Source of the DNA: Rugalucina vietnamica
Taxonomy: Eukaryota; Mollusca; Bivalvia; Lucinida; Lucinidae
Length of the DNA stretch: 64,000 nucleotides
Reading direction: 5' to 3'
NCBI GenBank assembly: GCA_964017185.1
Contig: OZ024869.1
Location: 65,887,431 to 65,951,430, forward strand
Shown: piece by piece, positions 1 to 64,000 of the stretch
How positions within the stretch are numbered: position 1 is the stretch's first letter
Layout of the letters: every line of letters starts with the position of its first letter
Program-made: the position numbers and the translations under genes
The notes under the pieces: model-generated
Databases searched by the model: none
Told to the model about the DNA's origin: nothing
The model's input: only the letters and a program-made list of their open reading frames with translations

Positions 1-950
1 CTGACCACTCCAACATTTTATTGCAATAATTACTACAGAATGAATCAAAGCCACCTGTTATCAGCAGGAAGCCTCAAAACCGCACTTCCTTATCTAACCC
101 GAGTTAGCACCTAGTTTCTCGGGTAACCGCACTTAATTTTATAAGAGGATGTTCTCAGCATGAATGGCAAAGGTTTTTTCCCCTGGTTTTCGCCCCTATT
201 TTGACATTTCAATTAATATTCATGAATATGCTAATGAGATGCGTTTCATATTGACCCATGACATCAATATATTTGTCATATATTGTTTTACTGGTGCAAA
301 GTTGCCATAATGATAGCTTTGGTCAGCAATTTGTTTATTTATGGATTTTAAAACCGTTTTTCAGCCATTTCTAATGTTTTCATTAATATTCATGAATATG
401 CAAATTACAAAATTTGCATTCCTTACCAAAGGATCTAAAGGCTATATCTATGTTTTACAGTCAGACCAGATACAGTGGTCTAGGACTTGTTACAGTGGAA
501 ATATGATCACTTTAGTATGTACAATAAGAAAAGCCCACACCCCTGCCCTCTCCGCACCCCCACCTCAGCCTTTTAACTTTAAAGATTTTTTTTTATTCAT
601 TGAAGACCTTCTGATCATTATAAAATGTTATTTTATTATTTTGTAGCAGTTTGGAATCTTAAACATATATAATTTGCAGCAATTGATGTTTTTCTTAATT
701 TTGGCGGCCATCTTGGAAATATGCAAATTAGATGGTGAAGGAGACATTTCTCAGCTTGCCAACATTGGATTTTGGATTCAGCATACCCGAATACCCCTAA
801 AAATGATCTCAAACCCTTTTCCTCACAAAATGCCTGTACCTTCATAACGAAGCGTCTTTTCTCATTTTCTGTCTCTTTTAACAAAGATATAACGCCTATG
901 ACAGAACTTTCTGACCCACCCTCGTACATCAGTTTTTGGTCTTATACTGA
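1..950. other. AT-rich intergenic sequence, no gene seen
   Basis: No supported gene. A 19-bp direct repeat (ATTAATATTCATGAATATG) occurs at 212-230 and 382-400 within loosely similar surroundings, so this may be an old duplicated repeat fragment. The short reading frames here have no recognisable domain. Confidence 0.5.
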
Positions 951-1195
951 AAAGGTACAAGTAGACAAAGATCAGGAAAAGGCGCAATCAGAAAAAAGAT
1001 TCCCACTCCAAAAACCGAGGTGGGAAAAAACCAAACTAACAATCAGGTACTTTATACCATGAAACATATCGTAAGCCGAATGAGCAGCTATTTTCCCAAC
1101 AGGTGGCCATTCAATTACCTTAACTTAACTAAAAATATAAAAACATACATAAGGCGCCAACAGCACAAAAAATTTTAAACACCAAGACATAAAAC
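951..1195 (-). repeat. Family A retroelement 3' end, 5'-truncated copy
   Basis: Reverse-complement copy of the 3' untranslated part of a dispersed family found at least seven times in this window; the longest copy is 40086-41194. Shared landmarks on the minus strand are a GGTGGGAA block, the phrase GCTCATTCGGCTTACGATATG, and a 3' end at TACTTGTACC. Copies share the 3' end and are truncated to different lengths at the 5' end, the signature of target-primed reverse transcription. Confidence 0.8.
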
Positions 1196-1682
1196 AATGT
1201 TCAGTTGATCATCCTTATCATGAGTGTGTTGAATAATTTTGACGTACCAGAATCAGCAATATATGATAGTTGATTAAATGTTCAATGAAGATACATGTAC
1301 AACCCATCAAAACCAATGCCAATGCATTGTTTTGTCAAATAATGATAATGTCAATGCATTTTTTTTTTTATAAACTAGCTAATGCCAATGCGAATGCCAA
1401 TGCTCCAAATAAGTTTTAATACTAATGACAATGCATTACTTTGCTAACTAATGCTGCCCAAGACTGATACAAGTACTGTATACACCGCATATAGGAAAGC
1501 AAGTGTACAGAGGAAAAATATTATGACACTCTAAATTGGAGCATGTGTTGTCTATCGCAGTGAATCATTGTCAGATAAGTCCTTTCAATATGTATATTAT
1601 TTACGCAATTTACTTGAAGATAGATAATTTTTGGCTGCGGTATTGATGGATAGTTCGTTTTAACCTATCAATGTTTTTGCGC

Positions 1683-3353
1683 TTAAACTGCAAATGGCAA
1701 AGGGTCGACAGCTGCTGGCTGAGACATGTTACGCAAATGGACTTCATTTTCGTACAATGTATAGCCCAGCTGTGTCAATAGGTCAGAGCATTCACTGTCA
1801 CAAATTCTAACATTGTCCCATGATAAACTGTTTCTGTAGCTGTATGGATGGAAACCTCTCTGATCAGTGTACTGCCCCGTGTCTATGGAGCCATTTATCA
1901 ATTCAGATTGTTCCTTAGATAATTCAAATCTTGCAAAGTCATTTAGCACATGCATTCTGTTCTGGAGAATGTTTCCCAGATTTTCATACTGTATGAATTT
2001 AACTCGTCCAGGAAACTTTGCTTGGAGAATTTTACCCGATTTTAAATCAATCATCATTCTCTCACACATGACCTTGCTATCATTTCTGACAAATTCTGCC
2101 TTTGTTTTATCATTTCGACCAAACCAAGAAGTCTTAAGGTGTGAATTAAGGATTCCTCGTGGGTCACGAAATAAATGTATTATTTTCAGCTTCTTATTAC
2201 GTTCTAACAAAATATCGAGATTATCAATCGTCATTCTAAGAAGCTTAATGACTCTGTGTTTAGAGGACGTACATGTCGACGTGGTGGCACGTAGGCAGCT
2301 TATGAAAGTTGTGTTGTTCTTTTGTGCACAAGCATTGTAGTTCTTCCAGCCGTATCCTTTGCGAAAAATCCAGTCGTGTTTCTGAGTCGAAAATTCTTCG
2401 AAGTTTTTATCGAATAAGTAACCAGAAAAGTTGTAAAATTTGCAGTCCAAAAAGCTTTGCAGGAAATTAAGAACGGCAGTCGGTGATATGCTTTCGTCTG
2501 GATCGACATCCGAAATGTTTACGCAGTGTGGACGATAGTAATGGCAAAGAGAGTTGTTACCTTTGTAAAACTGAAACTTTGCAATTCCCCATAATGGTTC
2601 AAATAGATAAAATGTGTCCAACCGGTGCCCGAACAGTTTTCCAATTATGGTCGAGCCACTCCTCATATATGCACTCAGTATAAGGTCTGTATTCCCAAAA
2701 GATTCTGAATCGTTGAACGTCGTTGATTGATTATGTGTTACCTCATTGTTCAATCCTGAAGATCCGTTGTTGTCTTGCGAAATGGAGGGACGCTTCGTGG
2801 TTTTGAAAGAAGCAAACCTATTGTCTTTTCCGTTAACTTCTCGGTCATGATCAAAACCAAACAGCTTGGTTACTGGAGAACGGATTGTTTCTGCTTTATA
2901 TTGGTACGGTGCATATGTCGATGTAATTAAATGATTTAATGTTCGTTCTGCGTCTCCTCCATTGACCGTAAATCCGTCGCCATAACTCAAAGTAGCTGGT
3001 ATTGGAAGCGATGAAAGTGTATTAAACTTGTAGAAAAGAAGGAGGATAAAACAAGCACATGTTAACGTTGCAAAGCTTTTCAGTTTATTTAGCATATACC
3101 ACAAAACACACGCACAATTTTTCCAAGGTAAAACCATATTGTTCATAGATGTTTTAATATAATTAATACACCTATATGAAAATGTTTTATATAGATACAC
3201 TAAGAAATCACTATACGTATCTCGGTGTTGTGAAATGGACTTTCTAAGATAAGATCTTTCAAAACGACATGCTGAGGAAATATAACGATTTATTGTAGCT
3301 ATTGTTCCGCGATCCAGGGGCCTGCATCTGCTGCTTTGTTCATTTTCCAACAA
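1683..3353 (-). CDS. Carbohydrate sulfotransferase, CHST1/CHST3-like (Golgi type II membrane protein)
   Basis: Predicted Golgi enzyme transferring sulfate from PAPS to the 6-hydroxyl of Gal, GalNAc or GlcNAc in glycans. The open frame gives 556 aa. A hydrophobic anchor at about residues 93-109 follows a short basic stretch, so the true start is probably Met70, Met73 or Met87 rather than Met1; that gives about 470-487 aa, somewhat longer than vertebrate CHST1 (about 411). The 5'-phosphosulfate loop is RSGST (231-235), followed by the family's FEPLW (251-255). The 3'-phosphate motif is RDPRGILNS (396-404), followed by YENL (456-459) and a C-terminal Cys-rich segment ending in QLGY (528-531). 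A long stem (about 110-220) and several NxS/T sites fit a lumenal glycoprotein. The frame is uninterrupted, so the catalytic part is a single exon. The acceptor sugar cannot be decided from sequence. Confidence 0.85.
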   Translation of the reverse strand: MLENEQSSRCRPLDRGTIATINRYISSACRFERSYLRKSISQHRDTYSDFLVYLYKTFSYRCINYIKTSMNNMVLPWKNCACVLWYMLNKLKSFATLTCACFILLLFYKFNTLSSLPIPATLSYGDGFTVNGGDAERTLNHLITSTYAPYQYKAETIRSPVTKLFGFDHDREVNGKDNRFASFKTTKRPSISQDNNGSSGLNNEVTHNQSTTFNDSESFGNTDLILSAYMRSGSTIIGKLFGHRLDTFYLFEPLWGIAKFQFYKGNNSLCHYYRPHCVNISDVDPDESISPTAVLNFLQSFLDCKFYNFSGYLFDKNFEEFSTQKHDWIFRKGYGWKNYNACAQKNNTTFISCLRATTSTCTSSKHRVIKLLRMTIDNLDILLERNKKLKIIHLFRDPRGILNSHLKTSWFGRNDKTKAEFVRNDSKVMCERMMIDLKSGKILQAKFPGRVKFIQYENLGNILQNRMHVLNDFARFELSKEQSELINGSIDTGQYTDQRGFHPYSYRNSLSWDNVRICDSECSDLLTQLGYTLYENEVHLRNMSQPAAVDPLPFAV

Positions 3354-3384
3354 TAAATTGTCCGTAAAACACCACTATACCATA

Positions 3385-3545
3385 AAAATAGAGTATCATT
3401 TATCATTTTGTTCAAATAGAATGTCATTTATTTTATTAAAATAAAATGTCATTTATCTTTTCATTAAAAAAAAATGTCATTTATTTTTTTTTCCACAAAA
3501 TAGAATGTCATTTACTTGTATTAAAAAGAATGTCATTTATATTTT
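3385..3545. repeat. AT-rich minisatellite, ~30-bp unit
   Basis: Five imperfect units each contain (A)ATGTCATTTAT followed by a T-rich or A-rich spacer. It lies just upstream of the sulfotransferase reading frame. Confidence 0.75.
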
Positions 3546-3819
3546 ATCAACTATGTTATATATTATAATATATTCAGTCATACCACATAAGGTGGAACAA
3601 TATCTTTCAGTCGTCAGTCGATTTTTTTTTAAGAAATTAGAAAATTGTACAAGTTGTACAAGATTTGAATGCTATCTATATGCAATAATAAAACTTAATA
3701 TTAGTTATTTAGCTTGCCTTTGGGTTCGTGAGGTCTTTAAACATGAATGTGTTGCGGTTTTTGATCTATGAAACTGTACTGTCTCCCTTTGATTTAAATT
3801 TATTACGAATCGATTTCAT

Positions 3820-4002
3820 CAGGAAAATATGTCCGTGTAATGTATACCCCTCATACCCCACTTTTATATAGCAAAACTTTGATACGCAGGGGTATATCTA
3901 TTTTTTTTTCTTATTTTTGCTCTAAAACATAGATTGTGGGTACTCGTTAGAACCACAATGTATGTTTTGAGCCAAAAAAATAAATAAATAAAAAAAAAAA
4001 AA

Positions 4003-4034
<32 letters not shown>

Positions 4035-4110
4035 GAAAAATATTTTTAAAAAAATCTAGTGAAAATTTTCAATTTTTATAACTTAGGAAAATACAGTTTT
4101 TTTTTCATGT
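3820..4110 (+). repeat. Hairpin (MITE-like) repeat family H1, copy 1, hairpin lost
   Basis: Matches copies at 12515-12800 and 36010-36260. Landmarks are CATCAGGAAAA, CCCCACTTTTA, then ACATAGATTGTGGGT and GTTAGAACC. In this copy the central GC-rich palindrome is deleted (GTTAGAACC runs directly into ACAATGTATG), and an A-rich tract of more than 40 bases has expanded at about 3980-4035. Confidence 0.7.
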
Positions 4111-4992
4111 GCGTGTTTTCGTTATGTGACTGTTTTTTTTTTTTTTCTTTTAATTTTGTCGCGGATTTTGGGGACCCTGCAGTTACGATACGCACAGTTT
4201 AAAGACTAATTTAATTGCGCGTATCTGAATCAGAGTTTTAGTGCTTAATTGAATACGCGTAATTACGCGTAATTGATTCTCATTATTAATTGGCTGTCGG
4301 TTATCACGTGCGTATTACGTGTGTATTTTACGGGTTTACTTATCAATATGTGCAACCTTACTCATACTTATTTTTGGATGCATAAGTTTTTTTCATTTAA
4401 TTTTAGTCTCGCCCCCTAAACCGCCAACATTTCATCATTGGCAGTCTTCATTAGATTGATGGTTGTTTTCAGGGTGTGTATTGACCATATCACCATAATA
4501 CCAGTTGCGAAAAAAACCTAATAGAGTTTTTCGCTCATGTGTCAATGATAAACCCGCTTTATGCAGTCTTAATTTTCGTTTCGAAGACTGTGTAATTGGA
4601 TGTCATGAGACACTGTACTATCTATGGTTATTAGTGCGACATGTATTTCATACTTAACTTTGACATATAACTTTGGCATATATATCTATTTATTTCAACA
4701 TCTTCTCCGCTGTCTCAGTGCTGAACTTGAAAGTCAAAAATGTTTTGTAAATTCTTGCAAATGCTACTTTAATACTTTCTCAGTTGTCTGCCAAACCTTA
4801 TCATTAACATATTTAATCAGTAGTCTGTACGTTATATGATTGTTTAAGATTGTGCTATCTATACTTAAGACATAGAAAACGTAGCATACATTTATTTTCA
4901 TTGAATATGCCGTTGTACTGTACTGTCGCCATTGTATATATGTAATGTATGTTTCCTCATGGGCTTTATAGCCTTTTGGACTTGTGAAATAA
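4111..4992. other. AT-rich sequence, no gene seen
   Basis: Low-complexity T-runs followed by unique AT-rich DNA. The only long frame (4624-4839) has no recognisable domain. Confidence 0.4.
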
Positions 4993-5003
4993 ACTACTTA
5001 CTC

Positions 5004-5044
<41 letters not shown>
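4993..5044. repeat. (ACTT)n microsatellite
   Basis: About a dozen tandem ACTT units, with one early imperfect unit. Confidence 0.95.
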
Positions 5045-5491
5045 TGTAAAATTTCCACGCAGCCGATTTCTACCTATAGAAAGGTGTCAACATAATGTCG
5101 CGGCATATTTCAAAAAATGATTAAACATTCTCACTTTCCGCTAAAATGCCGTTGAGTAAACCAAATCAATTTAATAAGTCCAAATCTTTAAATTCCGCAC
5201 TGAATTCGGCTCTTTTCATTAAAATATTTTCTTTAATTAAACATGATTTAAACTGAATCTATTTCTTTCTTTCTTTCTTTACTGAATATCTTTCCCTCTT
5301 TATTTATCAAATCACTGACTTAATTGGTTACCAGTGCTCGTATTAAACATACTAAAATGATTAAAAGTTCTCAATGTGAAGTAATACTTTCATTAAAGAA
5401 GATGCGTTTAGAAAGTCCAAATCTTTAAAGTCCACACCGAATTCAGCTCTTTTCATAGAATACGATATTTATCAAACAAATTAATTAAATT

Positions 5492-5527
<36 letters not shown>

Positions 5528-5713
5528 ATACAAAGCGTACTTTTGCGAAAACACGCGCGCTGATTAAATATATGTACGATTTTCACGCAACCGATTTCTA
5601 CCTATAAAAAGGACATGTATGTCGCGGCATATTAAATGATCAAAAGTTCTCACTTTCAGCTAAACTGCCGTTGAGTAAAGCAAATCAGTTTAGTTAGTCC
5701 AAACCTTTAACAC
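5045..5713 (+). repeat. Direct repeats of a ~250-bp unit with TTTC microsatellites
   Basis: A block beginning with TTTC/TTCACGCA(A/G)CCGATTTCTACC and ending in a GAATTCGGCTCTTTTCAT phrase occurs at about 5045-5225. It is partial at about 5350-5455 and repeats at about 5575-5707. (TTTC)n tracts at about 5263-5281 and 5486-5526 separate the units. The third unit is interrupted by the foldback element at 5714-7472, after which the phrase resumes at about 7475. Confidence 0.7.
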
Positions 5714-7472
5714 GGGGACCCAACTGTTAATCGTGATTATTGATGCGACGTGGAATGTTAATGCATGCCATTATGAAGTTTCGTATGCGTCGGCGAGTTC
5801 GTTACGAATGCGACGTTCCACATCCTCTGTCCTTGGACGGTAAGTACCACATGTTTTGCTCTCGTGAAAATAAACAAAGCCGAGTTTACAAAATCGGCGT
5901 CCACTATGATCTTCAAAATTCCTCTATATTCCCACTTGCAGTCAATTGGAATACTTACGGCACTTGTGTTTTTCAGCTAATGGTTTATAAAGTTGACAGG
6001 TAGATGCAAGATTGCCACGAATACACATTACATTCTTTAAGTCCTTTTGTTTTTCTAATTCTTGGTCGTAAACTAAGAAGTATAACACAGTCCTAGGGGT
6101 GTGTTTATTGAAATGTGTATCAAAATGGCTTTGTAAATGCACATTTATCTACTAAGCGTGAAAAAACAGTAACTTAAAGATAAGCATCTTTTGTATGCAT
6201 CGAAGATGAAGGTACGTACTACTAGAATGAGTCATGGAAGAATTAGCATTTTGTTGTGCCCTTACAAAAGTTATTTACGTCAATGCAAAAGCATAATTTG
6301 TGCTTTTATCAAGCGCAATATTGCATGGTGTATTGTTTCCTTGTAAGTTACATGTACTTTGTTGAGCGAGCTTCAAAGCATGTGCCACTTTTATTTTGAA
6401 TGAGGTCACAGAGTGGTTTTCTGATATAGCTTTGTCAACATTCGAGTGACTTCTTGCCTCGAAACAGCAAATCATTTTCGGGCATATCAGTGACATACAT
6501 GTATGTAATATGTTTTCTAACATTAAATGACCACTAAGGCTTAACCAGATAATATTTGATCATTTAATATCGGTGGCTCCATGCATTTTTGATAAGCGGG
6601 GGTGGGGGTGGGGGTGGGGAGAGAAAACAAAAGAATTAAAGGGATTTGTGAGGGTTTTAGGTGTGGTTGTCAGTCAGTTTTCCATGGGAATGATGTGTTG
6701 TACAAGAACAGCGATCAACTATGGTTATTTTATTGCAGTTAGAAGAGTCTTTCGGGAGTCTTTCGGGAGCCCTTTGAACCCTCGGCCTCAGGCTAAAACA
6801 ACTTTCTCCAGCCTCTGCAAATGTTAATACAGTATAAAAACATGGTTGACCCCTTTAACATGTATCTAGAAACTATTAATTGAAGTAAATGCATCACTGT
6901 CTCCATATTTGCTATTTTATTTTACTGATTCATGGGTCTCAATCTTCCACGATGCATTTCTGTGTCGCATATTAAATTTTAACAAAATCTACGATGCATA
7001 CAAGAGATGCTTATCTTACTGTTTTTCACGCTCAGTAAATAAGTCTGCATTTACAAAGCCATTTGGATACATATTTCAATAAAGACACCACAAGACTGTG
7101 TTATACTTCTTAGTTTACGGTCAAGAATTACAAAAACAAAAGGACTTTAAGAATGTAATGAGTTTTCGTGGCAATCTTGTATCTACCTGTCAACTTTATA
7201 AACCATTACCTGAAAAACACAAGTGCCGTAAGTATTCCAATTGACTCCAGGTGGGAACATAGAAGATTTTTGCAGATCATAGTGGACGCCGATTTTGTAA
7301 ACTCGGCTTTATTTATTTTCACAAGAGCAAAACATGTGGTACTTACCGTCCAAGGACAGAGGATGTGGAACGTCGCATTCGTAACGAACTCGCCGACGCA
7401 TACGAAACTTCATAATAGCATGCATTAACATTCCACGTCGCATCAATAATCACGATTAACAGTTGGGTCCCC
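5714..7472. mobile_element. Foldback element 1 (long terminal inverted repeats, ~490 bp arms)
   Basis: The left arm, 5714 to about 6210, starts GGGGACCCAACTG. The right arm, about 6987 to 7472, is its inverted copy and ends CAGTTGGGTCCCC. Arm similarity is high along the whole length. The ~780-bp centre contains a G-rich run (GGGGTGGGGGTGG at about 6599) and no recognisable transposase. It sits inside one unit of a direct repeat, which confirms insertion. No clear target-site duplication was seen. Probably a non-autonomous DNA transposon. Confidence 0.85.
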
Positions 7473-7861
7473 GCATTGAATTCGGCTCTTTTCATTAAAA
7501 TATAATTATAAAATTTTGTCGTAAAACGGAAAAAGTGTCATTCTTAACATTTTGTATGGTTTTCCTATTCATTTCTATACATCTCTCGATAGTAATTTTA
7601 CAGGCAAACGCTCGGGTACTTCTGTAAAATTGCGCTAGTGAAGACAATTGTTTGCTATGCGAAACTATCCGAAAGAGCTAGTGTGACGTAGCCCTTATGA
7701 GCAACACACAAAAATCTGTCAAGGGATATTTATTTCATAGCAATTGACGGAGACTTACCGCTAGTGTTAACAATAAATATTTCCGCGGTATCACTAAGTG
7801 ATAAGGCCTTTAGTCTAGGGCATGCCTTTTTTCATAGTAAATGAGAAACACATTGGATTTC

Positions 7862-7908
<47 letters not shown>

Positions 7909-7961
7909 TTGTTGTTGTTGTTTTTTTTTTCAAAATGCTATGAAATTTCAAATCGATCAAG
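7473..7961. other. 3' flank of sulfotransferase gene A, with poly-T tract
   Basis: Resumed direct-repeat unit, then sequence also present downstream of gene B (the TATCACTAAGTGATAAGG and CTAGGGCATGCCTTTT phrases, near 43990-44040). The long poly-T at about 7863-7907 is A-rich on the coding strand. A minus-strand AATAAA (TTTATT on plus) lies near 7730 and could be the polyadenylation signal of gene A. Confidence 0.55.
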
Positions 7962-8792
7962 TTATTTATAGAATTTTTCGTAACCAAATAGAAGATAATC
8001 TAAATCGTATATAGATTCTAATTTTGAAATTTTATAATAAGGTACATCTTTATAGAACTGTTCAACTACTTCTGAACTTTTCCTTTGCCTGTATCCAGTT
8101 TCCTCCCTTTTTGGAATAGTAACAGCATTTTCTGCACCAATTCTTTCTAGAATGATGGTCATATCATCGTCATAATTTTCTAAACTAGCAACAAAATCAT
8201 ACCTTAGCTTGCAAGGGTTGCATAGTTTGTATATTTGCCGATTTGGTTTTGCGAACCCTTTGCTCTCAAGTAAACCGTCTACATATTCATTAAAAGTTGG
8301 CTTGGTCGAGTTCTTCTTGAATTTTGCAAACAAACCATTTGGTTTGTTGTCTCTGTAGGCCGACACTACTCTTTCAAGTGGGTGCCGTACAAACATGACT
8401 GATGTGTACGCCTTTAAACGGGGAATGACGTCTTTAATGAAGTTTGGTTTGCTCTTTGCGAAAAAATCGCCAGTTAAATGTCTAGCTATCGCCGTTTTTA
8501 TTTTCCCAGTATCAGTTTCATTTGTGAGGTCATTTAAGATATAGAAAATTCTCTGAAGGTTTGTGCCCCCAACCTTAGCAGCTTTGCATCCGTATACCTT
8601 ATAGCGATCAGACACCAGTAGCATCGGTGGAATGTCTGCGGGAGTTAATTTATCAAAAGACACTGGTTTCCATAATTCATCGCAGATTCTGTTTGTCAAC
8701 TTTGTTCGTTGTTCCATCGTCATATTTGGTATTCTATGGACGTACATCCGTTTATCTATCGACAAATTTGTAGACCTGTGACCAAGTATCTC
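7962..8792 (-). CDS. Sulfotransferase gene A, exon 3 (catalytic domain), HNK-1ST/CHST8-14-like
   Basis: Last coding exon of a predicted Golgi carbohydrate sulfotransferase (Sulfotransfer_2 family) that uses PAPS. The acceptor is CCATTCCAG before GAG at 8792; it joins exon 2 in phase 0 and adds nine residues before the longest plain open frame. The exon encodes 276 aa of a 325-aa protein. The 5'-phosphosulfate site is CKAAKVGGTNLQR, where the family's usual Pro is Ala. The 3'-phosphate site is FVRHPLERVVSAYRDN. A downstream CNPC followed by YDFVASLENYDDD fits the family's C-terminal signature. Total length is near the short end for the family. A paralogue with the same structure lies at 44271-62225 (gene B). 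Target sugar unknown. Confidence 0.9.
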   Translation of the reverse strand, partial: EILGHRSTNLSIDKRMYVHRIPNMTMEQRTKLTNRICDELWKPVSFDKLTPADIPPMLLVSDRYKVYGCKAAKVGGTNLQRIFYILNDLTNETDTGKIKTAIARHLTGDFFAKSKPNFIKDVIPRLKAYTSVMFVRHPLERVVSAYRDNKPNGLFAKFKKNSTKPTFNEYVDGLLESKGFAKPNRQIYKLCNPCKLRYDFVASLENYDDDMTIILERIGAENAVTIPKREETGYRQRKSSEVVEQFYKDVPYYKISKLESIYDLDYLLFGYEKFYK

Positions 8793-9201
8793 CTGGAATG
8801 GTTTGAAACGTTTAATTATTATCTATTTTATTTCAATTGTTATAAACGCGTTCTAGAAGACACAGGTGTTGGCGTTATGGGGTCAAACATGGTGGATGAA
8901 ACTAAAGAACCCGGGAAAAACACCGAACATGGACGGGCAAGCATAATATCTCCTGCTTTGTACTGAGATTTAACATCTTGTTTTCTTACTATTTTGTCAA
9001 TCTATCTGAAAGTGCAAATTGAACCCGTCGGTGGTCAACGTAAAATAAAAAGTTGAATTATATCTGGTGGTCATTTTGAGCGTTTCCTGTTAATATTAGT
9101 TTTCGCGATATTCACTGAGGAGAAAGGTACGGTACTTAGACTTTGCGTGGATTTTCTTGAATTTACAGCACTATAGTCTGGCTTTCGTTGCCGCTCTAAA
9201 A

Positions 9202-9247
9202 GGGCTACTGATGAGGGTTCATTACCCGGAATTGCGCAATCTAGTCC
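9202..9247 (+). ncRNA. Type I hammerhead ribozyme motif, one core change
   Basis: Stem I is GGGCTA (9202-9207) with TAGTCC (9242-9247). The core is CTGATGA (9208-9214). Stem II is GGGT/ACCC with a 5-nt loop. The second core block reads GGA instead of GAA (A13 to G). Stem III is the palindrome ATTGCGCAAT (9231-9240), with A15.1-U16.1 kept and H17 = C. Geometry is otherwise exact; the A13 change probably impairs cleavage. Confidence 0.75.
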
Positions 9248-9571
9248 ATACTATCTTCCTTTGACTATTTTACTGCTTCCAAAGGATACAAACCTTTTAT
9301 TTTATTTGCTTTTATTGTGTTGGTGTTGTGTCGTGTGGCGGCTCTCAAAAGTATCCCCGTACATCATACATAGTGAAGATTATATTTTTTTTCGATCCTT
9401 TGCGATCAGTAATGTGGTATTCAGAGTGTTCAAACACTTACGTTTAGGAACATAATTCTTATCATTTTTCAATTATTTGGCCCCGTTGAGGAATGTGTCT
9501 TTGATTTAGACTTCTCGTGCATTTTCTTGAAATTGCAGCATTATAGTCTGTCTTTCGTTGCCGGTTTAAAA

Positions 9572-9617
9572 GGGCTACTGATGAGATTTCATAACCCAAA
9601 ATTGCGCAATATGGTCC
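9572..9617 (+). ncRNA. Decayed hammerhead motif, second unit
   Basis: Stem I GGGCTA (9572-9577) pairs with TGGTCC (9612-9617), core CTGATGA is at 9578, and the ATTGCGCAAT stem III is intact. Stem II carries two mismatches that look like G-to-A/C-to-T decay, and G12 is A. Probably inactive. Confidence 0.65.
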
Positions 9618-11271
9618 ATACTATCTTCCTTTGAATATTTTAACTGCTTCCAAAGGATCCGGACCTTTTATTTTATTTATTAATTATCAAAGGCTTATTA
9701 CAAAAATCAAAGAATGTCAGGCTATCAGTTTTTTGCCCTTGAATGTCTACCCGAAATGATAGTTGGAAAAATAAACCGTTTCAATGCAATCGCTTGTGTC
9801 CCATTTGATCGGTGGTAAAAACGAAAGTAGAATCTGGGCAAACCCATGCTAGAGTGCCATAACTGTGCCGTTGCAAGTTTTGAGTAACCAATGTTCGTTC
9901 AAGTAAGTTACATCACCACACCATTTGCTTTTTAGAAATAAGGCTTTCCTCTCAACACTGAGATCGATTTTCTACCGGTGGTTAACTTGATATTGCGGTG
10001 GTCGTATTGATCAATGGGAATTGCATGGAAAATGTTCGTTTTAAGAGAAACCAGCAAACTGCAACTAATTTTCATCAATGTTGCTCTAATAAACATATAT
10101 TCCTATGAAAAATGAAAACTTGTTGTTATTTTTTTTTTTAACTCAAATATCATTTTATATTAAATTACGGAGATTACCGAGTGTTTCCGAAGATGTTTCT
10201 GTAAAGTTTATTTTCATTTGGTCGATTTCAGAATGTGTCTCCATTAATTTTATCCTGTCTCCTAACAGAAAATGACACTAAAGTTGCATTTTTCTGGCTT
10301 TCTCTCATTATATAGTAAAATTGAAGTTTGACGGGGGTCAAGAGAAAAAATCAATAATTGATGTAATTATGTAAATTAAAAGTCAAAAATGCTAAATTCT
10401 AACAAAAATCAATAAGATAAACCATTATTTTATGATAGGCAAGGTAAGTATTCGTAAATTTAAATTTAGTTCATAAATAGATACTAGTATTTAATATATA
10501 TATATATATATAATTAAAAGAAATTCCAAAGTTAACATGGAGAACTGTCCGTAATGGAGTATTAAAGATTACATTATTATCCCCATTAATCAACACGACC
10601 ACAGCAATATCAAGTTGACCACCGGTAGAAAATTGATAAAAGCGTCGAAAGGAAAACTCGAATATTTTTTAAAATTATGTCTGTCTTAAACTAATTTCGA
10701 CGACCATTGTCTACTAAAAGCTTGCAACGGCTCAATTAAGGCATTTAACAATGAGTGTGTTAGTCCAGATTCTACTTTCGTTTTCACCACAGATCAAAGA
10801 GGACAAAAGCGATTGCAGTGAAACGATTTTTTCAACTACCACTTCGCGTAGACATTCAACGGCAAAAACCTGATGGCCTGACATTCTTTGAATTTATAAT
10901 AAGCCTTTGATAGAAAATTATAGTGCCTTTCTCCTCAGTGAATCTTTCGAAAACTAATAACAGTAAACGCTCAAAACGACCACCGGTGGTCAGTTTGCAC
11001 TTTACCGGACGTGTGTTTTACTCGATACTTTTTATTTGGTTGATGCTAGTCCGATGGCTGGGAAAAAGCTATAGTCATATGGCTCTCTTTATGCGTGTTG
11101 TAACATTTTCGTGAGGTTTGTACTGTACTTTATCCCGCCCTGTTCCTGGGATGGGGTTTTAAATTTGATTATACAATATATGTACCTTCTATTCTTTTTT
11201 CACCACATATCCATTTTCGATCGTACGTGTTAACAAATATCAAGTCCTTATTATCATCAACATCAACTTAC

Positions 11272-11339
11272 CATATCGGAAACGCTTCCTATTCCGTCAG
11301 TTTCATTTCTGTAAACTTGAAATAAGCATACCACGAACC
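11272..11339 (-). CDS. Sulfotransferase gene A, exon 2 (end of membrane anchor and start of stem)
   Basis: A 68-nt exon bounded by ATATTTTAG at the acceptor and ATATG/GTAAGT at the donor. It takes the single base left by exon 1 and encodes 23 residues beginning GFVVCLFQVYRNE, which complete the hydrophobic anchor, and it ends in phase 0 to join exon 3. The same exon, length and phases occur at 47011-47078 in gene B. Too short to appear as an independent open frame; identified by paralogue comparison. Confidence 0.85.
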
Positions 11340-12514
11340 CTAAAATATACAACGCACAATAATATCCATAATCAAGTTCAGAGTATATACTAACTTATAT
11401 ACATGTACACTGAAAGAAAGTTATTAGAGGCAACCTTACTTGTTTTTCTTCTTCTAAACCAAAAATTAAATGACTGTAAAAAAAACAAAAAAAAACGTAG
11501 GCCTGTTAGTTGCTACATATCAAAATGCGTGATACATCACGCCCAGACGAGGCATGAGTTTAGATACCGTCATTTCGAAAAGTCACACATTATTAACATT
11601 AAATTAAATATCACATCGTGGCATTAGCTTTGACATTTAAAGTTATTTGAAAATGCGTAGAAAATCTTTTAGTAGAGGAAATTCGAATGTTTAGTGTAGG
11701 AGGGCCGAACACCCGTTTCTCATCAACTTTTATTCAAAACATCGATTTTTGCAGTTTTATCCCCAAATTTATTCCCAAACACTATGAATATACGACTGAT
11801 CGTGTTTATGACTAAGTAGCAGAATTTTTCCACGGCACAGCTCAGTTAAATAAAATACAATGATTATTTTAAGGCTGCATGATTATGCTACCATAAAAGA
11901 TGTGTTCATACCCAATCCACAATGTTATTAAACACGAAAATGGTCCTCAGTTTAGTCATCTGTAAAAATGTTTTGACCTTTTTGAATGAATGGTGTATGA
12001 ATGATTACTTGAGAAAAGCAAAATCAAAGCATTGCCTCAACAGTTCTTTGGCACACATGACGTACCGTAAGCTGTACCACAAACCTGTCTGATCAGTGAA
12101 ACTGCAATTATAGACAAAATGTATACCTTAAGTAAATCAGCGTCACGGAAACGCTACGGGTAACCTCAGATTTGCATCTTACCTATAGTAAAAATGGTGC
12201 AAATCAGAGGTTGGTATAAAATATCAACTATATATTTACCCGTAAAGTAATATGACTCGATCATGGCAAAAATACAAAAAGGGACACGTGAAATTCATGC
12301 AAAACTATACAATCAAAATCAGCTTCAAGGTAAAACACTCTGTGCAAACGGAGATGTTTCCGTAATGGCATGCTTTGAGTGGATGCCTATAAGGTAAAAT
12401 TGAAACGGAGAAAATACGGAGAACACCAGGTTAAGCTGACGGACAGGAATGTATCACACATGTGACCAGAGTTTGGACCATATGGGGTTAGATAACAAGC
12501 AATTGTGCACTATT
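11340..12514. other. Intron 1 of gene A, no feature seen
   Basis: AT-rich unique-looking sequence. No exon, RNA gene or clear repeat recognised. Confidence 0.4.
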
Positions 12515-12800
12515 ACCATACATCAGGAAAACATGTCCGTGTAGTGTATACCCGTTTGAACCCCACTTTTACATAGCAAAACTGGGGGATGCAGGGGTAT
12601 ACCTATTTTTCTTATTTTTGCTCCAAAACATAGATTGTGGGTGCTCGTTAGAACCGCCTCGGCGAGGTGGTTCTAACGTGTACCCACAATTTATGTTTTG
12701 AGCAAAAATAAGAAAAATAGCAAAAATTTTCTACAGAAAATTTTCATTTTTTACAACTTTAAAAATCTCTGTATATTGCATGGGCATGTTTTCGTAATGT
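12515..12800 (+). repeat. Hairpin (MITE-like) repeat family H1, copy 2, hairpin intact
   Basis: The centre is the palindrome GTTAGAACCGCCTCGGCGAG followed by GTGGTTCTAAC. It is flanked by an inverted pair around it (ATAGATTGTGGGT on the left, ACCCACAATTTATG on the right) and by TTTTGCTC/GAGCAAAA. Same family as 3820-4110 and 36010-36260. Long IR structure, no coding. Confidence 0.75.
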
Positions 12801-12943
12801 ATGTACTTTTTATGTTAGTTGAACTAGGAATGTGTTGCTGAAATAGCTCGTTTTTATTCTAAAGATACAGGCGAATGAATACATAATTTAGGGGTAACAT
12901 GCATGCCTGATAGTTCGTCTCTCACTAATGAGAAAGACCATCA

Positions 12944-13849
12944 TTATTTCTTGAATAGTGCTGATGTGTGTTGGTGAGTTCTTTGATGGCTGACTAGGCC
13001 AATTCTGGCTCTAAACTGTCGGTTGCAAGTAGAGCAAGTCAATGTCATAGAATCTGATGGTGGCACATTTGTTTTGGCTTTGCGCTCTCTTTGCTTTCTT
13101 TCAGCTTCACAGATTCTCTTCTTTTCATAAAGAGCTGCTCCTTTGTTGATGAGACCTCGCCACTTTGATCGCTCCTGTGCAGTCTGTTCCCAGGACCCCA
13201 TTGGTATTTTGAAATCCTTCAGAGAGGCTTTGAGGGTGTCTTTGTAGCGTTTCTTCTGGCCACCTTGAGAGCGCTTTCCCTCCTGTATTTCTCCATAGAA
13301 AACTTTCTTTGGAAGTCGCGCATCAGGCATTCTTATAACATGGCCAGTCCATCTTAGCTGTGCTAGCTTTAAGACTGTATGCATGCTTTGCATCCCTGCT
13401 TTCGTCAGGACCTCTGTGTCTGGAATCTTGTCCTGCCACTTGATTTTTAACAACTTTCTCAAACAGCTTAAGTGGAAATGGTTAAGTCTCTTTGCATGGC
13501 GTTGGTATACTGTCCAGGTCTCACATGCATACAAGAGGGTTGGCAGTACCACAGCCTTGTAGACTTTCAGCTTGGTGTCAAGCTTGATTCCATTTCGCTC
13601 CCAGACATTTGCACGGAGTCGTCCGAATGCCACACTAGCCTTTGCAATTCTGGCAGTGATCTCATCATCAATATGCACTGCTCTGGAGAGAGTGCTTCCC
13701 AGGTAGGTGAACTTGTCAACAACTTTCAGTTTTTGCCCATTCACAGTGATGGTTGGTTCATTATATGGCTTTCCGGGCGCTGGTTGGTGTACAACCTCTG
13801 TCTTTTTTGTGCTGATTGTGAGATCATGATATGATAGTTCGTCTCTCAC
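12944..13849 (-). pseudogene. 5'-truncated LINE ORF: RT thumb and C-terminal region only
   Basis: 301 codons. After a few junction-derived residues (MRDELSYH) it matches residues ~773-1063 of the adjacent LINE protein with few substitutions. It lacks endonuclease and RT catalytic motifs but keeps the C-terminal C2H2 finger. It cannot be functional for retrotransposition. It arose either by template jumping or reinsertion of a 5'-truncated cDNA, or by local duplication. Confidence 0.85.
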
Positions 13850-13867
13850 TAATGAGAAAGACCATTA

Positions 13868-16800
13868 TTATTTCTTGAATAGTGCTGATGTGTGTTGGTG
13901 AGTTCTTTGATGGCTGACTAGGCCAATTCTGGCTCTAAACTGTCGGTTGCAAGTAGAGCAAGTCAATGTCATAGAGTCTGCTGGTGGCACATTTGTTTTG
14001 GCTTTGCGCTCTCTTCGCTTTCTTTCAGCTTCACAGATTCTCTTCTTTTCATAGAGAGCTGCTCCTTTGTTGATGAGACCTCGCCACTTTGATCGCTCCT
14101 GTGCAGTCTGTTCCCAGGACCCCATTGGTATTTCGAAATCCTTCAGAGAGGCTTTGAGGGTGTCTTTGTAGCGTTTCTTCTGGCCACCTTGAGAGCGCTT
14201 TCCCTCCTGTAGTTCTCCATAGAAAACTTTCTTTGGAAGTCGCGCATCAGGCATTCTTATAACATGGCCAGTCCATCTTAGCTGTGCTAGCTTTAAGACT
14301 GTATGCTTGCTTTGCATCCCTGCTTTCCTCAGGACCTCTGTGTCTGGAATCTTGTCCTGCCACTTGATTTTTAACAACTTTCTCAAACAGCTTAAGTGGA
14401 AATGGTTAAGTCTCTTTGCATGGCGTTGGTATACTGTCCAGGTCTCACATGCATACAAGAGGGTTGGCAGTACCACAGCCTTGTAGACTTTCAGCTTGGT
14501 GTCAAGCTTGATTCCATTTCGCTCCCAGACATTTGCACGGAGTCTTCCGAATGCCACACTAGCTTTTGCAATTCTGGCAGTGATCTCATCATCAATATGC
14601 ACTGCTCTGGAGAGAGTGCTTCCCAGGTAGGTGAACTTGTCAACAACTTTCAGTTTTTGCCCATTCACAGTGATGGTTGGTACATTATATGGTTTTCCGG
14701 GGGCTGGTTGGTGTACAACCTCTGTCTTTTTTGTGCTGATTGTGAGATCATAGTTATCACATGACTGTGAGACTTGATCCATGGCTCTTTGCATTTTTGC
14801 CTCTGTGTTGGCATTCTTATCCATATCATCTGCATAGAGGAGCTCATCTAGCACATCAGTCTGGACCTTAGTTTTGGCTTGCAACCTTCTGAGGTTGAAT
14901 ATGTTGCCATCAAAACGGTACCTGATTGGAAAACCAGTGTCACTGTCCTGAAAAGCATCCAGAAGCATGGCAGAAAACATCATGCTGAACAGTGTTGGTG
15001 CCAGAACACAGCCTTGTTTGACCCCATTTGTTACTTCAAATGGTTCAGAGAACTCTCCATCATTTTGCACACGTGCCTGCATGCCATCATGAAACTGCCG
15101 CACCATAGCTATGAATCTGGGTGGACAGCCAAACTTGGCCATGATTTTCCAGAGTCCATCACGACTAACAGTGTCAAAAGCTTTGGTGAGGTCAACAAAC
15201 GTCATGTATAGATCTACATTCTGTTCTTGGCATTTCTCCTGAAGCTGTCTTGCTGTGAAGATCATGTCTATTGTCCCTCTGTCTTTTCTGAATCCACATT
15301 GACTTTCTGGGATAAGTCCCGTCTGATCAAGATGAGCATTCAGACGATTTAACAGAATTTTTGCAAGTATCTTCCCAGCAATTGATAGGAGGGAGATGCC
15401 TCTGTGATTGTCACAGACTTGAGGATTTCCTTTCCGCTTGTATAGGTGGATTATGGATGCATCCTTAAATTCTTGTGGGATAGCCTCCTTCCTCCACATA
15501 CAGTGAAACAACTCTGTCAGTTTCTCTGCCATGGGTAGCCCCCCAGCCTTGTAAACTTCGGCAGGAATTGCATCTGCACCTGGGGCTTTGCCAGATGATA
15601 GTTGTTGAACTGCTTTTCTTGTTTCCGTAACGGTAGGAAATTCATCTAACAGAACATTGCACTCTATCTGTGGAAGTCTGTCGATTGCATCCTGATTGAT
15701 GCTTGATGGTCGATTAAGCACACTATTGAAGTGTTCTGCCCACCTTTCCAAGATAGCTTCTTTATCTGTGAGAAGAGTGTTTCCATCTGCACTGAGCAAT
15801 GTGGTGGCTCCAGAACTCTTTGGACCATAAATGGTTTTCAGTGCATCATGAAATTTCTTCATGTCCTTTCTATCCGCAAAAGACTGAATTTCTTCTGTTT
15901 TCTTCTTCAGCCAGGAATCTTGCATGTCCCTAAGCTTGGTCTGGACTGTCTTACAAATGTTGCTGTAGGCTGCTTTCTTTGATACTGAGCTAGTATCATC
16001 TTGATGTGCCTTGAGCAAACGGTGCTTTTCTTCAAGAAGCCTCTGAATTTCATCATCATTCTCATCAAACCAGTCTTGATGTTTGCGAGATGGATGGCCT
16101 AAGGTGCTTGCAGCTGAAGAAAGAACTGTTTTATGGAAAACTGTCCAGTTTTCTTCGGGGTCCTCTGAACTGAGATTCATTGCATCCAGTTGGTTGCAAA
16201 TGTCTGTTAAGAAATCTTGTCTCATGCTGTCTTTATTCAGCTTTGAGACATCCAGTCTCTTAGGAGCTTTCTTGCCTTGAGGTCGCCTCGCAGGCTGTAT
16301 TCTTAGGTTGAGTTTGCTGACAACCAGTCTATGATCTGTCCAGCAGTCTGCACCACACATAGTCTTTGTCACTTTAACATCCTGCCTGTCTGTTCTCCAC
16401 ACTATGACATAGTCTATGAGATGCCAGTGTTTGGAACGGGGATGCATCCAGGATGTTTTGTTCCTATTAGGTAGACGGAAGACTGTGTTGGTGATTAGAA
16501 GATCATGTTCAGCACACTTCCTGAGAAGCAAGAGACCATTGCTGTTGCACTTTCCAACCCCTTCTGGACCTATAACTCCTTCCCAGGTCTGGTGGTCTGT
16601 ACCCACTCTGGCATTAAAGTCGCCAAGAAGGATAAGCTTGTCTGTGCGGGGTGTTGCAGAAATAACATTGTCTAGGTCATCATAGAACTTGTCCTTGACC
16701 TCATCTGGATTGGTCATTGTGGGTGCATAAGCACTGACAATAGTTGCATGTTTATTGCCTGACAGAGGAAGTCTCAATGTCATTAGACGGTCATTAATGC

Positions 16801-17140
16801 CTTTTGGCAATCCTGACAGCTTACCAACAAGTTCTGTTTTGATGGCAAAGCCAACTCCTGCTTCACGCCTCTCTTCACTTTTGCGTCCACTCCAGAAGAA
16901 GGTGTATCCAGCACCAACTTCTTTGATCTCCCCAACATCTGCGAACCGAGTCTCACTCAATGCAGCTATCTGTATATCATACCTCCCAAGTTCTCTGCCC
17001 ACAAGGGCCGTTCTACGCTGTGGTCTATCTGACCCAGCACTATCCATTAGAGTGCGCACATTCCATGCGCCAATCCGTAAGGGGATTACTCTAGCTTTTT
17101 TCTTTGTATTTCGACCGCTTAAGGGGATCCCCGCTGATCG
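13868..17140 (-). CDS. LINE polyprotein: APE-type endonuclease, reverse transcriptase, C-terminal zinc finger
   Basis: The frame is open from about 17140; the first ATG is at 17059 (1063 aa). The endonuclease N-terminal signature (AWNVRTL) lies across and before that ATG, so the normal start is upstream and non-AUG, or has been lost. Endonuclease motifs include SETRF, YAPT, LLGDFNARVG, and SKHWHLIDY and TDHR near residue 235. RT motifs are VDLTKAFDT, GVKQGCVLAP and the catalytic YADD (about residue 742). Then comes a Cys-rich thumb region and a C2H2-type finger (C1034, C1037, H1050, H1054). The frame has no internal stop, suggesting fairly recent insertion. It acts at chromosomal target sites by target-primed reverse transcription. 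Confidence 0.88.
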   Translation of the reverse strand, partial: RSAGIPLSGRNTKKKARVIPLRIGAWNVRTLMDSAGSDRPQRRTALVGRELGRYDIQIAALSETRFADVGEIKEVGAGYTFFWSGRKSEERREAGVGFAIKTELVGKLSGLPKGINDRLMTLRLPLSGNKHATIVSAYAPTMTNPDEVKDKFYDDLDNVISATPRTDKLILLGDFNARVGTDHQTWEGVIGPEGVGKCNSNGLLLLRKCAEHDLLITNTVFRLPNRNKTSWMHPRSKHWHLIDYVIVWRTDRQDVKVTKTMCGADCWTDHRLVVSKLNLRIQPARRPQGKKAPKRLDVSKLNKDSMRQDFLTDICNQLDAMNLSSEDPEENWTVFHKTVLSSAASTLGHPSRKHQDWFDENDDEIQRLLEEKHRLLKAHQDDTSSVSKKAAYSNICKTVQTKLRDMQDSWLKKKTEEIQSFADRKDMKKFHDALKTIYGPKSSGATTLLSADGNTLLTDKEAILERWAEHFNSVLNRPSSINQDAIDRLPQIECNVLLDEFPTVTETRKAVQQLSSGKAPGADAIPAEVYKAGGLPMAEKLTELFHCMWRKEAIPQEFKDASIIHLYKRKGNPQVCDNHRGISLLSIAGKILAKILLNRLNAHLDQTGLIPESQCGFRKDRGTIDMIFTARQLQEKCQEQNVDLYMTFVDLTKAFDTVSRDGLWKIMAKFGCPPRFIAMVRQFHDGMQARVQNDGEFSEPFEVTNGVKQGCVLAPTLFSMMFSAMLLDAFQDSDTGFPIRYRFDGNIFNLRRLQAKTKVQTDVLDELLYADDMDKNANTEAKMQRAMDQVSQSCDNYDLTISTKKTEVVHQPAPGKPYNVPTITVNGQKLKVVDKFTYLGSTLSRAVHIDDEITARIAKASVAFGRLRANVWERNGIKLDTKLKVYKAVVLPTLLYACETWTVYQRHAKRLNHFHLSCLRKLLKIKWQDKIPDTEVLRKAGMQSKHTVLKLAQLRWTGHVIRMPDARLPKKVFYGELQEGKRSQGGQKKRYKDTLKASLKDFEIPMGSWEQTAQERSKWRGLINKGAALYEKKRICEAERKRRERKAKTNVPPADSMTLTCSTCNRQFRARIGLVSHQRTHQHTSALFKK

Positions 17141-17149
17141 CGGTTAACC

Positions 17150-17990
17150 AGCCAGGGGGTTTGAAGCAGGCAATTGTTTAGGGCACCTTTTCTAGCCCCT
17201 TCCCCATGCTACGGGGGTGAGCAGTGCGGTCCTAAATAGGTCTGCTCAGTCACTCAGCCGACTGCCGAATTCTGCTTACTGCTTCTCCTCACAGAAAGCG
17301 ACCATTAGAACTGAGCCGCCTGTGTGCAGGTCTGCAACTACAGCTCCCAGTGTGTCCTACACCTGCTGCTTCGCCACTCGCCCATCGCCACAGGACTTTG
17401 TAGGTATGTGGGTGCAAGTGTGATGAAATTGTTGTGTATGCAAGTGCTTGTGTGTTGAGAAATAAGATGACATGCGCTATGAAATTGGATTATAGTGAGG
17501 AAGAGGTGCGCAACGTCAACCTCACTCTCTAGTCCTCGCCCAGCTGCGCCCAGAGGCAAGACACAGGTCAAGACGTCTGGAGTTGGGTTTGGATGCAGTG
17601 GATGACCGTAACATCTTTAGTGCCTTGTCACGCTCTGCATGTTCCACAACATGTTGCTGTATCGCTTTCTGAACCGTTGAATCAGATGATTTCTTCCGCT
17701 CCATCTACCGAAACAGTCTTTGCATATCTGGACTAGGCATATCCAGACACACAGGTTTGATTTTGGAGTTTCCTTCTCCTAGATGAATTGCTGGCCACAG
17801 CTGAAGAGCTCCATCTACCCTTTCCTTAGGTTTTGTTTAGAGACCTGTAAACTCCTAGGAGGGCTGTCAACCAAGACTAATGAGTTCCCCCTGCCCAGCT
17901 AGATTTTTGTGTAGAGAACTAGCTTAACTCCTAGATGAGTTGCCTTCCAAGGCTAACGAGCCCCATCTGCACCGCATGACAACAGGTAGT
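17150..17990 (-). repeat. LINE 5' region with ~70-bp direct repeats
   Basis: Upstream of the ORF. At about 17770-17985 three imperfect ~70-bp units share (A)ACTCCTAG(A/G), then an AAGGCTAACGAG-like block, then CCCC(A/C)TCTGC. Tandem repeats in a 5' untranslated region are common in LINEs and may be promoter units. The outer 5' boundary was not determined. Confidence 0.5.
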
Positions 17991-18453
17991 ACTGATTACA
18001 TGTTACAGTAGCAGTTAAACTGACCTGACCGGACATGCATGCCTACAAGCTTATAGACAAGGTTGTCTATAGGTTTCAGTCCTCATTACACTCATTAACA
18101 AAAGAAATGTAACATTGACAAAATCGGAGCTTTGCAGAGTGGGAAATGGCAAAACAAGGTTGAAATTTGGTATTTGAGGGCCAGGATATTACGTTGGTGT
18201 TTTATTTCTATCAAAGTCGCAATGAGACATCACATATTATGTAAAATTAAAATATAAAACGGGGTCCTAATAATTTTTGATGGAACAATAAATCATCTGA
18301 CCGTATACATATTTTGTAGCCTCATGGGATGTGCACACATCATGGTTTGTCATTTTCTACAAGTTGTTTCGATTAAATGTCATGTAGAAGAACTCTATAA
18401 GTACCTGTGCTTTCGTTCTAATCATATTAAATAATGTATATGTATATGTATGT
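17991..18453. other. Intron 1 of gene A between LINE and retrozyme
   Basis: No gene, repeat or RNA seen beyond short A/T-rich runs. Confidence 0.35.
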
Positions 18454-18497
18454 TGGTCACTGATGAGGCTTGAATAGCCGAAACCGCGGTGTGGCCC
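18454..18497 (+). ncRNA. Hammerhead ribozyme motif, cleavage base changed
   Basis: Core CTGATGA is at 18460 and stem II GGCT/AGCC has loop TGAAT. GAA is at 18480-18482, stem III is ACCGCGGT (18483-18490), and stem I is GGTCA with TGGCC. Position H17 is G (18491), which the hammerhead does not tolerate, so cleavage is predicted to be lost in this unit. Confidence 0.78.
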
Positions 18498-18824
18498 ATC
18501 ACTTTCTCATTAATATGCTCGCTGCTCTTAAAATATTTCAGTTTTATTTTTATTTGCCATTGCTGCAGCTGGTGTTGTGTCGTGTGGCGGCCCTAAAAGT
18601 CTCCCCGTACACCATCCATAGTGCAGATTATATTTTCCTTTTGGTCCGTTGAGATCAGCAAGTGTATTCTGAGAAATCAGAAATTGATTTTCGGAGATTC
18701 ATTTTCTAACCAATATTTAATATATTTGGTTCCATTTGGATATTTCAAGTCTTTGTATTGACTACCATATTGAAAGTTTCAAAGATACTGTAATTCTCTA
18801 TGGCTCCATGTTACCAAATGTAAA

Positions 18825-18868
18825 GGGTCACTGATGAGGCTTGAGTAGCCGAAACCGCGGTATGGCCC
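18825..18868 (+). ncRNA. Hammerhead ribozyme, type I, all core residues intact
   Basis: Stem I GGGTCA (18825-18830) pairs with TGGCCC (18863-18868). The core CTGATGA is at 18831-18837. Stem II GGCT/AGCC has 5-nt loop TGAGT, then GAA at 18851-18853. A15.1 pairs U16.1 in stem III, and H17 = A (18862) is the predicted cleavage site. Stem III is the self-complementary octamer ACCGCGGT, only 3 bp with a 2-nt loop if folded alone. As in known short-stem-III hammerheads, it would be more stable as a dimer of two tandem units. Confidence 0.85.
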
Positions 18869-19070
18869 ATCCCTTTTTACATTAATATGCTCGCTGCTCT
18901 TAAAGGATTTCGTTTGTATATATTACAGGATATAAACTTATTTTCTGTCTTTGCCAGAAAGCTTCACGAGAATGTTTACTGATTATCGAAGTGGTTTCAA
19001 TCAACACGTTTGAAATTACAAATATTTCGTAAACAAACACGTTGTACATGCAAAAGAAAGATCGACTTAC

Positions 19071-19149
19071 CTATGCAGCCGATGCATATCAGATAAAACG
19101 CTATTTTATGTTTGATTAGTACAAATTCCCATTTTCTACAGCACTGCAT
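19071..19149 (-). CDS. Sulfotransferase gene A, exon 1 (cytoplasmic tail and start of membrane anchor)
   Basis: The exon starts with ATG at 19149 and encodes 26 residues beginning MQCCRKWEF, with basic residues followed by hydrophobic FYLICIGCI. It ends in ATAG/GTAAGT, leaving one base for exon 2. Exon 1 plus exon 2 give a type II signal-anchor as expected for a Golgi sulfotransferase. Position 62147-62225 carries the same exon (same length, donor and MQCC start) for gene B. Recognised by comparison of the two loci, since it is far too short for ORF detection. Confidence 0.85.
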
Positions 19150-19765
19150 GGTTGTGCAAGAAGAAAGCAAGTATTAATATTAAAATCTGTTATATACTAC
19201 ATGTAGTTAAAGCTATAGCCGGCAGTCAAGGTATTTATCGATATTCATTGAAGACGGTATAACTCTGGAAAATATTTTAGCTTCATGGAGTACACCAACA
19301 TATCCTTAAAGTTTGCCACTTAACAACTTTGCACAATTCAGAAAAAGAGAATTCAAGTACCAATGACAAGACTTTGCATTAGGTGTAGGATATTTTTTTT
19401 ACGCATTTTGTCCATAAGCGACAAAAGTAATGCTCGGAAAATCCAAACGTTTGTATGAACTTGTTCAATATGAGTTTATCTACCGAAAAACAAAGTTAAT
19501 GGGACGACAGCGGATGTTTCAAAAAGGTGCATCTAAAAAAAATGGGAAAATTTTAAAAATTGGGGTACCGATATTCAGTTAGGCACCCTGCATGCTAATA
19601 CATGTACAAAAATTGTAAAAGCGTTCACAGCTCCTAGTAGATATAGAGTTTGCCTATTTAGTGGGGTCAACAAAACATTCAGATTATTATTTTTTTAGTT
19701 TAAAACAAAATCGAATCGATAAAATATTAATGGCCGGTTAGAACTTTTGGCAAGTAAATATCAAT
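19150..19765. promoter_or_regulatory. Upstream region of gene A (probable promoter/5' UTR)
   Basis: Directly upstream of the inferred start codon. The first ~100 bp resembles the corresponding region of gene B (62226-62330, including a TATTTATCGATAT/TATTTTATCGATAT phrase). No TATA box or initiator can be assigned confidently. Confidence 0.35.
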
Positions 19766-19866
19766 ATAGGGATCAAACCTCTTTTTTGCATTAACATTCG
19801 CTGGGTTCCAAGGAAGGTGTTGAAACTCAGCGAATGTTAATGCACGGAAATACAGGTTTGATCGCT
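19766..19866. repeat. Hairpin element, GATCAAACC-type
   Basis: Inverted repeat with outer GGGATCAAACCT / AGGTTTGATCGC and inner TGCATTAACATTCGCTG / CAGCGAATGTTAATGCA. The same outer ends (ATAGGGATCAA and TTGATCGCTATT) enclose a different inverted repeat at 43447-43581, so this is a hairpin family with variable arms. Confidence 0.7.
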
Positions 19867-20621
19867 ATTATTGCATAAATATTTCGAAAATGTTTCGAAA
19901 ATATATAAAAAATGGACTTTTGATACTTTATTTTGAGGAAGAATGTTGTTTATTTTTTGCCCACTGTTGACATTTTCTTTGATATGCTCGTTCTCCCGCG
20001 GGCAGCTGTCAATAAAATGGCGGACGATTGGAAAGCCACGCGATCGCTGATAATTTTTGAATATCTTATTTGTCATTGTTCATAATCAAAGACAGCAGAG
20101 TCGCAATATTGTGGCTTTTACGGGTTAGTATTTAAAACAATCTCTAATATTTTCGGTGAACATTGCTAAATAATTCCTCTCCCATTTTCCGGTTGTATCA
20201 ATTTCAATTTGTGGGTCGATACTTTAATGTATTGTGCCATTTGATTTATTGAGATTTTGAAGGAATTACGATTTCGATCTGTTATCTCAACTTTAGACCA
20301 AAATTGGATGTTTGCGTCCATCGTGTATTTAGTCTAAACAGACAACACGTGTGACGCGCAGTAATACATTGTTAAATAGAAGGCCCGGAACTGGATATTA
20401 AGTAAAAGCCATGTATTAACAGCACGCATGGCTTTCTTTTCATTAATATATGGTTGTTAATATCATGTGACACTATAATGCAATAATGTACATTCATGTC
20501 TTTATATTGGGATGATATTTTTTCTGTTATACTGAAAACAATGGCAACCACAGCAGACAAGCCAGCACAGAGTGAAAAATTATTACTCAACATAGCCCTT
20601 GTTTTGATTTAGGAAAAGGTT

Positions 20622-20675
20622 TCGTGTTTTTTTTTTTTTTTTTTTTTTTGTTTTTTTTTGTTTTTGTTTTTTTTT
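20622..20675. repeat. Poly-T tract
   Basis: Long T run interrupted by single G residues. Confidence 0.9.
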
Positions 20676-21017
20676 TAATTCTAATGACACTCAGTGTAAA
20701 CCCCGTGTGTTAATGGGTTCGTGAACTCATATTCTAGTGAATACTTAGTTGATTCAGATTCATACTAACTAGAGACGACCAAGCACTAAATGCTTACCAA
20801 AAACAAAACATGTATTTGCAAAATTTATTTATATATTTCTTCCTCGTTTCAGTATATGAATGTTTCTCTGAAATCAAACAGTTGTCAAATGATACTTATA
20901 TCGACTCGGTATACTTTGTGTCATGTTGTTATCTCGTCGGTCTTCTAACCGTAATCGTGATAACTTATCGTAAATCATTTTATTACTGCGATCGTCATAC
21001 TTCTTGTATATCACTGA

Positions 21018-21372
21018 ACCACTGCAGAAGCTGAGGGTGAGGTTATGGCCATGTAAAATCGGTTTAAGCCCGCCAGTAACTTTGTGTTACTGATCGTTCC
21101 AAGTCGATACTTCTGTGGTGGTTCTTTTTGTTTTATGTCTTGGTGTTTAAAATTGTTTTTGTGCTGTTGGCGCCTTATGTATGTTTTCATATTTTTAATT
21201 AAGTTAAGGTAACTGAGTGGCCACCTATTGGGAAAATAGCTGCTCATTCGGCTTACGATATGTTTCATGGTATATGTACCTGATTGTTAGTTTGGTTTTT
21301 TCCCACCTCGGTCTTTGGAGTGGGAATGTTTTTCTGATTGCGCCTTTTCATGATCTTTGCCTACCTGTACCT
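21018..21372 (+). repeat. Family A 3' end, 5'-truncated copy
   Basis: Starts at ACCACTGCAGAAGCTGAGGG and ends at CTACCTGTACC, colinear with 40843-41190. Non-coding part only. Confidence 0.85.
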
Positions 21373-21383
21373 TTTCATATGAT

Positions 21384-21480
21384 ATCTGTGTTTAGAAGTG
21401 ATTCGATCAACCACATGTTCTGACCAGAACTAATACGATAACTCAGCTGTACTGATTAGGAGTGATACAATCACTCGTCT
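21384..21480 (+). repeat. 32-bp minisatellite (about three units)
   Basis: Units of the form GAT(C/T)AGAA(C/G)TGATACGATC followed by ACTCAGCTGTACT. The same minisatellite, with six units, is at 63536-63727. Confidence 0.8.
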
Positions 21481-21540
21481 GCCATCTGCTTGATGTCCTA
21501 TCACTTGAAGTATCACCGGGTCCTCTTATTGTTATCATCT

Positions 21541-22081
21541 CTCTGCACACAACCCTTATAAAGTACTAGATTTAATTATAGTCCGATTTTTTTCAATTTG
21601 CAGGGCGGAGCCTGTCAATTTTTGATTGACAATGACAAAGTTGACCATTACATTTAAAAATAGGTAGTTCTCACTTGGACTGTTACTTTGACCCACTTGC
21701 TATTGTTGAACCAATCAGTGTCAAAATTAAACCTCATGCACTGAAAATGATGGGTAAACACATACTGTCATAGAAAAAATATTCTGTACTACATGACTAT
21801 ATTATGTATGACCATATTGAAAATTCCCTAAGCAATATTGAAAATGTCTGGTAAACATTCTTGTTGTATGACTTTCTGTTTTTCGATTCAAGTTTAAAAC
21901 TTTAATTCTGATACAATTAAATATCAAATGATGCAGGCTTACTTTAAATAACTAATTTACTAACGAAGGCGGCAGAAAAAAGTGCAATAACTACAGTACG
22001 GATCTGTAAAGTGCTACTGACAGCTCAGTAAAGTTAGCAGCGAATATGTTGCAGCAGCAGCAAATAAAAATAAATAAATAA

Positions 22082-22117
<36 letters not shown>

Positions 22118-22734
22118 GTCAAGTTAGCTGCAGCGAAAGTTTTTGCCACCTATTGTCTATTGTTCATACAGACAAGGCTCCAGAGTATCATCTTCTATCT
22201 TGAAGCTTACACTGATGAGCAAATCACTAAGGTGAGCTACGGCACAATTCGGTCTCTCGTTTTCGTTTAAGTCTGTCTATGAGCGCTATAAGGTGATGAA
22301 TGTCATCACAAACAGACGTTTTTTATCCTGAACCACTTATTACCCAGTCTATGGACACTTTTACTGTTGGCAGGGAACTTTTGTCCTTAAGCTATGTTAT
22401 GGGTGGGATAGAAAAGTCTTGTTTGCAGCATAAGTATTTGTTTCCTATAGCACTCACAGCCAGACGAAACTGTAAAAAATCAGCAACATTTTCCATAAAG
22501 TTGGTAATATAAGGTCTTGAAAAGTTATGTTGCAGCATTCATCATGATTTTCTACATAGCGATCACAGCCAGACGAAATGAAAAAAAAAAAAAATAAGAA
22601 TAAAATAATAAAATAAATGGTGACAATCATTTCCACTTACATGGAACTTTTTTCATAGGTGACGTCGAAAAGATGTGATTGTGGCAAAAAATGTCATTTT
22701 CTTATGCGTTATCACCTAGATTAAAGCCAAAACA
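21541..22734. other. Intergenic AT-rich sequence with poly-A (22084-22117)
   Basis: No gene seen. A ~110-bp direct repeat around CACAGCCAGACGAAA occurs at about 22430-22475 and 22545-22590. Confidence 0.45.
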
Positions 22735-23035
22735 TTCTGCGACAAAAATGTTTGCTGCAAGCAAAATTGCTGCTTACTTGACTGTTTTTTGCTGTAGCAA
22801 AACAGCTGCTTACTTGACCAATTTCGCTGCAGCGAAATTTCCGCAAACTTGACTGTATTTTGCTGCTGCAAATTTAATTCTAACGCTGCAAGCAAAATTG
22901 CCGTTAACTCGACTGCTTTTGCTGTAGCGAAATTGCTGCTACATGTAACATGACCGATTTTGCTGTAGTAAAATTGCCGCTAACTTGGCCGTTTATGATG
23001 CAGCAAATTTGCTGCTAATTTGACCGAGCTGACCT
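22735..23035. repeat. Degenerate minisatellite, ~40-bp unit
   Basis: Seven or so imperfect units of the type TTTTGCTGTAGCGAAATTGC followed by TGCTAACTTGACC. Confidence 0.75.
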
Positions 23036-23574
23036 TGCAGGAAAAATAAGTCAAATCAGCTGGTTCTCCGAATCGCTTTATTTTTTCGAATGGTACTTTA
23101 TTGACCTTCTACTGCGGTCATTAACCATCAGTAAAGCAAAGAGGTGTTTACAAAAATAGAGGCATTTGCTAACTTGATAGAAATATTTGAGTGCAGCAGT
23201 ATGGTTATATTTTAGAAACAAAATGTTTGTTTTTGTGTGTCTACCATACACTTCACCTATTTTGAAATCATTCAGGTGAAACACAGGTATAGCACAAAGA
23301 CAACAAGCATAGTCATCTTTACCTCAATTATACATTGTCAGCTCTGGGACCCTATCTCAACAATGAAATCATCCAAGGCTGGGCTTAGCTAAGCCCTTCC
23401 CTGCACATTGAAAAAAATCCAAGTATATATACCTACAAAAATAACCATTGATACTACCCTTTTTCCGACATAAAAAATACTGAATCTTGTATCACGCTAC
23501 TATCCTGATACGATTCCATATCACCATCCTACATTTTTACCCAACAATATAAAATCATGCACCTAAATCCGGGA
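23036..23574. other. Intergenic sequence, no gene seen
   Basis: Unique AT-rich sequence. Part of it (23395-23565, AAATAACCATTGATA and following) recurs at 24960-25100, a diverged direct repeat of ~150 bp. Confidence 0.5.
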
Positions 23575-24685
23575 TTTCTAAATTTTATCGTAGACACTGT
23601 AATGAATTGATTTCCAAAAACAATGTTGGGTTAAAGACGCTTTTAAGTGAGGGCCTTTCGGAACCTGAATTTTATAGTGACTTGGTTTACAAATTTAAGA
23701 AGTCAGAAAAATCATAACAAGTTACAGACGTATAGGTTATAACTTGAATGTTATGCGACAGTCTGCATGCTTAGTTTTTAACCCAATCATGGTTGATAAC
23801 TATGCTGCCTTCTTCAATTGCACGCCGGTGGGTCGGGTGTCAGACTCTATGATGGCCCCGACTTAAAGCTATTCATTTTAGTTGGTTGGGACCGGAGCTT
23901 CTTGTCTGTTGCTTGACCCACCGGGGTCCAACTGGTGTTTTTCTTTTGCTCCGGAGTTAGTAGGTTATTCGGCGCCCAGGGATCTTCATCGTCGGGCAGG
24001 TTACTCAATCTGTGAGTCCTGGTTTTTGATTTATCAGGATGTTTATCGTGATTTATTTGTTTGTTCTTGATGATTCATTGACTAGTTAGTGATTCACCAC
24101 GAGGACCGAATAACTAACTAAATGTTATGAACCACTGCAGAAGCTGAGGGTGAGGTTATGGTCATGTAAAACCGTTTTAAGCCCGCCAGTAACTTTGTGT
24201 TACTGATCGTTCCAAGGCGATACTTCTGTGGTGGTTCTTTTTGTTTTATGTATTGGTGTTTAAATTTTTTGTGTTGTTGGCGCCTTATGCATGTTTTCAT
24301 ATTTTTAGTTAAGTTTAGGTAACTGAGTGGCCACCTATTGGGAAAATAGCTGCTCATTCGGCTTACGATATGTTTTCATGGTATAAGTACCTGGGGCCAG
24401 TTGTTCAAAACTTTGTTAGCTTAACGTCATCGTTAAGACCTCAACTCGTTAAGTTAATGCCGACTGCATTGCAAAGGATTCTCACATTTTATTAACAAAA
24501 AGTAACAGTGTATTTGTATTATTCATGTTCGAAAGTTTGAAAAATCATTAACTAACGACATCGTTAGTTTTGAACAACTGGCCCCAGATTGTTAGTTTGG
24601 TTTTTACCCACCTCGGATTTTGGAGTGAGAATCTTTTTTCTATTTGCGCCTTTTCCTGATCTTTGCCTACTTGTACCTGTTTAAA
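23575..24685 (+). mobile_element. Family A retroelement copy with RT-tail coding remnant, interrupted by a MITE
   Basis: Colinear with 40262-41190, with a MITE inserted at 24393-24585. The coding remnant at the left is frameshifted and lacks a segment present at 40370-40410. Ends at CTACTTGTACC. Confidence 0.85.
24393..24585. mobile_element. MITE with 20-bp terminal inverted repeats
   Basis: The ends are GGGGCCAGTTGTTCAAAACT and its perfect reverse complement, with inner GTTAGC/CGTTAG inverted pieces; 193 bp, no ORF. It cleanly interrupts a family A copy between CCT and GATTGTTAG, which other copies show as contiguous. The exact TSD is ambiguous (TG/CA-type 2-3 bp). Confidence 0.85.
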
Positions 24686-25309
24686 TCTGAGTGAAAACCA
24701 GTGTTATTTTTGTTTCATTTTTTTTAAAACTACAACTGTTACAAGAGTGTCAGTGGTCCGCTTGTCAGCAAAGAAACAAAATAAACAAAATAACACGATT
24801 GTTTCTAGCTTTGACGTTATTGTAAATAATTGAAGGTATTTTGTAAAAAATCATTGATCTGAAGGGCCTCGTCTGAACCGGTCTATCCTGACACAGACAC
24901 TCGATGTGATCAGACCCATCAGATCAAGGCATTTAAGTTATAATGTGTATTTTTTATTTACCTATCAAAATAACCATTGATATTACCCATTTTTCTACAC
25001 ACAAATACTAAATCTTGTATCACAATACTAACCTGATACGATTGCGTATCAACATCCTTCATTTTTTACTCAACAATATAAAATCAAGCACCTAAAGCCG
25101 TATTCTAAATCGGATTGCCAACCAGGGATGTTGTTGTTTTAATTTGTAACACTACAACTGTTTCAGAAATGGCAGTGATTTGCTTGTCACCAAAGAAACA
25201 AAATTAACAAAATTTTACGACTTTTTCTAACTCTGACGTAAAACTTTGCACAATGTCATCATAATTTTGGCGCAACGTCGTTTATATCGCTGTCACAACG
25301 CTGCGATTA
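24686..25309. other. Intergenic AT-rich sequence
   Basis: Contains the diverged direct repeat of 23395-23565 and, at 24865-24915, one half of the palindrome found complete at 43296-43432 (GTCTATCCTGA ... CAGACCCATCAGAT). No gene. Confidence 0.45.
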
Positions 25310-25917
25310 AAGCTCATCTGAGCCGAAGGCTCAAAAGTTGAGCTTATAGGATGGCCATGCTCCGGCGTCCGTCCGTCGTCGTCCGTCGTCGTCAGTCGTC
25401 CACATTTTTAAAGATCTTCTCCTCTGAAACCGCTTGACCAATCGAAGCCAAACTTCACGTGGAGCACCGTTAGGAAGGGGGAACGAAAGTTTATATATTA
25501 AATGGTCCAGGGTACATGACCAAGATGACCGCCATGCCCATATATGGTAAAAACCTTTAAAAAAAATCTTCTTCTCCAGAATCGGTGGACCGATTTCAAC
25601 GAAACTTCGTATGTAGCATTGGGGACTCTGGCCCATCATAGTATATATAAATCATGACCTATTTTTACGGCAAGCTCAATTTTGGTTTCATAGGCTTTTC
25701 AATGGAAAAAATGAAAACATTTAATTTTTCAGGAAGTTTTGTAGCCTTTGACCTGACAGTTGGTAGATACAGACAACATGTTGAGATAATAAAGTGTTGA
25801 GAGTATAAAAGGTCAAGGTCATTTCTTGACCTTGGCCAAAGGTCATTTACAGATTCAATGTAAAACTTAATTTTGTCAGTAATCACCTGACCAATCAAAG
25901 CCAAATTTTATATGTAG
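25310..25917 (+). repeat. Family B repeat (GTCATGACC-rich), partial
   Basis: Begins with an inverted GCTCATCTGAGC-like end and a CCGTCC(G)TCGTC simple tract. It continues with the family B body: TCTGAAACCGCTTGACCAATC, GGAAGGGGGAACGAAAG, CATGACCAAGATGACCGCCATG. The BEL/Pao element has inserted into its right side; the flank resumes at 41366. Confidence 0.7.
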
Positions 25918-26223
25918 TGGTCTGAAGAGGTCGTTTATCGATATAGATTCGTATAGAAATAGATCGTAATAGCTCAGTCCGGTAGTAAGGACCGGAAAGT
26001 CTTGGTCCGAAAAGTCTAGGTCGAGTTTGTCCGAAATAGTGAAAGCCAGAGAACGGCTTACATATAGTTAGTAATAATCGAGCCGATCAGAGGAAACAGA
26101 AAATTGCGGGAAATAATGTCGTTTTGTCATCGCATCGCATAGAAATTCATTAAAACCAGAAAATTCACCATCGCCTTGTGTTTTAGTCATCGAACAATGA
26201 TAACATAGAAATCCATCGAAACA
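25918..26223 (+). repeat. BEL/Pao left LTR (306 bp)
   Basis: TG...CA ends. Uninterrupted; matches 39942-40085 plus 41195-41360. Confidence 0.92.
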
Positions 26224-26224
26224 T

Positions 26225-26242
26225 TGGTAGCAGAGCGAGGTT
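26225..26242 (+). promoter_or_regulatory. BEL/Pao primer-binding site
   Basis: TGGTAGCAGAGCGAGGTT begins one base after the left LTR with the TGG expected from pairing to a tRNA CCA end. The tRNA was not identified. Confidence 0.75.
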
Positions 26243-26259
26243 GTGTAATTCCGCTAATC

Positions 26260-27451
26260 ATGATAGAGGGAGACGAAAGTGGTCGTTTTGAACCGCAGTT
26301 CGACAGGAATCTTGGTTCGCACAGAAACATTGACAAATTAAAAATGAACAAATCAAGAGCAAAGGCAACATTCACCAGGCATAAAAATGTGTTGTTACAG
26401 CACCTTGACCCGTCCCTTGAAGACACAGATCCTAGAACTGTTATTTCCATGATTAAATCTACCAACAATAAACTGGATTTGGCTTTAGAAACTGCAATGA
26501 ACAGTTTCCAAGAATTATCCGAATATTATATGTATGGACATTCTGGAAAATGAGTATGCTGACACTGTAAATCAAGTTCAGGAGTACTTTAGGGAAAGTA
26601 AGGATTCGCGAAGTGAAGCTTCGGAGGATCACTTGTCGGTCGATTCCGATAATGAGTCTGAGTGCCGATATGAATTGCCAACAACTAGAGTCCAAAAATC
26701 TGAAAATCAGTTAGGTCAAGATCTTTGGAAGCAAATGAAAAGGGTGTCCATCCCGGTGTCCATCCCAATGTTCAGTGGTGATAAAACCAAATATGATTCC
26801 TGGAAAGCTGCCTTTATGGCCTGCATAGACAAAGCTCCGGCTACGAAAGAGTACAAACTTCTCCAATTAAGACAATATTTAAGTGACGAAGCGTTAAATT
26901 GTATCGACAAGTTAGGTCATTCCGCGTCAGCATATGGCACCGCGTTACAAAGACTTGAACGCAAGTTTGGCGGACATCGTAGGCAGGTTGCGCGGTATTT
27001 GGAGGAATTAGAAAATTTCTATCCCATGAAAGAAGAAAATGCCAGGTCTTTGGAGAAATTTGCAGACTTACTAGACGTAGCTGTGGTAAATATAAGTGAG
27101 TCAGATGGCTTGGATGATTTGAAAAATGGGTCATTATATTTAAGACTACAGAAGAAATTACCAGACTCTATGCTTACAAGGTATCATAGGTGGATTCATG
27201 AAAATCAAGAGTCAGAATCAGTATTAACTCTCAGAAAATGGATACTGTTAGAATCTGAGTTTTACACCATAGCTGAAGAAACATTGCATGGTCTGTCGCG
27301 TACTAGAATACAAAAGCAAGGGAAAGGTGCAAAATCTGAACCAAATCGAACATACTTCGTGCAGTCTGAGCAAAAAGGAAAAAGTAAGCAGGCTTGTAAA
27401 TTTGTAATGGTCCACATGGCATATGGAACTGTAAGACATTTCAAGATTTAA
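26260..27451 (+). pseudogene. BEL/Pao gag (DUF1759 family), two frameshifts
   Basis: The N-terminal part lies in the frame ending at 26553. The reading frame then shifts near 26530 into a 305-codon frame (26534-27451) holding the DUF1759 core (FSGDKTKYDSWKAAF, then RLERKFGGHRR). Near 27405 loss of one T moves the zinc-finger region into a third frame, which continues to about 27700 with a CCHC knuckle (CFRCLGHDHVGGSC at 27497-27540). Gag would form the particle and bind RNA; this copy cannot make it as one protein. Confidence 0.88.
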
Positions 27452-27747
27452 GAGAAAGTGATCGCTGGGAAAAGGCCAAAGAACTGAAATTATGTTTTCG
27501 CTGTTTAGGGCATGATCATGTAGGTGGTTCGTGTAAAAGGAGCAGAGTATGTGGAATACAGGGTTGTACTAGAACACACCATAGACTTCTCCATACAAAA
27601 CCTGAATCTAATCAAAATCAAACTGTTAGATCTGAAAATGTTCCAAGGAATGGAGACACTGCACAAAGCTTAATCACTGAAGGGGAGAGTACTCTAACGT
27701 CACATTTCGCGCCCTCAGTCACTGGATTAAGAACCGTCCCTGTAATA

Positions 27748-30105
27748 GTGAGTTCAGATACCAAGATAATTAAGATTAATGCCTTACTTGATGATGGGAG
27801 TACAAAATCGTACATTAATAGTGACATAGCGGCTGAACTGGGAATTCAGACAGTAACTCAGAAAGTGAAAGTTAATGTACTGAATGGTAACACAGAAACT
27901 TTTGAAACTATGCCAGTATCTGTAAAGCTTGAAAGCCTAAATGGACAATGTCAAGTAGATATGTCAGTTTTTACTGCAGATAAGGTCACCGGAAATTTGA
28001 AAGCAGTGATTTGGTCTGATTACAAGAAAAAATGGGATCATTTGAAACAGATTCAGTTTCCAAAACTTAGCTCGCGCCCTGTTATAAACTTGTTGATTGG
28101 AACAGATTATTCAGACTTGCATTATTCACTCAGAGACATTAAGGGTCAACCTGGAGAACCTATCGCTCGTTTAACTCCGTTAGGGTGGACGTGTATCGGT
28201 AGTCCTGAGGATAGTCATATTGAAGGTCAAGAGACACATTTTTCTACCTTCTTCTCGCAAGATCGCGAACAAATGAATGAAGTAAATGACACTTTGCGTA
28301 GCTTTTGGGAAATTGAAGCATCAGGAACAGTGTCCTCGCCTATAATGTCGAAAGATGACAGAAGTGTGTTACAAAAGACTGAAGAATCACTAACATATTC
28401 ACATGGTCGCTTTTCGGTCGCAATACCATGGAAAGAGTCAGCGCCCAAATTACATGACAATTATCAAAAGGCTGTTAAACGGTTAGAAAATACAGAAAAA
28501 AGACTGAGAAAAAATCCTGAAGTAGCTGAAATGTATGAACAGACTATTGAAAAGTATGTAGAAAAAGGTTACGTGCAAAAAGTCACTGAAAGTAGCCCAG
28601 AAACAAAATGGTTCCTACCACACTTCCCGGTAATTCGACCAGAAAGAGATACAACCAAAGTTCGCATAGTTTTCGACGCGTCAGCAAAGCAAGATGGGAT
28701 ATCGTTAAATGACACTATGTATCAAGGTCCAAAATTACAAAATGACTTGTTTGATGTACTTCTTCTCTTTCGGAAACACCCTGTAGCTCTAGTTTTTGAC
28801 ATTGAAGAAATGTATTTGCAGATTAATCTGAAAGAAAATCACAAACTGTTTCATCGTTTCCTTTAGCGTACAGACTATAGTCAGGAATCAGACATTTATG
28901 AATTCAATAGGCTAGTTTTTGGTGCAAATTGCTCGCCTTTTTTAGCACAGTATGTGTCACAAGAAAATGCAAGACTGTATGAGAATGAATATCCACTGGC
29001 AGCAGACACTATTTTAAATTCCACATATATGGATGTTAGTATGGATTCGGTCATGAACAATGAACAAGCTATCGAACTGTATAATCAGCTATCAGATGTG
29101 TGGGGTAAAGCCGCCATGTATGCGAGAAAGTGGCTTTCAAACTCGACAGAAGTACTTAACAACATTCCGCCACAAGATAGAGTAAAATCTGTGAACTTAG
29201 AAACAGGACATTTTCCGTTAATGAAAACTCTAGGGGTTCAGTGGATTGCTTCAGAGGACAATTTCCAGTTCAAAAGACCAGACATTAGTCCCAAGTCAGA
29301 AATAAGTAAACGAACAGTATTAAAGAGAATAGCCTCAATTTTTGATCCGATAGAGTTCGCAGCTCTGTATGTTATTCGCGGAAAAATGTTGTTACAAGAA
29401 ATATGGATATCAGGCTGTGACTGGGATGAACCTTTAGAAACTGAATTGCAGTCTAAGATTAGATGCTGGTTAAATGAAATGCCATTACTTGACAATTTAA
29501 GATTACCACGCTGTCTGCAATTTACTCAGGACGTAGACTTTTCGACAATTCAGACATTTGTAGACGCGTCAACAGAAGCTTATGGAGCAGTACTGTATAT
29601 CAGACATGTGTTGAAGAATGAGGAAGTAATAACAAGATTTGTCACAGCAAAAGCGCGAGTAGCTCCTTTAAAGGCCATAAGTATACCTCGTTTAGAACTG
29701 ACAGCTGCAGTACTAGGGTTAAGGTTAACTGAAGATGTGTCAAAAACACTTAACATTCAAATGAGTGATGTTACATTTTGGTCGGACAGTATGAATGTTC
29801 TCTGGTGGGTGAGGAATCACAGTCGGAACTTCAAGCCGTTCATTTCAAATAGAATCGGAGAAATTCAAACAAACAGTAAACCTGAACAATGGAGATATGT
29901 ACCCACTGAACTCAATCCCGCGGATTATGTAACTAGGGGATTAACAGCAGATGAATTATTGAACAAAGACACATGGTTGAATGGTCCTGATTTCTTACAA
30001 AGTAGTGAAGATCAGTGGCCAGAAAATAAGGTAGAGAAATTACAGGCTTCTGAAATTAAGAACGCAAGATTAAGAATAAAGACATGTTTCGCTAGTAGCA
30101 AGTGA
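27748..30105 (+). pseudogene. BEL/Pao pol: aspartic protease, reverse transcriptase, RNase H (Pao type)
   Basis: One frame broken by an in-frame TAG at 28864-28866, inside the RT fingers. The protease (DUF1758 type) has the active-site motif LLDDGS. RT signatures are VRIVFDAS and VFDIEEMYLQI. The catalytic YMDD is YMDV here (29026-29037, second Asp to Val), which would abolish polymerase activity by itself. RNase H follows with FVDASTEAYGAV and RLELTAAVLGLRL. The frame ends at 30105 with a further frameshift into the integrase. Confidence 0.9.
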
Positions 30106-30115
30106 AGTTCAGCTG

Positions 30116-31012
30116 GTGGGTCAGAACTCTACACATGTGTCGGACAGTGTCAATCGCTTAGATGTCAAAAGATATTCTGACTGGAACCACATGGTCAGAA
30201 TATACGCATGGGTCTATCGGTTCATTGAAAACTGCAAAACACAGTCAAAACAGCTCCGTACCTCAGGACAATTGCAGCCAGAAGAAATTAGAGACTTAGA
30301 AATAAAACTGATTAAAAGTGCACAAGGAGAACAATTTCAGGCTGAGGTTGATGCTATAAAATCTGGGAAAGAAATTAATAGTAAGAACAAGCTTGTGGGC
30401 TTAAAGCCGTTTATTGACAATGATGGTTTGTTGCGTTGTAGCAGCCGGTTGAAATATGCAGAACATATGTCGTATGATGCAAAGTTCCCAGTTATACTGC
30501 CTAGAAAAAGTTATGTGACAAAACTCATAGTGAGAAAATATCATGAAAATGGAAATCATAGTGGTACAAATCAGATTCTAGCATCTCTTTCTGCACAATA
30601 CTGGATAATAGCAGCGAGAGAGGAAATTCGGGATGTCGAGCACGATTGTGCAGTTTGTCGAATTCGAAAAGCGAAGCCAGGAGAACAGATTATGGCCCCA
30701 TTACTAGATTTCAGGGTCGGGACATCACTTCGACCTTTTACCCATACAGCTGTGGATTTCGCTGGGCCGTTTCTCACAAAACAGGGTCGAGGAAAAGTAA
30801 AGACTAAGCGATATTTGTGTTTATTCACATGTGTTCAAACCAGAGCTGTGCATCTGGAGATGGCTTATGGATTAGATACAGACTCGTTTTTAAACGCATT
30901 CTATCGTATGGTGAGTAGAAGAGGACTGCCAAAAGTGATGATTTCAGATAACGGTACTAACTTTGTTGGAGCAAATCGTGAACTGAAAGACTTTGTTGAA
31001 GGGGTTGGATAG
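30116..31012 (+). pseudogene. BEL/Pao integrase, 5' part
   Basis: N-terminal HHCC zinc-binding region (H-x-N-G-N-H ... C-x2-C near 30540-30660). Catalytic core Asp residues are in TAVDFAGPF and SDNGTNF. One extra G in the GGGG run at 31001-31004 shifts the frame just before the nested insertion at 31014. The catalytic Glu is on the far side of the insertion (38480 onward). Confidence 0.88.
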
Positions 31013-31013
31013 A

Positions 31014-31275
31014 AACACCAACCGGTATTTTTTTTGACAAACCGCTTTTCGTCAAATCCAGGACATCTTTCGAAAGCAGCCAGGGCTTCGCAGTTGATAT
31101 ATACATGAAGTACCTATCAAGTGGTTCTCTAAAAACTTATTTTGTCTGCCTGTCTTATCTGCAAGTGCCTGAAAAATGGACTTGAAGTTGACTTTCCCAT
31201 GGGAAAACAGGGGAAAATCATGTTTTCCCATGGTCAATGGCACTTTCCCATGGGAAAACAGGTTGGCCATGGACG
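31014..31275 (+). repeat. Left terminal inverted repeat
   Basis: Reads AACACCAACCGG ... GACAAACCGC ... CAGGACATCTTTC ... GCAGCCAGGGCTTCGCAG ... CCTATCAAGTGGTTCTC ... GACTTGAAGTTG, then CCCATGGG motifs. Each block is found inverted at 38210-38473. Confidence 0.88.
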
Positions 31276-31600
31276 AAAAATGGGCCATGGGCAAAACATA
31301 TTGGCCATGGGAAAAATGAAAAAAAAAATCTTATGGTCAATCAGTTATTAAACACAAAATTATAATCATTGTTGCTTGGCCATAATGGCCATGTATATAT
31401 TTTGCAGTTATAACTATGTGAAAAAAATAACATTTGGGCCATGGCCGACTAAAAATGGCCATGGCCAGATTTGCCCATGGCCGACAAAAAGTGGCCATGG
31501 CCAGTGTGGTTTTGCCCATGGACAATTCAAATGCTCCCATGGCCAAGTATTTATGGCCATGGCCATTTTAATCACACTCAAGTGGGCCATGGCCATTTGA
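31197..31600. repeat. Left subterminal array of CCATGG palindromes
   Basis: About 14 CCATGG hexamers in ~400 bp, most within GGCCATGG(CC), CCCATGG(G) or mixed forms, irregularly spaced. Candidate protein-binding sites for the mobilising enzyme (inference). Confidence 0.8.
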
Positions 31601-32815
31601 GATGGACATTCCATGCACCATTGAAAAAGAAAAAAGGTTGAAAATTATAGAAAAGGCAGGTTAAAAGCATTTGGTAAGACGGATAGATTATGAAAGGTTA
31701 AAAATAGTTAAGCAGCTAAAAATAATTAAGTTGATGCTAAAATCAGCTTTAACAGCTAAATGTATGGTCATGTCAAGGTATTGAAACCTAGTCAAGTATG
31801 TAGATTCTTGCAATTCTGGAAACACTGTATGTGAATATTAACATGCGCAGCTGCCAAAATTGTTTTTGATGTTGTTAAATTATCATCAAGGTCTTTCTGT
31901 GTTTATAGAAATGAATTATCTTTTTGTTGTTGTTGTTGTTGTTGTTGCTGCTGACCTATTGTTGTTTATTTTTATTTTTTTAACCATATAATATTTTAAA
32001 AAAACAACAAACAAGGTCAAGACAAGAAAGAAAAGATGGAAAATAATATTTTAGCGTGTTTATTGTCTTTTTAAAACTCGTCAGTCAGCTTTTGACAATT
32101 TCAGGTTTTTTCAATTATTGTGACACGAAAATGCAAAAATAATCCGAGCAGTTATTAGTATAACTGCAACTGTAATGCCGGGTTTTATAGCTGCAACTGT
32201 AATGCTGGGTTCTGTGTCATCTCGATCCCGAAACAATCAAAACTCCAAGCGGTTCCACTTCCTGACGTAAGTCCTCTCGGAAAACAAAATCGGAGAGCGG
32301 AGTTTTGAAACTGTTCGGGAGTTTGGAGCCAATCAATAAGAGCGTTTTCGACATGTCATGTTGACCCGAGTAACTTGGGTAGGTCCACATAGGCGCAATC
32401 CAATATTCACTCCTATGGGTGGAATTTTTATCCTAAAGGTGTCCTAAAACTGTTATATGGCGGCTTAGAAGCACATACACATGTGTTATATGGTTCGATG
32501 GCCTGAATGTTAGGGTATTGTTGTGATAGCACTTCCGTCTCTGCTTATTGGTAATGTTGCTCAGTTCTGACAACAAAAACACCTAACAGAATCCACCTAT
32601 AATAATGTGCGATAATAGGTTAACCCAAGTTATACGGACTACCGAACACTGAATCCCGTGCGATGTCTCTTTCCTCCCAGTTCTAGACCAGACCAGACGT
32701 CCCTTTGGTGTCTCTGGAGCGTACAACAACGAGAGCATACAAGAGCATACCAAAACAGGTAAGCTATTTTATAACAGTATTAATTTTAGGAAGTATTTCT
32801 GATTAATATCATATT
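31601..32815. other. TIR-element interior, no gene seen
   Basis: AT-rich, with a (GTT)n tract at about 31925-31950 and a short direct repeat around AACTGTAATGC(C/T)GGGTT (32170, 32200). No domain-bearing frame. Confidence 0.4.
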
Positions 32816-34066
32816 TGCCTTTATATATGAGTCGCTTGCTTATGGAAGTGTGCCAGATATTTGGCGACAGGCAAATGTGGTCCAGGTGTTTCAGAAGAGT
32901 GAGAAATATGATGCAGCTGATTATATATAGAATAGTGTCGTTAACTTGCATCTGTTGCAAAAGCTTAACACATGTTCAGGGGCGGATACTTTTCTTCTAA
33001 AATTTATGATAAACGCGATGACTTAGATTTTGATATAAAAATTCCGTTTTTGGAGCATGGATCGTGACATATTCCTCGCCTTGCTTCTTATTGTGTATAC
33101 ATTTCGCAGCTTATTGGGTTTGCTAGAGTCTGCAATCGTGTTGCGGACTTAAATGTGCGCGAAATAAATGTTTAACAGCCAAACTTCTCCAGCAGGGCTA
33201 TCGGTATCATAAACTTCGAAAAACGTTTTCTAAATTTCATCGCAGACACTTTAATTGATTTCCAAATCTAATGTTGGGCTAAAGACCTTTTACACGAGGG
33301 CCTTTCGGAACCAGAATGATGATTCACTGACTATAGCTAGAGAGAGTCACCACGAGGACAGATCGAACTACTAACTAAATGTTGAGAACCACTAAAGATC
33401 CTGAAGATGAGGTTAGGGCTCCGTCAAATCGATTTAAGCCCGCCAGTAATTTTATATTACTGATCATTCCAAGGCGGTACTTCTGTGGTGGTTCTTATTG
33501 TTTTATGTCTTGGTTTTTAAATTTTTGTGCTGTTTGCGCCTTATGTATGTGTTCCTCTTTTAGTTAAGTTTTGGTATCTGAGTGGCCACCTATTGGAAAG
33601 TAGCTGCTCATTCGGCTTACGAGGTGTTTTCATGGTATAAGTACCTGATTGTTAATATAGTTTTTCCCCACCTCGGTTTTTGGAGTGTGAATCTGTTTCT
33701 GATTGCGCCTTTTTTCTGATCTTTGCCTACTTGTACCTTTTTCTGGAAAGTGGTTTAAATTCGTCTAGAGGGGTTTCTTTCCAACTATTTACCCGATTTT
33801 TCATAAATTTCCCAATGAAATATTTTTCCCAGAGTGGTGTTCAAGCGAACCACCCGAACCCCCATGTAAATCCGCCACTGATATTATAGTCAAAGCTCTA
33901 AAGCATATTATAGTAAGCAATATACATGCGTGTATAAAAGCATCTCATCCTCGAAAACATTCTTTCTGACTGCCAGCATGGTTTTCGTAGCCATGGGTCT
34001 TGTGAGGCGGTTCAGATCTTTCATGATATGGTTACTGAGTAACGTGGATCAAGCTCTAGACCGGGT
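32816..34066 (+). pseudogene. LINE (Jockey/CR1-type) RT fragment, split by an insertion
   Basis: The segment at 32825-32970 reads, across a frameshift, GSVPDIWRQANVVQVFQKSE and then VSLTCICCKSL, classical RT motif 1-2 sequence. The next expected segment, HLILENILSDCQHGFRSHGS, is at 33942-34002. Between them (about 32979-33878) lies an insertion with CAGGGGCGGAT / ATCCGCCACTG ends, which itself contains a family A copy. Clearly dead. Confidence 0.72.
33063..33752 (+). repeat. Family A copy with RT-tail remnant
   Basis: Colinear with 40095-41190, with internal deletions (the segment from about 40340 to 40780 is missing). Ends at CTACTTGTACC. Confidence 0.82.
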
Positions 34067-34075
34067 TGACAGACA

Positions 34076-34249
34076 ATTCACCATTTTTGCATTATCCGCT
34101 GGTTCCCAGCTTTAGAAAAATCAATATTGGAAAAACAGGTAACCAGAACCCCCCCTGACCTCAAAGGTTAGGGGGGTTCTGGTTACCTGTTTTTCCAATA
34201 TTGATTTTTTGTAAGCAGGAAACCAGCCGATAATGCAAAAATGGTGAAT
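34076..34249. repeat. Near-perfect 174-bp palindrome (hairpin element)
   Basis: Arms of about 80 bp. The outer ends are ATTCACCATTTTTGCATTAT and its inverse; the inner part is GGTAACCAGAACCCCCC with its inverse around a short loop (TGACCTCAAAGG). Confidence 0.9.
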
Positions 34250-34439
34250 ATTTATCAGTGACTTTCCGAATGTGTCATCCATAGTTATATGTGGATCGCT
34301 TGTGGAGTGAGATTTCGCGTCTGACGGATGTCGCCTATAAGAAAATATCCATTATAGCACACCGCTACAGTGTTGCCCAACATACAGTGTAGTTGCACTG
34401 TCGGTGTGGAAAGGTATTACGGGACACCGACGGCATCTT

Positions 34440-34620
34440 TTTTGAGAGAAGAGAAGCCAGTGCTTGCCTTATAAATGCTGAGCGCCAAGCAAGGTAGCCA
34501 CTGGTACCATTTTTAACGTCTTTGGTATGACGCGGCCCGGATTAGAACCCGCGCCTCCCGCTTCCGAAGCAAACGCTCTAACCATTACGCTATCGGGACC
34601 GGTCATTACCCGGCTTTCCC
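34440..34620 (-). mobile_element. tRNA-derived SINE
   Basis: On the minus strand a tRNA-like head runs from about 34620, with box A TAGCGTAATGGTTAGAGC and box B GGTTCTAATCC. A non-tRNA body follows with CATACCAAAGACGT and CTTGCTTGGCGCTCAGCAT. The acceptor stem does not close and the anticodon arm is weak, so this is not a functional tRNA gene. Confidence 0.8.
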
Positions 34621-34849
34621 GGGATAGGGGTACTCCTATACTTAAAAAAAGGCAGTAGAGTATGTGTCCCCTGACCTCCCCCCCCCCTTTAGCTCTGAAA
34701 GCACCTCTATACTTTTTCAGTTCGATCAACTCTTAAAACATAAAAGCACACACTCTTTTCTGAATACACTGGCCTGTTTTACCCAGTTCGATCAGCTCTA
34801 AAGGCACAACTTTCACTGAGTATTGTCGCCCAACATGCACAGCTTCAAA

Positions 34850-35110
34850 ACCCTCTGATCCTACTTACAGATTGGTCCCTACCTAGCTCAGAATGAGAGG
34901 GAGGGCAGCATCTGATTGAAGAGTACATAGTCAGGGGTCTTGGCTGGTAATGAGTTCCAAGCATGTATGATCTTGAAAAAAAGCTGTGCTTGAAGGTTTC
35001 CGTGCTTGTGGAAAATACTGACGCAGCTTCTTTGATAGGTTTGCTCTGGGTGTAAAACAATATATTCAGCAGGTATATGGTTTTGATTGTCACAAAACTT
35101 CACGGTATTC
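34850..35110 (-). pseudogene. LINE RT C-terminal fragment
   Basis: Two overlapping frames together show the Jockey/CR1-type RT end: HKHGNLQAQLFFKIIHAWNS and LPAKT, with the alternative frame carrying FKHSFFSRS. One frameshift. Orientation is opposite to the fragment at 32816-34066, so it is a separate insertion. Confidence 0.55.
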
Positions 35111-36009
35111 CGTTAGACCTCTCTGTCACGGGAGAGGAGCGAGGTCACAAAGTGTATCGGAGTGCAGGTTAGCCAGCTGATCTAGCTCTTTTGACTTGTT
35201 TACTTCTTTGGTCTGTATTAACCTCCTGTATATATGATCACCACGTTTTAACTAAAACGTAAATGATAATGTTTGTTAAAAAGCATGTGTTTCAAGAGAC
35301 CGAACTCTCGGGAGTGTCAAGGCCGAAACACCACAGGAACGAAATGACTTGGACGTTGGATTTACTTGTGAGAAAAAGTGGAAATCTGACATTTAAATGA
35401 AATTAATCCTTAAATATATTAAAATGTGATACAATTCTGATAGAGGATTAATATTTAGGTGCCGATCTGGATGTAGTTCTGCTTTATTTTTAAGAAAGAC
35501 AGAAAATATTGATATAATGGATTGTCATAGGTTTTCGCGACTCAGGTTAGTTTGATAATGATTTCATTTCTAAGCCCAAAATTTGGCAAAAATGTTATAG
35601 AAGCATAGTGTAATAGTTGCCCCAGAGCTCGTGGCACTAACAATTCAAAGGCTATTTCCAGACAGATCGCAAATGATCTTATCATAAATAAATATGTGGC
35701 CACCGATTCAATAATTTGATTAACGCCGGACAGTCTACACTAGACGGAATATTTCCATCGGTATTCCGTTAAATCTCTCCATACCGACGGAAATGGGATA
35801 TATTCAGCCCTTGGTCGAAAATGAATATTCAGCAAAACTGAAAAACTGTGTTATTCTAACTTATATTAATTAGATCTTTTCTTACATATATGACGTAAAT
35901 AATAAATATTCTAGTTGTCAAAGCACGCAGAATAAAAAAAAATAATTCATTTTTTCTATGGAAAATTTCAAAGACGTCTATAAATAGATCAAGGGAGACT
36001 ACTGTAAAA
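35111..36009. other. TIR-element interior, no gene seen
   Basis: AT-rich. An imperfect repeat of TATTCCGTTA(A/G)A(C/T)CTCTC occurs at 35105 and 35762. Nothing else recognised. Confidence 0.4.
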
Positions 36010-36260
36010 TTAGCGAATCATACGCTGTGGGTACTTGTTAGACCCGCCTCAACGAGGCGGTTCTAACATGAACCCACAATGTATGTTTTGAGCAAAAACT
36101 TTGAAAAAACAGATTTTTTTTTTTTTTCAATAAAATTTTTCTATTTTTGCTTCTGTAAAAACATCTGTATAATTGCATGGGCAAAAATGTATTGCTCAAA
36201 ACAGATTGTGGGTACACCTCCATGGAACTGCCTCGGCGAGCAAATATAAGGCACATCTAC
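36010..36260 (+). repeat. Hairpin repeat family H1, copy 3
   Basis: GTTAGACCCGCCTCAACGAG followed by GCGGTTCTAAC, with flanking TGTGGGTAC/ACCCACAATG and GAGCAAAA, as at 12515-12800. A second partial piece (ACAGATTGTGGGTACAC, CTGCCTCGGCGAG) lies at 36200-36240. Confidence 0.72.
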
Positions 36261-36519
36261 CCCAGTTTTGCTATAAAAGTTGTGTATAAGGGATGTATAT
36301 GGGCTGCGACGCAAGAAAACCAGTATTTGGGGTTTCTGACCATATCCGACACAAACCAGAATGTACTGTCACAGAAGAAGGCCAGAAGCTTGGATATAAG
36401 TAGAAGAAGAATTGTTATATTTTTGTAGCGAAAACAAAGCACCTTTGTTTTTCACATATATGCAAGATTCAGGTTTTCTCATGACGCGGCTCATATTACA
36501 TGGACATGTTATTCTGATG

Positions 36520-37450
36520 TTATAGCTCACTTGAGCCCTTGTGAGCCTGTTATAGTATGGGCATTCTCTGGTGTCCATCTCTCATCTGTCAGTTTATCAG
36601 TTGTCCACCGTCGATTGTCCACCATCGTCAACCGTTTGTTGTATAAATGGTCCAGGTCACATGACCAAGATGAACGCCACGCCCATGATATGTTAAACCA
36701 CTTCTCTGGAACCAGCAAACTGACTTTAACGAAACTAAGTATGTAGCATTGGGGACGCTGGTTAATCATTGTTTGATTAAATTGTGACCTTAGGTTGAAC
36801 TTGATCTATTTTACAGCAAGATCAGATTTGGTCAGTCACATGCTTTTCAATGGAAACAGTTTGAAACAGGATTTTTCAGAAAGGTTTATAGCCTGTGACC
36901 TGATAGTAGATACTGACAAGTTATTGAGTTAATGAGTTATGTTTAAGGTCAATGTCATTTCCTTACGATGGCAAAAAGTAATAAACTAATTGTAATTATT
37001 ATTTAATTTTCTCTGAAACCATTTGGCCAATCAAGCAACGTTTTATGTTTCAGAGCTTCCTTTCGAAGGGGAAACAAAATTTTCTATAAATGGTTAGGTC
37101 ACATCACCAGGATGGCTGCCATCCCTATAATGGTAAAAACAATGGAAAACAGTTTTTCTTCTCAGGAGCCGATGAACCGATTTCAATGAAACTTGTTATG
37201 TATTATCAAGCACTCTAGACCACCATAGATGTATAAAGCTGCTAAGTTGACCTTGCCCCTGTAAAAAGGTTTCAGATTTTAATAATTTGGTCGGGTAGCC
37301 TGGGCTTTTGATGGGAAAATATGTAAGCAATGCATTTTGTCACAAAGATTTTAGCCTGTGACATGTAAATTGATAGATATATTAAAGGACAGTTTTTTGT
37401 GTTAATGGAATTATGTGAGAATTCAGTTTTATTTTCAAAGACCAAATCTC
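36520..37450 (+). repeat. Family B repeats
   Basis: Two diverged units with GGTCACATGACCAAGATG(A/G), CATTGGGGACGCTGG, CAGCCTGTGACCTGATAG-like and GGTGAGCACT phrases. Starts with GCTCACTTGAGC. Confidence 0.65.
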
Positions 37451-37915
37451 GGGTGAGCACTCTGTTTTTTTATATATAAAAAAAGAAGTTTATTAGTTTG
37501 AATAATAATCTTGTTTGTATTGCAATTTTGATATTTTTACATGGAGTGTTATTGGGGGCAGCTGTTTGTATCTTTTCAGAATTTTGGGATTAAAATGTGC
37601 ATATGTGATGTGAACTTTTCTCCTTGTTTTTAGTAGCCACTGTTTTTGTCGACAAAATAAATCATTCAATTTTAATATGAAAATCAAATTTTTGCATTTT
37701 TCACTTTTAATCAAGACGAAAACCACATTTTTGCATTTTGTTCTATGATACCATTCAAATGATAAAGGATCATATAGAGACACACATGAAACTATCCATA
37801 CATAATAGATTATAAATGTGAACCAAACAGGGTTGCATAATGTGGTGTTTCTTTTTGTAGTTGAGTATAGTAGTTAATCAAAAGTTTTATGTTTCAAAAT
37901 AAGTTAAAAATATCT
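37451..37915. other. TIR-element interior, no gene seen
   Basis: AT-rich, no recognisable feature. Confidence 0.35.
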
Positions 37916-38295
37916 TGGCCATGGCCAGTTATATGGACATGTGAAGGGCCATGGGAAGAAAATTATGGCCATGGGCAAAATTATTGGCCATGGCCCAAAA
38001 TTTGACCAACTTTGGGCCATGTCCAGAATTTCATTGCCCATGGCCAGAATTTATGCCCATGGCCAATACTTACAAAATTTTAGATTATAATATTTTTGAA
38101 TTTATAATATCATGGCCTTCATGGGAAGCAATTTTTATGTAGAAATTCATCTCTAAAAACATTTTTTATCAACAGTTAAATTTTCCCATGGCCAACGAAT
38201 TTTCTGGCCATGGCCACTTTTTTGTCCATGGCCAATCTGTTTTCCCATGGGAAAGGGCCATTTCCCATGGGAAAACATGATTTTCCCATGGGAAA
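37916..38295. repeat. Right subterminal array of CCATGG palindromes
   Basis: About a dozen CCATGG hexamers mirroring the left array in composition but not in exact order. Confidence 0.8.
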
Positions 38296-38473
38296 GCCAA
38301 CTTCAAGTCCATTTTTCAGGCAGTTATAGATAAGATAGGCCAATAAAATAAGTTTTTAGAGAACCACTTGATAGGTACTTTATGAGTATATAAACTGCGA
38401 AGCCCTGGCTGCTTTTGAAAGATGTCCTGGATTTGACAAAAAGCGGTTTGTCAAAAAAATACCGGTTGGTGTT
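38210..38473 (-). repeat. Right terminal inverted repeat
   Basis: Inverse of 31014-31275, with small differences and an ~20-bp deletion near the inner end. Outer tip TACCGGTTGGTGTT. Confidence 0.88.
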
Positions 38474-38474
38474 T

Positions 38475-39108
38475 AGAGACAAAATAGTTAATTCAACCGC
38501 TAACCAGGGAATTAAATGGAAGTTTAACCCTCCGCTAGCACCTCACTTTGGAGGTATTCACGAGTCATTGATCAAGAGTGCTAAGCGGGCAATATTCTGT
38601 ATACTTCAGTCAGCATATATTACTGACGAGGAACTATTATCCGCTTGTTGGAGCTGAAGGTTTAATGAACAGTAGATCTTTAACATATCAGAGTGCCAAT
38701 CCAAGCGATGAGGAAGTACTCACGCCAAATCACTTTCTGTTCGGGCAAATTGGCGGAGTATTCGCATCAGAATCAGTGGACGAAACAGTATTCAGTCCAA
38801 GAAAACGTTGGAGACGTGTACAGGAACTGGTGAAACATTTCTGGAAACGTTGGTTAAGGGAATACATACCAACGTTAGGGTCGAGAAAGAAATGGTATAA
38901 GACGCATCGTAACTTTCAAGTCGGTGCCATAGTCTTAGTCGTGGAACCAGAGGCGCATCGGGGTCATTGGTCGCTGGGACGTATTACGGAGGTGTTTCGT
39001 GGATCAGATGACAATGTGCGAGTCGTAAATGTGCAAATTGGAAAAATGATTCTAAAGAGAGCAGTTACCAGACTAGCATTTATCGAGAGTTGTCCAGCTT
39101 CAGATTGA
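38475..39108 (+). pseudogene. BEL/Pao integrase 3' part and C-terminal domain (DUF5641)
   Basis: Continuation of 30116-31012 after the nested insertion. The catalytic Glu is in PHFGGIHESLIKSAKRAI (38549-38602). A frameshift near 38650 leads to the rest: GLMNSRSLTYQS, NHFLFGQIGG and the DUF5641 signature RKRWRRVQ, FWKRWLREY, VGAIVLVVEP, HWSLGRI (38790-38980). Confidence 0.88.
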
Positions 39109-39927
39109 CAATTGTAATTGTGATCAGTAAATAAAGGTAGAAGTACTGTGCTTAAGGGGCATAATAATCCCCGTACTTCTACATTAAGCCACATAGGCTT
39201 AATCACATAGGCTTAATATCATTCAAACAGTTAGACAGTGAAAATCAAGTTATTAAGATTTGCCATTAAGATGGGTTGTACTGTGTTAAGGGGCATAATA
39301 ATCCCCGTACACCCATGTAAGCCATGTAGGCTTACTCAATAACTTTAAGTAAACTTGTAAATAGATGTAATAATCATTGCCTTAGTGTAATTTGTTAAAA
39401 TGTTGAATAAACGACGCTTTGATCAGAACTGTGGACAGAAATTAACAGAACTGCTAAACGGACAAGAATGAACAGTTTTGGGAAGACTATGGTTTACAGA
39501 GGCGTCACAGATATTTGTCATTAATACATGTCATATACATGTATATTGTTTATAGATTCTGTATTGCTAAAAACTTTCAATTGCAAGTTTTGATTGAAAA
39601 ACAGACAATCATATTGATTGATTAGAAGGATGTTACACTTAACTAAAGTTTGAACTTTCAAGTTGATTGTAGACATTTGATGTAAAAGCAAAGTTTCTAT
39701 TTGGTTACGCATTAGATGGTTGGTGTAGCATTAGAGTGAGCAGTTCAGCATTAGATGCACAAGTTAAGCATTAGATGAATAGTGAAAATCTTATAACCAT
39801 CATGTTTAATGGCTTTAAGTGTGACATTTGTTTATGTTTTTGTGTTTTCAATCGTTCGTTAATTGTTTACATGTTTTACATGTAAAATAAAGTCAATAAT
39901 GTCTGTTTGATAAGAGTACAACTTATC
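39109..39927 (+). repeat. BEL/Pao 3' untranslated region with two hairpin-bearing direct repeats
   Basis: Two ~130-bp units (about 39135-39215 and 39275-39345) each contain AAGGGGCATAATAATCCCC (a GGGG/CCCC hairpin), then AAGCC(A/ATG)TAGGCTTA (a second inverted repeat). Two further inexact copies of GCATTAGATG lie near 39710-39775. Function unknown; could be RNA structures of the element. Confidence 0.65.
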
Positions 39928-39941
39928 AAAGAAGGGGAGAA
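39928..39941 (+). promoter_or_regulatory. BEL/Pao polypurine tract
   Basis: AAAGAAGGGGAGAA directly before the right LTR. Confidence 0.85.
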
Positions 39942-40085
39942 TGGTCTGAAGAGGTCGTTTATCGATATAGATTCGTATAGAAATAGATCGTAATAGCTCA
40001 GTCCCGTAGTAAGGACCGGAAAGTCTTGGTCCGAAAAGTCTAGGTCGAGTTTGTCCGAAATAGTGAAAGCCAGAGAACGGCTTAC

Positions 40086-41194
40086 TTTTTTGGATGGTGA
40101 CGTTCCTCGTCGTGCTTCTTATGGTGTATACATTTCGCAACTTATTAGGTTTGCTAGAGTCTGCAATCATGTTACAGACTTCAACGCTCGAAATAAATGT
40201 TTAACGGCAAAACTTCTCCAACAGGGCTATCGGTATCATAAACTTCGAAAAACCTTTTCTAAATTTTATCGTAGACACTATGAATTGATTTCCAAATATA
40301 ATGTTGGGTTAAAGACACTTTTAAGTGAGGGCCTTTCGGAACCTGAATTTTATGGTGACTTGGTTTACAAATTAAAGAAACTTAAAGGAATAAATGATTT
40401 TTCTCTTCAGTTCGGAAAAATCATAACACGTTACAGACGTATAGGTTATAACTTGAATGTTATGCGACAGTCTGCATGCTTAGTTTTTGACCCAATCATG
40501 GTTGATAACTATGCTGCCTTCTTTAATTGCACGCAGGTGGGTCGGGCGTCAGACTCTATGATGGCCCCGACTTAAAGCTATTCATTTTAGTTGGTTGGGG
40601 CCGGAGCTTCTTGTCTGTTGCTTGGCCCACCGGGGTCCAACTGGTGTTTTTCTTTTGCTCCGGAGTTAGTAGGTTATTCGGCGCCCAGGGATCTCCATCG
40701 TCGGGCAGCTTACTAAATCTGTGAGTCCTGGTTTTTGATTCATCAGGATGCTTATCATGATTTATTTGTTTGTTCTTGATGATTCATTGACTAGTTAGAG
40801 ATTCACCACGAGGACCGAAGAACTAACTAAATGTTGTGAACCACCGCAGAAGCTGAGGGTGAGGTTAGGTACCTGTAAAACCGGTTTAAGCCCGCCAGTA
40901 ACTTTGTGTTACTGATCGTTCCAAGTCGATACTTCTGTAGTGGTTCTTTTTGTTTTGTGTCTTGGTGTTTAAAATTTTTTGTGCTGTTGGCGCCTTATGT
41001 GTGTTTTCGTGTTTTTAGTTAAGTTAAGGTAACTGAGTGGCCACCTATTGGGAAAATAGCTGCTCATTCGGCTTACGATATGTTTCATGGTATAAGTACC
41101 TGATTGTTAGTTTGTTTTTTTCCCACCTCGGTTTTTGGAGTGGGAATCTTTTTCTGATTGCGCCTTTTCCTGATCTTTGCCTACTTGTACCTCT
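40086..41194 (+). mobile_element. Family A retroelement copy (longest in window), 5'-truncated
   Basis: Insertion into the BEL right LTR. The left 490 bp is coding (see next entry), followed by ~620 bp of 3' untranslated sequence shared with the other copies. No poly-A tail; ends at TACTTGTACCTCT. Variable 5' truncation with a constant 3' end indicates a non-LTR or Penelope-like retroelement. Confidence 0.85.
40091..40575 (+). pseudogene. C-terminal tail of a reverse transcriptase polyprotein
   Basis: An open frame of ~160 codons starts inside the protein (DGDVPRRASYGVYISQLIRF) and runs to a stop at 40575. From general knowledge of the family, the YGVYISQLIRFAR ... LL.QGY....L segment resembles the region after the palm in retroelement RTs widespread in molluscs. 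No catalytic motif remains because the 5' end is truncated. The relation to Penelope-like RTs is a guess from the QL.R.AR.C pattern. Confidence 0.6.
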
Positions 41195-41365
41195 TTACAT
41201 ATAGTTAGTTATAATCGAGCCGATCAGAGGAAACAGAAAATTGCGGGAAATAATGTCGTTTTGTCATCGCATCGCATAGAAATTCGTTAAAACCAGAAAA
41301 TTCACCCTCGCCTTGTGTTTGAGTCATCGAACAATGATAACATAGAAATCCATCGAAACATGTAG

Positions 41366-43215
41366 TATATGCTATGGGATAGAGAAACAAAAGTCTACTC
41401 CAGAATCTTCTACTCCAGAACCAGAAAGCCAATGATTTTGCAACTTGGCATGAAAAATCAGGGGGAAGCGTTCTACAAAGTTTATATAAATAATGACCCT
41501 GGGATGACCTTGACCTATTTTACGGCAAGGTCAACATATGTCGCCCATGCATTTGAATGGGTAAGATTGTCAAAATGCCATTTAAATTGAAAAACTTTCT
41601 GGAAAAGGGCAAATGGACAGAAGATTTATGCCTTCGAAAAATAATGGACCCCAGGGGCAGGTCCGTCCCCACCCCGGGGCAATATCCATGTATATTACCA
41701 TACTATTCAAAGATCTTCTTCTCTGAAACCGATTTGCAAATCAAAGCCAAACGTCATGTGGAGCTTTTTTAGGAAGGAAGAATGAGGTTTATATAAATGG
41801 ACAAGGTCACATGACAAGATGGCAGCCATGGCTAAAAATAGCAAAAACTTTTATAAATTTTCCTATCCAGAACCAGAAGGCCTATGATTTTGATAAATGG
41901 CATGAAGCATCAGGGAGAGGAGCTCTACAAAGTTTATATAAATCATTACCTTGAGATGACCTTGACTTATTTTATGGCAAAGCCAACATAGGTTGCCCGT
42001 GCATTTGAATGGGGAAAATTAGTAAAATTTAATTAAATGGGGGAATCTTGCTGGGAGTATGCAAATGAACAGAATATTTATGTTTCAGGGGGAAAAATGT
42101 CCTCATAAGGTTATCTGCCCCGGCCCCTGGGCTATATACATGTATATGACCATAATTTTCAAACATATTCTTCTCTGAAACCGCTTGGCCATTCAAAGCA
42201 AAACTTTATGAGGAGCGTCGTTAGGAAAGGGGGATGAAAGTTAATATAAATGGTCAAGGTCACATGACCAAGATGGCACCCATAGCTTTAAATAGCAAAT
42301 ACCTTTATAAATCTTATTCTTTAAAACCGGAAGACCTATGATTTTGAAACTTTGCCTGAAGCATCAGTGAATAGAGCTCTACAAAAGTTGTATAATCATG
42401 ACCCCCGGATGACCTTAACATATTTTATGGCAAGGTCAGCTGAGGTCGCATATCCCAGATCTCAGGTGAGCGTTTACAGGACCATTGGTCCTCTGGTTAG
42501 CTCTACAAAGTTTGTATAAATAATGACCCTTGCATGACCTTGACCTATTTTATGGCAAGGTCAGCATAGGTCGCCTATGCATTTGAATGTTGAAAATTGT
42601 TAAAACTGGATTTGAAGGGCAAACCTTGTAGGAAATGGTAACTGAACTGGAGATTTAATGTTCTGAAAAAATGGACCCAGGAGTGGGTCTGCCCCTGCCC
42701 CGGGGGATCATACATGTATATAATTATAATATTCAAAGATCGTCTCCTCTTAAACTACTCGGTCAGTCAAATTGAAATTTTATAGGAAGCATCTGTATGA
42801 AGGGGGAACCAATGTGATTATTAAATAAACCAGGTCACATGACCAAGATGGCCGTCATGTGGATGTAAAACCAATTCGCAGGAACTGCTAAACGTATTGC
42901 AACGAAACTTGACATGTAGCAATTAAGACTAGAGTACTACAATTTGTATATAAATCATGATCCTTTGATGACCTTGACAGATTTTACGGCAAGGTCAATA
43001 TAGGTCACATATGCAGAAAACTGTTAAAATGACACTGAAGGGAAAACACTTTCAGGAAATGGGCAAGTGAACAGAATATTTATGAATTTGAGAAGATATT
43101 AAACCCAGGGGTTGCTCTGACCCTGTCCTGGGGCTATATACATGTATGTAACCTTCATAGTCAAACAAGTTTATCTATATATATCTAGGATCTCAGGTGA
43201 GCGTTTACAGGACCA
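41366..43215 (+). repeat. Family B tandem repeats (four ~430-bp units)
   Basis: Each unit contains TCTGAAACCG(C/A)TTGGC(C)AATC-like, GGTCACATGACCAAGATGGC, GATGACCTTGACCTATTTTA, CGGCAAGGTCA and GCATTTGAATGGG phrases. Units start near 41390, 41830, 42255, 42500 and 42830, with an internal duplication. Ends at TCAGGTGAGCGTTTACAGGA and CCATTGGTCTTC. Continuation of the repeat at 25310-25917, which the BEL element split. Confidence 0.72.
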
Positions 43216-43295
43216 TTGGTCTTCAGGTAACGAATTCCTACGGTATCATTTCTAATTACTTGGAAGGTGTATAACAAAAACACCATTATGCTAGT

Positions 43296-43432
43296 TCTTT
43301 TATCTGATGGGTCGGATCACGTCTCGGGGCTGCATCAGGATAGACCGGATCAGGCACGACTTTGTCTCGTCTGATCTTGTCTATCCTGAAGCAGCCACGA
43401 GACTTGCTCCAAACCCATCAGTTAAGTAAAAT
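43296..43432. repeat. Palindromic element (CTGATGGGT...ACCCATCAG)
   Basis: Outer TTATCTGATGGGT / ACCCATCAGTTAA and inner TCAGGATAGACC / GTCTATCCTGA inverted pairs. A single arm of the same element is at 24865-24915. Confidence 0.8.
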
Positions 43433-43446
43433 AATGAATGAATATA

Positions 43447-43581
43447 GGGATCAACCATGGGTTTTAGTGTTCAAACATCCGATGGATCACGAGTAAGGTG
43501 TTTGAAGCCGCGTGTTCAAACCCCTTCCGAGTGATCCAGTGAATGTTTGAACACTGAAACAAACCATGGTTGATCGCTATT
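43447..43581. repeat. Hairpin element, GATCAACC-type
   Basis: Outer GGGATCAACCATGG / CCATGGTTGATCGC and inner AGTGTTCAAACAT / ATGTTTGAACACT pairs. Same ends as 19766-19866. Confidence 0.75.
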
Positions 43582-44042
43582 CTTTCATTTTTACTGTAAT
43601 CCACTTGAAATCTTTTAAAAATAACAGTAACAACGTAAAAACTCACCAAAAACCGCAGAGCTTCTTCAACATCGGCCATTTTGTTTCTACGAAGCACATG
43701 ACGTCACGTCGCATTGACCAATGACGTTGGCCGAACCCATGTTCAAACGGCACGTGAATGTCGTGATTTGAGCATGTGTTTTGCTATTTGAACATGGCTT
43801 ACGACCAATTGAAAACGGCTTCAAACAGCTATGCGCATAGATATCTATGAAAGAATCGTCGTTCAGCCAGATTATAGCAGAAACTTGTGCGTCTTGAAAA
43901 TCCATAAATTCGTCAAATTAGTTTAGCCTGCCCGAAGTATATTCATTTTATTGCAATACGACTGAAACTTACCGCTTGTGTTTACAATAGGTCCGCAATA
44001 TCACTAAGTGATAAGGTCAGTCTAGGGCATGCCTTTTCAATG
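43582..44042. other. Intergenic and 3' flank of gene B
   Basis: Contains a CRE-like TGACGTCA at about 43700 and a possible tiny exon (see findings). From about 43965 it matches the 3' flank of gene A (7750-7830). Confidence 0.45.
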
Positions 44043-44206
44043 GAGCCACTGCATGAGAAAACCAACAATTTGCATAGGCAAAAACAAAGCCATAAATCAG
44101 CTGTGCAGTAAAGTTCAAGCTTCTAGCCTGCTTCTGTGACTGTACAGGCTGGTTTGTGTTGGACCTTGTCGGAACCCAAATTGTTGGTTTCCTCGTGCAC
44201 AGGCTC
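44043..44206. repeat. 164-bp inverted-repeat insertion specific to gene B 3' flank
   Basis: Ends GAGCCACTGCATGAGAAAAC and GTTTCCTCGTGCACAGGCTC. It is missing from the otherwise matching gene A flank (TTTTCATAGTAAATGAG), so it inserted after the duplication. Confidence 0.8.
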
Positions 44207-44270
44207 ATAATAAATGAGAACACGTTTTTTTTTTTTCAAACTACCTTAACAGTTCAAATCGATCAAGCTA

Positions 44271-45099
44271 TTAATAGAATTTTTTGTAACCAAAAAGAAG
44301 ATAATCTAAATCATATATCGATTCTAGTTTTGAAATTTTATAATTAGGAACATCTTTATAGAAGTTTTCAACTAGTTCTGAACTTTTCCTTAACCTGTAG
44401 CCAGTTTCCTCCCTTTTTGGAATAGTCACAACATTTTCTGCACCAATTGCTTTAAGAATGATGGTCATATCATCGTCATAATTTTCTAAACTGACAACAA
44501 AATCATACCTCAGCTTGCAGGGGTTGCATAGTTTATATATATGCCGATTGGGTTTTGCGAAACCTTTGCTCGCAAGCAAACCATCTACATATTCAGTAAA
44601 GGTTGGCTTGGTGGAGTTTTTCCTGAATTTTGCAAACAATCCATTTGGTTTGTTATCTCTGTATGCTGACACTACTCTCTCAAGTGGGTGCCGTACAAAC
44701 ATAACTGACGTGTATGCCTTTAAGCGGGGAATGACATCTTTGGAAAAGTTTGGTTTGCTTTTTGCGAAAAAAATCGCCAGTCGTTTTTCTAGCTATTGCC
44801 GTTTTAATTTTCCCTGTGTCGGTTTCATTTGTGAGACCATTTAAGATATAGAAAATTCGCTGAAGGTTTGTGCCTCCGACCTTAGCAGCTTTGCATCCGT
44901 ATACTTTATAGCGATCAGACACCAGTAGCATCGGTGGAATGTCTGCGGGAGTTAATTTATCAAAAGACACTGGTTTCGATAATTCATCGCAGATTCTTTT
45001 TGTCAACTTTGTTCGTTGTTCCATGGTCATGTTTGGTAGTCTGTGGACGTACATTCGTTTATCTGTCGTCACATCTGTAGATCCTTGGCCATGCCACTC
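44271..45099 (-). pseudogene. Sulfotransferase gene B, exon 3, with one-base frameshift
   Basis: Paralogue of gene A exon 3. The acceptor ATTCATTCTAG before GAG at 45099 is conserved in position and phase. The coding sequence matches gene A throughout, including KAAKVGGTNLQR and FVRHPLERVVSAYRDN, and ends one codon earlier. A run of seven A at 44767-44773 replaces six in gene A (8461-8466). This shifts the frame between the two PAPS-binding motifs, so the two halves are in frames 44680-45072 and 44271-44702. Everything else is intact, so this is either a very young pseudogene, an allele, or a homopolymer error in the assembly. Confidence 0.88.
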
Positions 45100-45414
45100 C
45101 TAGAATGAATTTGAGCATAGATTAACGTATTTTGTATAATAATACGTTGTTATATACCAAATGCATCCTACCATTGATACTTGTGATGTTGTAACGAACA
45201 ACACTTACTACATGTTAAGTGTCGCAGGGCAATAACATTATTAAGGCCCTGATATGACGTCTGATACATGTATGTTGTGAGCGCTGACAGATGTACATTT
45301 CATCTAAGCTTAACTTTAAAGCATTTTGACAGATACCGTGTGATTTCAGGTTATGTGCTCTGAAAAGTATACATTTCAAGATTAAAGCCTCAGTATCCGT
45401 TTTACAGTGATAAA
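45100..45414. other. Intron 2 of gene B, no feature seen
   Basis: Unique AT-rich sequence. Confidence 0.35.
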
Positions 45415-45510
45415 AATGGCCTTGTGATCCAGGGGTCAGGAGTTTGATCCCAGGCTTCTCCAGTCTTTTGGATGAGACTATTAACCGAGGACCAGACACT
45501 ATTAACCAAT
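45415..45510 (+). mobile_element. SINE fragment
   Basis: Contains a box B-like GAGTTTGATCCC followed by CTTCTCCAGTCTTTTGGATG and TAACCGAGGACC, the tail part of tRNA-derived SINEs seen in molluscs. Box A is missing. Confidence 0.5.
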
Positions 45511-45589
45511 CTTCCAGGATATACTTGTATTTCGCTCTTCTTGTGATGTTTTGTGCTGTTCTATTTCCCGCCTTGTTTCCTTGGTGAGA

Positions 45590-45895
45590 ACAAGAAGGCC
45601 GTGATCAGGAAAAACGCAATCAGAAAGAAAATCCCACAGGCACTCCAAAAAAAACGAGGCAGTAAAAACAAATTGACAATTAGGCCATAATACTAAGAGA
45701 ACATATCGTAAGCCGAGTGAGCAGCTATTTCCCAACAGACGGCCACTTAGTTACCCGAACTTAACTAAAACTATGAAAACGTACATAAGGTTCAAACAGC
45801 ACAAAACACGACTCCAAAACATAAAACAAATAGAACCACAACAAAGGTATCGCCTTGGCACGATCAGTAATATAAAACTACTGGGGGGCTAAATC
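45590..45895 (-). repeat. Family A 3' end, 5'-truncated copy
   Basis: Reverse copy with the CGTAAGCCGAGTGAGCAGC, CATAAGG and CAAAACATAAAACAAA landmarks; more diverged than the other copies. Confidence 0.78.
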
Positions 45896-45917
45896 TAAAA
45901 TTGTATAATTTATACGT

Positions 45918-46920
45918 GGGTTGGGATTTAAGTTCGTAGACTTTCTTTATAAAAGTTCAGATGTCAGTTTTATAGAAATCAAAATTGTATCATATGAAAA
46001 TACATTCTTTTACCTATCATATGAGATATTAAGCATAGTTCTACTCAATATGGCTTCAACACAACAATGAATTAAACACAATGACCCTCCATCACCCGGG
46101 GCAGGTCGTGGAAACTTTGACGTCGAAACTACGTCAAATTTAAATCAATACCGGCATTAAAACGTCTGTTTTTGAACCAAACAACGCATCATACCTTAAG
46201 TTATTCGCAAACTTTCCTTCAGGAATGTGTTAATTATTATTGCCGAAATACTGCGATCATCAGACATAGCTGTTACACTCTATTCTATGTGCATTGTGCA
46301 TATCCATGTTTTAAAATAAGAATGGTCACCATGGCTTGTAAGCTTGTACATTTCTCGTCGTGTAAAATTATAGTGCGTCCATATGACATCTCAGATGCCA
46401 TTAAAATACAACCGCATTATCACTTTTACAACTGTACTTCAAATCACTATCATTTTGAATGTTTCTGTGGGCATTTTGCTTATCAAACCTAAGATGGTAA
46501 CATTGCTCTTGTTTCGATGTCGCCTGTTAAAGCCATTTTTTCAGTTACAACTCGCTATACATTTTCTCCAATAACAAAATAAGCCATTCACATACTGCTA
46601 AAAAATTTGAATAGAGATAACACCATGATACTACGATGCCCCAAATTGATTTTGCTCAAATTTTGCTCCACAATATGGCAATTATTGGTATGTTCTTCAG
46701 AGTCGTATAGCTTCTGGATTATTCAAAATATGACGTGCCCCGGGTAGCGAAACCTAGGTTGCTATGGAGACCATTTCACATGCACTGCGCATGATTTCTT
46801 GAAAAATATTTTAAACACGATACAAGGAGGCTATGCTTCTCTATAATAATGCATCAAATATTGGATAAATGCCTTAATTAAAAATCAGTGGCAAAAGTCT
46901 ACGAACTTAAATCCCAACCC
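45918..46920. mobile_element. 1.0-kb element with 27-bp perfect terminal inverted repeats
   Basis: Left end GGGTTGGGATTTAAGTTCGT (to 45944) and right end (46894-46920) are exact inverse copies over 27 bp. No transposase frame; non-autonomous. TSD not obvious (CGT is near both ends). Lies in intron 2 of gene B. Confidence 0.82.
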
Positions 46921-47010
46921 TCGTATACCTTCTTATCTTACTTCATCGCATATTGAATATCTACAAAATTCATGTCCTATTTACATGTATATCAAATAGC
47001 AACAACCTAC

Positions 47011-47078
47011 CGTTTCGGAAACGATTATTAGTCCACCGATTTCCTTACTGTAAACTTGAAGTGAAAATACCAGGAACC
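47011..47078 (-). CDS. Sulfotransferase gene B, exon 2
   Basis: 68-nt exon with acceptor TATGTTTTAG and donor GAAACG/GTAGGT. It encodes 23 residues beginning GFLVFSLQVYSKE that complete the membrane anchor, and the phases equal those of 11272-11339. The flanking intron sequence is also partly alike. Confidence 0.83.
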
Positions 47079-47192
47079 CTAAAACATACAAATCATCCGG
47101 TTCAGAGATTAAATGGCTTGTAAAAAGTTTTTCCATGTCTCATTTCAATTTTTTTTTTCGAAATCATGATGACTTCCCACATTTCACCAAGG

Positions 47193-47535
47193 GAGTGCAG
47201 TGGCCTAGTGGTAGAGCGTCGAACCCCGAATCAAGACGTCCTGTGTTCGAACCTTACTTGGACAACCGTGTTGTGTCCTTCAGTAAGACACATTAGCGGC
47301 CTAGAGAAAGTACCAAAGAAGCAATGGCCCCGTCCCGACATGACTGAAAACTTGTTGACTGGAAAGTTGCACCTCAATATAAACAAACAAAAACAAACAT
47401 ATCGCCAAAATACGGTTCCTAATCATGTTCATATTACTAGTCAGTTTATACTTCTTTGCCATAAATACACTTGGCAAGAATGCTATCGCATCAATACATT
47501 TCGTTTGTTTAACCTTTAACCTTTAACCTTTCTAC
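47193..47535 (+). mobile_element. tRNA-derived SINE
   Basis: Head with box A-like GTGGCCTAGTGGTAGAGC and box B TGTTCGAACC. The body has GTTGTGTCCTTCAGTAAGAC, and it ends in an (AACCTTT)3 tail at 47510-47531. No acceptor stem, so not a tRNA gene. Confidence 0.78.
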
Positions 47536-47639
47536 ATCAGTTTGGCCGCGACATGGATAACAAGTACCCAAAAGGAAACGATCGCTCACTCGAGCGTCGG
47601 GAAGTAACTGGACAAAAGAAAAATAATTGGGGTTTGACA

Positions 47640-48160
47640 TTATATGGGCACGAAGGCCATCTTGGTCATGTGACCTGGATTTTTATACATACATGTATAT
47701 TTCTTCAACCTTCCTATAGATGCGTTATATTAAATTTTGCTTTGATTGGCCAAGCGGTTTCAGAGGAGAATATGTTCGAATATTATGATAATATATATGT
47801 TATTGCCCGAGGATTGAGTCAGATGAGTCCCTGGGGTCCGTTTTTTTTGTTTTTTTTTCAAAATTGAAAAATAGTCAGTACTGTTGCTCATTTCCTACAA
47901 GATTTTCCCTTTATATGACATTTCAACAGTTTCTCCATTACAATGCACAGGTGACCAATGTTTACCTTGCTGTAAAATAGGTCAAGGGATCACAGGATCA
48001 CGATTTATATATACATTGTACTACTTTAGTCATCAATGCTATATGTCAAATTTCGTTGAAAACAGTTCTGCCCTGATTCTTGATAAGAAGATTTCCGAAG
48101 GGTTTTTACCATATATGGACATGGCGGCCATATTGGTCAATTGACTCGAATTTTTAAAAT
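47640..48160 (-). repeat. Family B repeat, reverse orientation
   Basis: Contains GGCCATCTTGGTCATGTGAC, GATTGGCCAAGCGGTTTCAG and TATTGCCCGAGG. It is nearly identical over ~400 bp to 52200-52600. Confidence 0.75.
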
Positions 48161-48379
48161 TTTAGCCAGTTCATACAAGCATCTTTTGGAACGCTGAGTT
48201 CACCGCAGTTAATCTCGCATAAAATATCAAGGTTTCATATGTTACTGTGCGTATCTTCCCGGACAAATAGACTTGATGTACAAAATACAAAATATAATAC
48301 GCATTAAACATATAACAACTTTGTTACCCATTATGGAGGAAAAATGAAACGATGCGACATTTACTGAAGAGCATTTGTT

Positions 48380-48930
48380 AACTCACCTGAAGGTGAGCTT
48401 ATACGATGGCCATGCTCCGGTGTCCGACCGGTGTCCGTAATCTCTATTTGAAATCACTTGGCCAATCAAAGCCAAACTTCCTGTGCAGCATCCTTATGAA
48501 AAGGATACGAAAGTTTATATAAATGGTGCAGGTCACATGACAAAGAAGGCCGCCATGGCTATAAATAGCACAAACATTTAAAAGAACCAGAAGACACATG
48601 GCATGAAGCATTAGGAAGAAGAGCTCTACAAATTTTATATCAATTATGACCCTGTGATGACCTTGTATACTGTGATGACGTGTATACTTCCATAATACAT
48701 GTATTCAAAAATATTCTCCAAACGTCATGTGGAGCATCCTTAGGAAGGGGGAGCGAAATTTTACCTAAATGGTCTAGGTCACATCACCAAATTGGCCGCC
48801 ATGGCTATAAATATTCAAAACGTTTAAAAATTCTTCTTCTCTAAAACCAGAAGGCATATGATTTAGATGTTGGCATGGAGCATTAGGGACAGGAGCTCTT
48901 CGCGGTTTATATTAATAAATAAAAATAAAC
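48380..48930 (+). repeat. Family B repeat, forward
   Basis: Starts with the inverted pair CTCACCTGAAGGTGAG, then CGATGGCCATGCTCCGG, TTGGCCAATCAAAGCC and two diverged body units. Confidence 0.72.
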
Positions 48931-49605
48931 CTGAGACCCTTTAAGAGCAGTGAGCATATTAATGAGAAAAGGGGTGGGCCATACCGTGGTTTCGGCATCT
49001 TAATAAAATATAATTAAGCCTCTTTAGTGACCCTTAAGATTTGGCAAATGGAGCCAAAGGGAAATACTGTGATTTTGCAACTTTCAATAGGAAAGTCGAT
49101 ACAAAATCTATTATCATCCAAACAGAGCCAAATATATAAAACGTTGGTTAATGAATCTAAACCGATAATGAATTTCGGATTTCTCAGAATACTCTCGCTA
49201 ATATCAAAGGACCAAAAGGAAAATATAATCTGCACAATGGATAAAATACGGGGAGACTTTTTAGGGCCGCCACACGGCACAACACCTGTTGCAGTAATAG
49301 CAAATACAAAATAATACCTGGATCCTTTAAGAGCAAATAAATGAGAAAAGGGATGAGCCATACACCTGTTTCGGCTACTTCAGCACTTTCATTGGCCCTT
49401 TAAATTTGGCAAAATGGGGCCAAAGAGAAAAAAAACTTAATTTCGCAATTTTCAATAGGATAGATAGTAGATACAAAGACTAGTATTATCCAAACAGAAC
49501 CAAAAAATAAAACGTTGGTTAGAAAATGAATGTAAACCGATAATGAATTTCTGATTTCTCAGAATACCCTCGCTGATCTCAAAGGACCAAAAGGAAAATC
49601 ATGAC
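48931..49605 (-). mobile_element. Retrozyme-like repeat R370, subfamily 1, decayed dimeric copy
   Basis: Reverse orientation; about 1.8 units with period ~379 bp. Hammerhead remnants are at 48976-49033 and 49355-49398. The first keeps stem I (GGGTCA/TGGCCC), GAAA and ACCACGGT but has CTAAAGA for CTGATGA and an enlarged stem II. The second keeps AGCCGAAAC but has lost the CTGATGA block. The interior matches 18540-18820 closely. It lies in intron 1 of gene B, on the same strand as the gene. Confidence 0.78.
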
Positions 49606-49609
49606 CACG

Positions 49610-50165
49610 GGATGAACATGACTTATTTTACAGCAAGGTCAACATAGGTCGCCCATGCATTTGAATGGGAAAAAATGTCAAAATTTCATTTGAAGGGAAA
49701 TATTTGATGGAAATTAGCAGGGCAAATGGACTATAGATATGATTCTGAAAACATTTGGACCCCAGGGGCTGGCCTGCCCCTACCCCAAGACAATATACAT
49801 GAACAATTATATACAAAGATTTTCTTCTTTTAAACCGTTTGGCCAAATTAAAGCAACATTTTATGTGAATCATTTTAGGAAGGGGGAACCAATGTGTACA
49901 TAAATAATCCAGGTCGCATGACCAAGATGGTGGCAATGCCCATATATGTTAAAACCTTTCAAAAATCTTGTTCTGCGGACCCGGTCAACAAATTTCAACA
50001 AAACTTGGCCATGTACCATTATGGACAAGATTACTGCAACGTATATGAAACTTTTTACCTTGTGATGACAAAATTACTTATTTTACGGCAAGGTCAACAT
50101 GATAGGTCGCCCATGCATTTGAATGGGTAAAATAGTTTAAATGTCATTTGAAAGGAAAGCGTGAA
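49610..50165 (+). repeat. Family B repeats
   Basis: Two body units with CAAGGTCAACATAGGTCGCC, GCATTTGAATGGG and GGTCGCATGACCAAGATGG. Confidence 0.7.
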
Positions 50166-50204
50166 GGATTTTGGCAAATTGACAATATATCTGTAAGACT
50201 CACA

Positions 50205-50290
50205 ACTAGGCCGGTTCCCACAAATAGGCCGATTCCCACAACTGAGCCGATTCCCACAACTAGGCCGATTTCATCACCGATTCCAACAAA
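50205..50290. repeat. 18-bp minisatellite, four units
   Basis: Units of the type ACAACTAGGCCGATTCCC with a few changes, followed by looser copies to about 50345. Confidence 0.8.
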
Positions 50291-50349
50291 CGGACCACAA
50301 CTAGGGCGACTTCGTAACGTCATTCTCACAAATGGGCCAATTGCCACAA

Positions 50350-51955
50350 AAACACAGGCGGGGGACATAAATTCTTTGAATTTGCTTGTTTGTAATGTAT
50401 TCCTCAAATTATATGTAGAATTAATGAGACTGTGACTATAACATCTGATTTAAATAGAATCTCAAATATTTCAGTTAAAGGAAGCAGCTTGATGCATTGT
50501 AAAAATCTTATTGTAATGATACGGTGATAACTGACATGGCAAGTGCTTTATAGTTTTATATAGATAATGTATAAAGGTTTGACAAGCAGATATGCTTTGT
50601 TGCAGGGTTCTGCAAAAAGATATTATTACATTGTGATGAACAGCAAGTGGCATTGTTCTTATATTTTGAAGAATCTGGCTATTAATGGATGGCTGTGAGT
50701 TTTGGACAGATTCTCATGTTGCTCCACAGAAGTATAGGTACATAGAGCTTGATTCGGTGTTTATCATAATGTACATCATGATAAAAGAATATAAAAATAT
50801 AAAATTTGCAAATATGTACATGGTATATAGATTAAATGAAAATGAAGAACTTGAAAATGCAAGATTGAAAAAAATAATAGAAATATCCTATCAGTGCTTG
50901 TACATGTATTTGTATTTTGTTATGTTAAAACTTGCATACAATCTTATGTTCATTGACAAGTTCATGAATATAATTGTCCAGTAAAATGTGACATTATTTT
51001 ACCTATTTTCTATGTTGTGGTCTACTCTAGTATAATTGTTAGATTGTGTTAAACTGTATCATTACATTGGTTTTTACAAGGTATCTATTTTAGTCACAGA
51101 AATCTCTTAGCATAAGTTCAGTCTTGGAATGTTTTCGGACTCTTAATGTTATAGACACAGTCTCATGACTTCTAAATCTATCAATCAAGATTCAGTATTA
51201 AGTTTCTTCATCTTTTTTCTTCATGTTTTAAAATGTTGTCATAAGATTACAATTGCTCTCATTTGTGTAGTATTTTTGTGTTTTAGTTGTAATTGTCTAA
51301 TTTTAATAGAAAACTATAAGAATCAGTGTAGTGTTATTCAAAAAATAAAAAGTATTGGATAAAAAAACTAGTTCTTTTCACTGAAACTCCAATTGCACCA
51401 ACTAATTTTGCTTGCCTGGGTAGCACTGTTGAAATGATGACAGTTGATTCTGACCTATTGATTACAAAGTTGGATATTAAAGGACAGGGAAGTAGAAGGT
51501 ATTAAAGCAATGATCATAACTGGCACAAGGAGAACAAAGTCTAAAAAACATATAGTAAACCAAATGTACAAATAGGTACTGATACAAAGACAACATTATA
51601 TGGTAATCAGAGTGAACAGCTGTTTCCCAAAAGGTGACCAAACTCCACACTGAAACATAAACTAGAGAGAACCACAGTAAAAGTACCATCTTTGAAAGCT
51701 CATCAATATAAGTTTACTGTAATTTGGGTTTAACAAATTTTAGATGTGCTTAATATTATGTTAAAAAGATGAGGTATAAAATAAAAAATAACAAAAATGC
51801 AACAATTTACTTCTGCCCACCTTCTACAGCATTCATTAAATATGAAACAAAATAGCATGTGTCAAGTAGAAATAGACAATTTTATATTGAATAAAATGCT
51901 GACAAGAACTGGCACAATTTGAAGGTAATACAAATCTTTCATCAGATTTGGTCAG
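50350..51955. other. Intron 1 of gene B, AT-rich, no gene seen
   Basis: No domain-bearing frame. 51600-51700 (CAGAGTGAACAGCTGTTTCC, then AGAACCACAGTAAAAGTACC) looks like a very diverged reverse family A copy. Confidence 0.4.
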
Positions 51956-52135
51956 TTGATTTCATGTTTAATGTCCAACTTAATAGCTATGGGCATATGG
52001 ATTCAGAGCTTACTTTTAAAGTCATGACGAAAGACTGGAGAAACCTGGAATTGAACCCAGGATTTTGAGGAGCAGCTTAACCAACACGCAACAGAGGCTT
52101 TGGTTGCACCTGAACGTCCCCCAAAATAGTTAATA
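51956..52135 (-). mobile_element. tRNA-derived SINE
   Basis: On the minus strand, box A-like TTGCGTGTTGGTTAAGC, box B GGTTCAATTCC, then CTCCAGTCTTTCGTCATGAC and a tail AGTTGGACATTAAACATGAA. The tail resembles the common mollusc SINE end. Confidence 0.72.
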
Positions 52136-52179
52136 GCTTTCTATTAGTGTTTTATATGAAATACCTCAGGTGAGCGTTT

Positions 52180-52600
52180 GCAGGACCATTGGTCCTCTGG
52201 TTATACATATATTTCTTCAAACTTCCTATAGATGCTTTATATAAAATTTTGCTTTGATTGGCCAAGCGGTTTCAGAGGAGAATATGTTCGAATATTATGA
52301 TAATATATACGTTATTGCCCGAGGGTCACTGGGGTCCATTTTTTCAAAACTAAAAATATTCAGTAGTGTTGCTCATTTCCTGCAAGATTTTCCCTTTAAA
52401 TGGCAGTTTCTCTATTACAATGCACAGATGACCTATGTTCACCTCGCTGTAAAATAGGTCAAGGTAATCACAGGATCATGATTTATATATACATTGTACT
52501 ACTTTAGTCATCAATGCTACATGTCAAGTTTCGTTGAAATCAGTTCACTGATTCTTAAGAAGAAGATTTCCGAAGGCCATAGCGACTCCGATTTTTTTAA
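52180..52600 (-). repeat. Family B repeat, reverse
   Basis: Near-identical to 47690-48150. Begins beside the TCAGGTGAGCGTTTGCAGGA and CCATTGGTCC end motif. Confidence 0.75.
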
Positions 52601-52660
52601 ATTTTAGGCAGTTATTTCAAATATCTTTTGGAACTCTGAGTTCCCCGCAGTTAATCTGGC

Positions 52661-52807
52661 GCATACATACATACATACATACATACATACATACATACAT
52701 ACATACAAACATACATGCACGCACGCACGCACGCACGAACGCACGCACACACACACACACACACACAAACATACATACATACATACATACATACATACAT
52801 ACATACA

Positions 52808-52837
<30 letters not shown>
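52661..52837. repeat. Compound microsatellite (ACAT)n-(GCAC)n-(AC)n-(ACAT)n
   Basis: Nearly pure tandem ACAT on both sides of GCAC and AC runs. Open frames here are artefacts of the repeat. Confidence 0.95.
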
Positions 52838-52838
<1 letters not shown>

Positions 52839-53159
52839 TGGGCCTTCTCATATGAGCTGAAATATTCTTTAAAGTGACATAAAACTGAATAAAAATATTT
52901 TATTGTCAGTAATGTTATTAAACTAAAAATATCCATTGAAGTTCTAATACATTGTCATGCTGAAATAGGGTCTAAGAGACAAAACAGATAAAAACAGTGA
53001 CGAAAATGACTGTTACATTATGTGACAAGATACAAGAGCAGAAGCGATTGCATGAATTTTAATATGAAAATATTCTTGTAACTGTTGAGCTTTTATTATT
53101 CATGTTTCACATCGCATATTAAACAAACAAGTAGCCCAAGGGCAACGATCGCTCACCTG

Positions 53160-54600
53160 AGTGTCAACAACTACAATACTGGACAAAGTGAAATTCGAAA
53201 CTATCCAAGATGTTATTGTTAACCTTGTTACTTAAAAGAATGAAGAAGATCCGATCAAAATTGAAGGTGCTAGAGTGCCCACAACAATAAATATTGATTT
53301 TTCAGACATTTAAGGGCAGCTAACTTCGCAGTCATAGATCGGATCTGGCTGAAATTCGAACTCATCCGAGATATTATGAAAGTTCTTGTTACTTCCACGA
53401 ATGAAAGAGATCCGATCAAAATTAAAGGAGATACAGTGGCCAAAACACAGAATATTATTTTTTCAAAGAATCAAGGGCAGCTAACTCTGCAGTCAAGGGT
53501 TGGATCTGGCTAAAATTCAACTCATCCAAGATGTTATAATTATCCTTGCTACTACAAAGAATGAAAAAGATCTGATCAAAATTGAAAACGCTGGAGTGGC
53601 CAAAACACTAAAAATTGATTTTTCAAACATTCAAGGACAGCTAACTCCGCAGTCCAGGGTCGAATCTAGCTCAAATTCAAACTCATCCAAGATGTTATGG
53701 TTATCCTTGTTACTTTTAAGAATGAAGAAGATCCAATCAAAATTGAAGGCGCTAGAGTGCTCACAATACAAAATATTGATTTTTCAAACACTAAAGGGCA
53801 GATAACTCCCCAGTCAGAGGTATGATCTGGCTGAAATTCGAACTCATCCGAGATGTTATGGCTATCCTTGTTACTTCCAAGTATGAAGAAGATCTGATCA
53901 AAATTGAATACGCTGGAGTGGCCACAACACTAAATATTGATTTTTCAAACATTCAAGGACAGCTAACTCCGCAGTCCAGGGTCGAATCTAGCTCAAATTC
54001 AAACTCATCCAAGATGTTATGGTTATCCTTGTTACTTTTAAGAATGAAGAAGATCCAATCAAAATTGAAGGCGCTAGAGTGCTCACAATACAAAATATTG
54101 ATTTTTCAAACACTAAAGGGCAGATAACTCCCCAGTCAGAGGTATGATCTGGCTGAAATTCTAACTCATCCGGGATATTGTAGTTAGTCGTGTTACCTGC
54201 AAGAATGAAGACGATCCACTGAAAAACAAAGATGCCAGAATGGCCACAACACAAATTATTGATTTTTCAAACACTCAATGGCAGATAACTCCGCAGTAAG
54301 AGGTCGGATCTGGTCGAAATTCGAACTCATCCGAGTTGTTATAAATGTCCTTGTTACTTCCAAGAATAAAGAAGAACCGAATAAAAATGAAGTCGCTAGC
54401 GTGGCCGCAATACAAAATATTGATTTTTCAAACACTCAAGGGCAGATAACTTCGCAGTCAGAGGCCGGATCTGGTCGAAATTCGAACACATCCGAAATGT
54501 TACGGATGTCCTTTTTACTGCTAAGAATAAAGAAGATCCGAATAAAATGAAGGCGCTCGAGTGTCCACAACACTAAATATTGATTTTTCACACAGCCAAG
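53160..54600. repeat. 160-bp tandem array, left part (about nine units)
   Basis: The phrase GGGCAG(C/A)TAACTCCGCAGTC recurs at about 53312, 53473, 53634, 53795, 53957, 54118, 54280 and 54440. The dimer 53500-53820 is nearly repeated at 53822-54140, so there is a 322-bp higher-order unit. Reading frames in it are by-products. Confidence 0.88.
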
Positions 54601-55395
54601 TGTTATATATAATTGATTCAATAATATTGATTCTTTTAAAAGCTATTACTTATAATTTATATCTATATAATCAAAGGGGAGTAACCCAATTAATTAATAT
54701 ATATTTCTTTTTATGTTTCTACAATTTATTATCTAGAACTTTGTAGAAGAATGTCATTGATTATTTTTATCACTGTTATATAATTTAGAAGTATAGAAAA
54801 TTCTATGAGCACTTTGTGGATAATTCCAGATGAAAATGGAGTGAGTGTTTTTTTTTACCATAAGTTAAAAATATATTTGGACTATGTATACTGAGATCTC
54901 GAAGGGTCTAGTGGACTCTCGTTTAGTCTTGATGGTCGTTGCGGCCTTGAATTCTCTCTGGAGAATTCTAAATTCTCTTTGGAGAATTTAAAAGAACTTT
55001 CGTTTAGTTCGTTTCTTTTCTAGAGAAAAGTTTATTATATCATTCTCTAGAAACCTGGAGAATTTCCTTAGATGTATAAATATAGGTCCCAATTCAGTCT
55101 TAGGCATTCAGAAATTTGAAGTGATTTAAAGTATATAATTTTGGTTGTTTCACTAGTGTTTTGTGTGGATTAAAATATACATGTGCTCATATTCTGGTTA
55201 CTGGATTGTGGACTTACATTTGAGGGACAAGGACTTATTTGACATTAACTTTGTAAGTTATTTATTTATTTATTTACTTATCTGTTTGTTTGTTTTTATG
55301 TATTTGCAGCATTTATTTGTTTGATTAAATATTGTTAAGTTTAAATTACTTGGTTGTTTTTCGCTGTACCTGTCTAGTTACGCTAGGTCGTAACA
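54601..55395 (+). repeat. gmr1-type left LTR (795 bp)
   Basis: Starts TGTTATATATAATTG and ends GGTCGTAACA (TGTTA...TAACA). Compared with the right LTR it differs only at the TGTTTTTTTTTACC stretch near 54847. Confidence 0.93.
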
Positions 55396-55400
55396 GATTT

Positions 55401-55418
55401 TGGGGGCTCTGAGCCGGG
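55401..55418 (+). promoter_or_regulatory. gmr1-type primer-binding site
   Basis: TGGGGGCTCTGAGCCGGG lies five bases after the LTR. Begins with TGG as expected for tRNA 3'-end pairing. Confidence 0.7.
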
Positions 55419-55471
55419 ATTGAACATTTTGTGCACCTATTTTATTCTGAATTTGAAAAGATATTTATTGT

Positions 55472-57295
55472 TTGTCATACCAGCAAAAAGCAACCATGTT
55501 ATTCAAACTTGAAGATTTCATTGCTGCGCCTTCTCAGGAGCTGTTAAACTTGGCCAAAAAGAGTGATCTTTTAGACATTGCTAGTCATTATAGCATACCT
55601 GATGTCAAAACATCTATGTTAAAACGTGAAATTAAGAATGTTATCATTCAGTTTCTTGTTGATTAGGAATTTTTTGAACCCTCAGCTACATCTCTAATTA
55701 TGGTCTCACAAACCGACATACAGTTGAAAGAGTTAGAATTAAAAAGGCATCTTGAACTGGAAAAATTAAGATTAGAATTTGAAGAAAAAAGAAGGGCAGA
55801 TAAGGAAGAAAGGGAAGAAAGAATGCAAAAAGAAAAGTTAGAGCTTGAAAAACAAAAGTTAGCATTTGACGAAAGGGAAAGAGAAAAACAAAGAGAAATG
55901 GAAGAAAGACAGAAAGAAAAACAAAGAGAAATGGAAGAAAGACAGAAAGAAAAACAAAGAGAAATGAAAGAAAGATTAGAAAAACAAAGAGAGTTAGAAG
56001 AAAGGCTTGCAAAAGAAAAATTAGAGCAAGAAGAAAGAATTGAGGTTGAAAAAGAAAAACTGCAATATAGTTTAAAAATGAAAGAGCTTGAATTAAGCAG
56101 TAAATCAATGCCTCCTGTGTCTTTTGATCCTAGTAAAGTATTTGATGTTACAAAGCATATCAGGCTCGTTCCTCCATTTCAAGAAAAAGAAGTAGATAAG
56201 TACTTTTTACATTTTGAGAAGGTAGCAGAAAATTTGAAATGGCCAAAAGAGCATTGGACCTTGCTTCTACAGAGTGTTGTTATTGGTAAAGCTCGAGAAA
56301 TTTACACTCAGCTTCCACTTGATCAAAGTTCAGATTATGACACAGTCAAAAATCTGATTCTTAAGGCTTATGAGTTAGTACCTGAAGCTTATAGGCAGAA
56401 ATTCAGAAATTGTAGGAAAGAACATGACCAAACCCATGTAGAATTTGCTAGAACTAAGGAGCAATTATTTGATAGGTGGTGTTCTTCAAAGGATGTAAAG
56501 TCTGATCATGCAAAATTAAGACAGCTCATGCTTGTTGAAGAGTTCAAACGATGCATACACTCTGATGTCAAATCTTTTCTTGACGAAAGGGAAATAGAAA
56601 CTTTAGATGTAGCAGCACGATTAGCTGATGATTATGCTTTGACTCATAAGGTGTCTTTTGTAAATAAGCCTTACAAGAAACCTTTTAACCCTCAATTTAA
56701 ACCTAATACACCTCAGTCAAAACCATTTAACCCTCAACAGAGAAATAATTCTCCTCAACCTAATCCACAACCACAAGCTGGACTAACAGCTGATAGTTCC
56801 AGTCCTTCACATAATCCTAAAAATAAAGATACTAGTGAAAACAAATGTCAAAGATCCTCATACTCACCCCGGCTGTTTTGCAATTATTGTAAAGGTGACG
56901 GTCACGTCATTTCTGAATGTGAAACTTTGAAAAGAAGAAAAGAGAGACAAAATCAAAATAATTCTAGACCAACAGGTCTTACTTCTTTAAGGTCAAAACC
57001 ACAGTCGATTATTCAGGATGAAAATCCTATTTTGGCCAAAACGTCTGCGACTGATTGTATTATGGAGATTTATGAACCATTCTTATCAGAAGGTTTTGTG
57101 TCACTTACTAGTGATTCTGCCCAGTCTACCCCTATTAAAATCTTACGAGATACCGGAGCTTCTCAGTCTCTTATTTTAGCAGATACCCTGCCTTTTTCCG
57201 AGAAGACTTCAACTGGGACAAGTGTCCTTATTCAGGGAGTAGAGTGTGGATTTGTTAATGTACCGCTCCATAACATTTTTTGTCTTCAGACTTAG
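55472..57295 (+). pseudogene. gmr1-type gag and start of protease, with in-frame stop
   Basis: One frame with TAG at 55664-55666 separating a 64-codon N-terminal part from a 531-codon part starting at 55700. The second part begins with a long charged coiled coil (Glu/Lys/Arg-rich, residues 1-130, with a repeated REMEERQKEKQ block). A capsid-like domain follows (DKYFLHFEKVAENLKWPKEH, then EAYRQKFRN). A Gln/Pro/Asn-rich linker leads to a CCHC knuckle (CNYCKGDGHVISEC, about 393-406). Protease active site DTGA is at about residue 485. One T is missing in the run at about 57273-57278, ending the frame inside the protease. Confidence 0.85.
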
Positions 57296-60060
57296 TTTCT
57301 GGTCCTGTGGCTGTAGGTATTAGGCCTTCTTTACCTTTTAAAGGTGTTCACTTGCTATTAGGCAATGACTTAGCCGGAGATAAGGTTGTGGTAAACCCAC
57401 TTTTGACCAATACACCTTGTGAGGATCAATTGCCTGATCCCATTGAACAGGAAATTCCTGATCTTTACCCTTCATGTGCCGTTACAAGGGCTATGGCAAA
57501 AAAAGTCAAATTGAATGATGGGATACAGGATATTGACTTAACTGACACTTTTATAGGTCAGTCTTTTCATGATGAGATTTCAAAATCTCTTTCTTCAAGT
57601 CAAACTGACTTCAACAATCAAAGGTCAGACAATGACCTTTCACCTTCAATTTTTGACCAAGGTCACGACCAAATGTCAAGGTCACAACTTTGTCAAGAAC
57701 AGCATAGTGATCCTGAAATCTCGCCTTTATTTGAAAGGGCTTTAGATGAAAATGAAATTTCTCAGGTTCCTGTTTGTTTTTATGTCAAAAATGACATCTT
57801 AATGAGAAAATGGCGTCCTCCTGATGTTTCAGCGGAAGACGAATGGACCATAAATCACCAAATTGTGGTTCCTAAGGCTTATCGTCCTGAAATCTTAAAC
57901 TTGGCCCATGAAACTCCCATGTCAGGTCATTTAGGGATAAATAAGACTTACCACAAAATTCTCAAGCATTTCTACTGGCCAGGATTAAAATCTGATGTTT
58001 CCCAACATTGCAAATCCTGTCACACTTGTCAAATGGTAGGAAAACCTAATCAGACTATTCCAAAAGCTAATTTACAGCCTATTCCTGCATTTGATGAACC
58101 ATTTAGTAGGATTATCATTGACTGTGTAGGTCCGTTACCCAAGACTAAATCAGGTTGCCAATATCTCTTGACTATAATGTGTGCTTCAACACGTTTTCCT
58201 GAAGCAATTCCACTCAGGAATATCAAGACGAAAACAATAGTTAAGGCCCTTGTAAAGTTTTTCACACTTGTAGGTCTTCCAAAATCAGTCCAATCAGATC
58301 AGGGTTCCAATTTTATGTCAGGAACATTTCAGCAAGTAATGCATGAACTTGGCATTAAACAATACAAGTCATCAGCTTATCATCCTGAAAGTCAAGGTGC
58401 TTTGGAAAGATTCCATCAAACTTTGAAGAACATGATCAGATCTTACTGTTTTGACACCGAAAAAGATTGGGATGAAGGCATACATTTGCTATTATTTGCT
58501 GTCAGAGAGTCAGTACAAGAGTCTCTTGGGTTCAGTCCGTTTGAACTTGTTTTCGGACACACTGTTCGTGGACCTTTAAAACTTATGAAAGAGAAGTTTC
58601 TTTCAAGTAATGACAGTCTTTTGAACTTACTTCAGTATGTGTCTGACTTCAAATCTAGATTGACAAAAGCTTGGGAAGTTGCTCGGTCCAATCTTAAGTC
58701 AGCTCAGAGCAAAATGAAGTTGCATTTTGATGAAAATGCTCAGAACAGAAATTTTGACCCTGGAGACAAGGTGATTGCTCTTTTGCCCATTCCTGGCAGG
58801 CCATTACAAGCTAGATATTATGGTCCATATACTGTTGAGAAAAGGTTAAGTGATGTAAATTACATTGTTAACACTCCTGGGAGGCGCAAGCAAAAACAAT
58901 TATGTCATATTAACATGCTTAAAAAGTACATTGATAGGGATAGTGATAATGATAGTTCAGTTATTTCCTCAGTAAGCATAGTTAATTCTGTCCCTCATGA
59001 ACAAAATCAGACAGACTTTGAAGAAATGAACTCTGTGAACTGTGAACCATTATCCTCAAAACTCCAGAATTCTGACATTCTGCATGACCTCGATCAGAAA
59101 CTGTCACATCTAGATCCGGACAAGAAACATGAACTAAAACAATTAATTCTTGAATATGAGCACTTATTTCCGGACATTCCATCCAGAACCGATAAAATCT
59201 ACCATGATGTAGACATTATTGAAGGAGCAAAACCGGTGAAACAACATCCGTATAGACTTCATCCTGAAAGACAACAATATCTCAGGAAAGAAGTTAAGTA
59301 TTTGCTAGACAATGACTTTATAGAACCTAGTCAAAGTGAATGGAGTTCTCCTTGTATACTTGTGCCAAAATCTGATGGGACATTTCGAATGTGCACAGAC
59401 TATAGAAAAGTAAATTCTGTCACAAAAACTGACACATTTCCCATACCAAGAATTGATGATTGCATTGACAACATTGGTCACGCCAAATATGTGACAAAAT
59501 TCGATCTATTGAAAAGGTTTTGGCAGATTCCATCTACAAACAATCCAAAGGAGATTTTAGAATTAGGTATTACAGAAAGACAATTTCGAAATAAACTGAA
59601 AGCGCTGAAATGTTGCTTGGTTCGCTTGGTTAATAGTTTGATTTTCGGTCTGGATGGGTGTAAAGCTTACATCGACGATGCCATCATCTACAGTGAAGAG
59701 TGGAAACAACACCTGGAGATCATCAGAGAATTCTTCAAAAGACTCAGTGATGCTAAACTGACAATAAACTTACCGAAAAGTGAATTTTGCCATGCTAATT
59801 TGACATTTCTAGGACATATTGTTGGACAAGGTCAGGTCAGACCTGTAGAAGCCAAAGTTGAGGCTATATCAGATTTTCCTGTACCTACAGGAAAACGGCA
59901 ACTGATGCGCTTTTTGGGTATGGCTGGATATTACAGAAAGTTCTGTAATAATGTTTCAGTTTTAGCTGAGCCTTTGACAAACTTACTTTATGATAAGAAG
60001 GTCAGGTATGTTTGGAATAAGGCTTGTCAGAGTTTTTTGTTCAGTTTGGGCCATACTTAA
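57280..60060 (+). pseudogene. gmr1-type pol: end of protease, integrase, reverse transcriptase
   Basis: Continues in the -1 frame relative to gag. Protease end LLLGNDLAG is at residues 26-34. The integrase HHCC domain (H-x3-MSGH ... CKSCHTC) is at about 210-250. Core IIDCVGPL and SDQGSNF are followed by the catalytic Glu of GALE after 35 residues (D-D35-E), and a GPY/F-like module (RYYGPYTVEKR) is near 510. RT begins near 620 with SEWSSPCILVPKSDGTFRMC and has catalytic YIDD at about 796. The segment between FDLLKRFWQIP and RLVNSLIFGLDG (about 755-785) does not resemble RT and has replaced the expected GM-containing motif. The frame ends just after the RT connection. Confidence 0.87.
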
Positions 60061-60210
60061 AAGTGTTTCAGCTCTATTTACACTGTTAATCTGAAAAATA
60101 GACTCCATCTGAGTATTAGCTAGAGCATAAGTCTCATGTTGCAAGAGCACAATCTTGACATTAGACACATAAAAGGTAAAGATAATATAATTCCAGACAC
60201 CCTTTCAAGA
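60061..60210 (+). pseudogene. RNase H remnant
   Basis: Only the last ~25 codons of the RNase H are recognisable (HNLDIRHIKGKDNIIPDTLS, 60148-60207). The catalytic DEDD part is deleted. Confidence 0.75.
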
Positions 60211-60288
60211 GCTTGACAGTTTTGCCTTGTATGTTTGCATATGAGTATTGCAAAAGAAAGTTTTATTTCACAAAACTTTCTTTTCGTT

Positions 60289-60300
60289 GAAGAGGGGAAG
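60289..60300 (+). promoter_or_regulatory. gmr1-type polypurine tract
   Basis: GAAGAGGGGAAG directly before the right LTR. Confidence 0.85.
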
Positions 60301-61094
60301 TGTTATATATAATTGATTCAATAATATTGATTCTTTTAAAAGCTATTACTTATAATTTATATCTATATAATCAAAGGGGAGTAACCCAATTAATTAATAT
60401 ATATTTCTTTTTATGTTTCTACAATTTATTATCTAGAACTTTGTAGAAGAATGTCATTGATTATTTTTATCACTGTTATATAATTTAGAAGTATAGAAAA
60501 TTCTATGAGCACTTTGTGGATAATTCCAGATGAAAATGGAGTGAGTGTTTGTTTTACCATAAGTTAAAAATATATTTGGACTATGTATACTGAGATCTCG
60601 AAGGGTCTAGTGGACTCTCGTTTAGTCTTGATGGTCGTTGCGGCCTTGAATTCTCTCTGGAGAATTCTAAATTCTCTTTGGAGAATTTAAAAGAACTTTC
60701 GTTTAGTTCGTTTCTTTTCTAGAGAAAAGTTTATTATATCATTCTCTAGAAACCTGGAGAATTTCCTTAGATGTATAAATATAGGTCCCAATTCAGTCTT
60801 AGGCATTCAGAAATTTGAAGTGATTTAAAGTATATAATTTTGGTTGTTTCACTAGTGTTTTGTGTGGATTAAAATATACATGTGCTCATATTCTGGTTAC
60901 TGGATTGTGGACTTACATTTGAGGGACAAGGACTTATTTGACATTAACTTTGTAAGTTATTTATTTATTTATTTACTTATCTGTTTGTTTGTTTTTATGT
61001 ATTTGCAGCATTTATTTGTTTGATTAAATATTGTTAAGTTTAAATTACTTGGTTGTTTTTCGCTGTACCTGTCTAGTTACGCTAGGTCGTAACA
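60301..61094 (+). repeat. gmr1-type right LTR (794 bp)
   Basis: Identical by reading to the left LTR except for the short T-run, where it has TTTGTTTT. Confidence 0.93.
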
Positions 61095-61650
61095 CAAGGG
61101 CGAAATACTCTGCAGTCAAGGGTCGGATCTGGCTGAAATTCGAACTCATCCGAGATGTTATGGCTATCCTTGTTACTTCCAAGTATGAAGAAGATCCGAT
61201 TAAAATTGAAGGCGCTAGAGTGGCCACAACACAAAATAATGATTTTTTAAACACTCAAGGACAGCTAACTCCACAGTCAGTTGTCGAATCTAATTGAAAT
61301 TCAACCCATCCGAGATATCATAGTTGTCCTTGTTACCTGTAAGAATGAAGAAGATCCACTGAAAAATAATTGCGTAAGAGTGGCCACAACATTTTTCCCA
61401 TTATAAGTCTAAGGGGATTTTTCCAGACGCTCAAGGGCAGCTAACTCCGCAATCTGAGGTCAAACCTAGCCGAAATTCGAAGTCGTCCGAGATGTTATGG
61501 CTGTCCTTGTTTTTCCCAAGAATGAAGAAGATTCAATTAAAAATGAAGTTGCCAGAGTGGCCACAACATATTCCCCATTATAACTCAATGGTAGCTATCT
61601 GTTGCCATGGAAACCAGAGTTCTGATCCGACCTGGCCCAAAACCCAATAC
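61095..61650. repeat. 160-bp tandem array, right part
   Basis: Continuation of the array after the LTR insertion. About three to four units, diverging to the right, then the ACGG tract at 61738-61765. Confidence 0.83.
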
Positions 61651-61907
61651 AACCTTTCCCCTACTCAATGATGCTTTAGATAAAAAAATTATCACGATCA
61701 GCCTTGTTGTCTCAGAGATATTGAAGTTTGAAATGTGAACGGACGGACGGACGCACGGACGCCGGCTCGACTACATTACTATAAGGTCGCCTTGTGAGCC
61801 TTTGGCTCAGGTGAGCTAAAAAGACAATCAATTTTTGAGAGAACAATAAATCTTCAGACAATATAGCCTCATGTAATAAGCAGACAACACGCTTGGTGAT
61901 TTCCTTT

Positions 61908-61911
<4 letters not shown>

Positions 61912-61956
<45 letters not shown>

Positions 61957-61957
61957 C
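61912..61957. repeat. Poly-T tract
   Basis: About 46 T in a row. Confidence 0.95.
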
Positions 61958-62146
61958 AATTTGATATGTCTGTATCATGTGACCTTCACATTTTAATAAA
62001 CTTATGTTTTCTCTTTGCCAGAAAGCTTCATGAGAGCTTCATGAGAGCGATTCATGTCTACACTACTGTCTTTTATTTTTAGTGCAAAAATAGCGGCTTA
62101 TAAACTTTCGTAAATACACACATTTTAAAAACAAAAATCGACTTAC

Positions 62147-62225
62147 CTATGCAGCCGATGGATATCATAACAAACGTTAGTTTGTATCTGATAAGTATAA
62201 CCTCCCATTCTCTACAGCACTGCAT
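62147..62225 (-). CDS. Sulfotransferase gene B, exon 1
   Basis: 79-nt exon starting ATG at 62225. Its 26 residues begin MQCCREWEVI, with a hydrophobic end FVMISIGCI and donor ATAG/GTAAGT. Same length and phase as 19071-19149. It joins 47011-47078 and 44271-45099. The interval to exon 2 is about 15 kb because of mobile DNA. Confidence 0.83.
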
Positions 62226-63830
62226 GGTTGTACTAGAAAAACATAAATAAAAATCATAAAATGTGTTGCATACTAGTTCAAAGCTCTAACCGGCTAAGTA
62301 TTTTATCGATATTTTTTAAGACAAGGGCACTAGATATTTTTTTTTTAGTTTCATAGCTAGAACATATCAATGTAGATTCATATCTTGAATCATGGGCAGC
62401 TGATATATTTTTATATTATATTGAAATCAATGACAATCACAGCACCAGCAAGTAAGCCAGTACAGAGTGAAAAAACATCATTCAACATAACCCATGTTAT
62501 GATTCAGAAAAAAAACAACAACAAGCTACCATGGTTTTTAAATTCACTTGACACTCAATTAGTGTAAAAATGATTCTGATTCACACTGAATATAGAAGAC
62601 CAAGCGCTAAACGCTCACCAAAAGCATTTCTTCTTCGCATCAATATGTGAATGTTTCCCTGAAATTTAGCAATCGTCCAAATGATATGCAAATGCCCAAC
62701 TAAAGGAAAAACATTGATGAGATTTTTCCATTAAGTTCTTCATTATCTGCTCAAATTCAAAATGCTGTAATTATGTTATCTCTAATCGAATCTTTACAAA
62801 ATTCAGGTTTGAAGTACTAGAATATCTGTTCATTACCATTGTATAGACGAAATACATCAATGGTACCATCAGCTCAAGTTTTGTGTAATACTATGTGTTT
62901 CAATCTTTTAGCTGCCTTGCGGTTTTTCGCAGTTTGTTGAAACAGTGATGTTTGTCGTTCAAAAAAGAAAAAAAGATCAACCATGACCGCATGAGATCAT
63001 TAAAATTATGCTTTCAAACGTTTCGGGGCTTATTATGTATGTCTTTGGTATGCAAACGTTGTTCACAACGGTCGCAAATGACATGAGCTGTCAAACCTTT
63101 AGAACACGTGTTTCGACAAAATACGTACAGATAACAGATGGGGAGGATATGTGTCTGAGTACCTTTAGGTGCACTCAAAAGATTACATACGAGGGTACAC
63201 ATGCAATAATCCTTAGACAGAGAATGAAAATCGTGTAATTTTAAAGCGACTTTAATATTTGACCCCACATGGTTTGTGTGCCAGAGCTTCGACTTCTGGT
63301 TTAAAAGGGTATGCAAACGATATCTAAATAATATGTCTTTGAAAGTATATAGACGCAATTGTGTCATTACGTATGATCTTTAGAACAATTGATGAACGAT
63401 ACCCTTACTTTTCTTATTTTGTTGCATTTATATTCATTCGGTATACTGTGTGTCATATTGTTATCTCATCAGTTTTCTAATCCTTATCGTAAATCATTTT
63501 ATTTGTGTGATTCTTTTACTTCATATGGTATCTGAGATTAGAGCTGATTCGATCAACCACGTTTTCTGATCAGAACTGATACGATCGCTCATCTGTACTG
63601 ATTAGAAATGATACGATCACTCAGCTGTACTGATCAGAACTGATATGACCAACCACATGTTCTGATCAGAACTGATACGAACACTCAGCTGCACCGATCC
63701 GAATTGATACGTTCACTCAGCTGTACTGATCAGATCTAGGATTAATCACCTGCCGTCTAGAAAAATAACTTGACATTCTATAACGTGAAGTACCACTCGG
63801 TCCTCTTGATGATTTCATCTTCTTCTGTTT
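62226..63830. repeat. Upstream region of gene B, paralogous to 19150-21540
   Basis: Probable promoter/5' region. Matches to the gene A side include ACAGCACCAGCAAGTAAGCC (62440), TATGTGAATGTTTCCCTGAA (62644) and TTATCTCATCAG (63460). The stretch 62700-63400 has no counterpart in the A side and no recognisable gene. Confidence 0.6.
63536..63727 (+). repeat. 32-bp minisatellite, six units
   Basis: Six units of exactly 32 bp of the type GATCAGAACTGATACGATCA followed by CTCAGCTGTACT. Counterpart at 21384-21480. Confidence 0.9.
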
Positions 63831-63939
63831 GCAGGTTACCCACACATCCATTCAGACAATTCAGTCATATTCATGTAAGACCAGAGTCTGTGGAGCTAGC
63901 TGCACGTGTTCGTCTTTAAAATCCCCTAAACCTTACAAT

Positions 63940-64000
63940 GGGCTTACGATATGTTTTCTAGGTGTACGAGTATGTACCCTATTGTCAATTCAGTTTTTCC
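63940..64000 (+). repeat. Family A copy, running off the window
   Basis: GGGCTTACGATATGTTTTC and TACCCTATTGTCAATTCAGT match the family A 3' region. Confidence 0.65.

Follow-up and report, generated by a model that had tools for sequence, protein, structure and literature searches.

Hammerhead-bounded, non-coding units that give rise to RNA circles are found in plants as LTR retrozymes, and in this they resemble the family described below. They differ from it by a type III hammerhead, a length of about 700 bp, an LTR, a PBS, a PPT and a target-site duplication (TSD) of 4 bp, as given in the portion covered here of Cervera and de la Pena (2020, PMC7229834). Much closer is the retrozyme that the same source describes from the mussel Mytilus galloprovincialis, which also has a type I hammerhead, tandem units, low GC and coexisting Penelope-like elements (PLEs). 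Its unit measures about 350-390 bp (about 375 bp here) and there are about 5000 hammerhead copies in that genome; the likeness is one of description, and the portion of the main text covered mentions no fixed 3' end. As regards mobilization, the part of a 2020 review covered here states that animal retrozymes have no conserved motif revealing an autonomous mobilising element (PMC7761336). Minimal hammerheads are also present in PLEs. In the PAc elements of Anolis the hammerhead lies, as it does in our family, shortly before the 3' end of the insertion, and the distance from cut to end is 85-92 nt by our arithmetic from figures in the covered part of the paper (Frangieh et al., 2024, PMC11167929). 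According to that part, the Anolis PLE starts reverse transcription in vitro at internal RNA sites downstream of the hammerhead, its genomic copies end at those internal sites, and the enzyme cleaves and extends the two strands of the DNA. Truncation at the 5' end is common to PLEs and the elements studied here, as probably is the internal initiation of reverse transcription, and a few head-to-head pairs occur here too, but PLEs encode a reverse transcriptase (RT) and a GIY-YIG endonuclease, whereas the retrozyme has no ORF of at least 95 aa. SINEs are likewise non-autonomous, with a common 3' end and scattered 5' ends. The retrozyme differs from them in having repeated units, a ribozyme, no tRNA found and a probable internal initiation instead of one at the RNA 3' end.

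The window, that is, the whole stretch of 64,000 nucleotides that was analysed, belongs to the lucinid bivalve Rugalucina vietnamica. A preliminary description had placed at 18454..18915 a retrozyme-like dimer of two hammerhead motifs; the location holds, but the insertion extends slightly further, to about 18925 in a global alignment. The features are listed here with unit phases, in which phase 1 is C3 of the hammerhead core and phase 32 the last base before the cut.

18455..18925, plus strand: retrozyme insertion (about 1.26 units) that runs from phase 372 to about 97 (BLAST to the family consensus over 18455-18915, global alignment to ~18925, repeat of period 371)
18455..18497, plus strand: hammerhead copy 1, core at 18460-18466, G17 at 18491, predicted inactive (motif search, descriptor)
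18825..18868, plus strand: hammerhead copy 2, of type I with its core complete; cleavage predicted after A18862 (motif search, descriptor, alignment)
18492..18862, plus strand: 371-nt unit between both predicted cut sites (spacing 371)
18863..18925, plus strand: 3' tail, which starts at the cut site and reaches the common 3' end of the family, phase 33 to about 97 (end common to 52 of 67 mapped ends)
9295..9487, plus strand: second retrozyme insertion, a fragment without hammerhead, phase 84-282 (BLAST to the consensus, E 2.9e-31)
48917..49599, minus strand: third retrozyme insertion, some 1.8 units from phase 175 to 97, with two decayed hammerheads and the common 3' end (BLAST, alignment)

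The last two insertions were absent from the preliminary description. The two motifs at the main locus are present where it had put them, 371 bp apart within a direct repeat of that period, and the second is indeed complete, with all core residues. Its stem I is made of GGGTCA and TGGCCC (18825-18830 and 18863-18868), the core CTGATGA occupies 18831-18837, stem II with its loop reads GGCT-TGAGT-AGCC (18838-18850), GAA stands at 18851-18853, and the stem III segment ACCGCGGT at 18854-18861 is followed by A18862 as H17. In copy 1, position 17 is a G, with which we presume that cleavage would not take place, and only copy 2 is an intact motif. With a dead first ribozyme, the transcript of the window copy itself is not expected to yield a trimmed 371-nt monomer. 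In this respect the preliminary description reads too much into the copy, an insertion of 1.26 units. The self-complementary stem III had also been taken to suggest a dimeric ribozyme. It is compatible with a dimer without making one necessary, since invertebrate hammerheads with a 2-bp stem III and a tetraloop cleave efficiently as single motifs, according to the parts covered of two reports (PMC7229834; PMC7761336). The unit is non-coding as claimed, with no stop-to-stop ORF of at least 95 aa overlapping 18455-18925.

The element had further been described as lying antisense inside a sulfotransferase intron. The opposite orientation is correct, but the intron is unsupported, because the nearest sulfotransferase exon (7962-8822, minus strand, 9.6 kb from the retrozyme copy) already spans nearly the whole PF03567 profile (positions 3-252 of 252). 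In addition, tblastn with 15 sulfotransferase homologues gave pieces only at this exon and at a second copy (44274-45123), none between them. A LINE ORF with RT and endonuclease (13868-17143, minus strand) lies between the exon and the retrozyme. Several other repeats are found in the window. The two sulfotransferase copies (7921-8800 and 44227-45107) are 89% identical, the second one split over two frames; the end of the LINE ORF is tandemly duplicated (12908-13827 and 13832-14751, 98.5% identical, spanning 12908-14751); and a 161-bp unit is repeated 8.7 times in a tandem array at 53189-54594, similar units being present at about 61091-61586. A SECIS_1-like hairpin exceeds the Rfam gathering score (35.8-39 bits vs. 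35) in four places, at 23841-23908 and 40550-40617 of the window and in two of the genomic loci extracted for this work (L064:43-110 and L012:3330-3397); the copy at 40550 overlaps the end of an ORF without Pfam match (39997-40575).

In the 1.09 Gb of genome searched (47 contigs), the hammerhead motif has 9156 matches with at most one mismatch (4560 and 4596 on the two strands), against none for the reversed pattern. A 465-bp query gave at least 99 matches from the 40 candidates scored among 8632 first-look ones. Two sets of loci were picked, L001-L030 by similarity to the window and L061-L090 by the exact hammerhead, both of which favour well-kept copies. The counts of ends, units and motifs given below come from 51 loci, after 9 overlapping ones were dropped; L018 and L030, which belong to one large array region, are non-independent, as are L062 with L088 and the two copies in L003. 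Some 375 bp is the overall length of the unit (374-377 bp in 34 of 44 distinct units), a copy may hold anything between about 0.3 and 8 units, and the GC content is 0.391 in the consensus unit and in 18455-18925 alike, below the 45-50% taken as the limit for retrozymes. Its type I hammerhead, a unit size within the range of about 150-450 bp, multimers, copy number in the thousands, low GC and lack of coding capacity identify the feature as an animal non-LTR retrozyme, the type that the preliminary description had recognized. This is an already described kind of element, of which the present family is one more member. Exact-pattern scans of viral contigs gave no match, and no relative outside the host genome was found there.

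The predicted hammerhead of the family is conserved across copies, with one covarying pair. We compared 87 motifs that had not been chosen by the pattern, in a search that allowed 9 mismatches and left N7 free, which somewhat favours the contrast between the core and N7 (T in 25, A in 27, G in 3 and C in 32). Mean agreement was 0.957 at nine core positions, 0.946 in stem III, 0.923 in stem I, 0.895 in stem II and 0.772 in loop II. H17 is A in 84 of the 87, and the sole G is that of copy 1 in the window. The covarying pair is 9-19 of stem II, G-C in 49 and A-U in 11 of 62 distinct motifs, thus paired in 60 of 62, while shuffles gave a mean of 51.4 and a maximum of 56 (kinship among copies uncontrolled). 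The other helix pairs were hardly above shuffles (e.g., 46 of 62 for pair 6 of stem I, with a shuffle mean of 45.5) and therefore give no independent support for the fold.

Most copies of this family end at one position. Among 67 mapped 3' ends, 52 fall at phase 92-104, where 2.3 would be expected, about 65 nt beyond the predicted ribozyme cut. The proportion is 24 of 27 when only the hammerhead-chosen loci are considered, and 4 of 10 for further pieces in these loci that were not themselves chosen by the pattern. The 15 ends elsewhere include that of the window copy, whose diverged tail was scored at phase 86 in the end mapping and at about 97 after realignment. The 5' ends are scattered and mildly enriched at phases 360-376 and 1-12 (17 of 67 vs. 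5.2 expected; 6 of 27 in the hammerhead-chosen set, binomial p 0.006-0.024), an excess that is partly non-independent because flanks are common to L062 and L088 and to both copies of L003. Genome-wide searches with two mismatches allowed (reversed controls 0-1) gave 16233 matches for phase 49-72, 10335 for 97-120, 12596 for 157-180 and 11122 for 343-366. The largest step in this series spans the common 3' end. Corrected by detection rates of 0.87, 0.96, 0.95 and 0.87, derived from the same locus sample, the counts become about 18.7, 10.8, 13.3 and 12.8 thousand. The value for 343-366 stays below that for 157-180, contrary to a strictly monotonic rise, and this deviation persists after the correction.

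RNA cut by the ribozyme would be expected to end at the cut (phase 32/33) and not at 97, and multi-unit copies cross both positions. For this reason we consider that reverse transcription probably has its start within the unit, the cut site being unbroken in the RNA template. The flanks of the copies are ordinary sequence of about 35% GC, and TSDs, which in animal retrozymes exceed 4 bp when they are present, are nearly absent. A search beside the copies gave 6 of 52 at a score of at least 8, vs. 2.7 by chance, and a single long duplication in 52 (L079), in a flank that is itself repeated. When more distant repeats were sought, 3 of 49 copies (L079, L062, L003) beat all shuffles, with 48-255 bases between repeat and copy. 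As far as the literature could be read, one common 3' end may be new for animal retrozymes: we met no description of it among the titles and abstract starts listed.

PLEs are present in the same genome, as is expected where animal retrozymes occur. At least 150 GIY-YIG matches, all over the cut-off, were scored out of 451 candidates. One ORF was tested for each of four PLE families. Families A and B carry RT and GIY-YIG, family D has GIY-YIG with an RT just under the cut-off (29.5 vs. 29.6 bits), and the piece of family C has GIY-YIG only. A hammerhead-like motif was found in 24 of 30 GIY-YIG loci and, by that pattern, not in L032, L033, L043, L049, L050 and L054; two pieces beside other GIY-YIG elements (L092, L093) showed no hammerhead, and may not contain the element ends. 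From the cut to the 3' end there are 48 or 89-95 nt in family A and 41 or 132-136 nt in family B (both measured to the start of an AT tract), 70 nt in the one copy of family C measured, and 31-54 nt in family D (part measured to the AT tract start). Tracts of (AT)n end families A and B (L035-L041, L051, L056-L060) and some copies of D, and in A and B they may reflect a target preference or added sequence. Beside the (AT)n tract of L060 (from about 2690 on, oriented) and also in L093 there is the same tRNA-like sequence (GGAGCGTAGTAGCGCAGTCGG...), by eye probably a tRNA-derived SINE.

The hammerhead core is altered in three of the PLE families. In families A, C and D the core reads TTGANAA, with C3 and G8 replaced as a U3-A8 pair in 18 of 18 rows (L031, L034-L042, L044-L048, L052, L053 and L055, and genome-wide by pattern). 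The same pair is found in 25 of 25 family D matches when both positions are left free, while family B keeps C3/G8. The first pair of stem II, as we read it, is non-standard in all four families, and the PLE hammerheads may be weak or dead. A literature search on the C3-G8 or G8A change found no papers.

An internal start of copying is the reported signature of PLEs, and the 24 PLE copies above end 31-136 nt past a hammerhead-like motif, so the retrozymes are probably inserted by PLE machinery, through copying initiated internally on a template that may be either a circle or an uncut multimer. We give this reading a probability of roughly 0.6. With a circle as template, tandem retrozyme RNA would be cut by its hammerheads and the monomers circularised; a PLE protein would bind this RNA and nick the target DNA; reverse transcription would start at the fixed internal site, phase about 97, cross the ligated ribozyme junction, in some cases for several rounds, and stop at random. 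The retrozyme would then be to the PLE what a SINE is to a LINE. Head-to-head arrangement is reported for PLEs in the covered part of PMC3846280, and three retrozyme pairs are head-to-head with their 3' ends outward (L025, L029, L073). The count is small, and other pairs within 500 bp include one tail-to-tail and five in the same direction. Between the tails of family D and of the retrozyme there is an alignment of 27-33 columns, the score being reached by 6, 13 and 15 of 500 shuffles for three copies (uncorrected for the four families). If the AT tract is left out of account, inspection by eye puts both 3' ends near one column, which is suggestive only. For the other tails there was nothing (shuffles reaching the score were 362 and 227 of 500 for A, 295 for B and 250 for C). 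Apart from this weak resemblance, BLAST of the retrozyme against the PLE loci found no common sequence; a link in L057 was a retrozyme adjoining a PLE, and a match in L031 had 18 nt, at chance level. Against the PLE route we have to count the near absence of TSDs, the (AT)n tracts at which families A and B end and retrozymes do not, the rarity of family D (15 and 25 pattern matches) and the altered hammerhead core in A, C and D. Besides, a random 3' end would fall within 136 nt of the cut of a 376-nt unit with a chance of about 36%, and distance alone is therefore a weak argument.

The alternative that survives best is a variant of the PLE step itself, in which uncut linear multimers are inserted and the ribozyme and the circle are side products. 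In the covered part of the Anolis study the PLE inserts uncut RNA in vitro and ribozyme mutants still insert (PMC11167929), and the mild 5' pile-up could mark a transcript start or a copying stop, although its partial non-independence weakens this point. On the other hand, units are alike within a locus (median identity 0.969, n=114 pairs, many from few long arrays) compared with between loci (0.871, n=7091), and a copy's own second unit was its nearest or tied for nearest in 24 of 34 copies. This is what one circular template predicts and fits one circle copied repeatedly, although a homogenised source array would look alike and the long arrays supply many of the pairs. Taken together, insertion of uncut multimers is a real possibility that we hold at clearly less than even. 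We regard as unlikely that the fixed 3' end is that of a linear transcript, e.g., a Pol III stop at the T-rich GTTTTATTTTTATTT, copied by an ordinary LINE in the manner of a SINE. The common end lies exactly in this T-rich stretch, and fixed 3' ends with scattered 5' ends are the pattern of LINEs and SINEs too. Yet arrays of 3 to 8 units cross the stretch up to seven times, making an efficient terminator improbable, ARAGORN found no tRNA in 18400-19000, and no tail in common with a LINE is known to us. Still far less probable is an ordinary satellite, spread by unequal crossing-over and keeping its hammerhead by descent only. Arrays of up to 8 units do exist, but of the 27 copies in the hammerhead-chosen loci 17 fall short of a full unit, 9 have one to two units and only 1 is longer, and the copies are dispersed, with a single common 3' boundary and mostly unrelated flanks.

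As for the motifs themselves, a hammerhead descriptor built without reference to this family (core, stems I, II and III of 5, 3 and 2 bp, position 17 free) recovers exactly these two sites from the window, compared with a total of 3 over 400 dinucleotide shuffles, while a looser pattern is not significant (2 matches vs. 0.63 expected; at least 2 in 10 of 100 shuffles). The covariance check proposed in the preliminary description failed at the locus, where the best Rfam hammerhead score was 18.6 bits against a gathering threshold of 56.3, and there was no hammerhead above threshold in the window, the locus and 12 further loci (4 of PLEs and 8 of good, better-kept retrozyme copies). This looks like a limit of the Rfam models and not like evidence against the motif, and it is outweighed by the genome-wide matches with their empty reversed control. 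A missing Rfam hit was, moreover, one of three results that the preliminary description had required together for its refutation. A chance look-alike in intron DNA, for which the Rfam result and the loose pattern could be invoked, is opposed by the descriptor counts and already refuted by the 9156 genomic copies.

Returning to insertion by PLE machinery, its extension to animal retrozymes in general would make them SINE-like parasites of PLEs, with the PLE protein recognizing the hammerhead and the 3' tail and copying a circular RNA all the way round from one set point within it. We propose this tentatively, at a little below an even chance. A family-D-like PLE may be the partner of the retrozyme here, as its tail aligns and, with the beginning of the AT tract counted as its end, stops at about the same column. 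The natural paired swap of a core pair of the hammerhead (U3-A8) in PLEs is of note in its own right. A common 3' end that always follows the ribozyme at the same distance, as in the type later made by a PLE in vitro, offers a concrete and testable answer to the question of what mobilises these elements, and it is a footprint that can be sought in other animal genomes.
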